Assembly: GCF_009498735.1 (NCBI RefSeq)
Contig: NZ_ML762426.1
Span: 253,810-308,217, forward strand
Reading direction: 5' to 3'
Source of the DNA: Gracilibacillus oryzae
GTDB taxonomy: Bacteria; Bacillota; Bacilli; Bacillales; Amphibacillaceae
DNA length: 54,408 bases
Under the pieces are notes generated by a model that worked only from the letters and a program-made list of their open reading frames with translations, made no database searches and had not been told where the DNA came from. The position numbers and the translations under genes were made by a program. Shown piece by piece: positions 1-54,408 of this stretch (positions are counted from its first letter, which is position 1; each line of letters opens with the position of its first letter).

Positions 1-2
1 AC

Positions 3-143
3 TCTGTTGTCATTGCAAGAAATAAGGTGAAACGAATTACACCTACCCTTTCGTCGAAGTTCATCCTTACAATGGCTAATGGGAAAACTGTTGATGTCAC
101 AAGAACTTATTACTACATTTTCAAAGAATATTTCGGAATATAG
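3..143 (+). CDS. LytTR-type DNA-binding regulator, C-terminal fragment (cut by window edge)
   Basis: The reading frame is open from the first bases to the TAG at 141-143 and encodes about 46 residues. The peptide has the look of the last part of a LytTR DNA-binding domain: a VKRI-type strand, a SSKFILTM strand, NGKTVDVT and a final YYYIFKEYF helix. LytTR domains bind DNA in response regulators or in small stand-alone regulators. Only the C-terminus is present, so I cannot tell whether a receiver domain precedes it. The stop codon overlaps the ribosome binding site of the membrane-protein gene that follows, which indicates one transcript. The assignment rests on pattern recognition of a short piece. 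Confidence 0.6.
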   Translation, partial: SVVIARNKVKRITPTLSSKFILTMANGKTVDVTRTYYYIFKEYFGI

Positions 144-156
144 AGGAGGCAATTAC

Positions 157-690
157 ATGGGTTTTCCTATTTATATCTTCGCACTGTTTGCCATTCTGAT
201 TATATTAGTCGCTACCGTTATCGTCTATTTTCAAGTCTATAAACGGCATGTCAATAAAGCTTTAGAAACAGCAGACGGCAAGCGTACTTCAATGGCTCCA
301 CCATATAGAGTCGCTATTGTTATGTCCATAATCGTTCTACTCATTGGCATCTTGATTAGCTATTTTGCGGGATATGCTAATGCCTATAAAGAACACCAAG
401 AAGAGGAAGATGCATGGGTGATGTCACATTCTGATATTCAGACATTCTATGCAGAAGTAAAAGAAGTTGGCGAGAAATCTCTATCGGTTGACGGTATTTC
501 CCTCACTGACGAAAATTATCGAGGTGAGTTTCATTATGATGTATGGGGAGAAGTGACTATATATCGCCAGGATGCTGTTATCCCGCTAACTGATTTGTCA
601 GAAGGTGATTTGGTTTCCATCACACTGTTGACCGACCGTACAGGCCATACTAATATTTTCAAAATTCAGCTATTAGTAGACGAGGAGTAA
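157..690 (+). CDS. Two-segment membrane protein of unknown function, downstream of LytTR regulator
   Basis: I do not recognise a family. The start is placed at the ATG at 157, because a strong AGAGGAGG lies 6 bases upstream; an earlier in-frame ATG at 79 has no such site and would overlap the preceding gene. The 177-residue product has two hydrophobic segments (about residues 5-25 and 50-72) separated by a basic loop, then a soluble C-terminal domain of about 100 residues rich in acidic and beta-type sequence. The 13-base gap after the LytTR gene suggests co-transcription. LytTR regulators are often paired with a small membrane protein that modulates them, so a regulatory partner role is plausible but inferred. 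Confidence 0.6.
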   Translation: MGFPIYIFALFAILIILVATVIVYFQVYKRHVNKALETADGKRTSMAPPYRVAIVMSIIVLLIGILISYFAGYANAYKEHQEEEDAWVMSHSDIQTFYAEVKEVGEKSLSVDGISLTDENYRGEFHYDVWGEVTIYRQDAVIPLTDLSEGDLVSITLLTDRTGHTNIFKIQLLVDEE

Positions 691-775
691 TTTCTTACCT
701 GACGGGTGACTATAAGGTTATATGTGAACAGATTCAGGAAATGATATACTACACTTAGAGAAGAATGTAAGGTAG

Positions 776-964
776 GGTATTCCTCGAGAAAATTTTAAAT
801 GTTGCAGGTATGAAAGAAGGAGTTTTACTGCTTTCATACCTCTCAACGAATTACTGAAATTTGATGAAAGCGTTGCATTACGTTTGAACTCTAAGAAGGA
901 TATGACGCTGGATGAGGTATTAGAAATAGTATCGGACATAAGAAAGAATGCTGGTCAGAAATGA
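776..964 (+). pseudogene. Possible coding remnant (no start codon)
   Basis: The 280-base gap after the membrane-protein gene contains one open frame ending in TGA at 962-964. Its last 40 codons read like a real, charged helical protein (LNELLKFDESVALRL, then LDEVLEIVSDIRKNAG), but no start codon or ribosome binding site precedes it, and the frame upstream is less protein-like. A shifted frame just before it also looks protein-like up to position 858. A decayed, frameshifted gene is the simplest reading. The family is not recognised. Confidence 0.25.
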
Positions 965-1054
965 AAATATTTGAAAGAGAGCACGAAGAATATATTATTA
1001 TTTCTTTCTTTTTTTGTAAGCGTTATAATTACTGTGTTAACAAAAAAGGAGCGG

Positions 1055-1450
1055 ATGAATTTGAGGGATAGAGGCTCTGCTGTACTTATCGAAAATAATA
1101 AAGTCGCTCTGATCAAAAGAATCAAAAAGGGTGCTGCTTATTATGTCTTTCCAGGTGGAGGTATTGAAAAAGGCGAAACACCTGAAGAAGCAACAAAAAG
1201 AGAAGCTTATGAAGAGTTAGGGATTGATATGGAGGTAAAAGAATGCATTGCTGAAATTGAATATAATGGTAAGCAATTTTTTTATCTAGGAGATATTGTT
1301 GGTGGAAATTTCGGTACTGGCCAAGGAGAAGAATTATCGGATGAAAGAAAAGGGACGTACATACCTGTGTGGGTGGAAATTCATGAGCTTTTATCCATTG
1401 AGGTGAAACCAAAGGAAGTTGCTGAAAAAATATATTTCCTATTCAAGTAA
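1055..1450 (+). CDS. Nudix hydrolase
   Basis: The product is a Nudix-fold pyrophosphohydrolase, cleaving nucleoside diphosphates linked to another moiety; the substrate cannot be read from sequence. The Nudix box is complete: GGGIEKGETPEEATKREAYEELG, split here as G-x5-E-x7-R-E-x2-E-E-x-G, beginning near residue 34. With the ATG at 1055 the protein is 131 residues, a usual length for a single-domain member. AAGGAG lies 3 bases before this ATG and 9 before an in-frame TTG at 1061, so either could be used. An upstream TTG at 971 would add 28 residues including a hydrophobic stretch, but it has no ribosome binding site. It stands alone between a gene remnant and an alpha/beta hydrolase. Confidence 0.85.
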   Translation: MNLRDRGSAVLIENNKVALIKRIKKGAAYYVFPGGGIEKGETPEEATKREAYEELGIDMEVKECIAEIEYNGKQFFYLGDIVGGNFGTGQGEELSDERKGTYIPVWVEIHELLSIEVKPKEVAEKIYFLFK

Positions 1451-1548
1451 TGGATCATTATTTTAAACAGAGGTATGGCTAATTTCCTATTCCTGGTACT
1501 AGTTATATTCATCTTATCCACATTGAAAAATACATGGAGGTATATAAA

Positions 1549-2304
1549 ATGAACAGTTATCAAAAAGAAATAGTAAAGATTAAACATCAGGGGAGGGAAA
1601 TTCATGGTGTTTCTTACATGCCTGATAGGAAGAGAAAGTGCCCTGTCGTAATCTTCAGTCATGGTTTTAATGGAACAAATGCTGATTTTGCTATGAATAG
1701 CGATTATTTGGCAAAAAAGGGCGTGGGCGCATTTTGCTTCGACTTTTGTGGTGGCTCCATAAATTCAAAGAGTGACCTAAAGACAGATGAAATGTCTATA
1801 TTTACAGAAAAAGATGATCTGTCTGCTGTTATTGAAACCATAAAACATTGGAGCAATGTGGATCCTGATAATATCTTCTTATTTGGAGGAAGTCAAGGTG
1901 GATTAGTATCAGCATTAGTAGCCGATGAATATCTAGAGGACATTAAAGGGCTCTTATTGTTATTCCCGGCGTTAGGTATCCCAGATGACTGGAATAAAAG
2001 GTTTCCAACAATTTCTAGCATACCTGATACAGTTGAGTTATGGGGAGTGCGCTTAGGCAGAAAATATTTTGAATCAATTCACAACTATGATGTATTCAAC
2101 CATATTGGGAAATTCGATAAAAATGTTCTCATTTTCCATGGAGATCAAGATGATATTGTGGCACTTGAATATGGCAAAAGGGCAGAAATGATATACCCAA
2201 ACGCTGAATTGGAAGTGTTTTCAGGAGAGGGACATGGGTTTTCAGAAGCTGGTAATAAAAAAGTCGCTGAGATGACATATGAATTTATAAAGAAAAATAT
2301 ATGA
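1549..2304 (+). CDS. Alpha/beta hydrolase (dienelactone hydrolase/S9-like)
   Basis: This is a soluble alpha/beta-hydrolase of 251 residues. The nucleophile elbow GGSQGG puts the serine at residue 115; HGDQDD near residue 203 supplies the acid and GEGHGFSE near residue 230 the histidine. The early FSHGFNG motif is the oxyanion strand. Such enzymes act on esters or small peptides; the substrate is not evident. The start at 1549 follows GGAGG by a good distance, whereas the ATG at 1534 overlaps that same Shine-Dalgarno and is unlikely. There is no signal peptide, so it should be cytoplasmic. Neighbouring genes are unrelated, and the gene seems to be a single transcription unit. Confidence 0.85.
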   Translation: MNSYQKEIVKIKHQGREIHGVSYMPDRKRKCPVVIFSHGFNGTNADFAMNSDYLAKKGVGAFCFDFCGGSINSKSDLKTDEMSIFTEKDDLSAVIETIKHWSNVDPDNIFLFGGSQGGLVSALVADEYLEDIKGLLLLFPALGIPDDWNKRFPTISSIPDTVELWGVRLGRKYFESIHNYDVFNHIGKFDKNVLIFHGDQDDIVALEYGKRAEMIYPNAELEVFSGEGHGFSEAGNKKVAEMTYEFIKKNI

Positions 2305-2383
2305 CATCGATTATGGCAAGTTGCCTTTGAAGGGTTTTCTTTTCTAATGTGCAGGTTCAGTTCATAATTTGGAGGAAAATGAA

Positions 2384-2941
2384 ATGAAGTTTGTTATAAT
2401 AGTTGGCCCGCAAGCTGTCGGAAAAATGACAGTTGGACAGGAATTGGCAAAAATTACGGACTTAAAACTGCTTCACAATCATATGACGATTGAGTTGCTT
2501 GCTCCTATTTTTGGATTTACCTCTGAAATGTGGCGGATATCTAAATTGTTTAGAGAAGAAATATTTACATCTGTTGCGAAAAGTGATTTGCCAGGTATGA
2601 TCTTTACTTGTGTTGTTGCATTTAACAAAAAAGAAGATTGGCAAGATGTCGAAAAAATATGCGGCATCTTTGAGTCTAATGGAGGCGAAGTATTCCTTAT
2701 CGAGTTAGAAGCCGAATTGGAGGAAAGGATAAGAAGGAACAAAACGCCAAACAGGTTAGAGCATAAACCATCCAAAAGAGAAATAGAGCAATCAGAACAA
2801 AGGTTAGTTGCCTCAATGGAAAAATTCCGGTTAAATTCTGTCGAAGGCGAAGTGGATAAAGAAAATTATTTGAAAATAAATAATACAGAGTTAAGTGCGG
2901 AAGAAGTAGCTAGTATAATAAAAAATACGTTCCAATTATAG
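2384..2941 (+). CDS. P-loop kinase-like ATPase of unknown substrate
   Basis: The 185-residue protein begins with a beta strand and a Walker A loop, GPQAVGKMT (residues 8-16). The overall layout (short P-loop protein, HNHMTIEL after strand 2, basic RRNKTPNR and KPSKREIE segments in a lid-like region) resembles small nucleoside or shikimate-type kinases that bacterial annotations usually leave as AAA-family or hypothetical. The substrate is not recognised. The start is the ATG at 2384, preceded by GGAGG; the TTG at 2369 overlaps that site. The gene follows the alpha/beta hydrolase by 79 bases on the same strand and ends just before a strong inverted repeat. Confidence 0.65.
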   Translation: MKFVIIVGPQAVGKMTVGQELAKITDLKLLHNHMTIELLAPIFGFTSEMWRISKLFREEIFTSVAKSDLPGMIFTCVVAFNKKEDWQDVEKICGIFESNGGEVFLIELEAELEERIRRNKTPNRLEHKPSKREIEQSEQRLVASMEKFRLNSVEGEVDKENYLKINNTELSAEEVASIIKNTFQL

Positions 2942-2950
2942 TTGATGGTG

Positions 2951-2977
2951 ATCCCATTTTGTTGAACAAAATGGGAT
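2951..2977. terminator. Perfect hairpin between convergent genes
   Basis: ATCCCATTTT and AAAATGGGAT form a perfect 10-bp stem around a 7-base loop. It sits between the 3' ends of the P-loop gene and sspP, which face each other. There is no long T run outside the stem on either side, so it may terminate weakly or in both directions through its own A/T half. Confidence 0.5.
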
Positions 2978-2990
2978 GCTGCAGGTTTCT

Positions 2991-3137
2991 TTAACCTATT
3001 CCACCATGTGCGTTTCGGGTATGTTTTTTATTTTTTACTTTATGTGATCCTGATAATGGTTCACCGTTGGGCTGTTGTCCGCTTTTCGGTAAATTTGGTT
3101 CTTCCTGCTGTTTCGGTCCTTTACGATTTTTAGCCAT
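2991..3137 (-). CDS. sspP: Small acid-soluble spore protein P (SASP-P)
   Basis: A 48-residue minus-strand gene. The peptide is highly hydrophilic, and its C-terminal half, EPLSGSHKVKNKKHTRNAH, matches the signature I know from SspP proteins of Bacillus (SGSHKVKNxxHTRxxH). SspP is a minor small acid-soluble protein found in the spore core and made in the forespore. The ATG at 3137 is preceded by GGGAGG at a normal distance. Its presence supports an endospore-forming host. No promoter was identified with certainty; a sigma-G promoter would be expected from knowledge of the family. Confidence 0.85.
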   Translation of the reverse strand: MAKNRKGPKQQEEPNLPKSGQQPNGEPLSGSHKVKNKKHTRNAHGGIG

Positions 3138-3243
3138 ATCTATTCATCCTCCCATGGTTATTTATCAGACGCTTAAGCATCCTGATAAGTTTCGCTAATG
3201 ATCAGTGGCAGATCCCAAAACCTCCACTGATCAAAGTCTCACT

Positions 3244-3486
3244 TTATGATCGCTGTGCATACTTAATAAAGGTGTTTTCATCTTCAATTACGCCACATAA
3301 ACCGCATTGTATTCTTCTTTCAGGGCCATTGTAGGCAACATGATAAGCTTCTAACGCTTCCTGCTCGTAATTATTGATCACTTCTCCAGTAGCTGAGTTT
3401 AATTTTACTGGTTTGGCAACTTGTTCAATTACATTAAAACGTGAACGGTTTGTTTTACATTTCGGGCACTGGTAAGGCTGATTCAA
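3244..3486 (-). CDS. Small zinc-ribbon-like protein of unknown function
   Basis: The 80-residue product carries two CxxC knuckles: CPKC at residues 8-11 and CGLC at residues 62-65, the spacing of a zinc ribbon split by a helical insert of about 50 residues. The rest is charged and has no membrane segment. I do not recognise a named family. Such proteins are often DNA- or RNA-binding, or structural metal-binding proteins; nothing here narrows the choice. It lies upstream of sspP on the same strand, with about 106 bases between them, and its start faces the Fur-controlled oxidoreductase promoter. Confidence 0.6.
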
Positions 3487-3615
3487 TTAAATCAACTCCA
3501 TGATTACTTTGTATTTGAGTATTGCTACATTTATTTTCTCTAGTTTCTGCTAAATTATACGAAGTAAAGCAGCTCACGAAAAAAAATACAATTCTGAAGA
3601 AAGTAAATCATTTAC

Positions 3616-3644
3616 TTGAGAATGATTATCATTTCTAGTATAGT
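3616..3644 (+). promoter_or_regulatory. Fur-box-overlapped sigma-A promoter
   Basis: TGAGAATGATTATCA at 3617-3631 matches the 7-1-7 Bacillus Fur box (TGATAAT-N-ATTATCA) with one mismatch. It overlaps a promoter TTGAGA (3616-3621), 17-base spacer, TATAGT (3639-3644). Fur bound here would block RNA polymerase, so the oxidoreductase gene should be induced by iron starvation. Confidence 0.85.
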
Positions 3645-3685
3645 AGATAGTAACAATACTAATAATTGGTTAAGGAGAATAGCTA

Positions 3686-4411
3686 ATGCAAATATACTGG
3701 ACGAAAATAAATAAAATTATTGAAGAAACACCAGAAGTGAAAACATATCTTCTCGATTTGCCGGAAGGTTTTACATGGCAGGAAGGTTCCCATACTCATT
3801 TTGCCTTTGAAGGTTTCAATGCTGGAGATAAGCCAAACCGCAGCCTGATTCGCCATATGTCAATTTCCACATTACCGCACGAAAATTCAATTGGTATCAC
3901 AACGCGCATCAGGGAACAATGTTCTGAATTTAAGGCCATTTTAAGAAGTCTTGAAGTCGGAAATGAAGTAGCCATATTTAAAACGCATTCAAATGTACCG
4001 CTTAAAAGAGAGGACAAAAACGTTTATTTGCTATCATCAGGTGTCGGCCTGGCAACTTTCCGACCGCTTGTACTGGATTATTTAAATCGTGCTGACAATG
4101 TCAATCAAATTCATTCCTTGAACATCGATTCATCAAAAGATTTCTTGTTCCCGGATGTATTCGAATCTGCACCTGACAAGAAGTTCACATCACAGTTCGT
4201 CGATAATCGCAATGAATACTATGATGAAGTGAAAAAACTTGCAGCAGACAAGGATGGACTTTTCTATATTGTCGGCAGCGACGAATTCCTTGTGGAAAAC
4301 ATGGAAGTCTTACGTGATCAGGGCATCAAGCCAGAACAGATTATGCTCGACAAGCGTGAACAGCAACTGCCTGAGTTATTATCACCGATTTTTGCAAGTG
4401 AGATGAAATAA
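3686..4411 (+). CDS. FAD-dependent ferredoxin-reductase-family oxidoreductase, iron-regulated
   Basis: The 241-residue protein looks like a ferredoxin/flavodoxin reductase-type flavoprotein. Residues about 1-105 form the FAD-binding barrel with RHMSIST, the R-x-Y/M-S-[TI] motif that holds the flavin; residues about 110-241 form the NAD(P)H-binding half, with LLSSGVGLATFRP after the first strand and YIVGSDEFL near the end. It has no iron-sulfur domain, so it would pass electrons from NAD(P)H to another carrier or directly to a ferric complex. The Fur box immediately upstream suggests ferric-siderophore or haem-iron reduction. The ATG follows AAGGAG. It is monocistronic, with a terminator directly after it. 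Confidence 0.8.
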   Translation: MQIYWTKINKIIEETPEVKTYLLDLPEGFTWQEGSHTHFAFEGFNAGDKPNRSLIRHMSISTLPHENSIGITTRIREQCSEFKAILRSLEVGNEVAIFKTHSNVPLKREDKNVYLLSSGVGLATFRPLVLDYLNRADNVNQIHSLNIDSSKDFLFPDVFESAPDKKFTSQFVDNRNEYYDEVKKLAADKDGLFYIVGSDEFLVENMEVLRDQGIKPEQIMLDKREQQLPELLSPIFASEMK

Positions 4412-4421
4412 TATTTTATAG

Positions 4422-4456
4422 AGAGCAACGCAGAAACTTCTGTGTTGCTCTTTTTC
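4422..4456 (+). terminator. Rho-independent terminator
   Basis: AGAGCAACGCAGA pairs with TCTGTGTTGCTCT (13 bp with one G-T pair) around a 4-base loop and is followed by a T run. It ends the transcript of the Fur-controlled oxidoreductase. Confidence 0.9.
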
Positions 4457-4549
4457 AATTTTTTATGAACAAGGCAATTAACAGTTGTCTTCTTTTTTTG
4501 TGAAAAGATTTGGAATATTATGTTATTATTAAACTGCAGAGAGGAGTAA

Positions 4550-5377
4550 ATGATGATCGTTAAATTGCCTAAAGATGATTATGATAAAATCAATAAACTA
4601 TTGGTTAGCCCGCAAGAAAAAAATGATAATGTATTAAATGCAGTTATTAGCGGTATGAATCAAGGCGTAGTATATGTTGATCAAATAAAGGAGCCTCGTA
4701 CTGCGATAGTATATGCAGTAGGCTTGGAATATTATCTGCTCGGTGATCCTGAGAATGAGTCATTTAACAGCTGCCTGGGTGCTTTAATTTCAAAGCAATT
4801 AAAACAAGAAAGTCTGGACTTATGTGGAGGCACGTGGTTTATCGCCAGAGTTTTTAACGAGAAATGGATAAAGGCACTGAAAAAAGTAGTTGATGGGCGT
4901 AATTATTATGTGGATTACAGCGTCTATTATGAATTGAATAATGATCGCTTTCATGAAGGTTGTGAGCCTTGTCATGTACTTGATGATGATTTTTCCATAA
5001 TAAAAATTACTAAGGATTTAATTAATTCTGATAAGGATTTAAGAGAAGAATTAACCGAATATTGGTCCTCTGCTGAATCTTTTATTCAATTTGGATTAGG
5101 ATATGCGATTTTAAAAAATGACAAGGTTATAAGTACATGTTATTCATGTTGTGTGAATGGAGATCGCCATGAAATTTATGTAGCAACTTTTGATCAAAAT
5201 GTACGAAACCGCGGCTTGGCAACGATACTGGCACAACTATACATAAAGGAATGCATGGAAAGAGGGTTTCATGTATTTTGGACAACTGATGAATCGAATG
5301 AGCCATCCAAAAGAGTGGCCGAAAAATTGAGCTTTGAATTTTCGCATCGAGTGATGTCGTTCGAATTTGAGTTTTAA
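4550..5377 (+). CDS. GNAT-family N-acetyltransferase
   Basis: The 275-residue product belongs to the longer GNAT acetyltransferases found in Firmicutes, with an extra N-terminal domain of about 140 residues before the catalytic fold. The acetyl-CoA pocket is seen at NVRNRGLATILAQLYIKEC (the R/Q-x-x-G-x-A/G loop, near residues 219-237), followed by the typical WTTDESNEPSKRVAEKLSF strand-helix. The acceptor is unknown. The ATG at 4550, with a second ATG directly after it, follows GAGGAG. The phosphotransferase gene follows by 31 bases, so the two are probably one transcript. Small-molecule modification genes like these often appear together in soil bacilli, without proven resistance. Confidence 0.8.
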   Translation: MMIVKLPKDDYDKINKLLVSPQEKNDNVLNAVISGMNQGVVYVDQIKEPRTAIVYAVGLEYYLLGDPENESFNSCLGALISKQLKQESLDLCGGTWFIARVFNEKWIKALKKVVDGRNYYVDYSVYYELNNDRFHEGCEPCHVLDDDFSIIKITKDLINSDKDLREELTEYWSSAESFIQFGLGYAILKNDKVISTCYSCCVNGDRHEIYVATFDQNVRNRGLATILAQLYIKECMERGFHVFWTTDESNEPSKRVAEKLSFEFSHRVMSFEFEF

Positions 5378-5408
5378 TACAAAGTAATTTAAGACAGGGG
5401 GCGAGACT

Positions 5409-6308
5409 ATGCTCGAAACATTAACAAATCAAATTCCAATACTAAGTAAATGCAAGGATATTTTCCAAATTGAAAAGGGATTCTCTCAAGATGAAAAATA
5501 TCTCCTGCATATGAATGATAAAAAGTTAATTCTTCGGTTATTTAACTTGGAAGCATTGGAATCGAAAAAACAGGAATATGCTATTTTGGAGAAGATGCAG
5601 CAATATCATGTCACTTGTTCGCGCCCCATCTCTATAGGGGAAATAGGAAATCAAGGCTATTTGATCACATCCTACATAGAAGGAAAAGATGCTGAGGAGG
5701 AGCTGCCAAAATACTCGGAACAAGAACAATATAATATCGGGATAGAAGCTGGCAAGGAATTATGGAAAATGCATCAATATGCTGCTCCAATTCATGTCTC
5801 CTCATGGTATGAAAGGAAAACGAAAAAACATCAGAGATATATCGATGCATACTTAGCCTGTGGTGTAAGAGTTGAAAATGACCAAAAAATCATGAAGTTT
5901 ATTGATGAGAATATTCACCTGATGAAACACCGCCCGAACTTATTTCAACACGATGATTTCCATGTAGGTAATATTATTGTAAATAAGAAAAAATTCTCAG
6001 GCGTCATTGACTTTAACAGCTATGATTGGGGCGATCCATTTCATGAATTTCTTAAGATCGGAATTTTCACCCGGCAATACAGTATTCCTTTTTCGATCGG
6101 ACAAATCAGGGGATATTTTCATAATAATGATCCTGATGAATATTTTTGGAGACTGTATTCTCTGTACCTGGCAATGTGCGTTTTCTCAACTGTAGTATGG
6201 ACATTGAAGGATATTCCAGACGACATCAATGATATGATGGATAAAGTGTACACGTTTTTGGAAGATCATGATTATTTTAATAAGTTGAAGCCGGCGTGGT
6301 ATAGATAG
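5409..6308 (+). CDS. Aminoglycoside phosphotransferase-family kinase
   Basis: This 299-residue kinase has the APH/choline-kinase fold. The catalytic loop reads QHDDFHVGNIIV (around residue 180), with the base Asp in HDDFHxGN, and the metal-binding DFN follows at IDFNSYDWGDP. The N-terminal lobe begins with a short IEKGFSQDEKYLL strand pair. Such enzymes phosphorylate hydroxyl groups on antibiotics, sugars or amino alcohols; the substrate cannot be told here. A GGGGGCGAG-like ribosome binding site precedes the ATG. It lies 31 bases after the GNAT gene and 10 bases before a small membrane protein gene, so the three are likely an operon. Confidence 0.8.
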   Translation: MLETLTNQIPILSKCKDIFQIEKGFSQDEKYLLHMNDKKLILRLFNLEALESKKQEYAILEKMQQYHVTCSRPISIGEIGNQGYLITSYIEGKDAEEELPKYSEQEQYNIGIEAGKELWKMHQYAAPIHVSSWYERKTKKHQRYIDAYLACGVRVENDQKIMKFIDENIHLMKHRPNLFQHDDFHVGNIIVNKKKFSGVIDFNSYDWGDPFHEFLKIGIFTRQYSIPFSIGQIRGYFHNNDPDEYFWRLYSLYLAMCVFSTVVWTLKDIPDDINDMMDKVYTFLEDHDYFNKLKPAWYR

Positions 6309-6318
6309 GAGGGATTAC

Positions 6319-6570
6319 ATGAATACAAACAAACTCCATTATTTAATTGCACTCATTTCCTATCCAATAACTATAATGCATTTTATTATCTATTATTTTT
6401 TGAATGATTATACAAAAGACATGTTTATTAGTGGCGTTGTCTTTTTTTCAATTGCTTTTCTCCTTTATGTTATTTTTGTTTATTTGTCTTCGAAAAACGA
6501 TACAGGCAAGAAATTAGTCATAGTGGGATTACTTCTAATTGGCATTGCTTCAATTTTCTTGGCTGTCTAA
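6319..6570 (+). CDS. Small membrane protein, unknown function
   Basis: The 83-residue product is almost wholly hydrophobic, with three probable membrane segments (about residues 6-27, 35-56 and 64-82) joined by short polar loops, NDYTKD and SSKNDTGKK. I do not recognise a family. The ATG follows GGAGGG, and the gene begins 10 bases after the phosphotransferase stop, so it is probably translated from the same message. The DUF523 gene starts 35 bases later. No function can be inferred beyond membrane location. Confidence 0.6.
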   Translation: MNTNKLHYLIALISYPITIMHFIIYYFLNDYTKDMFISGVVFFSIAFLLYVIFVYLSSKNDTGKKLVIVGLLLIGIASIFLAV

Positions 6571-6605
6571 CAGCATAAAATAAAATTCGAAAGGAGTTAC
6601 TGTTC

Positions 6606-7064
6606 ATGATTCTGGTCAGTTCTTGTTTGGCAGGATTGAAAGTAAGATATAACGGTACAGATAGTTTAGATGAACGGATAAATAAATTAGTTAGAGAGAA
6701 AAAAGCAGTTACTATTTGTCCCGAACTGCTTGGTGGATTTTCGACCCCGAGAGAACCCGCTGAAATAGTAGGCGGAGATGGGGAAGATGTCCTTGATGGC
6801 AAGGCAAGAGTTGTGGAGAAGTCTGGGAATGACGTAACAGAACTTTACATAAAAGGGGCTTATGCTGCATTGGAAAAAGCTATAAAGCTAAATACATCAC
6901 TAGTTGTTCTCAAGGAAAACAGCCCATCCTGTGGCAGTTCCATCATCTATAATGGTGAATTTAAAGGTAAGAAAATTGTGGGGAATGGCGTTACTTCCGC
7001 CTTACTTAAAAGAAATGGGATAAAGGTAATTTCTGAAGTACAATTTGCTGAAAGCTGCTTTTAG
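6606..7064 (+). CDS. DUF523 domain protein
   Basis: The 152-residue protein matches the DUF523 pattern: an N-terminal LVSSCLAGLKVRYNG, a CPELLGGFSTPREPAEIVGG segment near residues 38-57, and a VLKENSPSCGSSIIYNGEF segment near residues 98-116. The three conserved cysteines (in SSCL, CPEL and PSCG) suggest a metal or iron-sulfur site, but the biochemical role of the family is not established to my knowledge. The AAGGAG before the ATG is good. It is the last gene of the run that starts with the GNAT acetyltransferase, although spacing alone does not prove co-transcription. Confidence 0.85.
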   Translation: MILVSSCLAGLKVRYNGTDSLDERINKLVREKKAVTICPELLGGFSTPREPAEIVGGDGEDVLDGKARVVEKSGNDVTELYIKGAYAALEKAIKLNTSLVVLKENSPSCGSSIIYNGEFKGKKIVGNGVTSALLKRNGIKVISEVQFAESCF

Positions 7065-7155
7065 TTTGGCTCTCTTTTTGGATAAAATTAGTGAGTGATT
7101 ATGTTATGATTGATTAGAGGAACTGGATGATAAGTTTTGCATAAAAGGGGAGAAC

Positions 7156-8061
7156 ATGATGCGAAGTATCCAAAGCTGGATTGTAGAGCGCCTGCTTGCT
7201 GGTCAGGGGAATAAAAAAACTTTTACCGATCCGAAGCTCTTTGCTGAATATATGGAAAAAAGACGAGTTGAAAATGATAAACCATATGTATTACCTGAAG
7301 ATATTAAGGGAAAGTTCGGAATAGAAAAAAAGCAATACGACGATATGGATTGTTACATATTTAACCAAGAAACCAATCCATCAGGAAAAAAGATCCTTTA
7401 TTTGCATGGAGGAGGATATGTAGAACATCCTATTGTTTACCATTGGAGGTGGCTTGGGAAATTAGCAGCAGAAACCACTGCTTCCATCTATGTGCCAATT
7501 TACCCGAAAGCCCCAAATCATCAATATAAAGCTTCTTTTGATAAAGTGCTCCCAATCTACGAAGAGTTGTTAGCTGCGACGGATAATAAAAATATTGTCC
7601 TGATGGGTGACTCTGCTGGCGGAGGGTTTGCATTATCTTTAGCGCAGTTGCTTCTGGAGAAGGAATTGCCACAACCACGTCATATCATGTTGCTTTCACC
7701 ATGGCTTGATATAACGCTGACAAATCCGGAAATTTATGAATATGAAAAGAAAGACCCATCGCTAGCGGTTAAAGGTTTAATCGAAATGGGAAAAGCATAT
7801 GCAGGAGACACAGATCCAACTAACTTTTTACTCAGCCCTATCAATGGAAAGGTGATTGGATTGGGCGAAATTACTATATTTGTAGGAACACACGAAGCAT
7901 TTTTGCCAGATGCTAGAAAGTTCAGAGATTTAGCGGAGTCCCAGGGAGTTAGCATTAATTATTATGAATATCCGAAAATGAACCACGTTTTTCCGCTTTT
8001 CCCTATCCCGGAGGCGAAGAAAGCGACAAGAACGATTGTAAGTATTATTAACGGGATGTAA
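7156..8061 (+). CDS. Alpha/beta hydrolase, HSL (esterase/lipase) family
   Basis: A 301-residue esterase of the hormone-sensitive-lipase group. The family oxyanion motif is present as YLHGGGYVEHP (near residue 82), the nucleophile elbow is GDSAGGGFAL (Ser near residue 154), the acid lies in the VGTHEAFLPDAR region, and the histidine in PKMNHVFPLFP. These enzymes hydrolyse short-chain carboxylic esters. No signal peptide is seen. The ATG at 7156 (a second ATG follows directly) has GGGGAG upstream, and a probable promoter with a TATGAT-type element lies about 50 bases before the start. The gene is followed by a terminator and appears monocistronic. Confidence 0.85.
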   Translation: MMRSIQSWIVERLLAGQGNKKTFTDPKLFAEYMEKRRVENDKPYVLPEDIKGKFGIEKKQYDDMDCYIFNQETNPSGKKILYLHGGGYVEHPIVYHWRWLGKLAAETTASIYVPIYPKAPNHQYKASFDKVLPIYEELLAATDNKNIVLMGDSAGGGFALSLAQLLLEKELPQPRHIMLLSPWLDITLTNPEIYEYEKKDPSLAVKGLIEMGKAYAGDTDPTNFLLSPINGKVIGLGEITIFVGTHEAFLPDARKFRDLAESQGVSINYYEYPKMNHVFPLFPIPEAKKATRTIVSIINGM

Positions 8062-8111
8062 ACGGAAGTTTGGAAAGTGGCGGGCAGGAATAGTAAATAC
8101 AAGCAAAAGAC

Positions 8112-8158
8112 GAGATCACACACTAGATGTACTAGTATGTATGATCTCTATTTTTTTT
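8112..8158 (+). terminator. Rho-independent terminator
   Basis: GAGATCACACACTAG pairs, with a small bulge, with CTAGTATGTATGATCTC and is followed by a run of T. It ends the esterase gene. Confidence 0.75.
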
Positions 8159-8203
8159 AGAATTTAAAAATACCATGTTAGTCGAGGGAAATTCTAATCG
8201 CCT

Positions 8204-8596
8204 CTAAGCCTTCAGAACTTTAATAGAATCTGCTAATTTCTGCGCGAAATCTTCCGGTTTTTCTACAGATTGAACATGCAGATATTTGATGCTTGGCTCG
8301 GCAAATAGCCAATGATTATGCAATGCTGTTATGGTTAAATCGTTTTTTCCAAGTGCTCTTGTGAAATCAGGAATTTCTTCAGGGAGCAGAACAATTTCCG
8401 CATGATTTAGTGCAGTGCCATCATCTTCTAAAGCTTCAAAATGGATTTCCATGCTTAATTCACTTTTAAACGGTCGCCCTTGGACTGTTACATCTAAATC
8501 TCTTTCTATCTCTGCAGCGCCCATACCTTCCTCTGTTGAAACTTCTGTATCTAGAATTTCTCCGAATTTTTTTGCAATACTTTCTAGATCTGCCAT
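8204..8596 (-). CDS. DUF1259 domain protein (short form)
   Basis: The 130-residue product resembles DUF1259 (LppY/LpqO-type) proteins. Signs are the IAKKFGEIL start, the central LDVTVQGRPFKSELSMEIHFE strand pair, ALNHAEIVLLPEEIPDF, and TALHNHWLFAEPSIKYLHV, with conserved histidines. Family members I know are often near twice this length with a duplicated half, so this is a single-unit form. The biochemical function is unknown. The ATG at 8596 follows AGGAGC. Its upstream region is the first 52-bp repeat array, so any promoter must lie between 8597 and about 8720 or within the array. Confidence 0.7.
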   Translation of the reverse strand: MADLESIAKKFGEILDTEVSTEEGMGAAEIERDLDVTVQGRPFKSELSMEIHFEALEDDGTALNHAEIVLLPEEIPDFTRALGKNDLTITALHNHWLFAEPSIKYLHVQSVEKPEDFAQKLADSIKVLKA

Positions 8597-8722
8597 TTTA
8601 TCAGCTCCTTTTATTGTTTATAAATCATTTCCTCACAAAGTCGAGTGATAAACATCATCAAGCCAAGGAGTTTTTTTCTGCAAAATTGTGAATCTTCCAG
8701 CTAAAGATAATAAACACAACAT

Positions 8723-9117
8723 TGCTGACTCAGTCATGAGATAACCGGGAAAACATGGAAGAAGCAGCGAGTGATTTCCGGTTAATCAAGAGATAACCGG
8801 GAAAACGAAAGAGAAGCAGCGAATGATTTCCGGTTAATCAAGAGATAATCGGGAAAACGAGGGAGAAGCAGCGAGTGATTTCCGGTTAATCAAGAGATAA
8901 CCGGGAAAACGAGGGAGTAGTAGTGAGTGATTTCTAGTTAATCAAGTTATAACCGGGAAATTGAAGGAATAGTAGCATGAGTTTTCCGGTTAATCAAGAG
9001 ATAACCGGGAAAACGAAGGAGTAGTAGCGAGTGATTTCCGGTTAATCATAAGATAACCGGTAAAACGAAGGAGAAGTAGCCTTTGATTTCCAGTTAATCA
9101 AGAGATATTAAATTTTA
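8723..9117. repeat. Array 1: eight 52-bp stem-loop repeats
   Basis: Repeat units begin at 8723 (degenerate), 8775, 8827, 8879, 8931, 8983, 9035 and 9087, exactly 52 bp apart. Each has TTTCCGGTTA, a 9-base loop, TAACCGGGAAA (an inverted repeat with one bulge), then a purine-rich linker around GAAGGAGAAGCAGCGAG. The array is intergenic, between the start of the DUF1259 gene and the end of the next minus-strand gene. No open frame runs through it. The last unit decays into A/T-rich sequence near 9117. Confidence 0.9.
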
Positions 9118-9210
9118 TATTAGAATTTTTAACATAATATAAATAATAATGTAATGGGGAATTTTTTTTGAAAAAGAAACAGACCCCGAAAAATATCGAA
9201 TGGGTCTGCT

Positions 9211-9438
9211 TTAAACCAATATACTATATTTATGTTTTAATTCGTTTTTTATTACAGTAGCCCAGTACTTTTCATCGAAATGATGGACATATTCTGGGTT
9301 TTCCTCAAGTCTTCTAATAAAACTGGATTCCAAAAGGATATATCTTGCTTCGTTACCAAAATAACGTTTTAATTCTTCTGTTATTTCCAAAATTAAGTCA
9401 AGGTCTAACTCATCTAGATTATAATTTGATTTTCTCAA
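9211..9438 (-). CDS. Small hypothetical protein
   Basis: A 75-residue, acidic and mostly helical protein with no recognised motif. The start is a TTG at 9438 preceded by AAGGAGG at a normal distance, which is strong support for translation. It has no membrane segment or cysteine pair. The upstream 160 bases on the same strand look like the 3' end of another, broken gene whose frame overlaps this start, so the pair may once have been an operon. Short helical proteins in such pairs are sometimes immunity or antitoxin proteins, but nothing here proves that. Confidence 0.5.
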   Translation of the reverse strand: MRKSNYNLDELDLDLILEITEELKRYFGNEARYILLESSFIRRLEENPEYVHHFDEKYWATVIKNELKHKYSILV

Positions 9439-9577
9439 TTATATCGACCTCCTTATTTATTACACAATCCAAGATCTGTTCGTGATTCATTGAAAGTTGA
9501 AATACCTCACCTCTAGGTTTAATTTCATCCCTAAATTCTTGAGGAGTTATTCTCTTCTAGACCCAAATAGCACTGTC
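9419..9577 (-). pseudogene. Remnant of a coding frame with an in-frame stop
   Basis: On the minus strand the frame ends at TAA (9421-9419), overlapping the TTG start of the 75-residue gene. Reading backwards it gives a plausible C-terminus, RITPQEFRDEIKPRGEVFQ then MNHEQILDCVINKEVDII, but a TAG interrupts it (around 9540) and another TAG lies further upstream; no start is visible. It looks like a decayed gene that was translationally coupled to the following small gene. The family is not recognised. Confidence 0.3.
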
Positions 9578-9599
9578 TGGTAATATTCTAATCTAGTAT

Positions 9600-9856
9600 A
9601 TTGCAAAAACATGGTATTTTAAAAGTATATTGTATGAATCTTTTAAAATTAGCTCGGATATTACAAGTTAGGACCCAACACGAAATATCTGAATACATTT
9701 GTTATGCTTCTTATGATACAAGTTTAGTGAAATCATCAAATGGGAAAGGGTAAATAGTAATCATCTTGATACTGAGAGAAAAAGTATTAGGAGTACTGGG
9801 TTACTCTCCCTTACCATTTTAATAAAATTTATTTATCATTTGAAAGGAGCTTTTCG
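9600..9856. other. Intergenic region before the flavodoxin gene
   Basis: A/T-rich DNA with no convincing frame on either strand. A short imperfect hairpin GGAGTACTGGGTTACTCTCC lies at about 9790-9810, 45 bases before the flavodoxin start, and could be a leader structure. No known riboswitch was recognised. Confidence 0.4.
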
Positions 9857-10399
9857 ATGAAGGTCTATGTTTTATATGGAAGTTTGTTTGGTCACACAGA
9901 AGTACTAGGTAATGCTGTTGCAGAGGGTGCCAAGCAGGCTGATGGTGCGGAAGTTATTTTCAAGTCGGTGGAGGACGTAGATCCAGACGAGCTTAAAGAC
10001 GCGGCGGGTATAATCTGGGGCTCATCAGGAATCTTCGGTGAACCGAATCCAAAACTGGCAACATTCTTTTCAAAATTAGGACCACTATGGTTTTCAGGAG
10101 CACTCCAAGGAAAAGTTGGCGGGGTTTTTGCGACAACTTCGACTCAACATGGGGGAGTGGAAAATGTCTGCCGAGCATTACAAACGCCAATGCAGCATCA
10201 CGGCATGGTGATTGTTTCCAAGGCTGGGCCAGTAGATGACGACCGCGCAAAATACGGAAACCCTTATGGAGCAACTGCGGTTATCCCTGTAGAAGAGTCC
10301 AAAGATGCACCAATGAACAAGCCAAATGATACCGAAATGCAGATTGCCAGAGAATATGGAAAATTAGTTGCGGAAACTGCGATAAAACTTCATAAATAA
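9857..10399 (+). CDS. Flavodoxin-family NAD(P)H:quinone oxidoreductase-like protein (WrbA-like)
   Basis: The 180-residue protein has the flavodoxin fold: the FMN phosphate loop YGSLFGHTEVLG at residues 7-18, the second FMN loop at GIIWGSSGIFGEPNPKL (about residues 50-66) and the third at FATTSTQHGGVENV (about 93-106), which resembles the WrbA TxSxQHGG motif. WrbA proteins reduce quinones by two electrons using NAD(P)H and protect from redox cycling. The length and motif favour the WrbA group over electron-transfer flavodoxins. The ATG follows AAAGGAGC. It is monocistronic with its own terminator, and lies between repeat arrays 1 and 2. Confidence 0.8.
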   Translation: MKVYVLYGSLFGHTEVLGNAVAEGAKQADGAEVIFKSVEDVDPDELKDAAGIIWGSSGIFGEPNPKLATFFSKLGPLWFSGALQGKVGGVFATTSTQHGGVENVCRALQTPMQHHGMVIVSKAGPVDDDRAKYGNPYGATAVIPVEESKDAPMNKPNDTEMQIAREYGKLVAETAIKLHK

Positions 10400-10401
10400 T
10401 G

Positions 10402-10438
10402 GAATCAAGGCAGCCTGATTGGTTGCCTTGATTTTTTT
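10402..10438 (+). terminator. Rho-independent terminator
   Basis: AATCAAGGCA pairs with TTGCCTTGATT and is followed by a T8 run; it ends the flavodoxin gene. Confidence 0.9.
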
Positions 10439-10572
10439 TAGTTAACTAGAAGATCTATGATAAATAAGGAGTCGGCTTTTGATATGGATAATTTAGGAAT
10501 CATTCGAAGTGAGAAATTTTATGATAAAACAGCCTGCATAAAAAGCAGACGACCATGTAGTAATTTAAGAGA

Positions 10573-10950
10573 TTTCCGCTTTTTACTGTGATAAACGGGA
10601 AATCTTGATTGATAGAACGGCAGATTTCCGCTTTTTACTGTGATAAACGGGAAATCTTGATTGATAGAACGGCAGATTTCCGCTTAATCATGAGATAAAC
10701 GGGAAATGCCGGTAGAAGAAGCAAGAGATTTCCGGTTATTCATGAGATAAACAGGAAATCCCGGTAGACGTAGCAGGAGATTTCCGCTTAATCATGAGAT
10801 AAACGGGAAATCCCAGTAGACGGAGCAGCAGATTTCCGCTTAATCATGAGATAAACGGGAAATCCAGGTAGAAGGAGCAGCAGATTTCCGGTTAATCATG
10901 AGATAAACGGGAAATCCAGGTTGATGAAGCAAGAGATTTCCAGTTAATAC
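10573..10950. repeat. Array 2: eight 52-bp stem-loop repeats
   Basis: TTTCC starts fall at 10573, 10625, 10677, 10729, 10781, 10833, 10885 and 10937, all exactly 52 bp apart. The unit is TTTCCGCTTA, loop, TAAACGGGAAA, then a linker such as GTAGAAGGAGCAGCAGA. It is clearly related to array 1. The first two units are identical over the full 52 bp, which points to a recent duplication; the others vary. The array lies between the flavodoxin terminator and a hydrolase remnant. Confidence 0.9.
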
Positions 10951-10995
10951 CATGTGAAATAGCAAAAAAACTTATGGAGATTGGAGAATAATATA

Positions 10996-11116
10996 ATGAG
11001 ATATATCTTCGTTCATGGTTTAGGACAAAGTGCCTCAAGTTGGGATAGTAAATAGGGAGACTCCAGAAAATTTGGCATCTATACTTAATGACTTTTTCAC
11101 AAAAAGAAAACATTGA
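10996..11116 (+). pseudogene. Alpha/beta hydrolase remnant (large internal deletion)
   Basis: A TTGGAGA site is followed by ATG and MRYIFVHGLGQSASSWD, the typical N-terminus and oxyanion strand of an alpha/beta hydrolase, then stops at TAG after 19 codons. Directly afterwards, in another frame, comes ETPENLASILNDFFTKRKH and a stop, the kind of C-terminal helix that ends such hydrolases. The middle of roughly 200 codons, with the nucleophile Ser and the catalytic His, is missing. It is a gene with its core deleted, right at the edge of array 2. Confidence 0.65.
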
Positions 11117-11144
11117 GTCTTACCGCTTTCCGCCTCCTTCTTAC

Positions 11145-11171
11145 CTTACAAAAATGTAAGCCTTCTGTAAG
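11145..11171 (+). promoter_or_regulatory. BceR-like operator candidate upstream of the serine hydrolase
   Basis: CTTACA-AAAA-TGTAAG (11145-11160) is a perfect inverted repeat, and a second TGTAAG follows at 11166, 11 bp after the previous one. The core TTACA-N4-TGTAA fits the TNACA-N4-TGTAA consensus I recall for BceR-type response regulators that sense peptide antibiotics. It lies about 80-107 bases before the serine hydrolase start. No such regulator is encoded in the window. Confidence 0.5.
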
Positions 11172-11251
11172 ATAGTTCGATATTACCTTGAATCATCCTT
11201 TGATATTCTGTAAAAGAACCCCTCTATATGAAAATCAAAGGAGAAACAAAA

Positions 11252-12730
11252 ATGAAATCATACATAAAAATACTTCTGGTTATAATTGCTGTAATCATTA
11301 GCGGCTTGATGCCCCAAACCGTACATGCGGAAGCTGATGAAAGAATAAAACAATTTGTGGAAGAGCAAAGAGAAATTAGTGAAATTCCAGGAATCTCATT
11401 GGTCATTGTGGAAAAAGGGAAGACAGTTTTTCAAGAAGGCTTTGGTTATGCAGATATAGATGCGAAAACTCCCGTAACCTCTCATACATTATTTGAGTTG
11501 GGATCTACGGCGAAGGCATTTACAGCCCTGGCCATTTTACAATTGGAAAAAGAAGGGCTGTTACAGCGATCAGATAATGTTCAAAAATATATTCCATGGC
11601 TGGAGTTGGAATATAATGGAGAACCACAGACAATTACGATCGACCAACTGCTTCATCATACCAGCGGGATCGCCTCTAAGACTATCGTTCATATTCCTGA
11701 AAGTAATGCAGAAAATGCACTTGAAGAGACAGTAAGAACTCTGCTTGATCAACACCTAAACCGTAAACCAGGAAGCTCTTTTGAATATGCAACAATCAAT
11801 TATGATGTATTGGGACTTGTAATCGAAAAAGTAGCCAAACAACCATACGATACATATATCAAACAGCAAATTTTAGAAAAAGCCAATATGCAAGATTCCT
11901 ATGCAGGGTTGCATCAAGTCAAATCCGATGAAATGGCAACAGGTTATAAAATTGGCTGGATGAGCGCACAACAATACATCCCACCAATATACCGCGGTAA
12001 TATCCCTGCTGGTTATGTTATCAGCAACCCCCAGGATATTGCCGAATGGATGAAACTTCAGCTCGGTAACAATCCTGACAGTCCAATTGATCGACAACTG
12101 ATTCAGCAATCACATGTGCCTGATCAATCAGTAGAGCCTTTTGACAAGAATACTTACTATGCAAGTGGCTGGTCTGTTATGACAAAAGATGATCAAAAAT
12201 ACATCTACCATGCAGGAGAAAATCCGACTTTTTCATCTTATATCATCATGCAGCCTGATAAACAGTTGGGAGTGGCCGTATTATCGAATATGAATTCCTC
12301 TTTTACACCCAGCAGTGGGCAAAATGTCCTGAATCTATGGGAAGGAAAGAATATTAGTACAAACCATACCGACAGCTACCAGAAAATTGACCAGATCGCA
12401 ACAATTGCCTGTATTGTCGTCTGTGTGATCGGCGTTCTTTTCCTCCTTTTCTCAATGAGAGTGCTTCGGCAGATTATCACAAAAAAACGAAGCCGAGCTG
12501 TCAACGTAAGGAGAATTATTTTTTTTATAATTCATGTGTTGGTTGCTGTCGCTGTTTGGATAATGATCATTTGGTTGCCAAAAATCCCTGGAATGACCTG
12601 GAAATTTATCGAAGCATGGGCCCCTGTCTCGGTTACAACACTTTTATATATGGCACTAGCCGCAAGCCTGCTTTATTTTTTATTGGGAGTGTTGCTTATT
12701 CTTACTAGAAAAAGTAGGAGCATAGATTGA
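11252..12730 (+). CDS. Membrane-anchored serine hydrolase, beta-lactamase/penicillin-binding protein family
   Basis: The 492-residue protein has a signal segment (residues 1-27, ending VHAEA), a class C beta-lactamase-like domain (about 30-375) and three C-terminal membrane segments. The nucleophile motif is STAK at residues 85-88, the third motif is HAG in YIYHAGENPTFSSY, and the Y-x-N position reads YAT in FEYATINYD, so the usual Asn is replaced or shifted. Relatives include FmtA/PbpE-like enzymes acting on wall polymers or D-amino esters outside the cell. The ATG at 11252 has AAAGGAG upstream; the ATG at 11228 lacks a site. The upstream operator suggests induction by envelope stress, by inference. 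It is probably not a true antibiotic-resistance beta-lactamase. Confidence 0.8.
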   Translation: MKSYIKILLVIIAVIISGLMPQTVHAEADERIKQFVEEQREISEIPGISLVIVEKGKTVFQEGFGYADIDAKTPVTSHTLFELGSTAKAFTALAILQLEKEGLLQRSDNVQKYIPWLELEYNGEPQTITIDQLLHHTSGIASKTIVHIPESNAENALEETVRTLLDQHLNRKPGSSFEYATINYDVLGLVIEKVAKQPYDTYIKQQILEKANMQDSYAGLHQVKSDEMATGYKIGWMSAQQYIPPIYRGNIPAGYVISNPQDIAEWMKLQLGNNPDSPIDRQLIQQSHVPDQSVEPFDKNTYYASGWSVMTKDDQKYIYHAGENPTFSSYIIMQPDKQLGVAVLSNMNSSFTPSSGQNVLNLWEGKNISTNHTDSYQKIDQIATIACIVVCVIGVLFLLFSMRVLRQIITKKRSRAVNVRRIIFFIIHVLVAVAVWIMIIWLPKIPGMTWKFIEAWAPVSVTTLLYMALAASLLYFLLGVLLILTRKSRSID

Positions 12731-12779
12731 AATGGGAGGGAATCCGATTTTTTTAAGAAAATTCGTTCAATTTGATGAT

Positions 12780-13095
12780 ATTGAAACCCCATAGCATCAA
12801 AACTAGAGATAGAGCGAGGAATTATGATGTTATGAAAGCATCATAGCATCAAAAGTCGGGATAGAGGCAGGAGTTATGAAGGTAAGGAGCCCTCAACCTA
12901 TCAAAACTCCCACACGACCGAAGAGTTATGATAGGAAAAAGCTCTCATCCTATCAAAACCCCCGCGCGACCAAAGAGTTATGATAAGAAAGAGTGTTCAA
13001 CCTAAAATAAAGAACAAATCCAAGCCACCAAAGCAGAAGATTTGTCGATAAAACAAAAATAAAGAACAAATCCAAGCACCAAAGTCCAAGATTTG
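12780..13095. repeat. Array 3: 52-bp stem-loop repeats of two sequence types
   Basis: ATCAAAA copies begin at 12796, 12848, 12900 and 12952, exactly 52 bp apart, with a decayed copy near 13001. Stems form across unit borders, best as GAGTTATGATAGG, 13-base loop, CCTATCAAAACCC (11 of 13 paired). The array then changes sequence: AACAAATCC begins at 13013 and 13065, again 52 bp apart, with AGATTTGT as the pairing arm. It lies between the convergent serine hydrolase and DUF305 genes. No gene is visible here. Confidence 0.85.
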
Positions 13096-13125
13096 CCTTT
13101 TAAAAAAACATAATAAACTCATCAC

Positions 13126-13163
13126 GAAACAAGCATGAAACGATAATGTTCCATGCTTGCTTC
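13126..13163. terminator. Hairpin between array 3 and the DUF305 gene
   Basis: GAAACAAGCATGAAAC pairs with GTTCCATGCTTGCTTC around a short loop. It follows the stop of the DUF305 gene (minus strand) by 8 bases. It lacks a clear T run on the far side, so termination strength is uncertain. Confidence 0.45.
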
Positions 13164-13171
13164 CAAAAAAA

Positions 13172-13621
13172 CTATTCTTCCTCTAAATCATCGATATACT
13201 TCTTCATTTCCGCAATTTCTTTCCGCTGGGCTTTTATGATTTCGTCTGCCAGTTCTCTTACTCGCGGATCGGTAATTTCTGCTCTTTCACTTGTCAGAAT
13301 CGCGATAGAATGATGGGGAATCATTGCTTCCATATAGTCCACATCATCGACGAGCGTCTGGCTTCTAAGCAGATAAAGGGAGAAAGCAAATACGACGGCG
13401 CTTCCCGCAAAAATGCCGATATTCACTTTCCGGTTTTTTAACATATGAGACATAAATAACAACATGATAACAGCCATCGTTGCACCCATTAATAAAGCCA
13501 TATAACCCCTTGTCTCACTGAAAAAAATGTGATCAGCTTTGTATGTGCTCCAGTACTTAAAGATAAACATGATAATAGTTGATGTAATAACCATTCCAGC
13601 AAATTTCCAATATGGTTTCAT
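13172..13621 (-). CDS. DUF305 membrane protein (copper-cluster member)
   Basis: The 149-residue protein has three hydrophobic segments (about residues 8-24, 40-60 and 68-86) and then a C-terminal helical DUF305 domain. The domain carries the conserved DYMEAMIPHHSIAILTSE (residues about 97-114) and ends in a charged coiled coil, RKEIAEMKKYIDDLEEE. DUF305 proteins include the periplasmic copper-binding CopM of cyanobacteria, whose His/Met residues bind metal; the MIPHH motif fits this. It is divergent from copB, sharing a 370-base promoter region. Its place beside copB, YdhK, CueP and a copper-storage protein supports a role in copper tolerance, by inference. Confidence 0.85.
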   Translation of the reverse strand: MKPYWKFAGMVITSTIIMFIFKYWSTYKADHIFFSETRGYMALLMGATMAVIMLLFMSHMLKNRKVNIGIFAGSAVVFAFSLYLLRSQTLVDDVDYMEAMIPHHSIAILTSERAEITDPRVRELADEIIKAQRKEIAEMKKYIDDLEEE

Positions 13622-13848
13622 TTTTATACACTCCTTTAAATTAAATTCTATCTCTTACATCCCCGGCACTTTTGCAGAAAGTGTGCAAGATATAAATTTT
13701 TTTAATTCAATTTCAAATAACCAAATCAGCTTTGGATATAATACAGATATAAATTGGATATGCAGGTAGTTTCAAACAATTAAATATTGTCTTAATTTTA
13801 GGAATCTTTCCTTTGCATAACGTAACAAGACGGAATATGTTATTTATC

Positions 13849-13952
13849 TGCAAAGCAGATGGTTCGTTATTTACGTAAAGTATTTCAACTCGATCGTTCC
13901 AATTATATTGAGATTTAATAGATGATCTTCACACTTTTTGCATTTTTTATGG
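13849..13952 (+). promoter_or_regulatory. Two TGCA-N7-TGG sites in the DUF305/copB divergent region
   Basis: TGCA-AAGCAGA-TGG lies at 13849-13862 and TGCA-TTTTTTA-TGG at 13939-13952. The same motif occurs upstream of cueP/the kinase gene and of the copper-storage gene. It is a candidate binding site for the response regulator at 18958. The remainder of 13622-13991 is A/T-rich, with no gene seen. Confidence 0.45.
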
Positions 13953-13991
13953 GAATAACATATCAGACACTAGATTGAAGGAGGTATTTCT

Positions 13992-16016
13992 ATGAAGCAA
14001 CATCATCATCATACAGAAGGAGAACAGCATTCTGAAGAGGGTCATCTGCATGAAAGCAAGGAGGATCATGCGTCTCATCATGCCCATATGGTAGATGACT
14101 TCAAAAAAAGGTTCTATTTATCGCTGGTAATTACAATTCCTATATTGATTCTTTCACCAATAATTCAAGATTTATTAGGAATAGATTTTAGCTTTCCTGG
14201 CGCTAGGTATATTTTGTTTGGTCTTTCATCATTTATTTTCTTCTATGGAGGGAAGCCATTTCTACAGGGGGCATGGGAAGAGCTAAAGAAAAAAGAACCC
14301 GGAATGATGACATTGATTTCCTTGGCCATAACCGTTGCTTATGTCTACAGCTCTTTAACGGTTTTTGGACTTTCTGGTAATAACTTTTTTTGGGAATTGG
14401 CAACCTTGATTGATATTATGCTGCTTGGTCACTGGATTGAAATGAAATCAGTAATGGGTGCTTCACGTGCCTTGGAAGAATTGGTCAAACTAATGCCGTC
14501 TGAAGCTCATCTCATCGATGAAGCAGGGAATATACAAAATGTCCCAACGTCTAAGTTAAAACAAGGGGACAGGTTGCTGATAAAGCCAGGTGAGAAAGTG
14601 CCAGTGGATGGAGTCATTATAAAAGGAGAGTCCTCACTTGATGAATCAATGTTAACAGGGGAATCAGTGCCTGTAGATAAATTTAAAGAGGATCAGGTGA
14701 TCGGCGGTTCGATTAATGGAGAAGGTTCCTTAACTGTTTCCGTCGAAAAAACAGGAGAAGACAGCTATCTTTCCCAAGTGGTTACAATGGTTAAAGAAGC
14801 TCAAGAATCGAAGTCGCGCACACAGGACCTTTCCAATAAGGCGGCAAAATGGCTTTTTTATATAGCTTTACTTTCCGGTATTATTACTTTGACAATCTGG
14901 CTGTTCCTTGGACAGAGCTTCGTATATGCTTTGGAAAGAATGGTAACAGTAATGGTCGTTGCCTGTCCGCATGCGTTAGGATTAGCTGCACCACTTGTAG
15001 TTGCACGGTCAACTGCGATTGCTGCGAAACGCGGATTGTTAATTAGAAATCGAGCTAGCTTTGAAGGAGCCAGAAATCTTGATGCAATCGTATTTGATAA
15101 AACTGGAACATTAACTGAAGGAAGGTTCGGGATTACTGATATAAAGACGATGGGGAATTTTGATGAAGAACAAGTGATATTACTAGCTGCATCATTAGAA
15201 GCTCAATCAGAGCACCCAATTGCAAAAGGAATTTTTGAAGAAGCGGAAAAAAGATCACTGCAATTGGTGGAACCAGAGAACTTTCAATCTCTTACCGGTA
15301 AAGGCCTTAAAGGGATCGTAAATGGAAAAAGAGTGATGGTCGTAAGTCCGGGTTTCATGAAGGAAAAAAACAATTCCTATGATGAAAAAACATACCTGGA
15401 TCTATCGGAAGAAGGAAAGACCGTTGTGTTTGTATTAGTTGATGGACAATTGGCTGGAATCATTGCTCTTGCTGATCAAGTGAGAGAAAGCTCGAAGATA
15501 GCCATGAAAAGACTGAAGGAACTGAACATCCGATCAATGATGCTGACAGGAGATAACAAACAGGTAGCGAATTGGGTAGCTGGAGAATTAGACATGGATG
15601 AGGTATATGCAGAAATTCTACCACATCAAAAAGCTGATAAAATTAAAGAACTAAAAGAACAAGGTCTAAGGACAGCTATGACTGGTGACGGTGTAAATGA
15701 TGCTCCTGCCCTTGCCAACGCTAATCTTGGGATAGCAGTAGGAGCAGGAACGGATGTCGCGATGGAGACAGCGGATGTAATTTTGGTAAGAAGCAATCCG
15801 AATGATGTGGTTTCTATCATCGCACTTTCCAAAGCTACTTATAAAAAAATGATTCAAAACCTCTGGTGGGCTGCTGGCTATAATATAGTCGCCATTCCAC
15901 TTGCTGCAGGAGTGCTATATAAAATGGGAATTGTTTTAAGTCCTGCGGTTGGTGCAGTACTTATGTCACTTAGTACAGTGATTGTGGCGATTAATGCCAG
16001 ATTGCTCAAAGTATAA
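13992..16016 (+). CDS. copB: Copper-translocating P-type ATPase, CPH (CopB/P1B-3) type
   Basis: The 674-residue pump has a His-rich N-terminus (HHHHTEGEQHSEEGHLH and more, residues 4-33) in place of CxxC metal domains. The membrane metal motif is CPH, in VVACPHALGLAAPL, rather than CPC, which marks the P1B-3 group reported to export Cu or Ag ions. Catalytic motifs are complete: GES actuator loop (LTGESVP), DKTGTLTEG phosphorylation site near residue 374, SEHPIAKGI, MLTGDN and TGDGVNDAPAL. The start has GGAGG 6 bases upstream. It heads the copper cluster, and a TGCA-N7-TGG site lies 40 bases before its start. It is monocistronic, with a terminator after it. Confidence 0.93.
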   Translation: MKQHHHHTEGEQHSEEGHLHESKEDHASHHAHMVDDFKKRFYLSLVITIPILILSPIIQDLLGIDFSFPGARYILFGLSSFIFFYGGKPFLQGAWEELKKKEPGMMTLISLAITVAYVYSSLTVFGLSGNNFFWELATLIDIMLLGHWIEMKSVMGASRALEELVKLMPSEAHLIDEAGNIQNVPTSKLKQGDRLLIKPGEKVPVDGVIIKGESSLDESMLTGESVPVDKFKEDQVIGGSINGEGSLTVSVEKTGEDSYLSQVVTMVKEAQESKSRTQDLSNKAAKWLFYIALLSGIITLTIWLFLGQSFVYALERMVTVMVVACPHALGLAAPLVVARSTAIAAKRGLLIRNRASFEGARNLDAIVFDKTGTLTEGRFGITDIKTMGNFDEEQVILLAASLEAQSEHPIAKGIFEEAEKRSLQLVEPENFQSLTGKGLKGIVNGKRVMVVSPGFMKEKNNSYDEKTYLDLSEEGKTVVFVLVDGQLAGIIALADQVRESSKIAMKRLKELNIRSMMLTGDNKQVANWVAGELDMDEVYAEILPHQKADKIKELKEQGLRTAMTGDGVNDAPALANANLGIAVGAGTDVAMETADVILVRSNPNDVVSIIALSKATYKKMIQNLWWAAGYNIVAIPLAAGVLYKMGIVLSPAVGAVLMSLSTVIVAINARLLKV

Positions 16017-16024
16017 TCAAGTTA

Positions 16025-16063
16025 GAAGAGGTGTTTCCCCAGCAGGAAAACACCTCTTCTTTT
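16025..16063 (+). terminator. Rho-independent terminator
   Basis: GAAGAGGTGTTTCC pairs with GGAAAACACCTCTTC and is followed by TTTT; it ends copB. Confidence 0.9.
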
Positions 16064-16127
16064 GCTATCGTTATTTCCAATACCGGGAGTATACATTTAT
16101 TTGAGTTAGAATTTTATAATTTTATGA

Positions 16128-16760
16128 TTATTCAACTGGCGAGAGTTCGTCTTCCGTAACCCATTTATGATAGAGAACTTCTTCACCTGTTTGAGTATCC
16201 GGATAGCTTACCATATATACAGTGGTGTCTTCTGCAGAGTCAATTGCAGCGGCAGCTCCTTCCATGCCTTCCATATGAGCAGCTTCGATAACAATTTCCT
16301 CTCCTGGTTCATATACCTTTTCTTCTGCATTTTTAATTTCTTCCTGGATAATCCACTTATGACCTACTACCTTTTTTCCACCAGTAGTAGGTGTATAGGT
16401 AACGGTATAAACAGTTGTATCATAAGCTCCGTCAATAGTTGCGACAGCACCATTCATGCCTCCCATATGATCCGCATTAATTATCGCTTCACTCCCAACA
16501 GGGTATGCTGGATTTTCTGCGTTCGCTAAATCCTCTGGAACTTGATCCGTATTAGAATGATGCATACTTGAATGGTCCAAATCTTCCACAGAATCAGCTT
16601 GATCAGATTGCGCCTTTGCTTTTTCTTCTGCATTGTCAGAAGTTGAGTTATTCTCCGTTTGGGTGTTTTGTTCAGGTGTGCTCTCGTTAGTATTACTACA
16701 AGCTGCTAATACAACAGCCATAAGGATAATGGCAATACTAAGCAATATTTTTTTCTTCAT
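16128..16760 (-). CDS. ydhK: YdhK-family lipoprotein (two DUF1541 repeats)
   Basis: The 210-residue lipoprotein begins with a signal peptide and lipobox VVLAACSN (Cys at residue 21), then an acidic Asn/Glu/Ser-rich linker to about residue 85. Two tandem DUF1541 repeats follow, each with the signature ADHMxGMxGAxAxIDxAxDTTVY and HKWxxxEE; the first spans about residues 88-145 and the second 150-205. YdhK homologues sit near copper genes and their HM-rich strands may bind copper outside the membrane. The ATG has GGAGG upstream. It lies 84 bases after cueP on the same strand, so a cueP-ydhK operon is likely. Confidence 0.85.
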   Translation of the reverse strand: MKKKILLSIAIILMAVVLAACSNTNESTPEQNTQTENNSTSDNAEEKAKAQSDQADSVEDLDHSSMHHSNTDQVPEDLANAENPAYPVGSEAIINADHMGGMNGAVATIDGAYDTTVYTVTYTPTTGGKKVVGHKWIIQEEIKNAEEKVYEPGEEIVIEAAHMEGMEGAAAAIDSAEDTTVYMVSYPDTQTGEEVLYHKWVTEDELSPVE

Positions 16761-16844
16761 TTTTTTTACCTCCAGTAATATTTTTAATTAATCCAGATTT
16801 TCTCCCTCACCATTAGGGTTTGGTAATGGAAATAAGTGCAACTT

Positions 16845-17357
16845 CTATGTCAACTTCATTGAAGTTATACAAGTATTGTCACCTTCAAAGGTAGATATTT
16901 CAGATTTAGCTGTTTTTCCTTGATGTTTTATCTTCACTTGAAAGGTCTCTCCACGTGGTAACCATAAATCAATAAATCCATTTTTAAATGATGTGATCGT
17001 TTCATTAACAATCACATTGCCTTCTTTATCCTCAATATATACATCAAATGGTTGTTCAACCAATTCCCCTTGGCAGCCTGTTAAACTATGATTGGTGCAG
17101 GGGTGTGTATTATTGATAAAGGGGGCAATCGATACAAAGAACTCCTCTTCAGGAAGCTTATAGGAGACTTGCCTTTTATCACTTTCTGTCACAATCAGTT
17201 CAGTAGATGTAATAGATGCAGAGACATCCTCAACATTTAAAGCACTATAGCTGCTTACAAGTTCCTTGATATCCTTGGTGTCTGATGTGCTTTCCCCACA
17301 AGCGGCAACAAGGATAAGGAGGATGAATCCAAATGTCTTTAATAATCCTTTACGCAT
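16845..17357 (-). CDS. cueP: CueP-family metal-binding lipoprotein
   Basis: The 170-residue protein has a signal peptide with lipobox LVAACG and the CueP signature EEFFVSIAPFINNTHPC followed by NHSLTGCQGEL (around residues 85-115), then a beta-rich C-terminal part ending STFEGDNTCITSMK. CueP is a periplasmic copper-binding protein in Salmonella; Gram-positive homologues are lipid-anchored. The Cys residues in THPC, TGC and DNTC are the expected metal ligands. The ATG at 17357 lies 9 bases after GAGGAG; the in-frame TTG at 17366 is too close to that site. It is divergent from the two-component system, with two motif sites between them. Confidence 0.88.
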   Translation of the reverse strand: MRKGLLKTFGFILLILVAACGESTSDTKDIKELVSSYSALNVEDVSASITSTELIVTESDKRQVSYKLPEEEFFVSIAPFINNTHPCTNHSLTGCQGELVEQPFDVYIEDKEGNVIVNETITSFKNGFIDLWLPRGETFQVKIKHQGKTAKSEISTFEGDNTCITSMKLT

Positions 17358-17405
17358 AAATGTCAACTCCTCATTTATTCAAAACGTTAGCTTTATCCAT
17401 TATAG

Positions 17406-17453
17406 CCAGAAAATATGCAAAAAATATCGAGAATCTATCTGCACAAAAAATGG
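17406..17453. promoter_or_regulatory. Paired CCA-N7-TGCA / TGCA-N7-TGG sites between cueP and the kinase gene
   Basis: CCA-GAAAATA-TGCA (17406-17419) and TGCA-CAAAAAA-TGG (17440-17453) face each other 20 bases apart, in the 219-base divergent region between cueP and the histidine kinase gene. This is the best-formed pair of the shared copper-cluster motif and suggests autoregulation by the two-component system. Confidence 0.45.
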
Positions 17454-17576
17454 ATAATTCTCTTCTAAGATAAGAAAAGCAATCGTTCCATTTGGTATTC
17501 TGATATTGGTGAGCTATCCTAAAAGAATGCAGATCCGCTATTCTGCTGCAAAAACTATTGGTAAATGAGGTCAACT

Positions 17577-18980
17577 ATGTTTAATAAATTATCAATAAAA
17601 ATTGGACTTTTATTTTTTCTATTTCTATTTATCATTGAGATTTTCGTTTATTTTATCCTTTATACAAGTATAGCGAATGAGCGGATTGATGAAGTGATGA
17701 ACAATTTATTAGCACGCGCCAATACCCATAGTGCTGTGTTAGAAAGCAACTTTGATCCATCCACATTGGAGCATGTTGCCATTATGGAATCAGAATCAGA
17801 TTTTGCCGTTATTATTACTGATGGTAATGGGGAGATCATTATTCATTCCGATCCTCTGGAAAAAGAAATGCGTGAAGTAATAAAACATACAGACTATGAA
17901 GAGGTGCCACGCGAGGGGAAAGTAGTGGAACAAAGCTGGAAAGAAAAACAATACATTGCCGTCGATAGTCCGATAACTCTCGATGAAACGCATCACGGTC
18001 ATGTCTTTATGTTCGCCGATACCTCGATTGTGAAAAGGATGGTGAACCATTTAACTGGTCAGTTTGTTTTCATCGGACTTATCACAATTCTAGTTACGAT
18101 TATTACTATTTTTATTCTGTCTCGTTTTATTACATTGCCATTAGTGAAAATGAAAGAGGCAACAGAGCAGATAAGCAAAGGAAATAATAAAGTGGAATTA
18201 CATACAGAGCGTAATGATGAACTGGGCGAATTGGCTGGTTCGATCATGAAGCTATCGAATGATCTCGAACGATTGAAAAATAACCGCAATGAAGTTCTTG
18301 CAAGCATCTCGCACGAACTAAGAACACCATTAACTTATATCAAAGGATATGCAGATATCATAAGCAAGCAGGATGTTACAGAGGAAGAAAGAAAAGAATA
18401 CCTGGCCATTATACGGGAAGAGACAAAAGATTTAACAGCATTGGTTAAAAGTTTGTTTGATCTTGCGAAAATGGATGAAAATAAATTTATCATTCATCGA
18501 AGAAAAGTAGATCTTAGAGACTTAATCCAAACGATAGAAGAGCGAATAAGCCCAGCACTGGAAGAAAAAAATATACGATTTTCGGTATTATGTCCAAGTA
18601 ATATTCAAGCAAATATTGATCCTGACAGAATGCAGCAGGTTTTACTGAATATTCTGGACAATGCCAGAAAACACACACCAGAAGGGAAACAAATTTCATT
18701 AGAGGTTTCCCGGAATAATAGCGGAGTAACGATCACCATTTCTGATGAGGGAGAAGGAATCCCGGAGGAGGATCTCCCGTATCTGTTTGAACGTTTATAT
18801 CGGGTAGAAAAATCCCGTTCCAGAGAAAGAGGCGGGTCTGGCCTAGGGCTGGCAATTGCAAAAGAAATCATTAAATTGCACAAGGGGACGATTGAAATCG
18901 AAAGTGAACAAGGGAGAGGAACGACTGTGAAGATTCAATTAACAAGGAGTGAAGGCAATGGCGAAAGTTCTCTTAGTTGA
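17577..18980 (+). CDS. Sensor histidine kinase (HAMP, HisKA, HATPase), copper-cluster two-component system
   Basis: The 467-residue kinase has a membrane segment at about residues 8-30, an extracellular sensor of about 125 residues, a second membrane segment at about 160-182, a HAMP domain, the H-box ISHELRTPLTYIKGY (His near residue 247), the N-box ILDNARKHTPEG, and the ATP-lid motifs DEGEGIP and GGSGLGLAIAKEI. Residues about 35-155 hold several acidic and His residues that could bind metal, but this is a guess. The ATG at 17577 is preceded by TGAGG; the ATG at 17565 overlaps that site. It overlaps the regulator gene by 23 bases. Position among copB, cueP, ydhK and the copper-storage gene suggests copper sensing. 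Confidence 0.9.
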   Translation: MFNKLSIKIGLLFFLFLFIIEIFVYFILYTSIANERIDEVMNNLLARANTHSAVLESNFDPSTLEHVAIMESESDFAVIITDGNGEIIIHSDPLEKEMREVIKHTDYEEVPREGKVVEQSWKEKQYIAVDSPITLDETHHGHVFMFADTSIVKRMVNHLTGQFVFIGLITILVTIITIFILSRFITLPLVKMKEATEQISKGNNKVELHTERNDELGELAGSIMKLSNDLERLKNNRNEVLASISHELRTPLTYIKGYADIISKQDVTEEERKEYLAIIREETKDLTALVKSLFDLAKMDENKFIIHRRKVDLRDLIQTIEERISPALEEKNIRFSVLCPSNIQANIDPDRMQQVLLNILDNARKHTPEGKQISLEVSRNNSGVTITISDEGEGIPEEDLPYLFERLYRVEKSRSRERGGSGLGLAIAKEIIKLHKGTIEIESEQGRGTTVKIQLTRSEGNGESSLS

Positions 18981-19632
18981 TGATGAAAAAAGAATGTTGG
19001 ATTTAATGGCATTATACTTAAGGCCACATAACTATATATGCAGAAAAGCTGCCAATGCAAAGGAAGCATTATCTTTTTTAGAAACAGAAGCATTTGACAT
19101 TGTACTGATTGATGTGATGATGCCTGATATGAGCGGCTGGGAATTATGCCAGCAAATAAGAAAAAATTCAGATATCCCGATGATTATGGTAACTGCCCGT
19201 GAACAGAAAGAAGATATTGTAAAAGGTTTAAAACTAGGTGCAGATGATTATGTAACCAAACCTTTTGATGAAGAGGAATTATTAGCAAGGATGGAAGCAT
19301 TATTACGCAGAACGGAACCTGCCAATCAGATTGAGATTAACGGACTTTTATGGAATGAAGAGAAGTTTGAGTTATCTTACAATTATAATGTAATAAAGTT
19401 AACCCCAAAGGAATTTGCTATGCTGGGATATTTTATGAGAAAACCAAATCAGGTGTTTACAAGAGAACAATTGATTGAATTAATCTGGGGGTATGATTCA
19501 CAGACAGAAGGAAGAACAGTGGATTCGCATGTTCGTAACATGAGAGAGAAAATCCGCCAGGCCGGTTTCCCGATCGATTCCTACTTTAAGACCGTCTGGG
19601 GAGTTGGCTATAAGTGGTTAATGAATTTGTAA
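18958..19632 (+). CDS. OmpR/PhoB-family response regulator, copper-cluster two-component system
   Basis: The 224-residue regulator has a receiver domain (residues 1-115) with DD acidic pair at VDDE, the phosphorylation Asp in LIDVMMPDMSGWE and the TAREQKEDIVKGL and YVTKPF switch region, then a winged-helix DNA-binding domain (about 125-224) with LTPKEFAMLGYFM and the recognition helix TVDSHVRNMREKI. The start is the ATG at 18958 with AGGAG 8 bases upstream; it overlaps the kinase gene end, so the two are translationally coupled. Likely targets are the TGCA-N7-TGG sites in this cluster, though OmpR-family proteins usually prefer direct repeats of about 10-11 bp. Confidence 0.92.
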   Translation: MAKVLLVDDEKRMLDLMALYLRPHNYICRKAANAKEALSFLETEAFDIVLIDVMMPDMSGWELCQQIRKNSDIPMIMVTAREQKEDIVKGLKLGADDYVTKPFDEEELLARMEALLRRTEPANQIEINGLLWNEEKFELSYNYNVIKLTPKEFAMLGYFMRKPNQVFTREQLIELIWGYDSQTEGRTVDSHVRNMREKIRQAGFPIDSYFKTVWGVGYKWLMNL

Positions 19633-19635
19633 TAA

Positions 19636-19680
19636 AAAAACTTCTCAGAAATAAAGTGTTCTTATTTCTGAGAAGTTTTT
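19636..19680. terminator. Bidirectional terminator
   Basis: A perfect 19-bp stem (AAAAACTTCTCAGAAATAA and its complement) around a 7-base loop separates the convergent response-regulator and copper-storage genes. It has A and T runs at both ends, so it can terminate both transcripts. Confidence 0.95.
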
Positions 19681-19691
19681 CGGTTTCAGGA

Positions 19692-20018
19692 TTATGCAAC
19701 ACTTTTACAAGCTTCTGCACATTTAAAGCATGCATCTGCACATTTTTGACAATGGTCATGATCATGCTTTTTGCATTCATTTCCACAATCTTCGCAAATT
19801 TTCGCGCAAACAGCAGCAAGATCAGAAACATAAGGGGAATTTCTTGAAATCGCCTGTTCAAGATAATTACAAATATCCGCACATTCTCTGTCCAAGCGGA
19901 TACATTCTGCCATCATTTTGACATTGTCTTCCTGTAAGCATGCATCAAAACAGTGGTTACATTCCGTCATACAGTCATGCAGTGTTTGAATAAGTTCTCG
20001 ATGTTGTTCATGTGCCAA
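19692..20018 (-). CDS. Four-helix-bundle copper-storage protein (Csp/YhjQ type, DUF326)
   Basis: The 108-residue protein contains 16 cysteines, most in CxxxC or CxxC steps along helices (for example CMTECNHCFDAC at residues 16-27 and CQKCADACFKCAEAC at 90-104), plus an HDHDH stretch. This matches the Csp family, in which a tetramer of four-helix bundles stores many Cu(I) ions inside each bundle; cytosolic Csp3 and Bacillus YhjQ belong here. There is no signal peptide, so this is the cytosolic type. The ATG follows AGGAGG. A CCA-N7-TGCA motif lies 78 bases upstream of the start. It closes the copper cluster. Confidence 0.92.
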   Translation of the reverse strand: MAHEQHRELIQTLHDCMTECNHCFDACLQEDNVKMMAECIRLDRECADICNYLEQAISRNSPYVSDLAAVCAKICEDCGNECKKHDHDHCQKCADACFKCAEACKSVA

Positions 20019-20095
20019 TGTTCCATTCCTCCTTTAAATCATTTCACTCGTACTATTACCTAAGAGGTTTCACAATAAACACAAATGAAAAAAAT

Positions 20096-20109
20096 CCATA
20101 AAAACTGCA
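20096..20109 (-). promoter_or_regulatory. CCA-N7-TGCA motif upstream of the copper-storage gene
   Basis: CCA-TAAAAAC-TGCA; on the gene's strand it reads TGCA-GTTTTTA-TGG, nearly the same as the copB site TGCA-TTTTTTA-TGG. Confidence 0.45.
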
Positions 20110-20279
20110 CAAAATCTTAACAATGCAAGCTGGTTTTGATAAAAATTCCGGCAGCAAACGGACCGGATCATAAACCTTTCTTAATTAGAAAAGGTTTATG
20201 ATAAAATAGATCATGTTGTGAAAAAACGTTCGAGAACAATCATATTAACAAAGGTATTCTCGGGAGGGATTAAATATAG

Positions 20280-21236
20280 ATGATTGAAATCATTGGCATC
20301 ACATCTGAAAATAAAATAGAGAAAGATATTTTCACAAATGCAGCGACGTTAAATAAATATAAATGGTATTGGGTCGATTTCCACGAGCCGACAGATGAGG
20401 AAATCAGGCATTTAGCGGATACTTTTCAATTCCACCCTTTAGCAATAGAGGATTGTGTACAGATACTGCAACGGCCAAAGCTTGATTATTATGAAGACCA
20501 TACCTTCTATGTGGCACATTCTGTTCGGGAAGAAGATAGAGATATTGTAAAAGATGAATTCAATTTTTTCGTCAGTCCGACTTACATTGTCTCCTTCCGT
20601 CGGGAACCTTCGAAAGAGCTGAAGCAGGTTTGGGACAGACTGGCTGCTGCTAAGAACACAGACATGTGGGATCCTTATTATGTATTTTATCAAATCCTGG
20701 ATAAGATTGTAGACAACTATTTTCCGCTGATTTATAAAATAGAGGACGAATTGGACCGCATTGAGAACAACACCCAGCACAAATCGATGAACAATCTGAT
20801 GAATGAAGTCTATGATATCAGGTACATGCTGCTAAGTCTGCGGCATACTGTGAATCCAATGCGTGATTTGCTTTACAGAATGCTGAATTCTAATCATTTA
20901 CAGGAGATCAGTGACAGAAAAGAGTACTTTTCTAATATCCATGACCATCTGTTGAAAGTATCCGAAATGGTCATGTCCAACCGTGAGCTTACAGCTGACA
21001 TAAGAGACAGTTATCTTTCACTGAATTCCCATCAAACCAATAATGTAATGAAGGTTTTGACCATTATCACTTCTATTTTCGCTCCGTTAACTTTTATCGC
21101 AGGGATCTATGGGATGAACTTTGAGAATATGCCTGAATTAACATGGGAATACGGGTATTTTCTTGCACTTGGTTTGATGCTTGTAATTGGAGTTTTGTTG
21201 TATCTTTGGTTTAGGAGTAAAGGCTGGTTTAAATAA
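20280..21236 (+). CDS. corA: CorA-family magnesium transporter
   Basis: The 318-residue protein has the CorA layout: a large cytoplasmic N-terminal domain (about 1-250) rich in charged helices, then two C-terminal membrane segments. The family signature is present as IYGMNFENMPEL, with GMN at the end of the first membrane helix and the acidic MPEL loop after it. CorA forms a pentameric channel for Mg2+ and sometimes Co2+ or Ni2+. A GGGAGGG site precedes the ATG. It is monocistronic, and the inverted repeat after it also serves the opposing usp gene. It has no evident tie to the copper cluster. Confidence 0.93.
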   Translation: MIEIIGITSENKIEKDIFTNAATLNKYKWYWVDFHEPTDEEIRHLADTFQFHPLAIEDCVQILQRPKLDYYEDHTFYVAHSVREEDRDIVKDEFNFFVSPTYIVSFRREPSKELKQVWDRLAAAKNTDMWDPYYVFYQILDKIVDNYFPLIYKIEDELDRIENNTQHKSMNNLMNEVYDIRYMLLSLRHTVNPMRDLLYRMLNSNHLQEISDRKEYFSNIHDHLLKVSEMVMSNRELTADIRDSYLSLNSHQTNNVMKVLTIITSIFAPLTFIAGIYGMNFENMPELTWEYGYFLALGLMLVIGVLLYLWFRSKGWFK

Positions 21237-21287
21237 CTCCTCCTTAAGATATATGGAAAGCAAACCGTTAAACGAAAGAAGGAATAG

Positions 21288-21320
21288 AAAAAACCGAAAT
21301 TGTAACATCTCGGTTTTTTT
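21288..21320. terminator. Bidirectional terminator
   Basis: AAAAAACCGA pairs with TCGGTTTTTT around a 12-base loop between the convergent corA and uspA genes. Confidence 0.85.
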
Positions 21321-21336
21321 CCTGCTTACATAATAT

Positions 21337-21756
21337 TTATTTCACAATCATGGCAGGGCAGTGTACACGTTTCATTACCTTATGACTCACACTGCCTAGT
21401 ACCATTTCCTGCAGTGCATTCAAACCTCGGCTGCCGATCACTACAATATCTACTTCTTGCTCATTTGCATACTTTACGATTTCCGGTCCCGGCTTACCGC
21501 GAAGAATAGTTGTTTTGTAATGAACGTTTGCCTCATTCAGAAATTGAATGACTTTAGAATTCTTTTTACGACGTTCTATATCAATCTCTTCATTGGAATG
21601 AGAATGCAGAACATCTGATTTGGATTTATCAATGTTGATAACATAAACAACTTCAATTATCGAATCTTTATAGTGAGATGCAAGCTTTACAGATTCCTTC
21701 GCTGCACGCACCGCATTCTCTGATCCATCTGAGGCCAATAAAATATGTTTATACAT
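21337..21756 (-). CDS. Universal stress protein, UspA family (copy 1)
   Basis: The 139-residue protein has the UspA fold. It starts with YKHILLASDGSENAVRAA and ends with the ATP-binding pattern G-x2-G-x9-G-S in VIGSRGLNALQEMVLGSVSHKVM followed by CPAMIVK. It should be an ATP-binding UspA. It lies 15 bases after the SulP gene on the same strand, so both are co-transcribed. The mirror copy at 25658 has the same partner. Pairing of SulP and UspA genes suggests that UspA modulates the transporter through its regulatory region, but this is inference. Confidence 0.9.
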   Translation of the reverse strand: MYKHILLASDGSENAVRAAKESVKLASHYKDSIIEVVYVINIDKSKSDVLHSHSNEEIDIERRKKNSKVIQFLNEANVHYKTTILRGKPGPEIVKYANEQEVDIVVIGSRGLNALQEMVLGSVSHKVMKRVHCPAMIVK

Positions 21757-21771
21757 AGCAAATCCTCCTAA

Positions 21772-23205
21772 TTAATGTGATGAAGATAAACCATCCAGTT
21801 TATCCATGATTTCCTTACTTGTTGCATCCATTTCAATAATTTCCACTTCAATATCTTTTTCTTGCAATAATTCCTTCACTTTCAGTAATGCACCTACGCT
21901 GGAATCATCCCAAATCCTTGTATGAGATAAATCGATTTTGATACTTTTTTGTTGAATATCCGCTTTTTTGAAGTAATTAACAAAGCTGTCAGTTGATGCA
22001 AAGAAAAGTTGACCATGAACCTTAAAACGATTTCCCTCTTGATTAACTTTAACGGTAGAAATCTTGATCACAAAGAAGATGGCACTCAATAACACCCCTG
22101 CAAGCACACCTTTTGATAGATCATGAGTATAGACGACAATGGCAACAGTTGCTACCATAACAACGGCATCTGTACGCGGGGCCTTTAGCAGATATTTAAA
22201 CGAACTCCAATCAAATGTACCGATACTTACCATAATCATTATACCAACTAAAACAGGCATCGGAATTTGAATAACTAAATCACCCAGTACGATAATCAGG
22301 AACATGAGAAAGATTCCTGCAATAAGTGTAGACAATCGTCCGCGACCGCCAGATTTCACATTAATAACAGACTGTCCAATCATCGCACAGCCAGCCATTC
22401 CTCCGAAAAAACCAGTAATGAAGTTGGCAATCCCTTGTCCCCGGGCTTCCCGGTTTTTATTACTTTCTGTTCCTGTCATATCATCGACAATTTGTGATGT
22501 CAGCAATGATTCCAGCAGACCAACGATTGCTAATGATAAGGAATAGGGAAAGATAATTTGCAATGTTTCCAAATTAAATGGCACATCAGGAAGGAAGAAT
22601 GACGGCAGGGATTGGGTAATCGTCCCAAGATCTCCTACTGTGTTTAATTCGAACCCGCCAAATATTGCTGCAGCTGTTAACACGACAATTGCTATTAATG
22701 GTGCTGGAACTACTTTTATGAAACGTGGTAAAGTGTATAATAAGACTAAAGTTACTGCAACAAACACATATGTTAATGTGGAAATACCAATAAAGTGTTC
22801 TAACTGTGCGGTGAAAATCAGTATAGCCAGTGCATTGACAAACCCAATCATCACAGCGTTAGGAATAAATTTCATCACTTTTGCGACTTTGAATACCCCG
22901 AATAAAATTTGAATAATTCCAGTTAATAGAGTCGCTGCTAATAGATAATCAAGTCCATGTTCCCGGACTAATGGCGCCATCAGTAAAGCCATTGCACCTG
23001 TTGCAGCGGAAATCATACCCGGTCGCCCGCCTGCAAAGGCAATGACAACAGCAATTATAAAAGAGGCATATAATCCAACCATTGGATCAACACCAGCTAT
23101 AATAGAAAAAGCAATTGCTTCGGGAATGAGAGCAAGAGCAACGACCATACCTGCTAATATATCGCTGCGTATGTTACTAAACCATTGTTGTTTTATTTTT
23201 TGCAT
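21772..23205 (-). CDS. SulP-family inorganic anion transporter (copy 1)
   Basis: The 477-residue transporter has the SulP core of many membrane segments (about residues 15-385), with the signature [18 protein letters not shown] at residues 24-41 and [18 protein letters not shown] near residue 270, then a C-terminal STAS domain (about 395-477) with [17 protein letters not shown], which carries the DDSS pattern of STAS proteins. SulP proteins move sulfate, bicarbonate or related anions, with Na+ or H+; the substrate is not evident here. The ATG follows AAGGAG. It is transcribed away from the resolvase-like gene and is followed by a uspA. It is closely similar to the copy at 24174. Confidence 0.92.
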
Positions 23206-23254
23206 GATAATCTCCTTCTCTTAATTTCTTTAAACATTGTAACACCAACCGTTT

Positions 23255-23272
23255 CAAAAGGGAACCCTTTTG
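23255..23272. promoter_or_regulatory. Perfect 18-bp palindrome in the sulP1/resolvase-like divergent region
   Basis: CAAAAGGGAACCCTTTTG is a perfect inverted repeat, 24 bases before the resolvase-like start and 50 bases before sulP1. On the sulP1 strand it covers the -35 region 17 bases ahead of TACAAT. It is a good operator candidate. Confidence 0.55.
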
Positions 23273-23295
23273 GGAAAATGAAAGGAATGAATTCA

Positions 23296-23844
23296 ATGAA
23301 TTACGGCTACATAAGGCCCTTATATAATGATCCTAATTCAGAACATCAATTAAAAAGACTGAACGATAAGTGTGAAATGATCTATAAAGAAGAACATGGC
23401 TCACCTAAAAAGAGGCATCAATTAGAATCGCTGCTGATGGAAATGCAGCCAGGTGATTCAATTACTGTGGAAAGGATGATCGTTCTGGCTGATTCTTTTC
23501 ACAATTTTATGGAATTATTAAAAGTATGTGAAAAGGACAACGTAACCATACATTTTTTGATGGAGGGGCTCCAAAGTGATCAGTTACTGCATATTCAGCT
23601 GAAAGATGTCATGGAATACATATTGGCATTTCAATCAGATATTATAAAGCAATCAACAACTATCGGTATGAATCAGGCAAAGAAACACGGCAAATCAATA
23701 GGTCGCCCAAAAAAGTCAGATGATAATATTAAAAAGGCGATTTCTATGTACCATGACGGGTGTAAACTGATAGATATTAAAAATCAGACAGGCATAAGCA
23801 AGTCGACACTTTACCGTTATTTGGAGTCTGATGCAGGGCAGTAA
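23296..23844 (+). CDS. Resolvase-like protein with degenerate catalytic site and C-terminal HTH
   Basis: The 182-residue protein has the length and layout of a small serine recombinase: N-terminal domain (1-120), long helix, then an HTH (GRPKKSDDNIKKAISMY, TGISKSTLYRYL). It begins MNYGYIRP where active resolvases read IxGYxRVST, so the nucleophile Ser is absent, and the later RLDRLGRS motif has become RMIVLADS, losing a conserved Arg. It should bind DNA but not cut it. Its position between two mirrored SulP-UspA operons, beside an 18-bp palindrome, suggests a regulator derived from a recombinase. The ATG at 23296 has AAAGGA upstream at 9 bases. Upstream in-frame ATGs at 23278 and 23287 are also possible. 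Confidence 0.75.
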   Translation: MNYGYIRPLYNDPNSEHQLKRLNDKCEMIYKEEHGSPKKRHQLESLLMEMQPGDSITVERMIVLADSFHNFMELLKVCEKDNVTIHFLMEGLQSDQLLHIQLKDVMEYILAFQSDIIKQSTTIGMNQAKKHGKSIGRPKKSDDNIKKAISMYHDGCKLIDIKNQTGISKSTLYRYLESDAGQ

Positions 23845-24054
23845 GATTGTCCTGCTGTATTTATTTCTGCTGAAGCGTATGTAAAAATTTTATTTAATTT
23901 TGAGAAACCTTCTTAAAAACAAAACCTCAATTATCCACTTTACCAAAGCCTCTATTGCAGAAAAATAATAAACTAGTGATTTAAAAAAATAGGATATTTT
24001 ATGATAATTGGCAGTATTTGAAAGATATTCTCTGAAATTCTATGAAAACAGAAA

Positions 24055-24118
24055 TTGTTCACGCTTCCATTCCGTTTTGCTAATTTTGTGAACTGTGTTA
24101 AGTTCATTTTGTTCACGC
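24055..24118 (+). promoter_or_regulatory. Repeated TTGTTCACGC elements upstream of sulP2
   Basis: TTGTTCACGC occurs at 24055-24064 and 24109-24118, and the inverse GTGAAC lies between them at 24088-24093, so GTGAAC...GTTCAC can form an inverted repeat. This lies in the 330-base gap between the resolvase-like gene and sulP2, 56-119 bases before the sulP2 start. The rest of the gap is A/T-rich and shows no gene. Confidence 0.35.
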
Positions 24119-24173
24119 CGGAATTTTCTCTGAAACGCTCAGGGAAGCAAAAAAAATAAGGAAGAGGTGCTGC

Positions 24174-25637
24174 ATGAACAGAGTGGAAAAAATTAAATAT
24201 GAATGGTTTGGCAATGTAAGAGGTGATGTGTTAGCAGGTATTGTTGTTGCCTTAGCGTTGATTCCAGAGGCAATTGCTTTTTCCATCATTGCAGGGGTTG
24301 ATCCAATGGTTGGCCTGTACGCTTCATTTTGTATTTCTGTCATTATCGCCTTTATTGGTGGGAGACCTGGGATGATTTCTGCCGCAACAGGAGCAATGGC
24401 ATTATTGATGGTTTCATTAGTAGCAGATCATGGGCTGCAATATCTATTGGCAGCAACCATCTTGACAGGGATTCTCCAGTTCTTGTTTGGGGTATTAAAG
24501 TTAGCAACTTTAATAAAATTCGTTCCTCGTTCTGTCATGATTGGATTCGTTAACGCGCTTGCTATTATGATCCTTACCTCACAGTTTCAGCATTTTAAAG
24601 GGGAAAGCTGGATTATGTACAGTATGGTCGCATTGACATTGGCTATCATCTACCTTTTGCCAATGGTTACAAAGGCGGTTCCATCCACTTTAGTTGCCAT
24701 TATTGTAGTAACTGCCATTGCAGTGTTTGCTGGACTAGGAATTCGTACAGTTGGAGACTTAGGAAACATTACTTCCCAATTACCTGTCTTTATGCTGCCG
24801 GAAATTCCTTTGACATTTGACACATTGATGATAATTTTCCCATACTCGTTGGCGTTAGCGATTGTTGGTTTGCTAGAATCATTGTTAACAGCTAACATTG
24901 TTGATGATATGACAGACACGGGAAGTAACAAAAACAAAGAAAGCCGTGGCCAGGGGATTGCGAATATCGTCACAGGTTTCTTTGGCGGAATGGCTGGTTG
25001 TGCAATGATTGGACAATCCGTCATTAATGTGAAATCTGGCGGGAATGGTCGTTTGTCATCGTTAGTTGCAGGGGTTTTTCTCATGTTTTTAATTATTGCA
25101 TTAGGTGGTATTGTTGTACAAATTCCAATGGCTGCATTAGCTGGTGTCATGATCATGGTATCGATTAGTACTTTTGACTGGTCATCCTTGCGCAACCTGC
25201 ATAAAGTCCCTAGAACAGATGCCATCGTAATGATTGCAACAGTGATCACTGTAGTTGTTACACATGACTTATCTAAAGGTGTTTTACTAGGTGTTTTATT
25301 AAGTGCCATTTTCTTTGCTGCAAAAATTTCCAAGGTAAAAGTAAAAAGTTATGCCACGACTGATGGTAAGAAGAAGATTTACCAAGTGGATGGACAGATT
25401 TTCTTTGCCTCTGTTAATGATATGGTTGAAAAATTCGATTTCACTGAATCTATTAATGAAGTAGAAATCGATCTGACAAATGCCCATCTCTGGGATGACT
25501 CGGCTATCGGTGCTTTAGATAAAATAGAGACAAAGTTTGAACAGAACCATGTGAAGGTAAAGTATAAAGGATTAAATGCCGAAAGCAGATTGCTAAAGAG
25601 AAAAATCGGTGGTCTATCAAAAGCTTCCGGTCATTAA
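24174..25637 (+). CDS. SulP-family inorganic anion transporter (copy 2)
   Basis: The 487-residue protein is a close paralogue of copy 1: the same [18 protein letters not shown] start, the same [18 protein letters not shown] loop, and a C-terminal STAS domain with [17 protein letters not shown]. The membrane part (about 12-385) is highly similar, while the STAS domain and linker differ more; the linker in this copy has an extra KKKIYQ stretch. Substrate could be bicarbonate, sulfate or another oxyanion. The ATG follows GGAAGAGG. A uspA gene follows 20 bases after the stop. The operon runs outward from the resolvase-like gene, in mirror image to copy 1. Confidence 0.92.
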
Positions 25638-25657
25638 AAGCAGGAGAGGTGAAGGGT

Positions 25658-26074
25658 TTGTATAACAAAATATTGCTTGCAACAGATGGTTCAGAGCACT
25701 CCATTCGGGCAGCATCACACGCGATAAGTCTTGCTCAAGTTGATAACGGAATGATTGATATCGTGTATGTCGTGGATGGGGAAACTTCCAAGTCGGATGT
25801 ACTTCATAGTGTTGATAAATATGAAGTGAAAAAAGAGAGAGAAGAAATGCTGCAGCCTATTAAGATGAAGATTGAATCGGCAGGTATAGCTTCTGAATTG
25901 CATCTTCTCCATGGCGAACCTGGCCCAACCATTGTTGAATTTGCAAATGAAAACCATTATGATTTAGTAGTTGTCGGGAGCAGAGGCCTGAACAAATTGC
26001 AGACACTAGTTATTGGAAGTGTAAGTCACAAAGTTATGAAACGGGTGGACTGTCCCGTTTTAGTTATAAAATAA
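25658..26074 (+). CDS. Universal stress protein, UspA family (copy 2)
   Basis: A 138-residue UspA protein, the partner of sulP2. It has LYNKILLATDGSEHSIRAA at the start and VVGSRGLNKLQTLVIGSVSHKVM near the end, the ATP-binding G-x2-G-x9-G-S pattern, and ends CPVLVIK. The start is taken as the TTG at 25658, because it aligns with the MYKHILL start of copy 1 and GAGGTG lies at a normal distance; the GTG at 25649 is too close to AGGAG. It is co-transcribed with sulP2. A terminator-like hairpin follows inside the repeat element. Confidence 0.88.
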   Translation: MYNKILLATDGSEHSIRAASHAISLAQVDNGMIDIVYVVDGETSKSDVLHSVDKYEVKKEREEMLQPIKMKIESAGIASELHLLHGEPGPTIVEFANENHYDLVVVGSRGLNKLQTLVIGSVSHKVMKRVDCPVLVIK

Positions 26075-26078
26075 GGAG

Positions 26079-26429
26079 AAGGCTGGGACAGAACAATATT
26101 ACACGCAACAAAACCCGAACATTTTTTCATGTGTTCGGTTTTTTGTTCATGCAAAAAGTTGGGTCATATTTCGCTCCGTCAAAACATTTCGCTTTCACCA
26201 CGGGCATAAGTGCGACATCTACTCAAGCACACTAAGCTTTCGTAGTGTGTTCTTTACCGCGGGCACGGCCTTAGCTTCCTCGGAAAGCAAAGTCCGCTTT
26301 CCTGCGGGATCTTCGGCTCGCGCTGTTCCCGCAGTCTACATGTTTTGACTACGCTTAGTAAGTGCGTTCATTTCTACAAATCGTATCGTTCGCATTTTAG
26401 GTAAAGCCTTTTAATTTTGTCCCAGCCTT
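26079..26429. repeat. Non-coding repeat element with 15-bp terminal inverted repeats
   Basis: AAGGCTGGGACAGAA at 26079-26093 and TTTTGTCCCAGCCTT at 26415-26429 form terminal inverted repeats (13 of 15 match). The 350-base interior is G/C-richer than its surroundings, contains no gene, and includes several short hairpins (for example CTTTCCTGCGGGATC and GTTCCCGCAG). From memory, an element with such GGGACA ends and similar interior is scattered through genomes of several Bacillaceae. A terminator hairpin CCGAACA...TGTTCGG-T6 lies at 26113-26144. Function unknown; a miniature mobile or structured intergenic element is likely. Confidence 0.75.
26113..26144 (+). terminator. Terminator of the sulP2-uspA operon
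   Basis: CCGAACA pairs with TGTTCGG, followed by six T. It sits within the repeat element directly after uspA copy 2. Confidence 0.8.
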
Positions 26430-26493
26430 TTTTCTATATCTAAAAGTTTTACTTAAAACAGTATAGCTTCTAAATTATTTCAAAAATTCATTG

Positions 26494-26522
26494 TTGACAA
26501 AATACCTAGCAGGGTATATGAT
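26494..26522 (+). promoter_or_regulatory. Sigma-A promoter with CstR/CsoR-like operator in its spacer
   Basis: TTGACA (26494-26499), a 17-base spacer and TATGAT (26517-26522) form a near-consensus promoter. The spacer holds ATACCTAGCAGGGTAT (26502-26517), an inverted repeat of the type bound by CsoR-family repressors. CstR of this family senses persulfides, which fits the operon below. Confidence 0.8.
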
Positions 26523-26586
26523 GAGCTATGTAAGAAAAAATGATTCGACTAAGAGGGTAGAGACTCACTTTTTTTTGATTTCAATT

Positions 26587-26601
26587 ATACCCCTAGGGGT
26601 A
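26587..26601 (+). promoter_or_regulatory. CstR/CsoR-like operator, leader copy
   Basis: ATACCCCTAGGGGTA is an inverted repeat (TACCCC-TA-GGGGTA), 33 bases before the DsrE start. It matches the CstR-type operator well and is downstream of the first promoter, so it may act as a second repression site or serve an internal promoter. Confidence 0.7.
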
Positions 26602-26634
26602 GTTAGAATGCCGGAATTATACAGGAGGATTAAC

Positions 26635-27114
26635 ATGTCAGAAAAGAAAAAAACGACGATTGTTTTATTCAGCGGAGATTACGACAAGGCGATGGCAGCT
26701 TATATTATTGCAAATGGTGCAGCTGCCTATGATCATGAAGTGACCATTTTTCATACTTTCTGGGGCTTAAATGCATTAAGGAAAGATGAGAATATCCAAG
26801 TGAAAAAGGGTTTTATGGAAAAGCTGTTTGGCAAGATGATGCCAAGAGGTACAGATAAAATGGGACTGTCAAAAATGAACTTTGCAGGTTTTGGGCCGAA
26901 AATGATTAAAGGTGTAATGAAAAAACATAATGCCTTGCCATTGCCTGATTTAGTAGAAATGGCAAAAGAACAGGATGTAAAACTAGTCGCATGTACGATG
27001 ACAATGGATTTATTAGGACTTCAAAAAGAAGAACTCTTAGATAATATTGATTATGCTGGCGTTGCAGCTTATCTAGGTGACGCTGAAGATGGAAATGTGA
27101 ACTTATTTATCTAA
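26635..27114 (+). CDS. DsrE/DsrF/DrsH-like sulfur-carrier protein
   Basis: The 159-residue protein has the DsrE-type fold: TTIVLFSGDYDKAMAAYIIANGAA at the start, EVTIFHTFWGLNALR, and the C-terminal DVKLVACTMTMDLLGL, whose Cys near residue 120 is the likely sulfur-carrying residue. Proteins of this kind relay sulfane sulfur between TusA and rhodanese enzymes. The start is the ATG at 26635, preceded by AGGAGG; the longer frame from 26491 would run through the promoter and operator sites, so it is not used. First gene of the persulfide operon. Confidence 0.88.
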   Translation: MSEKKKTTIVLFSGDYDKAMAAYIIANGAAAYDHEVTIFHTFWGLNALRKDENIQVKKGFMEKLFGKMMPRGTDKMGLSKMNFAGFGPKMIKGVMKKHNALPLPDLVEMAKEQDVKLVACTMTMDLLGLQKEELLDNIDYAGVAAYLGDAEDGNVNLFI

Positions 27115-27188
27115 AGATGGTTGTTTGACATGTCTGGCGGAAATGTAAGGCAAGGAGAAAAAGAATCAATATTTTTTTGAATAAAAAT

Positions 27189-27204
27189 ATACCCGTACAG
27201 GTAT
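27189..27204 (+). promoter_or_regulatory. CstR/CsoR-like operator before the TusA-rhodanese gene
   Basis: ATACCCGTACAGGTAT is an inverted repeat 14 bases before the start codon. It suggests an internal, separately repressed promoter, although no strong -10 element was seen. Confidence 0.6.
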
Positions 27205-27217
27205 TGGAGGATTTGAT

Positions 27218-27790
27218 ATGGAAAACGTAAAAGCAAATGTTTTATTGGATGCAAAAGGTTTAGCTTGTCCGATGCCGATTGTGAAAACAAAAAAAGCGAT
27301 CAAAGATTTAGAAGCAGGACAAGTCATTGAAGTACAGGCAACGGATAAAGGATCCACAGCGGATATGGAAGCTTGGGCCAAGAGCTCTGGACACTTATAT
27401 TTAGGCACACTAGCGGAAGGTGACATTCTAAAACATTTTATAAGAAAAGCTTCGAGTGATGAAGACACAGTTGAAAAGAAACATCCGCTGACGGCTACTA
27501 ACGAAGAATTAGCATCAAAATTAAATGAAAATATTATAGTTCTTGATGTAAGAGAGTCAGCAGAATATGCATTTAATCATATTCCCAGCGCCATTTCGAT
27601 CCCTTTAGGAGAACTGGAGGATCGTTTAAGTGAGCTGAATAAAGGCGATCAGATTTATGTGATTTGTCGTACTGGGAGTAGAAGTGATTTAGCAGCTCAA
27701 AAGTTAGCAGACAATGGTTTTGAAGATGTAATGAATGTACTGCCGGGTATGAGCAATTGGTCTGGTGAAACGGCTAAATTAGATAATTAA
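27218..27790 (+). CDS. TusA-rhodanese fusion sulfurtransferase
   Basis: The 190-residue protein joins an N-terminal TusA domain (residues 1-77) to a rhodanese domain (about 90-188). TusA's CPMP motif puts its carrier cysteine at residue 17; the rhodanese active-site loop CRTGSRS has Cys150. The arrangement resembles part of CstA of Staphylococcus aureus, which combines rhodanese, TusA and DsrE domains; here DsrE is a separate gene upstream. The protein would pass persulfide sulfur between domains. GGAGG lies 7 bases before the ATG. The operator just upstream suggests direct control. The gene for the second TusA protein is 1.2 kb downstream. Confidence 0.93.
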   Translation: MENVKANVLLDAKGLACPMPIVKTKKAIKDLEAGQVIEVQATDKGSTADMEAWAKSSGHLYLGTLAEGDILKHFIRKASSDEDTVEKKHPLTATNEELASKLNENIIVLDVRESAEYAFNHIPSAISIPLGELEDRLSELNKGDQIYVICRTGSRSDLAAQKLADNGFEDVMNVLPGMSNWSGETAKLDN

Positions 27791-27847
27791 CAATGGTTGG
27801 AAATGGGGCAGAGGCATTGATGTAGGGAAGAGCCTGTAACAAATATT

Positions 27848-27863
27848 ATACCATAGGGGGTAA
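27848..27863 (+). promoter_or_regulatory. Possible CstR/CsoR-like operator before the dioxygenase gene
   Basis: ATACCATAGGGGGTAA is a weaker inverted repeat (TACC...GGGTA) 7 bases before the start codon; it overlaps the ribosome binding site, so part of the G run is explained by translation signals. Confidence 0.35.
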
Positions 27864-27869
27864 TGTTGT

Positions 27870-28997
27870 ATGACGGTAAATACGATGAGTTCACATGAAG
27901 TGACAAGAAAGATCGTGCAAAAGGAAACATTATTTATTTTGGATGTTCGCAATGAAGATGCATTTGCTGATTGGAAGATTGAAGGAGCTAACTTTGATTA
28001 TCTGAACATTCCTTACTTTGAACTGCTGGATGGAGTTGAAGAGATAATTGAAAAGCTTCCGGCTGATAAAGAAATTTTAGTTGTATGTGCGAAAGAAGGT
28101 TCATCGGTTATGGTAGCCGAAATGCTTTCTGAAGAAGGGTGGACTGTTTCTTACTTGCAAGGTGGAATGAAAGCATGGAGTGAACACCTGGAACCCGTTA
28201 AAGTTGGAGATCTTCGAGATGGCGGAGAAGTATATCAGTTTGTCCGGATCGGTAAAGGCTGTCTTTCCTATATGGTCATTTCTAATGGCGAAGCTGCTGT
28301 TATTGATGCCACACGTATGACAGATATTTTCACAGACTTTGCTGCAAGTAAAGGGGTAAAAATCACCAACGTATTTGATACTCACTTACACGCGGACCAC
28401 ATTTCTGGCGGAAGAAAAATTGCGGAGCAAACAGGTGCCATGTACTGGCTGCCTCCAAAAGATGCTGAGGAGGTAACGTTTACGTATGCAGCGCTGGAAG
28501 ATGGAACGGTTGTAACAATCGGGAATACTGCTATCGATATTCACGCACTGTATTCACCGGGACATACCATCGGTTCAACATCATTTATAGTAGAGGAAAA
28601 ATTCCTGTTGTCAGGCGACATTCTATTTATTGATTCAATCGGACGTCCGGACTTAGCAGGAAAGGCGGAAGACTGGGTTGGCGATTTAAGAGAAAGTCTC
28701 TATTCTCGATACAGAGAATTATCCGGGGAATTAGTCGTATTACCTGCACACTTTATGATAATGGATGAATTGAATGAAGATGGCAGTGTTTCAGAACAAC
28801 TAGGGACACTTTTTAAGAAAAACCATGGATTAAAGATGGAAGATGAAGAGAAATTTAGAAAACTGGTTACAGAGAATTTACCACCACAGCCAAATGCTTA
28901 TCAGGAAATTCGGAAGATAAATATGGGTAAAATCATGCCTGCAGAAGAAGAACAGCGAGAAATGGAAATTGGGCCAAACCGTTGTGCGGTCCGTTAA
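27870..28997 (+). CDS. CstB-like persulfide dioxygenase (rhodanese plus metallo-beta-lactamase fold)
   Basis: The 375-residue protein begins with a rhodanese domain (about 1-105, Cys73 in VVCAKEGSS) and continues with a metallo-beta-lactamase fold (about 120-320) with [11 protein letters not shown] (His172, His174, Asp176, His177), SPGHT and LSGDILFID. This is the persulfide-dioxygenase type: glutathione-like or bacillithiol persulfide plus O2 gives sulfite. CstB of S. aureus has the metallo-beta-lactamase domain first, so the domain order here is different. Its sulfite product would be exported by the TauE gene at the operon end. The C-terminal tail (about 330-375) is rich in basic and acidic residues and ends NRCAVR. 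Confidence 0.9.
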
Positions 28998-29037
28998 GCA
29001 AAATTCAATAGTAATTAATTTTTAGGAGGAATGGAAA

Positions 29038-29265
29038 ATGGATGTAAATAAAGTATTGGATGCAAAAGGATTAGCTTGTCCCATGCCAATTGTAAAAACA
29101 AAAAAGGCAATGAACGATTTGGAAGCAGGTCAAATATTGGAAGTGCACGCTACAGATAAAGGTTCGAAGAGTGATTTAACAGCATGGGCCAAATCTGGCG
29201 GTCATGAGTTAATAAAAGATACCGAAGAAAATGATGTGCTGAAATTCTGGATTAAGAAAGGATAA
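29038..29265 (+). CDS. TusA-family sulfur carrier
   Basis: The 75-residue protein is a stand-alone TusA: VLDAKGLACPMPIVKTKK carries the CPMP motif (Cys15), and the C-terminal KFWIKK strand closes the two-layer fold. It is very similar to the N-terminal TusA domain of the fusion gene at 27218, so it probably arose by duplication. TusA proteins accept and donate sulfane sulfur. AGGAGG lies upstream of the ATG. It lies 40 bases after the dioxygenase gene and 52 before the TauE gene, within the same probable transcript. Confidence 0.93.
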   Translation: MDVNKVLDAKGLACPMPIVKTKKAMNDLEAGQILEVHATDKGSKSDLTAWAKSGGHELIKDTEENDVLKFWIKKG

Positions 29266-29317
29266 AAAGCTGGGAACCATATGGATGGTTCCCTTTACTT
29301 AAGGGGGAAAGCATAGA

Positions 29318-30094
29318 ATGGATATCAGTTTTATCATTACTATATTTTTAATCGGCTTTATTGGTTCCTTTATTTCCGGAATGTTAGGAATAGGCGGTTC
29401 GATTATTAAATATCCCATGCTCTTATATATACCGCCATTATTCGGTGCAGCCGCATTTACCGCACATGAGGTATCAGGAATCAGTGCTGTACAGGTACTG
29501 TTTGCAACTATCGGTGGTGTCTGGGCATATCGAAAAGGTGGCTATTTAAATAAGACACTGATTGTCTATATGGGGATTAGTATACTTATTGGCAGCTTCA
29601 TTGGTGGTTTTGGATCGAAGCTATTATCGGAAAGTGGCATCAACTTAACTTACGGTATGTTGGCTTTAATAGCTGCAGTGATGATGTTTGTGCCCAAAAA
29701 GGGAATTGATGATATCCCGTTAGATCAGGTAACATTCAATAAATGGCTGGCAGCAATATTTGCATTAATTGTTGGTATTGGAGCAGGGGTTGTTGGAGCT
29801 GCCGGTGCGTTTTTATTAGTGCCGATTATGCTGGTGATTTTAAAAATCCCGACTAGAATGACGATTGCTTCCTCATTAGCCATCACCTTTATTTCATCAA
29901 TCGGTGCCACAGCGGGCAAAATCTCGACAGGGCAGGTGGAATATTTTCCGGCTGTCATTATGATTATCGCCAGTTTACTTGCATCACCATTAGGTGCCAA
30001 TGCTGGAAAAAAATTGAATGCGAAGACATTACAAGTTATTTTAGCCATACTGATCGCCGGAACTGCGATTAAAATCTGGATGGATATTTTTTAG
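29318..30094 (+). CDS. TauE/SafE-family sulfite exporter
   Basis: The 258-residue protein is wholly membrane-embedded, with about eight hydrophobic segments and the TauE signature [20 protein letters not shown] at the start and the repeated [18 protein letters not shown] half near residue 150. Proteins of this family export sulfite or sulfoacetate. At the end of a persulfide-oxidation operon the natural role is removal of the sulfite made by the CstB-like enzyme, as in the S. aureus cst system. The ribosome binding site is AAGGGGG. A terminator is not seen directly after it; the next convincing one is 400 bases further. Confidence 0.92.
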
Positions 30095-30500
30095 TATAGA
30101 CGAACTAATAGATCCAATGGCAACAAGGTAATTGAAGCGGGAGATATAATAGGACAATTAATCTTCAGCATACGAGCGGATCATCGAGAATATATCCACT
30201 TTACTTTCTTATTATACCGTGGTACATTGAAGATAATTAGATTTAAATGATGAAAATTAAAAATTAAATTTGAGGTGTTTTTGTGAGTGTCGTAGGTTCT
30301 AAATAAGGAAAACTTAATGAAATAAATTTGATGATAAATGGGATTTTATGGAATTCATATCCTTCGTTTTGTCATGGATTTATTTCAGTACTTATGAAGA
30401 TACCTACTATACTTTATTAACCGTGTAATTATTTTGAGATAGCTATCCTTATTTAGATGGCTTATTTCGATGTATCTGTTTACTGCGCGGGCCTTATAAA
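30095..30500. other. Intergenic region with no recognised gene
   Basis: About 400 bases of A/T-rich DNA with no frame longer than about 40 codons, no ribosome binding site followed by a start, and no recognised RNA. Nothing further can be supported. Confidence 0.5.
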
Positions 30501-30503
30501 TGT

Positions 30504-30535
30504 AAAAAGCTGTGGTATCCCCGCAGCTTTTTTGT
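30504..30535 (+). terminator. Terminator-like hairpin
   Basis: AAAAAGCTGTGG pairs with CCGCAGCTTTTTT around a short loop, followed by a T run. It lies 90 bases before the MutS2-like gene and would isolate it from upstream transcription. Confidence 0.7.
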
Positions 30536-30620
30536 GCTTATTTTTAAATTTCATTGGAATCTAAGAAGGTAGGCATCTTCATATGCGATAGTAAATAAAT
30601 CGTTGTGAGGAGAATAGAAA

Positions 30621-32522
30621 ATGAATAAGATAACGTATGAAAAGTTACAATATAACGAATTAAAACAACTAGTGAAGTCTCATTGTGTAAGTGGACTAGG
30701 AAAACAATTATTAGATAAATTGAAGCCAAGTTCCAACATCAAAGTAGTAAAAAACCGGTTGAATGAAACAACAGAGGCGCGGGCAATATTAGATGCAGAA
30801 GGGCATGTGCCATTTTCAGGAATTTCCAATATTCAAAGCATTATTCAAAAACTTGAAAAAGGGATCATGCTGGAACCAGGCGAATTGGTCAGTACATCGG
30901 ATTTTTTAAGAGGATGCAGTAAAATGAAAAGTTTTATGTTAAAAAGGGAATTCTTTGCACCTGTGCTGGCATCGTATGCGAATTCAATGTCGGAATTTCA
31001 AAGTGTAGAAGAAGAAATTAACTTTTCCATTAAAGGAAATAGCGTTCATTCAGCTGCAAGCAAAGAATTAAAGAGAATACGAAGTAGTATGGAATCAACA
31101 GAAGAAAAAATTAAAGATCGTTTAGATAAATTTTTAAAAAATAGTGCGAATAAGAAGTACATTCAAGAATTTTTTATTAGTAAAAAAGATGAGCGATATA
31201 CGATTCCAATTAAAGCTTCATATAAAGGTCAGGTCTCAGGAAAAATAATCGAAGTTTCTTCTAAAGGTTCTACGGTCTTTATCGAACCAAATACGATTAC
31301 AAAATTAAGTGATGAACTCGCAAGTTTGAAAGCTGAAGAAGCAATAGAAGAATATCAGATATTATCGACTCTATCAGGAATGCTCTTAGAGAACATTTAT
31401 GAAATTAAGATAAACTTAGACCTTATTAGCCAATATGATATGGTATTTGCCAAAGCCAAATTCAGCAGGCTGATAGGTGGAATGGAGCCCAGATTAAATA
31501 ATCAAGGATATATTAAATTAGTGAATGTTAAACATCCACTTTTAGCAAGCGATGCTGTACCACTTAATTTTGAGATTGGGAAAGATTATCGCAGCTTAAT
31601 TATTACGGGTCCCAATGCTGGCGGAAAAACCATTGTTTTAAAGACAATTGGATTATTAACATTAGCAACTATGTTAGGGCTTCATATTTCTGCTGATAAG
31701 GGAACGGAGATTGCGGTATTTGAAAACATCTTCGCAGATATCGGAGATAATCAAAGTATGGAAAATGCATTAAGCACCTTTTCCTCACATATGAAACATC
31801 TCGCAGAAATTATGAGCCTGTCAGATAATAATACGCTATTACTATTTGATGAAATAGGCAGTGGTACAGAACCAAATGAAGGAGCTGCCCTTGCTATTTC
31901 AATATTGGAGGAATTTTACTATATGGGATGTATAACTGTAGCGACAACTCATTATGGTGAAATAAAACGTTTTTCCGAATTGCATGATGATTTCATGAAT
32001 GCAGCAATGCAATTTAACAACGAAACATTGGAGCCAATGTATCAATTAGTGATAGGGAAATCAGGAGAAAGCAATGCGCTTTGGATTTCCAAAAAGATGA
32101 ACATACAGGAAAAAGTATTAGAAAGAGCAAAAGAATATATGGAAAATAAAGATTATCATTTAGAACGTGTGAATGGGGATAAGATCAGGAAGCCTAAGGT
32201 TGTCCATGAGAAAACGGAAGAGATGTACGAATTTAAGAAAGGGGACAGGGTAAAATTATTAAACCAAGATGACTTTGGAATTGTATATAAAGAAATGGAT
32301 AATTTCTATAATGTTGTGGTGTTCTATAATGGAGAATTTATTGAAGCAAATGTTAAGCGGATTTCCCTTGATATATCAGCGAAGGAATTATATCCAGAAG
32401 GGTATGATTTAGAGACATTGTTTATCGATTACAACACTCGGAAAATGGAGCATGATATAAAGCGGGGTTCGAAAAAAGCCCTTCGGAAAATACAAAAAGA
32501 AATTAGGGAAAATAGAGATTGA
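30621..32522 (+). CDS. MutS2-like ATPase lacking the Smr nuclease domain
   Basis: The 633-residue protein matches the MutS2 family: helical core/lever (about 1-290), then an ABC-type ATPase with Walker A GPNAGGKT (about 330), Walker B LLFDEIGSGTEP (about 410), a THYGEIK switch, and a KOW-like segment (FKKGDRVKLLNQDDFGIVY, about 540). It ends in a basic helix (KRGSKKALRKIQKEI). Full MutS2 proteins are near 780 residues with an Smr endonuclease at the C-terminus; that domain is absent and there is no sign of a broken 3' end. It may work in ribosome-collision rescue or recombination control without the nuclease. The ATG has GAGGAG. It stands alone, with a terminator after it. Confidence 0.88.
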   Translation: MNKITYEKLQYNELKQLVKSHCVSGLGKQLLDKLKPSSNIKVVKNRLNETTEARAILDAEGHVPFSGISNIQSIIQKLEKGIMLEPGELVSTSDFLRGCSKMKSFMLKREFFAPVLASYANSMSEFQSVEEEINFSIKGNSVHSAASKELKRIRSSMESTEEKIKDRLDKFLKNSANKKYIQEFFISKKDERYTIPIKASYKGQVSGKIIEVSSKGSTVFIEPNTITKLSDELASLKAEEAIEEYQILSTLSGMLLENIYEIKINLDLISQYDMVFAKAKFSRLIGGMEPRLNNQGYIKLVNVKHPLLASDAVPLNFEIGKDYRSLIITGPNAGGKTIVLKTIGLLTLATMLGLHISADKGTEIAVFENIFADIGDNQSMENALSTFSSHMKHLAEIMSLSDNNTLLLFDEIGSGTEPNEGAALAISILEEFYYMGCITVATTHYGEIKRFSELHDDFMNAAMQFNNETLEPMYQLVIGKSGESNALWISKKMNIQEKVLERAKEYMENKDYHLERVNGDKIRKPKVVHEKTEEMYEFKKGDRVKLLNQDDFGIVYKEMDNFYNVVVFYNGEFIEANVKRISLDISAKELYPEGYDLETLFIDYNTRKMEHDIKRGSKKALRKIQKEIRENRD

Positions 32523-32656
32523 GATAAGTCTATAGTCGAACCCTAATTAGCTAAGATTAACATATGCAGCTGAAGCTCTTCACGATGAATTGTTAAATCC
32601 CTGGATATTTCACATTTAATTTTACCAACAATGGTTGAGGAACCTCACTGTCAGTG

Positions 32657-32694
32657 ACTACAGAAGTGCTTTGCTAATAAAGCACTTCTGTAGT
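32657..32694. terminator. Bidirectional terminator
   Basis: A perfect 16-bp stem (ACTACAGAAGTGCTTT) with a 6-base loop lies between the convergent MutS2-like and bioB genes. Confidence 0.85.
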
Positions 32695-32757
32695 TATTAT
32701 TTAGAAGAAAGCTATTCTCAAAAAATACAAATCCTCTTATGCTGTTTCAACAGTTTT

Positions 32758-33738
32758 CTATGTAGTCACATAGTCAATTTCAAAACCTAGATCTTTAATC
32801 ATTTGATGATCCCTAGATCCTTCCTGACCAGCTGTAGTCAAGTAATCTCCTACAAAGATTGAGTTTGCTGGGTACAGACCGAGTGGTTGAAGGCTTCTTA
32901 AGTTAACCTCTCTTCCACCAGATATCCGGATTTCTTTTGTTGGATTAATAAAACGAAACAGACATAGCACCTTTAGACAATACATAGGATTTAATTCATC
33001 CGTTCCTTCGAGTAGTGTACCATCAATAGCATGCAGAAAGTTAACAGGTATTGAGTCTGCATCAAGCATTTTTAGTGCACGTGCCATTTGAATAACATCT
33101 TCTTCTTTTTCCTTCATTCCCACAATAACCCCTGAACAAGGAGATATTCCAGCATGTTTCGCGTGGTTAACAGTTTCCACTCGATCATGATACGTATGAC
33201 TCGTTGTAATGTTATGATGATGCTGTTCGGATGTGTTGATATTATGGTTATAGCGATCTACCCCAGCTTCTTTTAATTGTCGTGCTTGCTCAGGTTTCAA
33301 TAAGCCCAAACATGCACAAATTTTCATATCGTAATTTTTTTTAATTTCTTTAACGGCTGAGGTAACAATATTGAGTTCTCGATTTGTTGGTCCACGGCCG
33401 CTTGCCACGATACAATAGGTACCGGACTGAAGCTGGTCAGCTTGTCTGGCTCCTTCGATAATGGTGTCTTTGTCCATCATCCGGTATTTTTGAATCGGTG
33501 CGGAAGAATCTCTTGATTGGGCACAATAACCACAGTTTTCGGGGCAAAATCCTGACTTTGTGTTAATGATCATATTTAACTTTACCCGATTTCCATAATA
33601 ATGCTTGCGTACTTGATAAGCGCTGTGTAATAGTTCTAATATCTCTTCATCAGGACATCTTAAGACAGTGTGTGCTTCCTGGTCTGTTAGTTCTTCACCT
33701 AGCAGCACTTTTTCAGCTAAAAAATTCCAATTATTCAT
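32758..33738 (-). CDS. bioB: Biotin synthase
   Basis: BioB converts dethiobiotin to biotin by radical S-adenosylmethionine chemistry. The CxxxCxxC motif that binds the 4Fe-4S cluster reads CPENCGYC (Cys65, Cys69, Cys72). At 326 residues the length is normal, and the motifs YNHNINTSE (substrate-binding region) and ISGGREVNLRSLQPLGL are present. It lies 11 bases downstream of bioY, so the two are co-transcribed from the BirA-controlled promoter. No bioA, bioD or bioF gene is in the window, so the cell may rely on imported precursors or genes elsewhere. The start has GGGGGA upstream. Confidence 0.96.
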   Translation of the reverse strand: MNNWNFLAEKVLLGEELTDQEAHTVLRCPDEEILELLHSAYQVRKHYYGNRVKLNMIINTKSGFCPENCGYCAQSRDSSAPIQKYRMMDKDTIIEGARQADQLQSGTYCIVASGRGPTNRELNIVTSAVKEIKKNYDMKICACLGLLKPEQARQLKEAGVDRYNHNINTSEQHHHNITTSHTYHDRVETVNHAKHAGISPCSGVIVGMKEKEEDVIQMARALKMLDADSIPVNFLHAIDGTLLEGTDELNPMYCLKVLCLFRFINPTKEIRISGGREVNLRSLQPLGLYPANSIFVGDYLTTAGQEGSRDHQMIKDLGFEIDYVTT

Positions 33739-33749
33739 ATTATCCCCCT

Positions 33750-34352
33750 TTAGGCAACTTTGTTTTGGTTTCGATAGGCACTTTTGGATAGAACACTTTT
33801 TTCAAGACGATGAGCCATAAAGCCTGCAAAGATAGTTAAAACAACATCTTTTGGTAAAGGGAACATCATCCAATACCAAACCATTTGATAGTTAAACCCA
33901 TCTGGTGCATCAAACCAAAGCATATAAGCAGCATACATCCAATTTGTACCAAAAATATAATTGATCGCCATTGCTAATAAAGCAGCCGCAATGTACATAG
34001 GAAAAGTCCGATTTTTTTCAACGAGCTTACCTGCTAAATACGCAATCAGTATAAACGATAAGATAAATCCGAAAGTGGGAGATAGCACCACTGCTGCCCC
34101 TCCTTTAAATTGAGCGAAAATGGGTGCCCCGGCTAATCCTAAAATTATGTATGAAAACATAGACAGAGCACCGACCCTGCTACCTAACATAAGTCCTGCT
34201 AAGATAGAAAAAAATGTTTGTAATGTGATTGGTACTCCGCCAACTACCATAAAAGGTGCAATAGCTGTGATATTTGCGCCGATAGCCATCAATGCGACAA
34301 ACATACTCCCCATAGTAAGGTCCAGTGGAGTCCAATGCTTTCCTTTTTGCAT
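33750..34352 (-). CDS. bioY: Biotin transporter substrate-binding subunit BioY
   Basis: The 200-residue membrane protein is the S component of an energy-coupling-factor (ECF) biotin transporter. It shows about six membrane segments, the VVGGVPITLQTFFSILAG motif near residue 35-52 and AGAPIFAQFKGGAAVVLSPTFGF near residue 75, both typical of BioY. No EcfA or EcfT gene is nearby, so it would use shared ECF modules. It leads a bioY-bioB operon under a BirA operator. The start is preceded by AGGAGG. Confidence 0.94.
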   Translation of the reverse strand: MQKGKHWTPLDLTMGSMFVALMAIGANITAIAPFMVVGGVPITLQTFFSILAGLMLGSRVGALSMFSYIILGLAGAPIFAQFKGGAAVVLSPTFGFILSFILIAYLAGKLVEKNRTFPMYIAAALLAMAINYIFGTNWMYAAYMLWFDAPDGFNYQMVWYWMMFPLPKDVVLTIFAGFMAHRLEKSVLSKSAYRNQNKVA

Positions 34353-34376
34353 AAATCTTCCTCCTTTTTATAGACT

Positions 34377-34429
34377 AGCTTAGTAGCTAACACAATAATT
34401 GTCAACCTTTAATTTATTTGAGTTAACAA
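34377..34429 (-). promoter_or_regulatory. BirA operator overlapping the bioY-bioB promoter
   Basis: On the minus strand, TTGTTAAC, a 15-base spacer and GTTGACAA (34429-34399) match the Firmicute BirA box. The promoter -35 TTGACA (34405-34400) lies within the second half-site, 17 bases before TAAGCT (34382-34377). Biotinyl-AMP-bound BirA should repress bioY-bioB. Confidence 0.85.
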
Positions 34430-34840
34430 TAGTTGTTTAGACGTGGTATAAACTTTTGTAGAAAAAATAAAAGAAGCTGCCAATACTCAGTGGACTAAAG
34501 AGTTAATAAATTTACCAGTAAGAGGGTGAGCATGACATTACAAAAAAGCTCGCTTTTAGCTTAAAAAGAAATAGCGAGTTGAGAGCAGCGTATTTTCTGG
34601 CTATTTTTTATTTGCCAAAAAGCGATGGAAAGCTGAATTAATCATTGTTGCAGGGATATGCCGATCTAAGGCCAGCTTAGTATCATAATTTAAAGAGCAA
34701 ATAATCTACAGCAAACAGGAGATAGTGGAGTTACTACTGTGACTGCATAGTAGACGGATACTGCGTAATATATTTTTTACATAATTATTGGAAAAAAGAA
34801 CAATAATTTCTTATATTTTGGTATGATTTAATTGTGAAGG
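34430..34840. other. Intergenic region between bioY and a DUF3139 gene
   Basis: About 410 bases with no convincing frame. Near its end, TTTTGGTATGATT (around 34816) is an extended -10 element (TGG-TATGAT). A closely similar TTCTGGTATGATT lies at about 35566, upstream of the next small membrane gene, so the two genes may have related promoters. Confidence 0.45.
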
Positions 34841-34884
34841 AGTCATCGATTTATAGTTTTGTCACACACGGAGGAGGAAAAGAT

Positions 34885-35301
34885 ATGAAGAAAAAAATTA
34901 TCTGGTTTGCCATGGGTTTAATTATATTCGTTACCGTGATGGTTCCTATTGGTTTCTTTTATGTGCTCTACAACGGAAACCCTTATACAAACTATATAGC
35001 GGATAAGAATGTTCCAGTATATTTAGAGGAAAAGGGATACACGGAAAACGATATAATAGAATCGCATTTTATAGCACCGAAACACATCATAAATAAGGAT
35101 TTTTATCAAGGTCATTATATGGTTATCTTTCAAGACGAACCAGATTTGACGTATTATTATGGCATAACCAAAAAGGGAAAACAGGTTATGCAATTCTGTG
35201 AAAAAGACAAATTATCATCTGATGGTGTTTCAGAAATAGTTGAAAGTAAAACAAAATACAGTGAGAAAAAATGTGTTAATTCTCTCGATAATCGAGATTA
35301 A
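34885..35301 (+). CDS. DUF3139-type small membrane-anchored protein
   Basis: The 138-residue protein has a single N-terminal membrane segment (about residues 4-28) and an outer domain that matches DUF3139-type proteins: NPYTNYIADKNVPVYLEEKG, YTENDIIESHFIAP, and a late YYYGITKKGKQVMQFC. The family has no known function. The start is the ATG at 34885 with GGAGGAGG 7 bases upstream; a TTG at 34834 would add a non-hydrophobic leader with no ribosome binding site. It is probably monocistronic, with an extended -10 promoter about 60 bases before the start. The two Cys residues near the end could form a disulfide. Confidence 0.7.
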   Translation: MKKKIIWFAMGLIIFVTVMVPIGFFYVLYNGNPYTNYIADKNVPVYLEEKGYTENDIIESHFIAPKHIINKDFYQGHYMVIFQDEPDLTYYYGITKKGKQVMQFCEKDKLSSDGVSEIVESKTKYSEKKCVNSLDNRD

Positions 35302-35767
35302 GGCATAAGGTGGATTCATTAGATGCTTCATGCATCCTTATCCTTATTAGGTCGTGATTGATTAATAAGCGTCTGTGTTGTTCCCAACTTCAAGGCGTTG
35401 GATAAACAAGCTCTCTCATTTTTAGTGATGCATAGTACAAATATACTGTTTAAGAATTTCTAGGACGATTACTTTTATTAAGTGATCGTCACTTCTACGT
35501 ATTTGACTGATACTACGCAGTAATGATTTCCAAAATGTTGTAAAAATTGACCAAACAATCACTATCTTCTGGTATGATTTTTGTATAGAGATTTATGATA
35601 TTATGAAGTGTTGATCTTTAACTAAAGAGAAGTTTAGTTGAAGAATCAAAATTAAACTCTGATCAACAAACGAGCCATTTTGTTGAACAGTGAAACGTAA
35701 ATATAGTTCAATCCGTATTAAAGAGGTGACAATGAAATGGGGTACCTCAATTCTTACGGGAGGGTGA
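35302..35767. other. Intergenic region with extended -10 promoter
   Basis: About 465 bases without a recognised gene. It holds an extended -10 promoter (TTCTGGTATGATT) at about 35566-35580, like that of the DUF3139 gene. Confidence 0.45.
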
Positions 35768-36178
35768 ATGGTAAAAATGAATAAAAAGGTATTTAACATA
35801 ATCGGATGGATTTTGCTTATAGGAATGGGGGCTTCTTGGATTGTAATTGACTATTCAAGCTGGTACGTATTGTTTCTTCCATTGGCTTATATCTGCTTTT
35901 CAATTAGTGACGGTAGTATTAAAAAAGCAAAAAAGATAAGAAAAATGTCGATATCGCAAGTAGTTTTAATCTTGCTCTCGTTTGTTGTATCGGTGGGTAT
36001 TGTATTTGGTCTTATTCAATTAGCTAATTATGTGATTAACGATAGTTTACACCTAACAGGATGGATGAAGACATTCAGCCAGATTATTGCTGTTATTCTT
36101 TCGTTATACCCTGTTAAGTTTACATTTGGTAGTGTTGTTTATAAAGTAACCAGTGATTTAAACGCTAAAAGATCGTAA
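35768..36178 (+). CDS. Small membrane protein of unknown function
   Basis: The 136-residue protein has four probable membrane segments (about residues 7-24, 26-44, 63-86 and 98-117), a basic loop after the second (KKAKKIRKM), and a polar tail. No family was recognised. GGGAGGG lies 4 bases before the ATG at 35768 and 13 before an ATG at 35777; the first was kept. It is the last gene before the duplicated flippase fragment and may mark the ancestral downstream neighbour of the flippase gene. Confidence 0.55.
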   Translation: MVKMNKKVFNIIGWILLIGMGASWIVIDYSSWYVLFLPLAYICFSISDGSIKKAKKIRKMSISQVVLILLSFVVSVGIVFGLIQLANYVINDSLHLTGWMKTFSQIIAVILSLYPVKFTFGSVVYKVTSDLNAKRS

Positions 36179-36416
36179 GTTCAGACTATGCTATCGCTGT
36201 TTTTGCTTTTCCGCATTACGTTCTTTCGCACCCGTACGTGCATTGTCTCTTGCTTCGCTATGCAATATGCATTTTATCGTGATGGCAAGAGTCTCAGTGA
36301 TATAGAAACTTATCGAAAAATAGCTATTGCAAATAATCTGGAGAAATAATATTCACATAGGAGACATAATAGATAAAGAGGAATAACACTTGGGAGTTTA
36401 GGTCAAATGATATGAG
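36179..36416. other. Short intergenic region, possible decayed frame
   Basis: No complete gene. On the minus strand a short frame (about 36190-36260) encodes ARTGAKERNAEKQKQR and a stop, which looks like a real charged tail, but no start with a ribosome binding site is visible. Confidence 0.3.
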
Positions 36417-36452
36417 AAAAAGCCTTGTACCATTCTTATTGATACAAGGCTT
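36417..36452 (-). terminator. Terminator after the duplicated flippase fragment
   Basis: AAGCCTTGTA pairs with TACAAGGCTT around a 13-base loop, with a T run on the minus strand. It is the terminator that a minus-strand flippase gene would have had here. Confidence 0.85.
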
Positions 36453-36456
36453 CTTT

Positions 36457-36588
36457 CTATTTCTTAAAAAACTTCCCTGCAACAGGAATCTCCTTAAGAT
36501 CGACAGCTTTCATCACAATCAGCAGCAACCCGTAAATCGCTGCCCCGACAGCAATCGCGACCATCACATAGCCCATCGCTATTAACCT
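36457..36588 (-). pseudogene. Duplicated 3' end of the flippase gene (43 codons plus stop)
   Basis: The minus-strand fragment encodes 43 residues ending IPVAGKFFKK, the same as the C-terminus of the flippase at 46232 except for three substitutions (Met to Ile, Val to Ala twice). Over 132 bases, 121 match (about 92%). Similarity begins at the stop and ends abruptly at 36588. It lies at the left boundary of the response regulator/adhesin/kinase module, while the intact gene lies at its right boundary. A recent tandem duplication would give higher identity; the divergence suggests that the two ends come from different lineages. Confidence 0.9.
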
Positions 36589-36624
36589 TTAGTAGAAAAA
36601 CGAAGGGGAATATACACTGTCCTA

Positions 36625-37749
36625 TTAAATACTCTTCCTCCAGCCTTCATACCATTTTTTTATAAAACTACTCATAGGAAGATTAAGATCTTGTAAATAT
36701 AATCTTAATTCATTGTATTGATGTTCCACCAATAAATGATAACCTAAACTAGCATATACCTGCATTAAGGAATAGTGGGCCTGTTCGTTGTCCGGGTTCA
36801 TTTTACAGATCTTCAAATACCATTCGGCAGCTTTGTCTAAAGATCCTCTATCCCGATAGTAATTAGCAATTTGACTTGCTGCTTGTAACCAGATCATATC
36901 TAAACGTTCTCTCTCTGCAACTGCCCATAAATAATCATAACTTTCCAAAAATGAACCTGTATATAGCTTCAATATTTCTTCCAATTCAGAAATAGTTTCA
37001 GTGGAGATGTTTTTGTGATCTGATAATTGTTTCTCGAATTCTGCTACATCGATTTTCACATTGTTTAGTAATAGAATATAGCCTTTTTGATGATTTGTTA
37101 TGGAGATATATCCCTCAAATTCTTTCACTGTTTTTCTCACATGGTGAATCGTTACATACAATTGGGAAATTGCTTTATCCACATCGATGTGTGGAAATAA
37201 TACTTCTATTAATTCAGAACTATGGACAGCTCTCCCATGTTGTTGTAACAGGTATAAGAATAATTCTTTCGCTTTAGATGTCCGCCAATATACTATTCTT
37301 TGATCTTGGTTTAATAATGCAAAAGTTAATTCTTTGAATAAATTAATATGTAAAAGTGGTTTGTCATTGCTGTGGGATGTAATATCAGATGCCAGGAAAG
37401 CCCTTGCCCTTTCAAATGTAACTTGTAATCGTTTAAGCTCAATAGGCTTTACTATATAATCAAGGGCATCTATCTCAAATGCTTCTGCAGCATATTCTTT
37501 AAAAGCTGTTACAAATACGATAGGCTTCTTAGGGTGTGATTGCAGAATTTGCTTTGCTAATTGAAGCCCGCTTACTTCTGGCATTTCAATATCTATAAAT
37601 ATAAGATCTGCGTCTCTGATCTGATCCATTTTATTTGTAATGTAAGGCTGTGTATACTGGCCGATAATCTTAACATCCTTTAAATTCTTGATTTGATGTT
37701 CAAAAAACTTTAATGCATGAAGTTCATCATCAAAAAGAATGACTTTCAC
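36625..37749 (-). CDS. Response regulator with SARP-like DNA-binding and BTAD domains
   Basis: The 374-residue protein starts with a receiver domain (1-120; Asp53 in FIDIEMPEVSG, VTAF and VKPI switch motifs), followed by a winged-helix domain (about 140-235, with RTSKAKELFLYLLQQHGRAV) and a bacterial transcriptional activation domain of helical repeats (BTAD, about 240-374). This architecture occurs in SARP-like activators. The partner kinase is most likely the hybrid kinase at 42911, on the far side of the adhesin gene. It is divergent from the adhesin, and three 11-bp direct repeats lie in the shared region. It is probably the activator of the adhesin. The start overlaps a GAGGGAT site. Confidence 0.9.
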   Translation of the reverse strand: MKVILFDDELHALKFFEHQIKNLKDVKIIGQYTQPYITNKMDQIRDADLIFIDIEMPEVSGLQLAKQILQSHPKKPIVFVTAFKEYAAEAFEIDALDYIVKPIELKRLQVTFERARAFLASDITSHSNDKPLLHINLFKELTFALLNQDQRIVYWRTSKAKELFLYLLQQHGRAVHSSELIEVLFPHIDVDKAISQLYVTIHHVRKTVKEFEGYISITNHQKGYILLLNNVKIDVAEFEKQLSDHKNISTETISELEEILKLYTGSFLESYDYLWAVAERERLDMIWLQAASQIANYYRDRGSLDKAAEWYLKICKMNPDNEQAHYSLMQVYASLGYHLLVEHQYNELRLYLQDLNLPMSSFIKKWYEGWRKSI

Positions 37750-37886
37750 CGCTATCCCTCCGTAAAAGTGATTAAATTTTCCATAACAGTTAGCTCTAAA
37801 ACCATAAATATGATATTACCAAAAAGTAGAATAATAGGGAAATAAATCGAAATAGTAATCTGATATATAGTATAATAGCAACTTTT

Positions 37887-37919
37887 GGTAAAAAGTGGGT
37901 AAATAGTGAGTAAATTTAC
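37887..37919 (+). promoter_or_regulatory. Three 11-bp direct repeats (candidate SARP-type operator)
   Basis: GGTAAAAAGTG (37887-37897), GGTAAATAGTG (37898-37908) and AGTAAATTTAC (37909-37919) are head-to-tail repeats of exactly 11 bp. SARP activators bind direct repeats spaced by 11 bp just upstream of a -10 box; TATGCT lies 5 bases after the third repeat. A TATAAT also lies upstream at 37871-37876. Confidence 0.65.
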
Positions 37920-38030
37920 ATATTTATGCTGTGTTATTGTGGCTAAGTTGTTTAGGATTTGTATAGGTAAGATGACTAAAATATATAGTGATGTTCTGTC
38001 ATAAAATTCTTAATAGGAAGGTGGAAGTAA

Positions 38031-41000
38031 ATGAAGAAAGTACTCAGTATGTTATTTATTATGTTACTAGTCTTTCAGCCAGCGCTTATTTTTGTGTTGC
38101 CTGCAAATTTATCAGCTGCGGAGAATGGAGAGTCTCGTGTGATTCAAGATGTCCGTTATGAAGATTCGACTGGTACTTTAGTGGATTTAGAAACAACCAG
38201 CTTATCTGCTATTATGGTTACAACGGTATGGTCGTTAGAGAATACAGCCATAACAGATGGATATCAGGAAACGTATCAATTGCCAGATAAAGTAACCAAT
38301 AATGAAGTGAAATCTGGTGTGCTAATGAATTCGGAGAACGATTTGGAGATAGGTACATACAAAGTAACGACAGATGGTCTGATAGCAGTTGTGTTTAACT
38401 CCAATGCAGTAGAACTGAATGCAAATGGCCAATTTTCATTTGAAGTCCAGGTTGACAATGGTAACCAAATGGAGGAAGTAAACAGTCCTGATGAACAACC
38501 TCATGAAGCTGATCAATTGGGTGACGAACAGACGGAAGAACCTGACTTACAAGGGGACGCTAGTGAGCAAGTGGGAGAAGAAATTGAAACAGATCCTGAT
38601 TTAAATGAGAGCACTAGTGATCAAACGATAGACGAGACGGAAACTGAATCTGATCAAGTAACGGAAAGTGATACAGAACATCAACTTAATGATATAGATC
38701 AGACCGAAACTAGCTTAGAAGACGAATCAAGTGAAGAAGGTACATTTGAAGCACTAGAAATATCAGAAAGCATCCTGACAAATGTTTCATTAAAACAACG
38801 ATTTGAAGATGGAAGTGAAAGTAAAGAATTAATACCTGGAAATGAAATTGTAGTTGATAACCCTTATAGTAATTTCAAAGTAGAGCTAAAATACGACTTT
38901 GCTCTTCCAAACGGACATAGCTATGGTGCAGGATCAACTTATACAATCACTATTCCAAACCAGTTTAGTATTCAACCAAATCCTGAACCAATATCGTTAA
39001 AGCGACCGGATGGATTAGAATTTGGCTCATTTACCGTAACGAGCAATAACCAAATAATTATTACATTCAATGAAAATATTGAAACTAATTCTAACATTAG
39101 TGGTTTTCTAACATTATCGTCAGAATTTGACCAGCATTATGCCGGATCAGCTGAAGGAGAAGCAATCACATTTCCACTTGAAGATGGTTCAACTATCTCC
39201 TTTCCAGTTAAATTCATTCCAAATGGTTCTTCGATTGACAAAAGAGGAGAAGCAGATAAATCGTATAATGCAAAGACGATTACATGGACAGTAGATTTTA
39301 ATAAAGACTTACAAACAATAGAAAATGCAACAATTACTGATGAATTAACTGGAGATGGAGCACAGCAATTTGTTGCCGGATCGTTAAAAGTTTACAAGAT
39401 CCATATGAATGCAGATGGTTCAATAGATGAAAGTAAAACAACCGAGTTAACGGGTCATAGTTTTGGTACATCTTTTCCACTAAATTTAGGTACCATTGAT
39501 TCTGCTTATCGATTAGTATACGAGACAGAAATTACCGATAATACTGGTACTAATTATTGGAACAATGCTACATTAAATGGTGATAATATTGAGAAAGCTA
39601 GTGCAAGTGCTTCTGTTGCTGTAAAAAGAGGCCAACCACTTGAAAAACGAGCAGTTGGCTATGATGCAGCAACTCAAACCATTAAATGGGAAATAAAGTA
39701 TAACTATGACGAAAAGGAAATTGAAGAATCAAAAGCGGTCTTACAAGATGTATTAGGAGAAAATCAACAACTTGTATCAGGCTCACTTGAAGTGGTAGAA
39801 GTCGAAATTGATCCTGAAACAGGTAATGAAACGGCAACCACTCCATTTACCGATTACAATGTTGATCCCGCAAGCACTGATTTCGAATTAAGTTTTCATC
39901 AAGCAATAGATAAAGCATACAAGATTACCTATGAAACAACAGCTGTGGATCGTGTAGAAGAAAATGCAACAATTACCAATAAAGTTAGTGATCAGTTTGG
40001 TAATGAAACAGAAGCTCAACAAGGAATTACCCAACAGATTTTTCACAAATGGAATAATGATAATGCGAATTACGATGCAAAGACAACCAGTTGGACAATG
40101 GCGATCAATCGTGACAAATACACGATGGAAAATGTTGTCCTAACGGATAAACTGCCTAAAGGTTTTACTCCTCGAGATGTAGTTGTGAAGCATGGCGAAG
40201 AGGGTTGGAATGAAACAGAAGATTATAGTTATACTTTTGATTCTTATTCACAAATGATAACCATTGAATTTGGGCAACCATTAACAGATCGAGTGGAAAT
40301 TACTTACACAACAGATATTGACTTTAATCAAGTAGATTCCGATCGATCCTCATTTACCAATACAGCTTTCATCACTTGGAATCCTGAAGGTGAATCGACC
40401 GGAAAGAGTAAAACAGACAGCGCTACATTTACTCCTGACAATTTCACCGTAAATAATGGGTTTAAAGGTGGAAGCTATAATCCTGTTACGAAAACCATTG
40501 ATTGGGAAATTGGTGTCAATTATAATTTAGTGACAATGGAAAATGCAGTTGTAGAGGATTATATAATTGGGGATCAGAACTTTGATATTAACACAGTTAA
40601 AGTGTATCACATGGATTTAACTGGCGGGAGCAATGGTATTGAGCAGGGTGAAGAGTTAGACTCGGCGGAATATGAAGTAGAATCTATTGCAGATGATGAT
40701 GGTAATCAAGGTTTTAAAGTAACACTTCACGATATTGATTCACCATATAAAATTGTTTATCAAACAGATTTGATCGATCAATTAGTTGCTGATAAATATG
40801 AAAACACAGCAACAGTAACAAGTGATAACCGTGATACGTATGAACTTCATGCTTCCGTATCACCAGATTACGGTGGTGAGTATACAAATAAAACAGCCGA
40901 ACAAAATAGTAGCAATCCGCGTGTAGTTAATTGGAGTGTTCGAATTAATTACGCACAATCTACTGTTTCGAATGTAAGTATCACTGATACGCCAAGTGTC

Positions 41001-42857
41001 AATCAGTCTTTACGGAAAGATTCGATTAAGCTTTATGACACTAATGTCACTACATCCGATATTTCAAAAGGTGAGCTATTAGAAGAAGGTACGGATTATA
41101 CATTAACATTCCATGAAGAGGAAAATGGTGTTGTATCTTTTACATTGGATTTCATTGAAGAAACGATCGATACTGCTTATGTATTAGAATATGACACCTA
41201 TATCATGTTTAAAGACGATGGTTATATAGAAAATACGATACGTTTTAATGGGGATCAAACAGAAGAGGTGCCCACTGACAATTCGTTAAGAAAAGCAATT
41301 AATTTCTCTCAAATTGGTGGAGGAATTGATGGAAAAGTCGGTAATTTAACTGTGACAAAGGTTGATGCTGACGATCAATCCCCTTTACCAGGCGCTGAAT
41401 TCACATTGTATGATAAAGATGGAGAGCAAGTAATTTATACGGAAACAACAGAAGAGAACGGCCAAGTTACTTTTCATAACTTACTATACGGTGACTATGT
41501 ATTAAAAGAATCTAACGCACCTTCAGGTTATGTTGTGGGGATTACTGATCAGCAGACTGTTACGATTGATAAAGATTCGATCAATTTAACGATTGAGAAT
41601 AAGAAAAATATCCGCGGTGTAGAATTAACTAAAGTCGACGCAGAGACAAAAGAACCGTTAGATGGCGTTGTTTTTCAATTAGTTGATGCAGAGAGTAACC
41701 AGATTGTATTAGGATATGAAAATCTTGTAACAGATGAACATGGGAAGATTATTCTTTCAGAGCTGGATCCTGGAGATTACAGACTAGAAGAGGTGACACC
41801 ACAATTAGGTTATAAGAAAATGGAATCTCCATTGGAATTTACGATTACTGCAACACAAACGGAAGTCATTCAACTTGAGGCAGAAAACGATATTATCAAG
41901 GGATCAATTCAATTAAATAAAGTAGATGGTGATAATAACAATGCCCCTCTTGCAGGAGTGGAATTCCAGCTGGAGGATGAAGAAGGAAACTTAATCGAGC
42001 GTGATGGCAGCACGACGTTTACAACAGATGAAAATGGAGAAATTGTGATTCATGATTTGCGTCCAGGTAACTATCAATTTATGGAACAAAAAACCCTGGA
42101 ACATTATCAATTAATGGATACTCCAATTCCATTTGTTATTGAAAGAGCTCAATCAGAAACAGCGAAACTAACCATTCCAAATTATTTAATTACAGGATCA
42201 GTTCAGTTAACTAAACTAGCTGAAGGCAGTGATAAACCTTTAGCAGGAGCAGTTTTTGAAATTAGACAAGGGGATGCTGTGATTAAGGATAACTTAGTGA
42301 CAGATTCGGATGGAAAAGTTGTCGTAGATGATTTAACACCAGGTGAATATCAATTTGTAGAAGTAAAAGCTCCTGCAGGCTATCATTTGGACCGCACACC
42401 AATTGACTTTACCATTGAGTTAAGTCAAACCGAAATAGAAGAACTAGTTGTTTATAATAAGAAAAGAGTAAGTAGTGGTGGAGGTTCAAATAATCCTGGC
42501 AACAATGAAGATGGAGAAGACCCAGGTAATGAAGACGGGGAAGATCCGGGCAATAATGACGGAGAAGTTCCAGGTAATGAAAATGAGGATGGTTCAGATA
42601 AGACAGATGATGGTTTGCAGAATGATGGAAGTGATAATGAATTATCCGGCAACAACGGGAATAATCAAGGCACTGAAGGAACTGAGGAAGACAACAATAA
42701 AAATTCATCAGAGAAACAACAGGATCATTCATTAGCAAATAATCATGAATTACCGAACACCGCAACGAATGTATTTAATATTGTACTCGCAGGGTTTGTG
42801 CTGCTGGCATCTGGCTTGATCCTACTTTTATCTAATAAGAGACGGCAAAGTAAGTAA
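38031..42857 (+). CDS. Large cell-wall-anchored adhesin (Cna-type, LPNTA sorting signal)
   Basis: The 1608-residue protein has a signal peptide (1-~31), an N-terminal folded segment, an acidic linker of Asp/Glu/Thr/Ser (about 145-245), then a run of collagen-binding-type beta domains that recur with KTITWTVDFN, QTIKWEIKYN, KTTSWTMAIN, KTIDWEIGVN and RVVNWSVRIN signatures, and four Cna_B (SpaA-like) repeats (about 1100-1475). These Cna_B repeats begin LTVTKVDA, VELTKVDA, SIQLNKVD and SVQLTKLA, with Lys and late Glu residues expected to form isopeptide bonds. A Gly/Asn/Asp/Glu-rich stalk leads to LPNTA (1574-1578), a hydrophobic segment and a basic tail. LPNTA is the sorting signal of class D sortase in B. 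anthracis. No sortase gene is in the window. The protein should be surface-exposed. Confidence 0.93.
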   Translation: MKKVLSMLFIMLLVFQPALIFVLPANLSAAENGESRVIQDVRYEDSTGTLVDLETTSLSAIMVTTVWSLENTAITDGYQETYQLPDKVTNNEVKSGVLMNSENDLEIGTYKVTTDGLIAVVFNSNAVELNANGQFSFEVQVDNGNQMEEVNSPDEQPHEADQLGDEQTEEPDLQGDASEQVGEEIETDPDLNESTSDQTIDETETESDQVTESDTEHQLNDIDQTETSLEDESSEEGTFEALEISESILTNVSLKQRFEDGSESKELIPGNEIVVDNPYSNFKVELKYDFALPNGHSYGAGSTYTITIPNQFSIQPNPEPISLKRPDGLEFGSFTVTSNNQIIITFNENIETNSNISGFLTLSSEFDQHYAGSAEGEAITFPLEDGSTISFPVKFIPNGSSIDKRGEADKSYNAKTITWTVDFNKDLQTIENATITDELTGDGAQQFVAGSLKVYKIHMNADGSIDESKTTELTGHSFGTSFPLNLGTIDSAYRLVYETEITDNTGTNYWNNATLNGDNIEKASASASVAVKRGQPLEKRAVGYDAATQTIKWEIKYNYDEKEIEESKAVLQDVLGENQQLVSGSLEVVEVEIDPETGNETATTPFTDYNVDPASTDFELSFHQAIDKAYKITYETTAVDRVEENATITNKVSDQFGNETEAQQGITQQIFHKWNNDNANYDAKTTSWTMAINRDKYTMENVVLTDKLPKGFTPRDVVVKHGEEGWNETEDYSYTFDSYSQMITIEFGQPLTDRVEITYTTDIDFNQVDSDRSSFTNTAFITWNPEGESTGKSKTDSATFTPDNFTVNNGFKGGSYNPVTKTIDWEIGVNYNLVTMENAVVEDYIIGDQNFDINTVKVYHMDLTGGSNGIEQGEELDSAEYEVESIADDDGNQGFKVTLHDIDSPYKIVYQTDLIDQLVADKYENTATVTSDNRDTYELHASVSPDYGGEYTNKTAEQNSSNPRVVNWSVRINYAQSTVSNVSITDTPSVNQSLRKDSIKLYDTNVTTSDISKGELLEEGTDYTLTFHEEENGVVSFTLDFIEETIDTAYVLEYDTYIMFKDDGYIENTIRFNGDQTEEVPTDNSLRKAINFSQIGGGIDGKVGNLTVTKVDADDQSPLPGAEFTLYDKDGEQVIYTETTEENGQVTFHNLLYGDYVLKESNAPSGYVVGITDQQTVTIDKDSINLTIENKKNIRGVELTKVDAETKEPLDGVVFQLVDAESNQIVLGYENLVTDEHGKIILSELDPGDYRLEEVTPQLGYKKMESPLEFTITATQTEVIQLEAENDIIKGSIQLNKVDGDNNNAPLAGVEFQLEDEEGNLIERDGSTTFTTDENGEIVIHDLRPGNYQFMEQKTLEHYQLMDTPIPFVIERAQSETAKLTIPNYLITGSVQLTKLAEGSDKPLAGAVFEIRQGDAVIKDNLVTDSDGKVVVDDLTPGEYQFVEVKAPAGYHLDRTPIDFTIELSQTEIEELVVYNKKRVSSGGGSNNPGNNEDGEDPGNEDGEDPGNNDGEVPGNENEDGSDKTDDGLQNDGSDNELSGNNGNNQGTEGTEEDNNKNSSEKQQDHSLANNHELPNTATNVFNIVLAGFVLLASGLILLLSNKRRQSK

Positions 42858-42869
42858 AACTCAACTAAG

Positions 42870-42907
42870 AAGACATGATCATTTCAATTGATCATGTCTT
42901 CGTTTTT
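42870..42907. terminator. Bidirectional terminator
   Basis: AAGACATGATCA and its complement pair around a 7-base loop between the convergent adhesin and kinase genes, with a T run after it on the plus strand. Confidence 0.88.
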
Positions 42908-42910
42908 ACT

Positions 42911-45900
42911 CTATTTTTTCGAAGATTTTGGTATCTGGAAGCTCACTTTCGTTCCCTCTCCTAGCTTACTGCTAATACTCAGGCCCTTTCCAAATAATTT
43001 CTTTAGGCGATTATTCGTATTAGTTAATCCAATACCGTTATGGGAGTGATCATTATTTACTATTGCGGCTATTTTTGATTCTTCGCAACCAACACCATTA
43101 TCGATAACCTCTATTTGATAGTAAAGAGATCTCTCTATTATCTTAATCCAGATAACTCCGCCATTCATTTGTTTTAATATGCCATGTTTTATCGCATTCT
43201 CTACCAGTGTCTGGATCGACAAAGGTGGAATTTCAATGTTGATATTGTCATCCACTTCCCACATCACATTGACTCTATCATCGAACCTTTTTTTATTGAT
43301 ATAGACATAGGAACGGACAAGTTCTAATTCATCACTTAATGGCACAAGTGGCAATGTATTTTTGATATCAAAACTTCTGTATAAATAGTTTCCAAATTCA
43401 TTTAACAGCTCAGTCATTTTTTCTGCATCAAACGTACTGAGTGATGCAATAGTATTGAGTGTATTGAAAATAAAATGTGGCTTTATTTGCGCTTGCAGCC
43501 AAGCAGCTTCCATCCGTAATTGTTCATTTACCGACCGTTTTAAATCTGTTAAGGCTTGCACCCGTGCTTGTAATTCCAGTGCGTCGACAGGTTTTGTAAT
43601 ATAGTCATTTGCCCCAGCACGAAATCCACTGTAAATATCTTCTGGTTGGTTTCTTGCTGTCAATAATAGAATGGGCAATTCGGATAATTTATATTTTGTC
43701 CTGATTCTTCTTGTCAACTCATAACCGGAAATTTTCGGCATCATTACATCTGTTATGATTAAGTCCCAACTTTTTTCGTTTATCTTATTTACTGCAGCTT
43801 CTGGCCTTGTTGTTGTAACAACCTGATAGCTTGATCCTAATAAATTCTGAATAACTTTTAAGTTAATTGGATCATCATCAATTACAAGAATACTAGGATC
43901 TGTGTTTTTACCTGGAACATAATTATCGGCTTCAGGCAGTAATGAAGAGTCTGCTTGATTTATAATTGTCTCTGTATGCTGCGTTAATTGGTGATTCGTA
44001 CTGTTAATTGCTAGTGGTATACTAAATGTAAATGTCGTTCCTTTTCCGACTTCTGAGTGAACACTAATTTCTCCACCGTGGAGCTCAATCATCTGTCTGC
44101 AAATATTAAGACCTAATCCAATCCCTCCACTGTCTACTTCCATTTTGCTAAGTTTTTCATAAGGAAGGAAAATCCTTTCCAGATCAGCGTCACTAATCCC
44201 AATTCCAGTATCTTTTACGGAAATAATGGCAAACTCCTTTTGTTTATTTGCATTAACGGTTACAGAGCCAGTGTCTGTGAATTTAACTGCATTATGAATA
44301 AGATTAAACAATATGCGAATCATTCTATTCTCATCTGCTTCTATTAATGGGAATGAAGAGGAGATTTCATTTTTAATGGTTATTTTTTTATTTTCAGATA
44401 AAAATTGAACCATCTCAATCACAACAGTGGTTAGTTGTGGTAGATTTATCATTTGCTTGTTTAATTGCAGCTTGCTTTCTTTTAATCTGGTAATGTCTAG
44501 AATATCGTTTAATGTAAGTGTAAGCTGATGACCAATTTGTATAAGTAAATTCAAATTATTTTTCGTTTCGTTATCTAATTGCTGATCATTATTTATTAAA
44601 ATAGATTGTGCAATATTAATGATTCCATGTAATGGATTTCTTATCTCATGAGAAGTGTTGGCGAGAAATTGATCCTTTTTCTTATCTTCTTCTACTAATT
44701 TAGCTGTTTGTTCCTCTGTTAATTCGACTAAGTGTATATGTCTTCTGAATAATAATATTGCAATCAGAACAATGGAGATAAAAAAGTCAAATGGATAAAA
44801 TGGAAATTCTATTTGTCCAGTCTGAATAGCAGCCCCCCAAATAATATTCGATGTGTAGCTGCAAATGAATAATAGAATAAATATAGCGTTATTGTCTCCG
44901 TTTCTTATATGCTTCAATGTTGTCATAAACATGTAAGAAATAGAGATAAAATAGTATAAATATAAAGCCATTACCAAATAGACAAAATAATGAAACGGAA
45001 AAATAAATAAAGTTAACACAGATAAAACGATATTACTGATTGTCAATATTTTAATGAAAGTTGTATTTGTTCTATATAAATGATGAATAAATTTAATCAA
45101 TACATAGAGTGTAAGAATAAAGATAAACATTAAAAATCGAAAGGAAAAAGCAGTGTCGAATGGCAATTGAATAAATACTTCATCATCGATTAAATTACCT
45201 GACGCTAACAATAACAGCATAAAACCAAAGTAAATCAATTCTTTCTGTGATTTTCCTCTTCCTAGTAAAACAAGGGTAAATGCGTAGAATGCATGCAAAA
45301 GGAAAATGACGATAACAACTAGTTGCAGGAATTCTAACGTATTCGTTTCATGTAAGATAGCTTCTTCTGTACCAAATGTTATGGATTCATTTATCCCGCA
45401 GAAGAAGGGTATTTCATAATTGGATACTTGAATAATAATCTCCAATTGATTGTTATCAGAATAGAATAACGCAGTATAAGGTCCGCGAAAAGTTGCTGGC
45501 TCTATTTGGTTTGCTGCCGGTTGATTGAGCTTTGCTTCCTTAGAACCATTTACAATTATATTAGCTGCTGTATGTATATTATTTATGCGCAATCCGTACA
45601 GATTTTGATCTGTTTCAGGTAAGAGAACGGTTAAACGATAGCTTCCATAACCATACCCTGCAGAAATGGGATGATTACTGTCTAATGTTTCGCTCCAGTC
45701 TCCCGGTACTGTGATGAATTGTTTATCCGCATCATCCGGATTATTGGAGATGAATTCATTTGGATAAAAATACCATTCGCCATTAAGAGCTATCGTCGTA
45801 TCCTTATTTAATTCTATGTTTCTTAAATCTAACACACCATTTTCAGCCGTTGGGTTGGCTGTATTTTGATGATAATTAATCCAGATGATACGAAAAGTTA

Positions 45901-45988
45901 CCAAAAGACTAATAAAAAGCAGAAGGATCATGAAGATCTTTGTTTTTGACATTACCTGTTTATTCACCATTACTTTGTTCATCCCCAC
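42911..45988 (-). CDS. Hybrid histidine kinase: 7-TM sensor, HisKA-HATPase, receiver, LytS-type kinase
   Basis: The 1025-residue protein has an N-terminal membrane segment, an outer beta-rich sensor (about 45-205, with LNGEWYFYPNEF and GYGSYRLTVLL), a seven-segment membrane module (about 215-415), HisKA with SHEIRNPLHGIINIAQS (His near 450), HATPase with GGIGLGLNICRQM, a receiver domain with ITDVMMPKISGYE (about 690-810), and a second kinase of LytS type at the C-terminus, QIKPHFIFNTLNTIAS, followed by another ATPase with ENAIKHG. It thus has two kinase modules, one on each side of a receiver. The start near 45988 is uncertain (ATG codons at 45982 and 45967 are alternatives). It is the likely partner of the response regulator at 36625. 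Confidence 0.9.
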   Translation of the reverse strand: MGMNKVMVNKQVMSKTKIFMILLLFISLLVTFRIIWINYHQNTANPTAENGVLDLRNIELNKDTTIALNGEWYFYPNEFISNNPDDADKQFITVPGDWSETLDSNHPISAGYGYGSYRLTVLLPETDQNLYGLRINNIHTAANIIVNGSKEAKLNQPAANQIEPATFRGPYTALFYSDNNQLEIIIQVSNYEIPFFCGINESITFGTEEAILHETNTLEFLQLVVIVIFLLHAFYAFTLVLLGRGKSQKELIYFGFMLLLLASGNLIDDEVFIQLPFDTAFSFRFLMFIFILTLYVLIKFIHHLYRTNTTFIKILTISNIVLSVLTLFIFPFHYFVYLVMALYLYYFISISYMFMTTLKHIRNGDNNAIFILLFICSYTSNIIWGAAIQTGQIEFPFYPFDFFISIVLIAILLFRRHIHLVELTEEQTAKLVEEDKKKDQFLANTSHEIRNPLHGIINIAQSILINNDQQLDNETKNNLNLLIQIGHQLTLTLNDILDITRLKESKLQLNKQMINLPQLTTVVIEMVQFLSENKKITIKNEISSSFPLIEADENRMIRILFNLIHNAVKFTDTGSVTVNANKQKEFAIISVKDTGIGISDADLERIFLPYEKLSKMEVDSGGIGLGLNICRQMIELHGGEISVHSEVGKGTTFTFSIPLAINSTNHQLTQHTETIINQADSSLLPEADNYVPGKNTDPSILVIDDDPINLKVIQNLLGSSYQVVTTTRPEAAVNKINEKSWDLIITDVMMPKISGYELTRRIRTKYKLSELPILLLTARNQPEDIYSGFRAGANDYITKPVDALELQARVQALTDLKRSVNEQLRMEAAWLQAQIKPHFIFNTLNTIASLSTFDAEKMTELLNEFGNYLYRSFDIKNTLPLVPLSDELELVRSYVYINKKRFDDRVNVMWEVDDNINIEIPPLSIQTLVENAIKHGILKQMNGGVIWIKIIERSLYYQIEVIDNGVGCEESKIAAIVNNDHSHNGIGLTNTNNRLKKLFGKGLSISSKLGEGTKVSFQIPKSSKK

Positions 45989-46185
45989 TCATTCATAGTT
46001 CAAAAATGAAAGTACTTACTGTAGAATAGGTTCATTATGCCTGTACATGGTGACTATCTTTATATAAAACCATTCATGATCATTACCGAATATATGCCGA
46101 GACAGAAATCATGTACATTTTTTTATGCAAAAAACATGTTCTGCCATCGCTCGCAAAATAAAGAGCTCCGTTATTTCACACGGAC

Positions 46186-46226
46186 AAAAACAAGCATCCC
46201 ACGAAAATCTCGTACAATGCTTGTTT
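46186..46226 (-). terminator. Terminator of the flippase gene
   Basis: On the minus strand CAAGCAT and ATGCTTG pair around a 19-base loop, followed by a T run (plus-strand A at 46186-46190). It lies 6 bases after the flippase stop. Confidence 0.75.
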
Positions 46227-46231
46227 GGATT

Positions 46232-47785
46232 TTACTTCTTAAAAAACTTCCCAACAACAGGAATCTCCTTAAGATCAACAGCTTTCATCACAATCAGCAG
46301 CAATCCGTAAATCACTGCCCCAACAGCAATCGCCACCATCACATAGCCCATCGCCATTAATCTTGTCATCTCACTCACATCAAAATAGAATAGCGGAGTC
46401 CCAATCACTGCTCCCATTACAATCGATGCAAACAAGATTTTGAAAATACTTTTATCAAACAAGCGGAACGGGATATGCTTGTTAATAATGATTGTGTTCA
46501 CAATTGAGATCACAATATAAACGAACAGTGTTGCCCATGCGGCGCCGACTAAGTCGAACCATTGGATGAACAGCAGATTGGAAACTGTTTTTAACGCAAC
46601 ACCAGCTAAGATCACATAAGCAGCGGTCCGTGCCAGATTCATCCCCTGCAAAATTCCTGTGCCAAGCAAGGTGAAGGATGTGAAAACAGAGCTTGCATTA
46701 ATGATTGCGAGCATTGTATTACCTTCCATGTTGGTAAATAAGCCTATGTTCAATGGCGAAGTTAATACAAGCAGACCAACCGCTGCCGGCCAGGAAATTA
46801 AATGGGTCATGCGGAATGTCTTTTCAATAATCGCTTTTGTTCCATCCTTGTCCTTGTTCAATAGTTTCTGTGTGATCAATGGCACCAATGGCAGCACGAT
46901 GGATGTAGCAAAAACGGTGGCAATTTGGACAAGTGCCAATCCACGACTGTAGATACCAAATAGATAATCAATATTATCACCATCGACACCAGATGCGCGC
47001 AGTCCATAGGAAACGGTAAAGGAATCAACAAAATTGAACAATGCCATTGTCAGGGAACCAATCGCAATCGGAATCGAGATAGCTAATGTAATTTTGATCC
47101 ATTTTTTGAAAATCTGGAAGGAATATTTATGTCCTTCCGGCTTCTGAATACCTGCACGCTGATATTTTAGTCGAAGGTAGAATAAAGATGCTAATGCTCC
47201 AACAATGGAACCAATCATTACCCCACCAGCAACGATCTCGTCAGAATAACCTTGTTCCACCAGATAATAGGCAATTACAAGAATCAGCCCGACACGGATG
47301 AATTGCTCTAATACCTGGGAAAGGGCAGTTGGCTTCATGTCGCCGATCCCTTGGAAATAGCCGCGGTAAACGGCCATATATGGTGCAACTAGCAAGGTCC
47401 CTGCCACTACAATTAACGCTAGTTTTGCATTTGGGCTTCCCCAGAACACATTGACAATCCAGTCAGATAAACTGAAAACTACCAAGAAGCTGATGATCCC
47501 AAACAGGATGGCCAGCAAACTTGCGGTAAGATAAATTTCTCTCACTGACTGTTTGTCCTGCTTGGCCTGTGCTTCTGCAATCAATTTGGAGATCGCAAGC
47601 GGCAGCCCTGCAACAGACAGGATGAGTGCAACCATATAGACAGGGTACACTAAGCTGAAGATTCCGAATACTTCATCACCGGCAATATTCTGCAAGGGAA
47701 TCCGGAAAACACTGCCAAGCACTTTGGACAATAATGTTGCGATTGTTAAGATGATTGTACTTTTGACAAATGTAGAGGAACTCAT
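46232..47785 (-). CDS. Polysaccharide/lipid flippase (MATE-like, MurJ/SpoVB-type)
   Basis: The 517-residue protein has about 14 membrane segments and matches the polysaccharide-export MOP family (SpoVB/YtgP group), with SSSTFVKSTIILTIATLLSKVLG at the N-terminus (split here) and IFSLVYPVYMVALILSVAG, YRGYFQGIGDMKPTALSQV and SWPAAVGLLVLTSPLN segments. Such proteins flip lipid-linked wall precursors. The start is the ATG at 47785, overlapping the tagA stop codon (ATGA) with AAAGGA upstream; the longer frame to 47863 overlaps tagA. It is translationally coupled to tagA, which suggests a role in teichoic acid or another wall polymer. Its 3' end is duplicated 9.8 kb away. Confidence 0.9.
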   Translation of the reverse strand: MSSSTFVKSTIILTIATLLSKVLGSVFRIPLQNIAGDEVFGIFSLVYPVYMVALILSVAGLPLAISKLIAEAQAKQDKQSVREIYLTASLLAILFGIISFLVVFSLSDWIVNVFWGSPNAKLALIVVAGTLLVAPYMAVYRGYFQGIGDMKPTALSQVLEQFIRVGLILVIAYYLVEQGYSDEIVAGGVMIGSIVGALASLFYLRLKYQRAGIQKPEGHKYSFQIFKKWIKITLAISIPIAIGSLTMALFNFVDSFTVSYGLRASGVDGDNIDYLFGIYSRGLALVQIATVFATSIVLPLVPLITQKLLNKDKDGTKAIIEKTFRMTHLISWPAAVGLLVLTSPLNIGLFTNMEGNTMLAIINASSVFTSFTLLGTGILQGMNLARTAAYVILAGVALKTVSNLLFIQWFDLVGAAWATLFVYIVISIVNTIIINKHIPFRLFDKSIFKILFASIVMGAVIGTPLFYFDVSEMTRLMAMGYVMVAIAVGAVIYGLLLIVMKAVDLKEIPVVGKFFKK

Positions 47786-48522
47786 GACCGTTTTCCTTTT
47801 CCTGTTACTTTCATTCCCAGCACTTTTAAGCCGAAGTGGGGAAGGGCCATCATTCTTCTCCATCTGCTAGGCTGTTTGACTAAGCGGTATAGCCATTCCA
47901 GATTCAGTTTCTGCCATACAACTGGTGCACGTTTCACTGTTCCTGCGATGACATCAAACGATCCGCCGATTCCGATAAAAATACCATGCGAAAATCTGTC
48001 AATATTTTCTGCAATCCATTTTTCCTGTCTTGGTACACCTAAAGCGACAAATGTCATATCAGGCTTGAGCTGGTCAATTTCATCGGCAATCTGGTTATTT
48101 TTCCAGTCAAAAAAGCCGTCATGGGAGCCGACGATTTTTACATTCGGATAATCTTTTTCAATATTGGCTTTCGTTTTTTCCAATGTTTCTGGCTGTGCGC
48201 CGAGCAGGTAAATTGAGTAATGATGCTTGTTGGCTTTTTCCAGTAATTGAATCATCGTGTCATAACCTGTTACCCTTCCAGGCAATGGATCGTTTAACAG
48301 CTTGGCACCGATCACCACACCGATTCCATCTGCTGTTACATAGGTTGCTTTTTGAATATATTGTTTAAAGGTTGGATCTTCCTGTGCTTTCATAACAATC
48401 TCCGGATTTGCCGTGATAACAAATGTCTTCTCCTTTGATTGAATACGTTCATCTATTAAGGAAACAAAACTGGACTGATCCGTATGTATAAAAGGAACAT
48501 CCATAATATTAACTGTCTTCAT
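47782..48522 (-). CDS. tagA: WecB/TagA/CpsF-family glycosyltransferase
   Basis: The 246-residue enzyme matches TagA/TarA: MDVPFIHTDQSSFVSLIDE at the start, TADGIGVVIGAKLL (substrate loop near residue 65), YLLGAQPETLEK, FVALGVPRQEKWIAEN and GIGGSFDVIAGTVKRAP. TagA adds N-acetylmannosamine to undecaprenyl-linked N-acetylglucosamine at the beginning of wall teichoic acid synthesis. Only the flippase follows in the operon, and no other tag genes are in the window, so either a different polymer or a split cluster is possible. The ATG follows GGAGG. The gene follows a terminator, so it starts its own transcript. Confidence 0.93.
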   Translation of the reverse strand: MKTVNIMDVPFIHTDQSSFVSLIDERIQSKEKTFVITANPEIVMKAQEDPTFKQYIQKATYVTADGIGVVIGAKLLNDPLPGRVTGYDTMIQLLEKANKHHYSIYLLGAQPETLEKTKANIEKDYPNVKIVGSHDGFFDWKNNQIADEIDQLKPDMTFVALGVPRQEKWIAENIDRFSHGIFIGIGGSFDVIAGTVKRAPVVWQKLNLEWLYRLVKQPSRWRRMMALPHFGLKVLGMKVTGKGKRS

Positions 48523-48569
48523 GTTTACTAACTCCTCCGTCTAAAGATACACTAATAAATCTTACCATA

Positions 48570-48605
48570 AAAATAGAAGGAAACATATAAGTCTCCTTCT
48601 ATTTT
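48570..48605 (-). terminator. Terminator between the glucosaminidase and tagA genes
   Basis: AAAATAGAAGGA and TCCTTCTATTTT form a perfect 12-bp stem around a 12-base loop. Read on the minus strand it ends in a T run and follows the glucosaminidase stop by 10 bases. Confidence 0.9.
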
Positions 48606-48615
48606 CGATCATTTT

Positions 48616-50601
48616 CTATTGTAGGGTAAGCTCATCCTGATGGATAAAGCCTTCTTTGCCATCTACTGTCACATAATACCATTCTCCCTGCTGGAAGACT
48701 GTATTAACTTTTGCGTTTTTTTGCAGTTCGGCAATGACTTCATAACCTTGCTCTAATGCATCTGATCTAATGACAACATCATCTTTGTTTACGACTGCAT
48801 TGCCATCTTCTGCAGTTAAAGGCACATTGTTCGATCTTACAGGTGAATCGTCCTCTGTAGCGTCCGTATCTTCACCATTTTCCTGATCTACTGAATCAGT
48901 CGTTTCTTCGGCAGTGTCTTCGGTTGTTTGCTCATCTTTCTCTTCTGTATCAGGGTCTTGCTCTGTACTGGGAGTTTCTTCAGCTTGCATTTGCTTCATT
49001 TTTGCTTCTGTTACAAGATAGTCGCCATGCACCCAGCCAGTTTTGCCGTTTGCTGTAATCTTGTACCAGACATTGTTATGGCCGACGATCGTTACTTTTG
49101 TTCCTTCAGGCAATTGTGTAATCACATCATAGCTTGTGGTAGGACCTGTCCGGAAGTTCAAGTAATCAGCCGTTGTATATCTGATTTGACCAGCTAAGCT
49201 TGTATCAACAAAGTATTGTGCCAAACCTGTTGGCTTCGATGTTTTGCCAGGCTGATTGTTGAATGCCGGCACATCAAAGTGAAGTACTTTGTTATCAAGC
49301 AGGCTGTACATTGAATCCATTTTTTCTGATTGGATGGTTGCCCACATTACATGTGTTGCGTATTGCGGATATCCCGGGCTGTCCGGATTCCATCTCATTT
49401 TGTACAAGGTGTTCTGGCCATCATTTATATAGTTATTGGCAATATCTGTTGCCCCGCCAATAATCGCATCTTTTACCGTAAACCACTTGTTATCAAACGC
49501 GTATTTCGCGCCGCCTCTGATTGGGTTACTGTCTCGTGCGCCATATCCGTATACATTGTAAACAGTATGTTCTGCTTCTTCTTCTGACACAATGTTCCCT
49601 TTATCATCAACAGGAATTCCTTTTGCCAGACTGGAAGCACCATTGCCTGTTTCATGCAGAGCATGGGCAATCAGGTAGATTTCATTCACATTGTTTTTCT
49701 TTCCTGCTTCAATAAAGGCACTCGCCTGACCTGTTAATACACCTTTATTTGTCAGGATTTGTCTGTTAATTTCGTTTGCGTCACCGCCAGCAGTTTTCGA
49801 CAGATCAAGGAACTGGAAGAATCCGCTGGTTCCCTGTGTGAAGTTGCTAGGGTTGGCATAGTATTCTATCATTGCACTGCTGGCGATATAAATACCGGCA
49901 CCATCTGCTTTTGGTGTTCTTGTCATTTGTGTATTTACCATATCGGCAAAAGAATAATTATAGTGTGTCTTCTCTACAACGATTGTTTGCGGATTGTCTT
50001 TTTTATTAAGCAAGCGAACGATAACGGCTGCTGTTTCGCCTCTTGTTGTAAAATCTTTAGGTGCAAAACGATTGCCGCCTTTTCCAACCATGATGTTTAA
50101 GTGGAGCATAAACTTAACAGATGAATGGAATACAGGATTGATCTCGTTGTTATCCGCGAATGTCAGCGGCTTTTCCCCATAGGGAATTCCCTCGGCAGTT
50201 GCGGCACGGTGAAGAATGGAAGCCATCTCTTGTCTGGTAATATTGTCATTTGGCTTGAAGTCTCCGCCTGGATAACCGGAGATGAATCCATGGCTTGTCC
50301 CGATAGAAACGGCATCATAGTACCATTCCCCTTCCTTAACGTCTGAGAAGGTTTTGGTGTCTCCATTCGCAGACAGATCAAGGGCTCTTACTAGTAAAGA
50401 AGTGAATTCTGCTCTGGATACTTGTTTATCCGGCCTGTAGGTGCCATCTTCATAACCCTTGAACACGCCCTTGCTGACCAAGCTTCTTATCTGATCCTCA
50501 AAAAAGTGGCCAGAAAGATCATCTGCTGCAGATGCAACTCGTGGTGACAGGAATCCGAGAACTAATGATAGACTGAGTAGACAGGTAAAAAACTTTCTCA
50601 T
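48616..50601 (-). CDS. SLH-anchored N-acetylglucosaminidase with SH3 domains
   Basis: The 661-residue secreted protein has a signal peptide (1-25, ending VASAAD), three SLH domains (about 28-75, 90-138 and 150-198), a glucosaminidase domain (about 205-440) and two bacterial SH3 domains (about 475-535 and 595-661) joined by an acidic, Glu/Thr-rich linker. The glucosaminidase shows YIASSAMIEYYANPSNF, AHALHETGNGASSLAKG (the catalytic Glu is probably in HETGNG) and NVYGYGARDSNP. SLH domains attach to secondary wall polymer, so this enzyme trims peptidoglycan at the cell surface. The gene is divergent from the amidase; the two probably serve the same surface layer. TagA and the flippase lie downstream. 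Confidence 0.93.
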   Translation of the reverse strand: MRKFFTCLLSLSLVLGFLSPRVASAADDLSGHFFEDQIRSLVSKGVFKGYEDGTYRPDKQVSRAEFTSLLVRALDLSANGDTKTFSDVKEGEWYYDAVSIGTSHGFISGYPGGDFKPNDNITRQEMASILHRAATAEGIPYGEKPLTFADNNEINPVFHSSVKFMLHLNIMVGKGGNRFAPKDFTTRGETAAVIVRLLNKKDNPQTIVVEKTHYNYSFADMVNTQMTRTPKADGAGIYIASSAMIEYYANPSNFTQGTSGFFQFLDLSKTAGGDANEINRQILTNKGVLTGQASAFIEAGKKNNVNEIYLIAHALHETGNGASSLAKGIPVDDKGNIVSEEEAEHTVYNVYGYGARDSNPIRGGAKYAFDNKWFTVKDAIIGGATDIANNYINDGQNTLYKMRWNPDSPGYPQYATHVMWATIQSEKMDSMYSLLDNKVLHFDVPAFNNQPGKTSKPTGLAQYFVDTSLAGQIRYTTADYLNFRTGPTTSYDVITQLPEGTKVTIVGHNNVWYKITANGKTGWVHGDYLVTEAKMKQMQAEETPSTEQDPDTEEKDEQTTEDTAEETTDSVDQENGEDTDATEDDSPVRSNNVPLTAEDGNAVVNKDDVVIRSDALEQGYEVIAELQKNAKVNTVFQQGEWYYVTVDGKEGFIHQDELTLQ

Positions 50602-50908
50602 TTTGTGACTTTTCCTCCTTATAAATATGTAAGTTGACTGATGAGAAATCTGCTGAAAATATTTCCAATAGTCTATTGAAAATATTGCGGAGTGTGATAT
50701 ATTGTAATGAGTAAAACAATGGAAACGAATTAATCTAGTAATCTAGTAATCTTTCATTAACACAATTTCCCACACGCTCAAGCATACATCACTTTCTCCT
50801 TTTGGTAAAGAGGATATTATTCCTATTTTCCTCTAATTTTACAAATTGAGAAAATGCTAGTTTTCCATATACTACTAAACTATTTTACATAAGAAAGGAA
50901 AATGAAGA
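50602..50908. promoter_or_regulatory. Divergent promoter region between two SLH-hydrolase genes
   Basis: 307 bases without a gene. It is A/T-rich and includes a short tandem repeat AATCTAGTAATCTAGTAATC near 50733-50752. AAGAAAGGA precedes the amidase start at a normal distance, and AAGGAGG precedes the glucosaminidase start. No promoter element was chosen with confidence. Confidence 0.45.
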
Positions 50909-52336
50909 ATGCAGAAGAAAGTTCTATGCTCCGCCCTGTTTTTGATGGTGTTATCCCTCGCTGTTTTTGGCCAGGCAGTATCAGCGAAATCATTACCGGA
51001 TGTTCCGGAAAAGTATGCTGACATGATTAACCCTTTAATTGAAGAAGGGATTATCAGCGGGTACACAGACGGTACGTTCAAGCCAAATAATGAAGTAACA
51101 AGAGCTGAGGCAGCAACGATGATTGGAAAGGCACTAGATTTAAATGGTGATCAAACATCATCCAGCTTGTTTACAGATGTGGACGCATCCCATTTTGCCT
51201 CAGGTTATATCGAATCCGCTGTTAAAGAAAAAATTGTACTAGGTTATCCTAACGGCGAATTCAGACCAGAAAATTCGATTAACAGGGGAGAAATGGCGAT
51301 CATTATTTCCCGTGCGTTTGATCTGAGTGAAACTGCAGAAATCAGTTTTTCCGATGTTGCGGGCACGAATTACGAAGTAGAGGTAAGTAAAGTTTACGCA
51401 AGCGGAATTGTCTCAGGATACCCTGACGGCACATTCAGACCAGACAAGTCCATTAATCGGGCAGAGTTCTCGATCATGATGTACAATGCGCTGAACCCGG
51501 TTGTTGATAAGCCGCAGCCAAAGCCGGATCCAGAGCCTAAGCCAGAACCGAAACCTGAGCCAAAGCCAAAGCCAGAACCGGACAAGCCGATAGCAGTAAA
51601 ATATGTGAATGTTACAACATCACTTAATGTGCGCAGCGGGCCTGGTACATCTTACGCAAAAGTTGGCAGTTTATACCGAAACAATCAAGTAAACGTAATG
51701 AAATATGCCGGAGATTGGGCGCAAATTCAATCAGGCACGATAAAAGGTTATGTACATACAGATTATTTAATGGATAAAAAAGAAGAACTAAGAGGTATTA
51801 TTGCAATTGATGCAGGTCACGGTGATCAAGATCCAGGAGCTGTAGCAAATGGTGTCAGAGAGAAGGATCTGAACCTTGATGTTGCGAAATATGTCCAAAA
51901 ATATCTGGAAGCAGAAGGCATCAAAGTGATCATGACAAGAACAGATGATACGTTCCTATCACTGGGCAGGCGTGTGGAAGTTGCAGAGAATGCGAATGCT
52001 GATGCGTTTATCAGTATCCATGCCAATGCCGCAACAGCAAGTGCTAATGGAACAGAAACTTATTATTCTGCAGCTTCATTAAATAGCAGAGCAGCAGACA
52101 GCAAGCAGTTAGCAGGATTTGTTCAGACAAGGTTAGTTAAGGCATTAGGTACAAATGATCGTGGCGTGAAAGAAGCTGGATTCCAGGTAATCAAAAATAC
52201 TTCCTTGCCTTCCGCACTTGTAGAATTAGGTTTCTTAACAAACCAAGGTGATGTAAAAATCTTGCTTGCTAAAAAAGAAGAAGCAGGAAAAGCAATTGCA
52301 CAAGGAATCATGGATTATATGAATTGGAAGGAATAA
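50909..52336 (+). CDS. SLH-anchored N-acetylmuramoyl-L-alanine amidase
   Basis: The 475-residue protein has a signal peptide (1-26), three SLH domains (about 28-75, 88-135 and 145-192), a Pro/Lys/Glu-rich linker of KPEP-type repeats (about 195-228), an SH3 domain (about 230-285, NVRSGPGTSYAKVG) and an Amidase_3 domain (about 295-475). The zinc site is expected in IAIDAGHGDQDPGA and SIHANAA, and the catalytic Glu in ALVELGFLTN. This enzyme cuts the amide bond between muramic acid and L-alanine. It lies 4 bases before the protease gene, so both are one operon. The sequence of SLH motifs (EGIISGYTDGTFKPN) resembles those of the neighbours, so the set probably shares ancestry. Confidence 0.94.
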   Translation: MQKKVLCSALFLMVLSLAVFGQAVSAKSLPDVPEKYADMINPLIEEGIISGYTDGTFKPNNEVTRAEAATMIGKALDLNGDQTSSSLFTDVDASHFASGYIESAVKEKIVLGYPNGEFRPENSINRGEMAIIISRAFDLSETAEISFSDVAGTNYEVEVSKVYASGIVSGYPDGTFRPDKSINRAEFSIMMYNALNPVVDKPQPKPDPEPKPEPKPEPKPKPEPDKPIAVKYVNVTTSLNVRSGPGTSYAKVGSLYRNNQVNVMKYAGDWAQIQSGTIKGYVHTDYLMDKKEELRGIIAIDAGHGDQDPGAVANGVREKDLNLDVAKYVQKYLEAEGIKVIMTRTDDTFLSLGRRVEVAENANADAFISIHANAATASANGTETYYSAASLNSRAADSKQLAGFVQTRLVKALGTNDRGVKEAGFQVIKNTSLPSALVELGFLTNQGDVKILLAKKEEAGKAIAQGIMDYMNWKE

Positions 52337-52340
52337 TGAA

Positions 52341-53981
52341 TTGAAAAAACTATTTTTAATCATCGCTTTATTTCTTTTTGTCACAACGAACAGCCTGGAA
52401 ATAGAGGCAAGTGAAGAGTCTGCAGAAACAAGAGTAATCGCAGGTTTTGACAAGTCGATTGATTTATCTGTTCTTGAAGGAATCCCATATCAATTGCATC
52501 ATACACATGACAGCATTGATGCTGTATCCATCTCGTTACCATCCGATTATGTTGATGGCTTATCAAAGATAGACGAAATAGACTGGGTAGAAAATGATCA
52601 GGTAGTCAAAACAAACTTCCAATCGTTAAGCTGGGCGAATGATGTAATCAGCAGTAATTTCTATCAGGATAACAGCATAACAGGGAAAGGTGTCGAAATC
52701 GGTGTGATTGATACAGGAATAAGAATGGACCATCCAGATTTAAACGTAGTAGATGGTGTGAGTTTTGTTGAAGGAATGTCCTCCTATGAAGATAATAATG
52801 GTCACGGTACGCATGTTGCAGGTATTATTGGTGCACTGAATAATGATGAAGGTGTCGTAGGCGTTGCACCAGATACTGACCTTTACGCGATCAAATCATT
52901 GGACATTAACGGAGAAGGACGACAGGCGGATATTATCGAAGGGGTTGAATGGGCAATCGCACAAGACTTGGATATTATCAATCTAAGTGTGACAACTCCA
53001 ATCCCGTCGATAGCATTAAAAAAAGCAGTCGAAGCAGCAGATGAAGCAGGAATCCTGGTTGTCGCAGCTTCCGGAAATGCAGAAGATGGAGAAGGACAAA
53101 TTACCGATGATGTCCTCTTCCCCTCACGTTTTTCCAGTGTGATAAGTGTTGGCGCGATTGATAAAAGATTAGAGAAAACCTACTTTTCCTATCAGGGCGC
53201 GTCACTGGACTTTGTCGCACCAGGTGAAGATATCTACAGTACGTATTTCGAAGCCCCTGATTATATTACAATGAGCGGAACATCAATGGCCGCGCCGTAT
53301 GTTACAGGGATATTGGCACTATATAAAGAAGTGTATCCAGATATGGACAATCAGTCGCTGATAAAAATTGTCCAAAACAAAGCCAAAGATATTGGCGCAA
53401 AAGGCAGAGACGATGTATACGGCTATGGATTGATTCAAGGACCGGACAGCTGGTTCTGGGATGTTGATCCATCCAGCTGGTTCGCAGATTATGTCTATTT
53501 ATTACGCCAGTCTGAATATATCGGCGGCTATCCTGACGGCTCCTATCAGGCAGAAAATCAAATTACAAGAGGAGAAGTCGCAACAGTGATTGGTTCCATT
53601 TTAGAAATGGACGGAACAAACCGCTTAACGGACTTCACTGACGTAAACCTCGATTACTTTGCTTCAGGATATATTGATTCCCTGACAGCAGCTAATATTG
53701 TCTCAGGTTATCCAAACAAGACATTTATGCCGGAAAAAGCAATCACAAGAGGAGAAGCAGCAGTCCTCATCCAAACCGCTTTTTCATTAAATGCCGACAG
53801 CGAGAATCAGTTCGGTGACGTGAATGCTGACAGATTCTATGCAGATGCCGTCAATGATCTAGCAGTGCTGGACATCATATCAGGTTATCCGAACGGTCAG
53901 TTTAAGCCGGAAAATCAAATATCAAGAGCAGAATTTTCCGTTATGGTCGGGAAAATTTTAGACGAAGCGTTTCAGAGTTAG
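52341..53981 (+). CDS. SLH-anchored subtilisin-type serine protease
   Basis: The 546-residue protein starts with a signal peptide (about 1-24) and an I9-type inhibitor propeptide (about 30-88, TRVIAGFDKS, DEIDWVENDQVV). The S8 domain (about 100-360) has the complete triad: Asp124 in VIDTGIRMDHP, His155 in NGHGTHVAG and Ser315 in MSGTSMAAPYVTG. Three SLH domains (about 375-546) end the protein at the C-terminus, unlike the two hydrolases, in which they are at the N-terminus. It would be bound to the wall by the polymer, not by sortase. The start is TTG at 52341 with GGAAGGA about 10 bases upstream; the ATG at 52336 leads only to a short frame. It is co-transcribed with the amidase. Confidence 0.93.
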   Translation: MKKLFLIIALFLFVTTNSLEIEASEESAETRVIAGFDKSIDLSVLEGIPYQLHHTHDSIDAVSISLPSDYVDGLSKIDEIDWVENDQVVKTNFQSLSWANDVISSNFYQDNSITGKGVEIGVIDTGIRMDHPDLNVVDGVSFVEGMSSYEDNNGHGTHVAGIIGALNNDEGVVGVAPDTDLYAIKSLDINGEGRQADIIEGVEWAIAQDLDIINLSVTTPIPSIALKKAVEAADEAGILVVAASGNAEDGEGQITDDVLFPSRFSSVISVGAIDKRLEKTYFSYQGASLDFVAPGEDIYSTYFEAPDYITMSGTSMAAPYVTGILALYKEVYPDMDNQSLIKIVQNKAKDIGAKGRDDVYGYGLIQGPDSWFWDVDPSSWFADYVYLLRQSEYIGGYPDGSYQAENQITRGEVATVIGSILEMDGTNRLTDFTDVNLDYFASGYIDSLTAANIVSGYPNKTFMPEKAITRGEAAVLIQTAFSLNADSENQFGDVNADRFYADAVNDLAVLDIISGYPNGQFKPENQISRAEFSVMVGKILDEAFQS

Positions 53982-53984
53982 TGA

Positions 53985-54021
53985 GAGTCCTTTCACCTTG
54001 GTGGTGAGAGGGCTTTTTTTT
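53985..54021 (+). terminator. Terminator of the amidase-protease operon
   Basis: AGTCCTTTCACC pairs with GGTGAGAGGGCT (two G-T pairs) and is followed by nine T. Confidence 0.88.
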
Positions 54022-54028
54022 TGTTGTG

Positions 54029-54320
54029 TGGAGGAGGAGGTGAGGTGGATGCCGTGAGTGGGCTGGAGAGCGGGCGTGAAGATGTTTGGGAGGAGGCTGA
54101 TTGCTTTGAGAGTTTCGCGGAGGAGAAGTGAAGGTATTCAGAAGGAGTCTGAATGCCATGAGAGGAGCGGGAAGGAGAAGCGAAGGCATTCAGAAGGAGT
54201 CTGAATGCCATGAGGGGAACGGGAAGGAGGGGTGAAGGTATTCAGAAGGAGTCTGAATGCCATGAGGGGAGCAGGGAGGAGAAGTGAAGGTATTTAGAAG
54301 GAGTCTGAATGCCATGAGGG
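54029..54320. repeat. Array 4: six 52-bp palindromic repeats
   Basis: Units begin at 54029 and 54081 (both degenerate), 54133, 54185, 54237 and 54289, exactly 52 bp apart. The core GGCATTCAGA-AGGAG-TCTGAATGCC is a perfect inverted repeat of 10-bp arms in the unit at 54185 and nearly so in the others. The linker is purine-rich on the plus strand (GGGAAGGAGAAGCGAA). The arm sequence is unlike those of arrays 1-3, but the period and the linker style are the same. The final 90 bases of the window, after the array, show no gene. Confidence 0.9.
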
Positions 54321-54408
54321 GAGTGAGTCAGGGTTAAGCCAGTATAATTGTGTAAAAAGAAAAGCCATTATAGCTTTCCTCATGATACAATGTTTTCAAC
54401 CACGATAA

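Follow-up and report, generated by a model that had tools for sequence, protein, structure and literature searches.

Tandem repeats with units of 51–53 nt are a described feature of Bacillus genomes, 1886 cases of which, from 176 genomes and about 30% of the species, were catalogued by Subirana and Messeguer in 2021 (PMC8161180), the 52-nt class being depicted there as constant in length, variable in sequence, non-coding, represented by several unrelated families per genome, species-specific yet partly conserved between strains, and often holding short sequences together with their reverse in the same unit, the role proposed for it being that of a protein lattice within the nucleoid or of small RNAs. 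RNA-seq reads from such repeats in B. coagulans are described in the accessible part of a companion paper (PMC8625621), and the 20–21-nt Bacillus tandem repeats (PMC8161180) likewise combine a fixed length with a variable sequence and are also found in the genus studied here (in G012, a complete congener). Other known systems resemble these arrays in part. REP/BIME elements with RAYT transposases share the intergenic inverted repeats, which prompted a replication-linked idea, whereas the 52-bp arrays are tandem with a fixed period and have no tie to a Y1 transposase; CRISPR arrays share the alternation of a partly palindromic repeat (here, a 34-bp core) with a variable stretch (18 bp), whereas the linkers of the 52-bp arrays are related within an array (heterozygosity of 0.19–0.26) and many arrays per genome are seen in place of a single locus; and the Bacillus stem-loop families Bhal-1, Bant-1 and bcr1, going by the accessible part of their description (PMC2267715), share the nature of intergenic stem-loop repeats but are interspersed units of 72–167 bp, with no match of a 52-bp period reported in that part.

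The window, i.e., the whole stretch of 54,408 bp that was analyzed (C3:253810-308217 of the 4.63-Mb draft genome of Gracilibacillus oryzae, hereafter G000), contains arrays that are members of this published 52-nt Firmicutes satellite class, having in common with it the dominant period (19 of 32 tandem rows, see below), the non-coding place and the presence of unrelated families of the same length in a single genome. The core observation was already known, and the sequence-only reading, to which no named Bacillaceae repeat of this description had occurred, was wrong in this regard. What the present analysis adds to the published account (PMC8161180) is the orientation with replication, the rarity of indels, the conservation of arms versus linkers, the in-register joins between families, the empty or refilled orthologous sites and the finding that hairpins are not general: the words “orientation”, “leading”, “terminator” and “intergenic” have zero occurrences in its full text, no mention was found there of replication orientation, gene-relative position or terminators, nor of arms being better conserved than linkers, of families joined in register or of orthologous sites that lack an array, and a literature search among sources that were available in part turned up no further paper on this point.

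An autocorrelation of the whole window at all periods from 10 to 300 gave 52 and its multiples at four places, and one long period apiece (192, 276 and 174) at three others, while TRF assigned a period of 52 to 8734-9107 (7.2 copies), 10570-10948 (7.3 copies) and 54121-54323 (3.9 copies), as well as to two adjoining rows of array 3, 12871-13004 (2.6 copies) and 13004-13113 (2.1 copies). The four arrays claimed beforehand are, hence, all present, their spacing of “exactly 52” being true of arrays 1, 2 and 4 and broken in array 3 by one step of 61. Array 1 (8723-9117, plus strand, family A; delimited by TRF, autocorrelation and gene context) is built of units reading GATTTCC NN TTAATC NNNN GATAAA NN GGAAA[TA]C, a 34-bp core followed by an 18-bp purine-rich linker, and lies between minus-strand genes (8204-8596 and 9211-9438), running with replication and against both of them. 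Array 2 (10570-10950, plus strand, family A; TRF and gene context) is preceded by a terminator-like hairpin and has plus-strand neighbors on both sides, an NAD(P)H:quinone oxidoreductase-like gene (9857-10399) and a class C beta-lactamase/PBP-like gene (11228-12730). Array 3 strings together three families, all on the plus strand: two C-type units (12780-12885, CATCAAAA anchors at 12795 and 12847), two to three B-type units (12886-13003, TATCAAAAC anchors at 12899 and 12951, TRF row 12871-13004) and two E-type units (13004-13113, GAACAAATC anchors at 13012 and 13064, TRF row 13004-13113), with anchor steps of 52, 52, 52, 61 and 52, so that the C to B join is in register (52) and the B to E join is not (61). 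Array 4 (54034-54323, plus strand, family D; TRF 54121-54323, autocorrelation 54034-54370) has a compact stem, GGCATTCAGA AGGAG TCTGAATGCC, and a purine-rich linker of about 27 bp, longer than that of family A, and is situated downstream of 52341-53981 (a mycosin-like S8 peptidase), close to the right-hand end of contig C3. Each of arrays 1 and 2 comprises seven units, array 4 has 3.9 (by TRF) and array 3 has two to three per family with six anchors altogether, the cut-off in PMC8161180 having been at least four units per array. As for the arms, said earlier to differ between arrays, the period is indeed kept while the arms change, except that arrays 1 and 2 share one arm family (a cluster of 17 members).

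The source genome was sampled by 40 regularly spaced 20-kb stretches (contigs C1-C13 and C15), which together with the window make 41 unpicked sources, and by 10 further stretches picked for carrying family A, which were kept apart from the period counts; 1,001,227 of 4,632,697 bases were examined. TRF found 32 tandem rows in the unpicked sources, 19 of them with a period of 52, four with 21, three with 24 and six with other periods occurring once each, and at least one 52-bp row was seen in 11 of the 40 stretches and in the window. Neither a lack of further 52-bp arrays nor a multitude of other period lengths, the outcomes that had been named as speaking against a fixed period, was encountered in the 1,001,227 bases sampled; judging by the TRF rows, the unit steps and the indel comparison, a fixed period with changing arms holds genome-wide, and its length is maintained by something. 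All sources of this genome taken together hold 39 rows of 52 bp, which fall into sequence clusters of 17, 12, 5 and 2 plus three singletons, and none of these 39 arrays overlaps a gene by more than 30 bases (own gene caller). Some families in the congeners have units of 51 bp throughout (L168 of G011, G012, L087 of G015 and L120 of G014). A long 21-bp array of 18.6 copies, GCAAGAAGAGAGCGGGAAGTC, is also present in the 52-dominated source genome (L058, C3:120001-140000, positions 17588-17971).

How strictly the length is kept can be appreciated from 35 arrays of the source genome, where 198 of the 203 unit steps equal 52 (the rest being 51 three times, 53 once and 104 once), and neighboring units differ at 1286 of 9828 compared bases; in array-free intergenic DNA that is orthologous between G000 and G016, 8 gap openings and 82 mismatches were counted over 359 aligned columns. 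About 4 length changes were seen in the arrays versus about 125 expected, i.e., relative to the number of base differences, they are about 30-fold less frequent than in intergenic DNA nearby, a deficit inflated to some extent by TRF favoring regular arrays. The substitutions are unevenly distributed as well, the heterozygosity within arrays being 0.084 in the core versus 0.259 in the linker for family A (14 arrays, 116 units), 0.048 and 0.064 in the arms versus 0.243 in the linker for family B (12 arrays, 56 units), and 0.052 and 0.042 versus 0.195 for family C (5 arrays, 28 units), with units containing letters other than ACGT dropped (118 to 116 for A and 57 to 56 for B); the arms are conserved and the linkers are not. 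The linkers do retain a purine bias on the leading strand (0.68 in A, 0.59 in B and 0.64 in C vs. 0.52 in array-free intergenic DNA). Two joins between families are in register (one in the window, 12847 to 12899, and one in L035, 4457 to 4509), and others are out of register, by one base in L032 (53), by several bases in L059 and at the B to E join of the window (61). An array in G016 alternates two 15-nt linkers of equal length with 2 of 15 positions in common; compensating gaps between them are not claimed, as shuffles reach the alignment score in 7.4% of cases. A comparison of decay between edge and center units, in which the register was lost after indels, showed no difference (means of 0.782 and 0.782) and is given no weight here. 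A short motif shared by the 37 family consensuses is weak, with CAAAA in 15 of the 37 (shuffles: 5.0) and only CAAAA-like words standing out, and the whole-pair dyad test gave p ≤ 0.05 in 11 of the 37 families.

Hairpins, the feature by which these arrays were initially described, turned out not to be general. A 10–13-bp inverted repeat in every unit was too strong a claim: perfect stems score mostly 5–10, and of 52 array consensuses taken from three genomes, 30 have a stem that exceeds 95% of shuffles and 22 do not. The 39 arrays of the source genome fold better than shuffles (RNA z of −2.79 for the leading and −2.76 for the lagging strand; DNA z of −3.02 and −2.78), and the 33 arrays of the complete congener chromosome, G011, do not (RNA −0.38 and −0.98; DNA −0.88 and −0.78), which speaks against stem-loops as a general design. 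Stem-loops are thus common, not defining, and, since the arrays of G011 show no overall gain in folding, the hairpin is not the feature being preserved. Mispairs are fixed even within the stem of family A (A.A at pair 11/22 in 99 of 116 units), and G.T pairs do not exceed A.C ones (18 vs. 17 in A; 7 vs. 8 in B), which together fit sites in duplex DNA better than folded RNA; no Rfam family was found in the window.

With the direction of an array taken from its purine-rich strand and the leading strand from the sign of the GC skew of the stretch, 36 of the 39 arrays in the source genome run with replication (14 of the 39 are on one contig; 16 of 19 without the pattern-picked stretches), those against it being in L072, L075 and L078. 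The purine-rich linker, thought to be always on the plus strand, is there in the window, where plus is leading (GC skew of +0.084), and is on the minus strand in other contigs: in this genus, the purine-rich strand is the leading strand, not the plus strand as such. When similar arrays were paired and turned to the leading strand, their direction by sequence agreed in 107 pairs and disagreed in 20 in G000, and agreed in 8 and disagreed in none in G011, the pairs not being independent in either case. The family A pattern (up to 3 mismatches) matches the whole of G000 58 times on eight contigs, minus on C1, C5, C19 and C24 and plus on C3, C14, C17 and C22, the strand being the leading one as judged from the sampled stretches (one C5 stretch has a near-zero skew). 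Mapping the contigs onto G011 by DNA similarity gave seven links, too sparse for placing them. The GC skew of G011 itself changes sign near 0.5 and 3.0 Mb, and 33 of the 34 arrays in its sampled stretches, 20 of which were picked by the main-family pattern, run with the leading strand, whichever side of the skew change they are on; among the first 100 of 201 main-family matches listed, two break the leading-strand rule, both in one array. This array (L274, C1:1405834-1406072), the sole exception of the 34, has both flanking genes on the minus strand and follows neither genes nor fork, a recent inversion being one possibility. Main-family loci with at most 1 mismatch are, among the matches listed, found at 1.17–4.17 Mb plus one at 11.6 kb, and are nearly absent from the terminus region (from about 4.2 Mb via position 0 to 1.1 Mb).

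The replication orientation may be a trait of the genus, as G367, a complete B. coagulans-like genome found via a published repeat, is not polar, or not clearly so: its family 1 is plus at 14 and minus at 2 of 16 loci, plus on both sides of the skew change, among 100 of 220 matches listed, outside of which the minus matches mostly fall, and a near-palindromic second family is mixed within both arms (9 loci, 4 plus and 5 minus). In G012, another published family has 8 matches, every one of them minus and within the minus-skew half.

Arrays with both neighbors called in the source genome (n = 37) are situated between tandem genes in 25 cases, convergent ones in 12 and divergent ones in none, with divergent gaps making up 26,011 of the 123,145 intergenic bases in a background sample, and those of G011 are distributed as 18, 14 and 2, respectively. 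Between tandem genes of G000, the purine-rich strand is in gene sense in 20 of 25 cases. Where both neighboring genes run against replication, arrays nonetheless follow replication in 5 of 6 cases in G000 and in the single case in G011 (3829172-3829341), and between convergent genes, they do so in 11 of 12 and 14 of 14, respectively; their direction is, therefore, better explained by replication than by genes. Arrays also tend to sit behind terminators, with 21 of 43 facing gene ends separated from the array by a terminator-like hairpin (baseline of 59 of 155 genes without arrays), although the detector employed is weak.

The turnover of arrays can be followed along 11 kb of conserved gene order in L035 of G000 and L173 of G016, which are 72–78% identical: one orthologous gap is occupied in G000 by a nine-unit family A array and consists in G016 of about 60 bp with no array, another has C and B arrays in G000 and is devoid of arrays in G016, and in a third, located behind the same gene, the B array of G000 has as its counterpart in G016 a 52-bp array whose arms are quite different, showing that arrays turn over quickly between species. 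Arm families are not strictly species-specific, and the “no sequence conservation” of PMC8161180 needs softening, since a published arm family crosses genera: the TGTC..GACA family (B. coagulans/litoralis, Table 1 of that paper) is found in 9 of 159 genomes of this taxonomic family and in 4 of 46 genera, the steps being 51 or 52 for those arrays that are listed. The 51-bp array in L120 of G014 (277-464) has arms, GATTTGTTGAT/CAACAAATC, that resemble family E of G000 (L075/L078), so this arm family, too, crosses species. The shorter period class is prominent in G012, where 9 of 15 TRF rows (20 samples) are 21-bp arrays and one 51-bp array is present; unlike the 52-bp repeats, the 21-bp ones span two helical turns, not five, and their purine-rich strand in G012 does not track the GC skew. 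Among the 80 loci of a named-genome scan, 52-bp arrays were seen by TRF only in L209, a contig of Ornithinibacillus gellani in which two 52-bp and four 21-bp arrays occur within 22 kb, i.e., both period classes in one genome. A mobile origin was considered as well, and array 1 had no match in 72,556 plasmid or 50,697 phage records.

52 bp amounts to five turns of the helix and 21 bp to two. The reading we favor, at a probability of roughly one in three, is that each array is an oriented lattice of putative protein sites on double-stranded DNA, in line with the protein that measures spacing considered in the sequence-only reading. The arms would be the binding sites and the linkers spacers, the length of which matters and the sequence of which does not; the 52-bp spacing would keep successive sites on one face of the helix, where a bridging or polymerizing candidate nucleoid protein could bind side by side. 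Arrays would grow and shrink by recombination or slippage between units, units or runs of the wrong length would be lost, and the orientation might be due to the polarity of the protein or to its being loaded at the fork. This reading is preferred because it would explain the conserved arms, the free linkers, the kept length and the whole helical turns at once. It has its difficulties: unrelated arm families within a genome would demand several proteins, or one that reads spacing over sequence; no co-occurring protein was found in a search limited to Y1 transposases; some families are 51 bp throughout, which is 4.9 turns; joins out of register occur (61 in the window, 53 in L032, and L059); G367 is without clear orientation; the indel deficit is somewhat inflated by the TRF bias to regular arrays; and the short motif shared across the 37 families is weak. 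A doubtful extension is that a putative protein or machine recognizes the five-turn spacing and the direction rather than any sequence and loads fork-wise, the 21-bp arrays being its two-turn version, in which case oriented 52-bp lattices would be kept chromosome-wide with their sequence free to change. Close behind the lattice comes a possible, though on the whole not expected, scenario in which the arrays are selfish or neutral satellites with no cell function, copied at the fork when slippage or a switch of template occurs on the exposed template of the lagging strand, with a unit length that the copying step determines (e.g., the stretch under one single-strand-binding tetramer). Such satellites would account more simply for an orientation that follows replication and not genes and for the fast gain and loss at orthologous sites, and would also suit the 0 of 37 G000 arrays in promoter-only gaps (as if only harmless places tolerated arrays) and the several unrelated families per genome, but would not account for arms conserved against drifting linkers, which would need selection or a sequence-reading enzyme, nor for two lengths of whole helical turns, for which single-strand copying gives no reason, and the unclear orientation in G367 does not fit them either.

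The remaining explanations fare considerably worse. It is improbable that the arrays act as RNA, i.e., that read-through from the upstream gene yields chains of hairpins stabilizing transcripts or titrating an RNA-binding protein: the folding of the G000 arrays, the gene-sense placement at 20 of 25 tandem-gene sites and the representation of such repeats in B. coagulans RNA-seq (in the accessible part of PMC8625621) would suit this idea, but the G011 arrays fold no better than shuffles, G.U-type mispairs are not in excess over A.C-type ones, 5 of 6 G000 arrays between counter-replication genes follow replication and are hence antisense to those genes, a terminator-like hairpin precedes the array at 21 of 43 gene ends and the window is without an Rfam family. 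Quite unlikely is a REP-like origin, with a RAYT or IS200/IS605 (Y1) transposase generating the units through its action on lagging-strand-template hairpins, to which the inverted repeats of many units (30 of 52 consensuses), the orientation with replication and a single Y1 gene of RAYT-like size in G000 (an open frame of 267 aa, C24:14556-14888) would lend themselves; the units are, however, tandem with no lone unit (those of the 58 family A matches that fall on sampled stretches are all in arrays), and Y1 (PF01797) is present in 12 of 17 genus genomes without tracking the arrays. The RAYT partner envisaged in the sequence-only reading was not borne out, PF01797 being absent from 5 of the 17, including the complete G012 with its 51-bp array, and also from G002 with one weak 52-bp array (2.9 copies). 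The slimmest chance of all is given to guidance sequences for a DNA translocase. Motifs of the SpoIIIE/FtsK type are purine-rich and on the leading strand, as the linkers are, and GAGAAGGG, which we take to be the B. subtilis SpoIIIE signal, is itself polar in both genomes (9 vs. 1 in G000 and 10 vs. 2 in G011), but it appears a single time in each genome's arrays, its rank among 56 octamers of equal composition being 19th and 17th, so that this role, having been tested, is unsupported for lack of enrichment of GAGAAGGG, though a different species-specific signal may exist.

Genomes rarely preserve a length while leaving the sequence free to vary, and this behavior has been without explanation since it was first described; the orientation, the indel deficit, the in-register joins and the filled or empty sites turn an open description into testable claims, the one being put forward for testing that something measures 52 bp on DNA and senses the direction of the fork. 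Were such a protein to be found, it would be a chromosome-organizing factor that reads spacing, and should none exist, the arrays would still be a clean record, provided by nature, of the way in which bacterial replication creates and trims tandem repeats.

Several other genes of the window deserve a mention in their own right. A copper-type P-ATPase of 674 aa beside a CopM-like protein (13172-16016) has its best named matches in Rossellomorea/Bacillus sp. (83–84%), above the best same-genus match (68%), which suggests that it was gained horizontally. A MutS2-like protein of 633 aa (30621-32522) matches positions 2–542 of the 790-position MutS2 model and is, therefore, without the usual C-terminal part. 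Finally, a cell-wall cluster (48616-53981) comprises a glucosaminidase-like protein and the mycosin-like S8 peptidase, the surface-domain repeats of which both match the inl_like_NEAT model.
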